Shown: positions 1 through 10,608 of the stretch, piece after piece
Position numbering within the stretch: the first letter of the stretch is position 1
How the letters are laid out: every line of letters starts with the position of its first letter
Assembly (NCBI GenBank): GCA_017437165.1
Contig: JAFSBS010000445.1
Location: 1-10,608, forward strand
Length of the DNA stretch: 10,608 nt
Direction of reading: 5' to 3'
From: Clostridia bacterium
Lineage (GTDB): Bacteria > Bacillota > Clostridia > Oscillospirales > Acutalibacteraceae
The notes under the pieces: model-generated
What the model was told of the DNA's origin: nothing
The model's database searches: none
Seen by the model: the letters and a program-made list of their open reading frames with translations, nothing else
Translations under genes and position numbers: made by a program

Positions 1-721
1 CACCAACATACATTTCAACAAAGTCAGAACCTGAAATTGAGAAGAATGGTACATCTGCTTCACCTGCAACTGCACGAGCCAAAAGTGTTTTACCGGTACC
101 CGGAGGGCCAACTAAAAGCACACCTTTCGGAATTCTTGCACCAAGTTCTGTAAACTTTTGTGGGTCCTTTAAGAATTCAACGATTTCTTGTAATTCTTCT
201 TTTTCTTCATCGGCACCTGCAACTTTATCAAAGGTTGTTTTTCTTTTTTCATCGGCACCGAATTTTACTCTTGCTTTACCAAAGCCCATTGCTCTGTTAT
301 TTTCGCTTGAAATAGAATTACCCATACGCTTCATAAATATAAAGCCACCGGCAATTACGAGTATTGCACAGAAAATAACCGGAATTATTTGTAACCAGAA
401 TGAATAAGATGCACCTGAAACATAATTATATTTAATTGGTGTTTCAGGATTAGCACGATTGTATTCAACAACATCATCGTGAATATCGTTAACAAACATA
501 CTTACATTAGGAACAGAGTATCTGCCTGTACTACTGTCTTTTAAAGTATAGGTAAGAGCTCCTGTACCAATGTTCAACTCATATTCACTTACTTCACCCT
601 TATCAAATAATTCAATTACCTGATAATACTCTAATTTTTCGTTTGATTCTGTACCTGAATAAACAAAAATCAAACCGATAACCATTAACGGAATAAGAAT
701 GTAGGGCAAAACTGCCTTCAT
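1..721 (-). CDS. ftsH: ATP-dependent zinc metalloprotease FtsH, N-terminal part (runs off the left edge)
   Basis: Membrane-anchored AAA+ protease that degrades misassembled membrane proteins and short-lived regulators. About 240 residues are visible, counted from the ATG at 721-719. The order is a first membrane segment (about residues 3-22, [20 protein letters not shown]), an extracytoplasmic domain, a second membrane segment (about 108-130, starting [10 protein letters not shown]), then the start of the AAA+ module. That module has the FtsH signature [23 protein letters not shown] in two pieces and a Walker A GPPGTGKT at residues 205-212. The rest of the ATPase and the HEXXH protease domain lie outside the window. 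It is the last gene of the cluster seen here, 77 nt after hpt. The start is uncertain: a good AGGTGA lies 24 nt before this ATG but only 6 nt before an in-frame ATT at 739-737. The family call is firm; truncation is due only to the window edge. Confidence 0.95.
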
Positions 722-745
722 TTTGTCATTGATTTTAATAATAAG

Positions 746-751
746 TCACCT
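746..751 (-). promoter_or_regulatory. Shine-Dalgarno of ftsH, oddly distant from the first ATG
   Basis: On the minus strand AGGTGA is followed by CTT ATT ATT AAA ATC AAT GAC AAA ATG, all in the ftsH frame, with a TGA just upstream that closes the frame. The spacing is 24 nt to the ATG but 3 and 6 nt to the two ATT codons. This suggests initiation at ATT 739-737, which would add six residues (Met/Ile-Lys-Ile-Asn-Asp-Lys). The alternative is an ATG start with a weak or unusual ribosome-binding arrangement. Confidence 0.5.
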
Positions 752-797
752 GCTTTTTATTTGATAAAAATTTTATAAATAAAACTAACATTTTATA

Positions 798-1358
798 TTA
801 GTTATTATTCTCATAAACACTTTCTTTAAGTACACCTATAAATGGCAAATTCCTGTAATATTCAGAATAATCAAGACCATAACCTACAATAAATTCATTC
901 GGAACTAAAGAACCTATATAATCAGCTTTTATATCTGCTTCGCGTCTTTCCGGTTTATCAAAAAGAGTGCAGATTTTAATTGAAGACGGTTTTCTTGCAG
1001 ATAAAATATCTCTTATGTAATAGAGAGTTTTACCGCTATCCAAAATATCTTCGATAATAATTATATCTTTACCCTGAATATCATTATCAAGGTCTTTATT
1101 GATTTTAACTCTGCCTGAACTTTCTGTACCGTTCCCATAACTTGAAACTGCCATAAAATCAATATTGCAAGGTACATCAATTTCTCTCATAAGGTCTGCC
1201 ATAAAAATAACAGAACCTTTTAAGATACCAATTAAAAGAACATTTTTATCTCTATAATCGGCAGTAATTTCTGCGCCTAATCTTTTAACAATTGATTTAA
1301 GTTCAGTTTCATCAATAAGAACTTTTTTTATATCATCATTCATTTTTTGTGAAACCAT
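798..1358 (-). CDS. hpt: hypoxanthine(-guanine) phosphoribosyltransferase
   Basis: Cytoplasmic purine-salvage enzyme converting hypoxanthine or guanine plus PRPP to IMP or GMP. The 186-residue product matches the usual bacterial HPRT length and resembles B. subtilis HprT along its length. Numbered from the ATG at 1358, it has the LKG pyrophosphate-binding loop (about 46-48), the SSYGNGT flexible-loop region (about 72-78), the PRPP-binding loop EDILDSGKT (about 103-111), and the C-terminal [20 protein letters not shown] segment that shapes the purine pocket. Three starts are possible: GTG at 1367, ATG at 1358 and ATG at 1343. The homologous core begins at the last one ([10 protein letters not shown]). 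I chose 1358 because a GAGTGAG stretch precedes it, whereas 1343 has no recognisable ribosome-binding site. The gene overlaps the end of tilS by about 23 nt and precedes ftsH, the tilS-hpt-ftsH order known from Bacillus, which implies translational coupling. Confidence 0.95.
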
Positions 1359-2724
1359 TTTTCTCACTCACTCTTACAGATAAAATATTTTTACTTTCTT
1401 TGGTTTTTGCGTTTTTCTTATTTACACCAAAACCAAAAACCCACACGACTCCGTTATCATCTGCGATAACGGGAATTACATCTCTTTTTTCTTTAGAAAC
1501 ATTATCTTCAATAAAAAGTTTTTTTAGTGTTTTAGTAACATTTCTTTTATTAAGAGTTATTTTATCGCCTTCCTGACGAGTTCTTAAAACCAAATTACCA
1601 CATATTGTATCACAATCTATTAAATTATCCAATAGTAAATCTTTAATTTTTTGTGAAATATTTTCCAATATTTCGGTTTCAATTGTATATTGTCCGAACT
1701 GACAATTAAATTCTAATGAATCAAAAACTATTCTTTCCCGGTTTTTAACAACTTTTTTTTCAGAATCAAAAATTTTTAAAACACCATTTTTTGTCTGTGC
1801 GTAACAATGTTTATATAGTTGGATTTTTGTGTTGTCACGAGTACATTCAAGTAATGATTTAATTTTTTTACTATCAGGTTTTTCTCCACAAAAATCATTT
1901 ATCGCTTTATAAATAACTCGATTTTTTATTGATATATGAAACGAATTGAGAATTTCTACACTATAAGTATTTTTTTCAATTTCTGCTTTTTTAAAAGCTT
2001 CAAGCGTAGATTTTTCAAAAAAATCTGCATCATCTCTTACACTTTCAGCGAAGCGGGAAAACGCTTCTTCAACATTATTGTTTAACGTTTTCAATTCAGG
2101 AATGACAAGATGACGTATTTTATTTCTTGTATAATCGTCGCTTAAATTGGTACTGTCTGTAACAAACGATAATGAATTTTCTTTGCAATAATCCTCAATT
2201 TCTTCACGTGTACAAAAAATAAGCGGTCTTATAATATTTTCTCGTATGGGCGGGATTCCTTTTGCACCATTTAAAGAAGAACCTCGGGTAATATTAAAAA
2301 TAATTGTTTCCATATTATCATTACTGTTGTGAGCAGTAGCAATAACAGAATTTTCAGTATTTGCAAGAGATTTAAAGAAATCGTAACGAATTCTTCTCCC
2401 TGCTTCTTCAACAGTTTCGCCTGTTTTTTCAGCCTCTTTAATGCAATCAGCATTAAGTAGTTCAAACTGAATATTAAGTTTATTTGAAAAATCGTTTGAA
2501 AACAGCGCATCTTTTTCTGCTTCTTCACCACGGATTCCGTGATTTATATGAGCAGCAACAATCGTCAGATTAAGTTCTTCTTTAATTGAGTTAAGAAAGT
2601 GCAAAAGACAAACTGAATCTGCACCACCCGAAAGACCTACTATAACCCTGTCGCCTTTTTTGAGCATTGAATATTTTTCAATGGCTTTTTTTGCTTTTTC
2701 ATATACCACTAAAGTATTATTCAT
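1336..2724 (-). CDS. tilS: tRNA(Ile)-lysidine synthetase TilS
   Basis: Essential ATP-dependent enzyme that converts C34 of the CAU-anticodon tRNA-Ile to lysidine, so that it reads AUA and is charged with Ile. The roughly 462-residue product has the N-type PP-loop SGGADS (residues 32-37) in [15 protein letters not shown]. It then has [22 protein letters not shown], the HNSNDNMET segment, and the lysidine-synthetase signature [16 protein letters not shown]. The C-terminal tRNA-binding domain is recognisable by [11 protein letters not shown] and the [18 protein letters not shown] stretch. The frame also offers a GTG three bases upstream at 2727. ATG 2724 is preferred because a GGAG at 2735-2732 lies 7 nt from it. 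The start lies inside the last codons of dnaB (8-nt overlap) and the end overlaps hpt, so translation is probably coupled on both sides. Confidence 0.96.
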
Positions 2725-4093
2725 CACGATACTCCAATGTCGAAAAACGAGTAAACTGACTATCCCAATGAAGTGTTACTGTTTCAGTCGGACCATGACG
2801 GTTTTTAGCTACATTCACTTCTGCTTTTGACATATCTACTTCTTCTGCATTCTGCTTATCATTTTTGTAATAACCTTCTCTGTAAAGCATCATAACTATA
2901 TCCGCGTCCTGTTCAATAGAACCGGAATCACGAAGGTCAGAAAGTGCAGGTTTTTTTGTAGAACTACCATTCTTTTCAGGACCACGTGAAAGCTGACAAC
3001 AAACAACAACAGGAATCTTGAGGTCTTTTGCAAGAAGTTTTAAACTACGTGTAATTTCAGTAACTTCCTGAACACGATTACCCTTAATATTTTTATCTGC
3101 CGTCTGCATAAGACCTAAATAGTCGATAATAATACAGTCAACATCTTTCATTCTTCTGATTTTTGCTTTGATTTCGGGAACTGTAATTGTGGAAGTATCA
3201 TCAAAATAAAGTTCACATCTTGATGATAAAAGACTTGTTGCTTCTGCAAGTCGTTGCCACTCCGCTTCACTTATATTACCCGAACGGAATTTATTACTCT
3301 CAACTCTTGCTTCGGTTGAAAGCACGCGTGATGCCAACTGTTCGTTTGACATCTCGAGTGAGAAGAAAACAACCTTTTTACCGGTCATACCAACGTTGCG
3401 GGCAATATTAAGTGCAAAACTCGTTTTACCCATAGCAGGACGAGCGCCAATCAAAACAAGGTCGGAACGGTTGAGACCGGAAATAATTTCATCAATTTTT
3501 GAAAAACCTGTTGGAATACCTTTGAAATCATCCGCGTTTTCAGAAGTGATATTTGAAAGAGTTGGATAAACTTCGTTTGTGATAACATCACTTAGTCTTT
3601 GAATTGAACTTGTTGATTTACCTTTACGAAGGTTATAAATACTTTGTTCAGCAGACTCTAACAGCACATCTGCATCTACTCCGGTAGAAGCAGAATCTAT
3701 CGTATCCTGAGAAATATCAATAAGTCTTCTTACGTAGAAATTGTCCTGAACAATTTTACAATAGTTCTCAACATTGGCAGTTGAAGGTACTGCTTGTGCT
3801 AATTGTGCTAAATAGTTTTTACCGGTTTCTTCGTCAAAAACACCTTTTTCTTTTAATCTTTCTAAAATTACAAGAGCATCTATTCTTGAACCCAATGTAT
3901 CAAGAGTTACCATTACATTAAAAATTTCTTTATGTTGCGGATAATAGAATGCATCAGGGTTAACTATAGAAATAACACGGCTTAAACATTCAGGGTCAAT
4001 AAGAACAGAACCTAAAATTGCCTGTTCTGCTGTAAAATTTGATTTTTCTTTATAAATTTCAGCATTAGTAGTTGTTAAATCTTTTTCTGCCAT
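2717..4093 (-). CDS. dnaB: replicative DNA helicase (DnaB family)
   Basis: Hexameric 5'-3' helicase that unwinds the chromosome at the replication fork and contacts primase (called DnaC in B. subtilis). At 458 residues it is normal length. The N-terminal helical domain (about 18-125) begins NFTAEQAILGSVL and contains the HKEIFNVM segment. After a linker, the RecA-like domain has Walker A GARPAMGKT (residues 216-224), FFSLEMSNEQLASR, Walker B IIIDYLGLM (Asp at 324), the CCQLSRGPE segment, and DLRDSGSIEQDAD with the downstream MLYRE typical of the family. RHGPTETVTLHW near the C-terminus also fits. No intein or insertion is present. It starts at ATG 4093, with GGTG upstream, 33 nt after rplI. 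The rplI-dnaB pair is conserved in Firmicutes. Confidence 0.97.
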   Translation of the reverse strand: MAEKDLTTTNAEIYKEKSNFTAEQAILGSVLIDPECLSRVISIVNPDAFYYPQHKEIFNVMVTLDTLGSRIDALVILERLKEKGVFDEETGKNYLAQLAQAVPSTANVENYCKIVQDNFYVRRLIDISQDTIDSASTGVDADVLLESAEQSIYNLRKGKSTSSIQRLSDVITNEVYPTLSNITSENADDFKGIPTGFSKIDEIISGLNRSDLVLIGARPAMGKTSFALNIARNVGMTGKKVVFFSLEMSNEQLASRVLSTEARVESNKFRSGNISEAEWQRLAEATSLLSSRCELYFDDTSTITVPEIKAKIRRMKDVDCIIIDYLGLMQTADKNIKGNRVQEVTEITRSLKLLAKDLKIPVVVCCQLSRGPEKNGSSTKKPALSDLRDSGSIEQDADIVMMLYREGYYKNDKQNAEEVDMSKAEVNVAKNRHGPTETVTLHWDSQFTRFSTLEYRDE

Positions 4094-4126
4094 ATCTTTT
4101 TCACCATTTGAAAATAAAAAATAAAA

Positions 4127-4570
4127 TTATAATTCTGTTACCTGCACCTTAAAATCTGCAGTCACTTTAGGATGAAGTTTAACTTGCGCATTATATGTAC
4201 CAAATGCTTTTATATCATCAACTACGATTTTTCTTTTATCGGCAGTTATATTGAACTTTTTATTAACTTCAACTGCAATTTCTTTTGCAGTAATTGAACC
4301 GAAAAGTTTACCGTTTGCTCCACCTTTTGCCTTAAGAGAAACAGTTTGTCCATTGATTTTTTCTGCATTTTGTTTTGCAGCTTTTAATTCTTCATCTGCT
4401 TTGAATTTCTCTGAAGATTCTTTATTCTTGAGTTCAGAAATAAGTTGAGCATTTATTTCGCTCGCTAATTTTCTCGGGAAAAGGAAATTTCTTGCATAAC
4501 CTTCGGAAACGCTCACTTTCTCGCCTTTTTTTCCGAGACCTTTTACATCACTGTTTAATACTACGTCCAT
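4127..4570 (-). CDS. rplI: 50S ribosomal protein L9
   Basis: Ribosomal protein that binds 23S rRNA domain V near the L1 stalk and helps maintain reading frame. The 147-residue product is close to the usual 148-150. The N-terminal RNA-binding domain carries the L9 signature GLGKKGEKVSVSEGYARNFL and FPRKLA within the first 40 residues. A long charged connecting helix follows (about 42-75, ELKNKESSEKFKADEELKAA). The C-terminal domain contains GKLFGSITAKEIA and ends near VKVQVTEL-like sequence (DFKVQVTEL). The ribosome-binding site AAAGGT (4586-4581) overlaps the stop of gdpP 8 nt upstream, so L9 is probably translationally linked to that gene. gdpP-rplI adjacency is common in Firmicutes. There is nothing unusual in the protein. 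Confidence 0.98.
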   Translation of the reverse strand: MDVVLNSDVKGLGKKGEKVSVSEGYARNFLFPRKLASEINAQLISELKNKESSEKFKADEELKAAKQNAEKINGQTVSLKAKGGANGKLFGSITAKEIAVEVNKKFNITADKRKIVVDDIKAFGTYNAQVKLHPKVTADFKVQVTEL

Positions 4571-4578
4571 TTTTAATT

Positions 4579-6108
4579 CTACCTTTCTTCGTAATATTCA
4601 TCTATTGCACTCTTTAATTTTTCGAGCGCTAATTCAAATGACACATCTTTGAGTTGACAGGCAGCCATTGTACTATGACCACCGCCACCTAATTTTTCGG
4701 TGATAAGCTGAACATTTTCTTCACCTAAAGAACGTGCCGAAATATTAACTAAATCATCTTTGATTTTTGAAATTACAAATGACGCTTTAACGCCACTTAT
4801 ATTGAGCATATCATCTGCCGCTTTTGCTGTAACAACTCTTAAATTTTCAACATCTTTATCCGCTATTGAAATCATACAATCTCTGTAATTAACAGCACTT
4901 TTTATAATTTCATTTTCACCATTTATCTGTTCCTGATTAACAGCAAAAAGTTTTTTAACTTCAACTGTATTTGCACCATTCTGTCTTAAATATGCTGCCG
5001 CTTCAAATGTTCTCCTTGAAGTTTTCAGAACATAATCCTTTGTGTCAAGTACGATACCCGACAAAAGTGCGGTTGCAATTTCTTGTGGTAAATCTATTTT
5101 TGTTGTCGAATATTCAAGCAATTCTGAAACCATTTCGCAAGTAGAAGACGAAAGCGGTAAATGATAAAAAATCTCTGCATCATCAATATAATCCGCCGTT
5201 CTTCTGTGGTGGTCTATAATAATTTTACTGCCACCATCGTTATAAACCGGTTCACTCTCTAAAAGAGAAACAACATGAGTATCTACAACAATAACTAAAG
5301 TTTTACTGTCGCAGAATCGTTTACCATCATCATGGTCTATAAATTTGTCATAACCGTTTTTGGTGAGATATTTTATAAGCGGTTTTGCAAGGGATTGTTT
5401 TTCATCCACAACCACCTTTGCATTCACTCCGTTTTGTCGGCAGAAATATTCCATACCGACTGCGGCCCCGACAGAATCATTATCTGAAAATCTATGTCCC
5501 ATAATAAGTACCTTATTATGTTTTTTTATTTCATTAAGTATATTCGCAGAAGTCTGTCTCGGGGAAACTTTGGAGTTATCATTAAGAAGATTTGCCATAC
5601 CGCCAAAGAATGTATAATTATCATCCATAAATACGGCACATTGGTCCCCGCCGCGACCTAACGCTAATTCTAAAGAGCGTTTTGCCTGATTTTCACAATC
5701 AAGAACATTTTCGCCCATACCTACACCTATCGAAAGCGTTGCGTTAATTTCCGTGTTTTCGTATTTATACGCACGTATATCATTCAGAACTTCAAACTTT
5801 TCGTTGCACAATTCATCGAGACTGCGTTTTTCACCGATTACAAGGAATCTGCCGTTTGCAGTCTTTTTGAAAACGACATTGTGACCGTCAAGCCATTTTT
5901 CTAATATACTTTCTATACCACTTGTAATAAGTGCAAATTTACTGTCAGAATATTTTCTGTAAAGTTCATCTATGTTATCAACAAGAATGTGCATAACATA
6001 AGGTCTTGTTAAATGGTATTCTTTCTCAGTTGTTTTAAAGTATGTATCATCAAGAAAATACATAGCAATAAGTGGCATATTTTTATCGTGTACTTTTGTT
6101 GTGAACAC
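4579..6108 (-). CDS. GdpP C-terminal fragment: degenerate GGDEF plus DHH/DHHA1 phosphodiesterase
   Basis: Open part of the interrupted gdpP after the TAA, bounded here by a GTG at 6108-6106 (509 residues). The first 30 residues are the end of the PAS domain. The degenerate GGDEF domain then includes KKTANGRFLVIGE and ALGRGGDQCAVF, and the complete DHH/DHHA1 module holds all metal-binding and catalytic motifs. It carries no membrane segment. The start is doubtful: neither this GTG nor the ATG at 6078 has a Shine-Dalgarno, so efficient independent translation is not evident. If made, it would be a soluble c-di-AMP phosphodiesterase lacking its PAS/membrane control. The DHH part of the family is known to be active without the membrane region. 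Confidence 0.7.
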   Translation of the reverse strand: MFTTKVHDKNMPLIAMYFLDDTYFKTTEKEYHLTRPYVMHILVDNIDELYRKYSDSKFALITSGIESILEKWLDGHNVVFKKTANGRFLVIGEKRSLDELCNEKFEVLNDIRAYKYENTEINATLSIGVGMGENVLDCENQAKRSLELALGRGGDQCAVFMDDNYTFFGGMANLLNDNSKVSPRQTSANILNEIKKHNKVLIMGHRFSDNDSVGAAVGMEYFCRQNGVNAKVVVDEKQSLAKPLIKYLTKNGYDKFIDHDDGKRFCDSKTLVIVVDTHVVSLLESEPVYNDGGSKIIIDHHRRTADYIDDAEIFYHLPLSSSTCEMVSELLEYSTTKIDLPQEIATALLSGIVLDTKDYVLKTSRRTFEAAAYLRQNGANTVEVKKLFAVNQEQINGENEIIKSAVNYRDCMISIADKDVENLRVVTAKAADDMLNISGVKASFVISKIKDDLVNISARSLGEENVQLITEKLGGGGHSTMAACQLKDVSFELALEKLKSAIDEYYEER

Positions 6109-6150
6109 AGTATAAAAACGGTCATTATAATATGCAGGAACAGATTCTTC

Positions 6151-6540
6151 TTATCCAAAATTATCAAATGAGAAATTTTTGAAAACATCAGTTATTTTAA
6201 ATTTTTCCGAATCTTCATCTGATAATATATCTGAAAGGAAAAGCTTGTTATACCACACAACTCCACCATACGAATTGCACACTACTGCAGGAAGCGGAAA
6301 CGAATCTATATTTTTGATTTCTCCCCGCAGAGATTTATTTATCTGTTTAACAAGTTTTTTAGTTGAAGATATACTGTAAGCAGAATAAATCACACTTAAA
6401 ATAAGTACAACTGCAAAACCTAAAAAAGAAGCAACTGCACCTTTTTTATCTATAAAAATAAATCCTATACCGACAAGCAAAAATATCCCAGATGATAAAA
6501 ACCCCATAGGATTCTGATACAACCAACTTTTAAATCGCAT
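6151..6540 (-). CDS. GdpP N-terminal fragment: two membrane helices and start of PAS domain
   Basis: If the TAA at 6153-6151 is obeyed, this is what the ribosome makes from the good start: a 129-residue membrane protein. It has two hydrophobic segments (PMGFLSSGIFLLVGIGFIFI and AVASFLGFAVVLILSVIYS) separated by a short DKKG turn. A linker helix (SISSTKKLVKQINKSLRGEI) and the first half of a PAS fold (FPLPAVVCNSYGGVVWYNKLF) follow. The PAS fold is cut before its last strands, so stable folding and ligand (haem) binding are doubtful. It has no catalytic part. It lies 39 nt downstream of rnj. Confidence 0.7.
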   Translation of the reverse strand: MRFKSWLYQNPMGFLSSGIFLLVGIGFIFIDKKGAVASFLGFAVVLILSVIYSAYSISSTKKLVKQINKSLRGEIKNIDSFPLPAVVCNSYGGVVWYNKLFLSDILSDEDSEKFKITDVFKNFSFDNFG

Positions 6541-6547
6541 AAACTTT

Positions 6548-6553
6548 CTCCTT
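6548..6553 (-). promoter_or_regulatory. strong ribosome-binding site of gdpP
   Basis: AAGGAG lies 7 nt upstream of ATG 6540-6538. It fixes the start of the interrupted gdpP and shows that initiation at the 5' end is not degraded, in contrast to the fragment downstream of the TAA. Confidence 0.8.
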
Positions 6554-6554
6554 A

Positions 6555-6575
6555 TCAGAGTAAAATCAACTCTGA
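6555..6575 (-). other. inverted repeat (hairpin) between rnj and gdpP
   Basis: On the minus strand TCAGAGT and ACTCTGA form a perfect 7-bp stem around a 7-nt loop (TGATTTT). It lies entirely in the 39-nt rnj-gdpP gap and ends one base before the AAGGAG of gdpP. There is no T-run after it, so it is not an intrinsic terminator. It could shield the 3' end of rnj, mark a processing site, or tune gdpP translation. Its function is inferred from position only. Confidence 0.5.
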
Positions 6576-6579
6576 AAAT

Positions 6580-8535
6580 TTAATAAACTTCCATTATGAT
6601 TGGTAAAATCATCGGACTACGCTTTGTTCTTTCGTACATAAGCCTTGAAACTTCGTCACGAAGTTTATTTGTCATTTGATTCAAATCGAAATTATATGGC
6701 GGGAAACTGTTAATTACATTCATTGAAAGTGATACTGCTTCACTCATTAAAAGTTCCGCTTCTTTAACGTAAACAAAACCTTTTGAAACAATATCAGGAC
6801 CTGTAACAAGTTCACCGGATGCGGCATCAACAGTTGCGGCAATAATTATAATACCATCTGTACCAAGATGTTGTCTTTCACGCATAACTCTTGTACCGAC
6901 ATCACCCACACCATAACCATCAACATAAACTTTACCGTGAGTTACCGTACCTGAAACCGCTATATTTGTTTCACTGACAGAAATCTCATAACCATTGTCG
7001 CCAATAATAATATTGTTATGAGGAACACCTATGCTTTCAGCAAGTTTTGCGTGGTATCTCAAATGTTTCTGCTCACCGTGAACAGGAATAAGATACTTTG
7101 GTTTAACAAGCGAAAGCATAATTTTAAGTTCTTCCTGACAAGCGTGACCGGAAACGTGAACATCATACATTTTCTCGTAAACTACCTGCGCACCAAGACA
7201 GAGCAAATCATTTATTACTTTATAAACAGTCTTTTCATTACCCGGAATAGGTCTTGCCGAAATAATTACACAATCGTTGTAACCGATTTCGACTTTTCGG
7301 TGGTTTTTAGATGCCATTCTTGAAAGTGCAGACATCGCTTCACCCTGACTACCGGTTGTTATAATAACAAGTTGTTCATCATTGTAACGCTTGATTTCAT
7401 CAATACCAATTAAAGTACCTTCAGGAATATGAACATAACCGAGTTCACTTGCAATTGAAGTAACATTTTCAAGACTTCTGCCAGAAAGTGCAACTTTTCT
7501 GCCTGTTTTAGAAGCAATATCTATAATTTGTTGAACACGGTGAATATTGGATGCAAATGTTGCAATTATAATTCTTCTGTTACCCGCTTTAGAAAAAAGA
7601 CTCTGGAATGTTTCACCAACTTTGCTTTCACTTTGTGTGTAACCAGGTTGTTCTGCATTTGTTGAATCTGAAAGCAGACAAAGAACACCCTCATTTCCGA
7701 GTTCTGCAAAACGTGAAAGATTTATAATTTCACCATCAATAGGCGTAGTATCAATTTTAAAGTCACCGGTCTGAATAATTGTACCTGCCCCACATTTAAT
7801 AGCAAGTGCTACTGCACCGGGAATTGAGTGATTAACATGAATAAACTCAACATTGAAGTCACCTAAAGATATCTCTTCACCCGGATTTATAACCTTAACA
7901 TCAACCGTTTTGTCTAATTTATGTTCAGAAAGTTTGCCCATAATAAGACCGGCAGTAAGAAGCGTTGCATAAACCGGCACAGTTATTTTTTTAAGAAGAT
8001 AACAAAGAGCACCTATATGGTCTTCATGACCGTGAGTAATTAAAATACCTTTAATTTTATCAGCATTTCTTTCAACAAAAGAAAAATCAGGAATAACAAA
8101 GTCAACACCCAACTGGTCAGATTCGGGGAATGCTAACCCACAGTCAACTATGAGCATACTTTTTTCGTACTCATATACGGTCATATTTTTACCGACTTCG
8201 TTAAGACCACCCAAAAAAGAAATTTTTACAGGATTTGTTTTAACCGGTGGTTTGATTTTTCCGTAACGATTACCCTTTTTATTCTGTTCATGATTTTTTG
8301 AAGTTTTACTTTTTGTTGTCTGATTATTTTTCATATCAACTGTTTGTTCTTTCGGCATTTTACCACCGCCTTGCTTTTTACTTTTAAAGCCTTTTTGTTT
8401 GTGTTGTTTCTTTTGCGTTTTGCTTTGAGTTTTATTTTCAGTTTTATTATATTTTTTATTTTTCTTATTGTTTTTACCACTCTTTTTATTATGTTTTTCA
8501 TTAGTGGCAAAATCTTTATTTTTTTCGTTTTCCAT
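6580..8535 (-). CDS. rnj: ribonuclease J with Lys/Asn-rich N-terminal extension
   Basis: Metallo-beta-lactamase/beta-CASP ribonuclease with 5'-3' exonuclease and endonuclease activity, central to mRNA decay and rRNA maturation in Firmicutes. It has 651 residues against about 555 for B. subtilis RNase J1. The first ~95 are low-complexity and basic (KKSGKNNKKNKKYNK and similar) with no predicted fold. The core starts at VKISFLGGLNEVGKNM (about residue 103). Zinc ligands HGHEDH are at 168-173, the LLSDSTN segment is near 290, the beta-CASP domain follows with RIIIATFASNIHRVQQI, and HVSGHA (460-465) plus PKYLIPVHGE complete the active site. The C-terminal domain ends LPIIMEVY. The start is ATG 8535 with GGAGAG just upstream. 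It is first in the transcription unit, after a consensus promoter and a leader of about 116 nt. Only one paralogue is visible here, so J1 versus J2 cannot be settled. Confidence 0.96.
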   Translation of the reverse strand: MENEKNKDFATNEKHNKKSGKNNKKNKKYNKTENKTQSKTQKKQHKQKGFKSKKQGGGKMPKEQTVDMKNNQTTKSKTSKNHEQNKKGNRYGKIKPPVKTNPVKISFLGGLNEVGKNMTVYEYEKSMLIVDCGLAFPESDQLGVDFVIPDFSFVERNADKIKGILITHGHEDHIGALCYLLKKITVPVYATLLTAGLIMGKLSEHKLDKTVDVKVINPGEEISLGDFNVEFIHVNHSIPGAVALAIKCGAGTIIQTGDFKIDTTPIDGEIINLSRFAELGNEGVLCLLSDSTNAEQPGYTQSESKVGETFQSLFSKAGNRRIIIATFASNIHRVQQIIDIASKTGRKVALSGRSLENVTSIASELGYVHIPEGTLIGIDEIKRYNDEQLVIITTGSQGEAMSALSRMASKNHRKVEIGYNDCVIISARPIPGNEKTVYKVINDLLCLGAQVVYEKMYDVHVSGHACQEELKIMLSLVKPKYLIPVHGEQKHLRYHAKLAESIGVPHNNIIIGDNGYEISVSETNIAVSGTVTHGKVYVDGYGVGDVGTRVMRERQHLGTDGIIIIAATVDAASGELVTGPDIVSKGFVYVKEAELLMSEAVSLSMNVINSFPPYNFDLNQMTNKLRDEVSRLMYERTKRSPMILPIIMEVY

Positions 8536-8538
8536 AAT

Positions 8539-8544
8539 CTCTCC
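8539..8544 (-). promoter_or_regulatory. ribosome-binding site of rnj
   Basis: GGAGAG is followed by ATT and then ATG 8535-8533. The GGAG core is 5 nt from the ATG. It supports translation from this ATG and therefore inclusion of the whole basic N-terminal tail in the protein. Confidence 0.75.
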
Positions 8545-8583
8545 ATTTCTTTTTGAATATTTTATTATCTGTTTTTATATGTA

Positions 8584-8606
8584 GATAGTGGGGCGACACC
8601 ACTACC
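8584..8606 (-). other. hairpin in the rnj 5' leader
   Basis: On the minus strand GGTAGTGG and CCACTATC pair over 8 bp (one G-U) around the 7-nt loop TGTCGCC. It is markedly GC-richer than its surroundings and starts about 45 nt after the predicted transcription start. No T-run follows, so it is not an intrinsic terminator. A leader structure on a ribonuclease gene could protect the 5' end from RNase J or act in autoregulation; that is inference. Confidence 0.55.
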
Positions 8607-8657
8607 ATAATTTCAAAAAAGTTACAATATGGCATAATATTACATTATAACTATCTT

Positions 8658-8686
8658 ATTATACTTTTTTTAAGAGTCAATGTCAA
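8658..8686 (-). promoter_or_regulatory. consensus sigma-70/sigma-A promoter for the rnj operon
   Basis: TTGACA (8686-8681), a 17-nt spacer and TATAAT (8663-8658) match the vegetative promoter consensus at every position. The -35 element overlaps the last codons of the preceding gene, whose stop is at 8672-8670. The predicted start is near 8651, giving an untranslated leader of about 116 nt (8651-8536) before rnj. The non-coding gap 8536-8669 is otherwise AT-rich and contains only this promoter, the leader hairpin and the ribosome-binding site. It is the only strong promoter I see, so it may serve the genes down to ftsH. Confidence 0.8.
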
Positions 8687-10607
8687 TACTGATAAGTTTT
8701 TCTATATCTACACAAAGTTCTTCTGCAAGTTCCATAGTAACTGCCTCAGTTATAATTTTAAGACTTTTGCCATTACTCTCACTACGAACCTTTGCCACGC
8801 CTTTTTCATTTTTTAAAGTAACCCCTCCACTTTCATCGGTTTTAAAATCATTGCAGAGCAACTCTTTTGAAATAAGCGCAGGTGAAATATCAATTTCCAT
8901 AACTTTTTTAGCAACGTAAAATTCAGGTAATTCATCCACAAGTGTATTAAGCGTCTTTCTGCTTTCGTTTATTATTTTTAATAAGCGGAACATTAAAAGC
9001 ACCGCATCACGTGACCACAACTGATTTATTGAAACATCATTATTTTTGCTATTTTCATATCTGTTTGATTCTTCAGAGATTCTGTAAGTTTTTCTGCCCA
9101 AAGAATTGCCGAGCGTGGTTATAATCTGCGGTGCATCCCACGGCAAAGCAACATCATTACCATTTTTCATTTCGTTATGGGCTACTACCGTCAGAATTTT
9201 TTCGTGAGAGAAACTCCCGGAGTTTTCAACAACTGTAATTTTTGTACCACTATTATTTATTTTCACAATAAAATCCTCTTTTTCCTCTGAAACGCCTAAT
9301 CTCTCAAATGCTTTTTTTACACAAAAAGAAATCTCTTCATTTCCGCAAAAAAATAAAACTCCGGGAAGTGAAATTTTAATATCTTCAAACTGTCTTATAA
9401 TCTCATTCAGATACATTTCACGAAGAGAATTTATTACACTTACACTCTGACAATCAGCACAAGATGAGCGATTAAATTCGCCACGGTTTAAAATCATTTC
9501 GATTTTTCTTGTTTTATCACGCGAAAGTGCTACACCGCCCTTTTCACAAAGAGATAGCGAAACACCATTTTCACCACCACTTATAAATATTGCTATATCT
9601 GTATCGCAAAATGCAGAATAATAAAAAATCTGTGAAAAGAAACACTCTCCGAAATCAAATGTTTTTGCCCCTACACTTATAAGACCACCGAGCAGACCGC
9701 ATTTCAGCGCCAATGAATTTGTTTCGCCATCAATGCCGATACCCACTCTTATCCCGTCAGAAAGTGTGCCGATTGCAGAACCTAAACGTGCAGTTTTTTC
9801 CGGCGTTAATTCAACTCCAAAATCACCGAAGATAATGTTATTTATCTGTAAAGTTGTATTTACAGGTTGTGAGTATCTGACATTTTCTGTAACAGTTACA
9901 CCATTTTCAATCGTTTTATTAGGCCATATCATAACACCATTCGCAATAACACAGTCTTCGCCTATTATTACATCTTGCCCCAACACTGCGTTTTCAAAAA
10001 CAGATGCACCTTTTTTTACAGAAACTCCGTCACAGAGAATCGCACCGGTTACACTGCATCCGGAAGAAACATAGACATTTTTTAAAAGAATGCTCTCTCG
10101 TATTTTACTCCCCTTTGAAACAAGCGAACCTTCACCGATAACAGCAAAAGGACCTATAACTGCACCACTTTCTACCTGCACATTTTTGCCGAAATATACA
10201 GGCGGAACAATTACGAAATTCCCTGTAGGAACACTCGACTCTGTAAATACATTTTCTGCTATAAATGGTGGTTTTTTATTTGTTTTACCACCGATTATAT
10301 CAAATTGGACTTTTTTGAAATTTTCTGTAGTTTCAATTTCACACCAATAATCATCACTTAAAAATGCCTGGATTTTAAAATTTTCAGAAAGCAACTTTTG
10401 AAACAAATCCTTTTTAAAATCACAAACTTTATTTTCGGGTATTTCTTTTAAAACAGATGGTTCTAAAAAATAAATTCCGCAGTTTACGATATCGCTAAAA
10501 GCTTCGCTCCAACCCGGTTTTTCTATGAACTCGATTATACGATTATTTTCATCAACATTAACGACACCATATTCACGCGGGTCATCTACTGATTTACATA
10601 TAATTGT
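8670..10607 (-). CDS. sugar-1-phosphate nucleotidyltransferase / beta-helix / phosphomannomutase-like fusion (start outside window)
   Basis: The 5' end lies beyond the right edge; 645 residues are visible, numbered here from codon 10607-10605. Residues 1-70 are the end of a nucleotidyltransferase domain (EYGVVNVD, EFIEKPGW, VNCGIYFLEPSVL), as in mannose-1-phosphate guanylyltransferase. About 100-250 are hexapeptide repeats of a left-handed beta-helix (VVPPVYFGKNVQVESGAVIG and similar, in pieces). From about 270 to the end runs a phosphomannomutase/phosphoglucomutase-like region (TPEKTARLGSAIG onward). Catalytic motifs of that region look lost. ISGGENG (342-348) stands where the Ser-His loop (TASHNP type) is expected. 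INNSGTK (450-456) replaces the DxDxDR metal loop, and SESNGKSLKI (609-618) replaces the phosphate-binding SGTEP motif. The protein may be a nucleotidyltransferase with a regulatory mutase-like tail, probably for surface-polysaccharide sugar nucleotides. The exact substrate cannot be told. A TTG at 10406 is an internal codon, not the start. Confidence 0.85.
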   Translation of the reverse strand, partial: TIICKSVDDPREYGVVNVDENNRIIEFIEKPGWSEAFSDIVNCGIYFLEPSVLKEIPENKVCDFKKDLFQKLLSENFKIQAFLSDDYWCEIETTENFKKVQFDIIGGKTNKKPPFIAENVFTESSVPTGNFVIVPPVYFGKNVQVESGAVIGPFAVIGEGSLVSKGSKIRESILLKNVYVSSGCSVTGAILCDGVSVKKGASVFENAVLGQDVIIGEDCVIANGVMIWPNKTIENGVTVTENVRYSQPVNTTLQINNIIFGDFGVELTPEKTARLGSAIGTLSDGIRVGIGIDGETNSLALKCGLLGGLISVGAKTFDFGECFFSQIFYYSAFCDTDIAIFISGGENGVSLSLCEKGGVALSRDKTRKIEMILNRGEFNRSSCADCQSVSVINSLREMYLNEIIRQFEDIKISLPGVLFFCGNEEISFCVKKAFERLGVSEEKEDFIVKINNSGTKITVVENSGSFSHEKILTVVAHNEMKNGNDVALPWDAPQIITTLGNSLGRKTYRISEESNRYENSKNNDVSINQLWSRDAVLLMFRLLKIINESRKTLNTLVDELPEFYVAKKVMEIDISPALISKELLCNDFKTDESGGVTLKNEKGVAKVRSESNGKSLKIITEAVTMELAEELCVDIEKLISIDIDS

Positions 10608-10608
10608 A

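What the first reader, a model, noticed from the sequence alone, without database searches (positions are those of the whole stretch)
6151..6153. Single clean in-frame TAA splits gdpP inside the PAS domain
Seen: codon 130 of a 653-codon frame is TAA. The same frame continues for 523 codons with full GdpP similarity and intact DHH/DHHA1 motifs. There is no frameshift, no second stop, and the upstream ribosome-binding site is strong. No Shine-Dalgarno precedes the candidate restarts GTG 6108 or ATG 6078. Known: gdpP loss-of-function mutations raise c-di-AMP and give beta-lactam tolerance in Staphylococcus aureus and other Firmicutes, so nonsense alleles are selected in some settings. Inference: a recent knockout, or a split into a membrane PAS stub and a soluble, unregulated phosphodiesterase. 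TAA is a normal terminator elsewhere in this window (rnj, rplI, dnaB, hpt), so a changed genetic code is unlikely.
Basis: partly seen in the sequence, partly recalled or inferred. Interest (0 to 1): 0.7.

Follow-up and report, generated by a model that had tools for sequence, protein, structure and literature searches.

The report
Private stop codon inside gdpP
One fragmented gut-bacterium draft genome carries a single stop codon early in a signalling-enzyme gene that is open in every relative that could be read at that place, so it is either a very recent knockout or a base-call error, and either would be ordinary.

Summary
On the - strand, frame 6540-4579 has TAA at codon 130 (6153-6151) and its natural TAG at codon 654, with no other stop. 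The downstream piece has GdpP-type GGDEF, DHH and DHHA1 domains. The stop is private: 17 of 17 genus relatives readable there are open. It has left no evolutionary trace: lineage-unique codon changes in gdpP are 6 nonsynonymous to 51 synonymous, against 3:44 for rnj and 15:40 for dnaB. TAA is a normal terminator here. The restart codons lack a Shine-Dalgarno. A near relative, G015, shows the same kind of lone stop in another gene (1 of 74 genes; here 1 of 76). Best reading: a very recent nonsense allele or a consensus error, not a functional split; only reads can tell which. In passing: another genus member, G002, has no gdpP between rnj and rplI, keeps its diadenylate cyclase and shows no PgpH-type hit, so GdpP can be lost in this genus.

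The parts
6151..6540 (-). 5' piece of gdpP: ATG 6540 to TAA; 129 aa, hydrophobic N-terminus (membrane part) and first part of the PAS region
   Evidence: collinear with full-length relatives; no Pfam/NCBIfam match alone
6151..6153 (-). private in-frame TAA, codon 130
   Evidence: frame open in 17 of 17 readable genus relatives
6548..6553 (-). Shine-Dalgarno AAGGAG of gdpP
   Evidence: -8.2 kcal/mol against anti-SD
4579..6150 (-). downstream open frame of gdpP, 523 codons plus natural TAG; longest ORF from GTG 6108 is 509 aa
5617..5988 (-). degenerate GGDEF domain of GdpP (PF24898)
5053..5514 (-). DHH domain (PF01368)
4588..4833 (-). DHHA1 domain (PF02272)
6580..8535 (-). rnj (ribonuclease J), upstream neighbour, ends in TAA
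4127..4570 (-). rplI (ribosomal protein L9), downstream neighbour, ends in TAA

Best explanation
An otherwise ordinary gdpP gene (membrane-bound c-di-AMP phosphodiesterase, in the order rnj-gdpP-rplI-dnaB) carries one private nonsense position in this draft genome. Ribosomes starting at ATG 6540 would make a 129-aa stub that lacks the catalytic DHH/DHHA1 part. Without a restart signal the downstream 523 codons would be poorly translated or not at all, so if the stop is in the cells it is a very recent loss-of-function allele that should raise c-di-AMP. About as likely, the base is a consensus error, or a minor-strain base, in a fragmented assembly, and the living population has an open gene. 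Shown: the stop, its privacy among the readable relatives, intact downstream domains, past purifying selection, no restart Shine-Dalgarno. Inferred: loss of function and raised c-di-AMP. Untested: whether the base is real.
For: Stop private: of 21 other genus genomes searched, 18 have a GdpP match; 17 of these can be read over the place and all 17 are open; one (G003) runs off its contig. Lineage-unique codon changes in gdpP are 6 nonsynonymous to 51 synonymous (2:8 before the stop, 4:43 after), comparable with rnj (3:44). No wider decay: among 76 G015 ORFs with an orthologous stretch in the G000 sample (27,728 aligned residues), gdpP is the only one broken well inside, and no frameshift was flagged; 68 of the 76 lie outside the window and none of those is broken well inside. 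The converse comparison shows the same kind of lesion in G015 (1 of 74; a DUF2201/VWA gene with a stop at residue 418 of 468 and similar sequence beyond). TAA ends genes normally: 35 of 37 TAA-ended G000 ORFs have a stop at the same place in G015, the two exceptions being the gdpP 5' piece itself and one whose G015 stretch is cut at the edge of the fetched piece. Restart codons lack a Shine-Dalgarno.
Against: No reads, second assembly or conspecific genome was available, so error and real allele are not separated. The sample is 61 of 457 contigs (289 kb, about 15% of the assembly), so the background rate is rough and rests on one event on each side. Two native starts of the window also have weak Shine-Dalgarno sites (dnaB -2.0, ftsH +0.7), so a weak site alone does not forbid a restart.
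Confidence: 0.87

Rival explanations
1. Pure consensus error: the stop is a wrong base in a highly fragmented metagenome assembly, and gdpP is intact in the organism.
For: 457 contigs for 1.93 Mb, 81% complete. The record titles of three related MAGs show depths of only 3.2-3.8 (those are relatives, the depth of this genome is unknown). No trace of relaxed selection. A similar lone clean stop in G015.
Against: The 68 compared genes outside the window show no break well inside, so the assembly is not error-ridden in coding frames; one error in this sample is still compatible.
Confidence: 0.47
2. Real, very recent loss-of-function allele, neutral or selected (for example by cell-wall stress), giving raised c-di-AMP.
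For: Loss of GdpP/Pde1 function is recurrent in Staphylococcus aureus (premature stops, PMC8764539, passages) and Streptococcus pneumoniae (PMC10576035, abstract). GdpP appears dispensable in this genus: G002 has none between rnj and rplI, keeps a DAC-domain cyclase and has no PgpH-type hit.
Against: No evidence of selection, exposure or c-di-AMP change here; error not excluded.
Confidence: 0.4
3. Functional split: a membrane PAS stub and a soluble, unregulated phosphodiesterase made by internal re-initiation.
For: The downstream piece keeps GGDEF, DHH and DHHA1 domains over their cut-offs. Soluble S. aureus GdpP residues 84-655, without the membrane part, are active in vitro (PMC3164647, passages).
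Against: No Shine-Dalgarno at GTG 6108, ATG 6078 or ATG 6063. None of 17 readable relatives has the split. The restart would begin inside the PAS region. In the 150 family matches printed (more exist), four frames are under 600 aa: this one, one shown to end with its contig, and two whose matches lie 90 and 158 bases from a contig edge.
Confidence: 0.06
4. Programmed or frequent read-through, or a changed meaning of TAA.
For: Selection on the downstream codons looks normal. The 90 bases ending in the stop fold somewhat better than shuffles (z -2.1), but this lies upstream of the stop.
Against: TAA is a regular terminator. No other gene of the G000 sample was broken well inside by a stop. The 90 bases after the stop show no structure beyond shuffles (z +0.8). 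None of the 17 readable relatives has the stop.
Confidence: 0.02
5. Decay of the whole c-di-AMP pathway in this lineage (cyclase also lost).
For: No DAC domain was found in G000 although the other 21 of 22 genus genomes have one.
Against: The two contigs flanking the cyclase locus both end there: by G015 coordinates C314 stops matching about 3.2 kb before the DAC domain, 91 bases from its own end, and C435 ends about 0.6 kb after it. The gene falls in an assembly gap, so its loss is not shown.
Confidence: 0.03

Closest known systems
GdpP / YybT / Pde1 (membrane c-di-AMP phosphodiesterase: 2 TM - PAS - degenerate GGDEF - DHH - DHHA1)
   Same: Downstream piece matches PF24898, DHH and DHHA1 and the solved chains 9n0l (cyclic-di-AMP phosphodiesterase, 3.9e-66) and 5xsi (phosphodiesterase acting on cyclic dinucleotides, 5.3e-66); full-length relatives are collinear
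   Different: Here the reading frame is cut at codon 130, so the whole protein is not encoded as one frame
Loss-of-function gdpP/pde1 alleles of S. aureus and S. pneumoniae
   Same: A premature stop in gdpP, as reported for borderline oxacillin-resistant S. aureus (PMC8764539, passages read)
   Different: Uncultured gut Oscillospiraceae-like MAG; no phenotype, no drug history, base unconfirmed
Natural absence of gdpP in G002 of the same genus
   Same: GdpP missing while the cyclase domain is kept
   Different: There the gene is absent (35 bases between rnj and rplI); here one codon is a stop and the rest is intact

Membership tests
GdpP c-di-AMP phosphodiesterase | GdpP-type degenerate GGDEF domain | tested here: met
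   PF24898 100.9 bits, cut-off 30
GdpP c-di-AMP phosphodiesterase | DHH and DHHA1 catalytic domains | tested here: met
   PF01368 83.6 bits and PF02272 44.5 bits, both over cut-off; solved GdpP homologues
GdpP c-di-AMP phosphodiesterase | N-terminal membrane segment and PAS region in the same polypeptide | tested here: not met
   The frame is cut at codon 130; the N-terminal part is encoded only as a separate 129-aa ORF
GdpP c-di-AMP phosphodiesterase | c-di-AMP hydrolysis | not testable with these tools
   needs an assay
Loss-of-function gdpP allele | premature stop before the catalytic domains | tested here: met
   stop at codon 130 of 653; DHH begins at 5514
Loss-of-function gdpP allele | change present in the organism's DNA (reads) | not testable with these tools
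   no reads held; the protein database that might show conspecific copies was off
Loss-of-function gdpP allele | open gene in the closest relatives | tested here: met
   17 of 17 readable relatives
Pseudogene under relaxed selection | excess of nonsynonymous changes on the lineage | tested here: not met
   6 nonsynonymous to 51 synonymous unique codon changes; sister branches 3:31 and 3:32

The most novel reading that the evidence does not exclude
The stop is real and is the first step of a second, independent loss of GdpP in a genus that tolerates such loss. G002 already has no gdpP between rnj and rplI, keeps its diadenylate cyclase, and none of the 22 genus genomes searched shows a PgpH-type enzyme. 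c-di-AMP turnover would then rest on the stand-alone DHH/DHHA1 (NrnA/Pde2-like) protein or on export.
Probability: 0.2. Interest if true: 0.35.

Novelty: new member of a known kind. Interest (0 to 1): 0.15.

Why it matters
As a lone unconfirmed nonsense codon in one draft genome it matters little; gdpP knockouts are well known. The wider observation, that at least one gut species of this genus appears to have no GdpP and no PgpH-type enzyme while it keeps c-di-AMP synthesis, would matter for how such bacteria keep c-di-AMP in check, and can be tested by comparative genomics.

Tried and rejected
Second split gdpP: G003 (open frame 518 aa) looked like one but its gene runs off the contig end. 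G273 (541 aa) also ends with its contig. G150 and G293 (344 and 390 aa) lie beside a contig edge by their coordinates and were not fetched.

Changed genetic code: rejected. Programmed read-through by a downstream structure: none seen. Local repeats: none of 10 bases or more in 5900-6400. Internal promoter: 9 promoter-like matches in 5900-6700 on both strands against 4.5 expected (sd 2.4); four are on the - strand, all 9 of 12 matches, two of them (sharing one first hexamer at 6251) just before the stop and two after it (5981, 5963); a simple consensus scan, not taken as evidence.

Loss of the cyclase: not shown, because the flanking contigs end at the locus.

Rows set aside: three of the four flagged G015 ORFs, whose stops in G000 lie within 16 residues of the first possible start (start probably called too far upstream), and one of the two flagged G000 ORFs, with four stops in G015, which overlaps on the other strand a longer conserved ORF. 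Hits under 70% identity or 50 residues were not counted. A cruder first pass on smaller samples, comparing all stop-to-stop frames of 100 residues or more, flagged 11 and 12 frames; most are short or on the other strand of a gene, gdpP is among them, and it was replaced rather than sorted row by row. Five ORFs whose alignment stopped short of the end were left out of the stop-codon count.

Papers: search listings and an empty one in 39; passages seen in PMC8764539 and PMC3164647; outline, abstract and start of the introduction of PMC10576035. A search for gdpP with Ruminococcaceae and c-di-AMP found 0 papers.

Full report
What is there. The window is the whole of contig C434 of a 1.93-Mb, 457-contig, 81%-complete draft genome, G000. 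On the - strand the gene order is a nucleotidyltransferase/hexapeptide/phosphomutase-like gene, rnj, gdpP, rplI, dnaB, tilS, hpt, ftsH (the name ftsH for the cut-off last ORF is recalled from its sequence, not searched). The gdpP frame 6540-4579 has 654 codons including its TAG; codon 130 is TAA.

Is it shared? One search covered 22 genomes of the genus. Besides G000, 18 of 21 have a GdpP match and three (G002, G004, G008) have only the NrnA-like paralogue. Of the 18, 17 can be read over the PAS region and all 17 are open there; the 18th (G003) runs off its contig. The two nearest, G006 and G015, are 94% and 93% identical over the 509-aa piece. The residue at the site varies across the genus.

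How old could it be? Counting codons at which G000 alone differs while G006, G015 and the outgroup G005 agree: 10 before the stop (2 nonsynonymous, 8 synonymous) and 47 after it (4 and 43). The same counts are 3:44 for rnj, 0:20 for rplI, 15:40 for dnaB and 12:28 for tilS (378 of its 463 codons aligned). The G006 and G015 branches of gdpP give 3:31 and 3:32 (both pieces summed). Against this reading: in the short 5' piece both nonsynonymous unique changes are on the G000 branch and none on the sisters, but that is two codons. I infer that the gene was under purifying selection for most of the time since these lineages parted, so the stop is either very recent or not in the organism.

Is the assembly full of breaks? 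I took 60 further contigs of G000 (with the window 289 kb, 61 of 457 contigs; C433 and C51 were chosen because they hold DHH hits, the rest by number) and 1.08 Mb of G015. Of 901 G015 ORFs (longest non-overlapping, 90 residues or more), 76 had an orthologous stretch in the sample (27,728 residues). Four were flagged for stops; in three these lie within 16 residues of the first possible start and are probably start-site calls, leaving gdpP alone. No frameshift was flagged. Eight of the 76 lie in the window, 68 outside it. In the other direction, of 232 G000 ORFs, 74 had an orthologous stretch; two were flagged, one an antisense frame, the other a clean late stop in G015 in a DUF2201/VWA gene with similar sequence beyond it. 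Lone clean stops thus occur at a comparable rate, about one in 75 genes, in both drafts, but each count rests on a single event, and gdpP was the reason for the comparison (outside the window G000 has 0 of 68).

Code, read-through, restart. Of 37 TAA-ended G000 ORFs aligned to their end, 35 have a stop at the same place in G015; 17 of 17 TGA and 7 of 7 TAG likewise. The two TAA exceptions are the gdpP 5' piece itself and an ORF on C51 whose G015 stretch ends at the edge of the fetched piece. No structure beyond shuffles follows the stop. The start of gdpP has the strongest Shine-Dalgarno of the five native starts tested; the restarts have none. dnaB (-2.0) and ftsH (+0.7) also have weak ones, so a weak site alone does not forbid initiation.

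What would it do? For S. aureus GdpP, residues 84-655 (without the membrane part) hydrolyse c-di-AMP and residues 84-301 (without DHH/DHHA1) do not (PMC3164647, passages). The 129-aa stub would therefore be inactive. A product from GTG 6108 would lack part of the PAS domain; whether it would fold is unknown. The best reading is loss of function if the stop is real.

Would the cell tolerate it? In G002 (95% complete) rplI (108-548) and rnj (584-2374) lie 35 bases apart on L187, with a phosphomutase-like gene upstream of rnj as in the window. The 509-aa query found only the NrnA-like protein elsewhere in G002; PF24898 was not searched in that genome. G002 keeps a DAC domain, and no 7TMR-HDED (PgpH) match was found in any of 22 genus genomes. 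In the wider family sample 230 of 300 genomes, and 180 of 229 of the better ones, have the GdpP-type GGDEF domain, so absence of a match is not rare, though a divergent domain could be missed. One search printed 150 match rows (more exist): 146 frames are at least 600 aa; the four shorter are G000 (523), G273 (541, ends with its contig) and G150 and G293 (matches 90 and 158 bases from a contig edge on the downstream side, not fetched). For G004 the contig ends within rnj, and for G008 no rnj or rplI was found, so their lack of gdpP is not shown.

Is the pathway gone? G000 has no DAC hit, but the flanking sequence stops at contig ends on both sides of the locus, so this is best read as an assembly gap.

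Verdict. The finding is real as sequence and ordinary as biology: a private nonsense position, error or recent knockout, in an otherwise conserved gene. I put error at 0.47 and a real recent allele at 0.40; these are judgements, not computed.

Noticed in passing
L187 (G002:C35) 108-2374: gdpP is cleanly absent between rnj and rplI (35 bases apart) in another species of the genus that keeps its diadenylate cyclase and has no PgpH-type hit.
   Followed up: partly
family search: 49 of 229 better-quality genomes of the family sample have no GdpP-type GGDEF match; which enzyme degrades c-di-AMP there is open.
   Followed up: no
L098 (G015:C22), opposite L182 3243-4647: A DUF2201/VWA-like gene of G015 has a clean stop at residue 418 of 468 with similar sequence beyond, the same kind of lesion as the finding.
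   Followed up: partly
window 2717-4093: dnaB has more nonsynonymous changes unique to this lineage (15 of 55) than in the two nearest relatives (0 of 14 and 6 of 27); recombination is one possibility.
   Followed up: no
window 8670-10607: One ORF, open at the contig edge, joins nucleotidyltransferase, hexapeptide and phosphomutase-like domains.
   Followed up: no
window 6151-6240: The RNA just before the stop folds better than most shuffles (z -2.1; 7 of 200 as good); probably chance.
   Followed up: no
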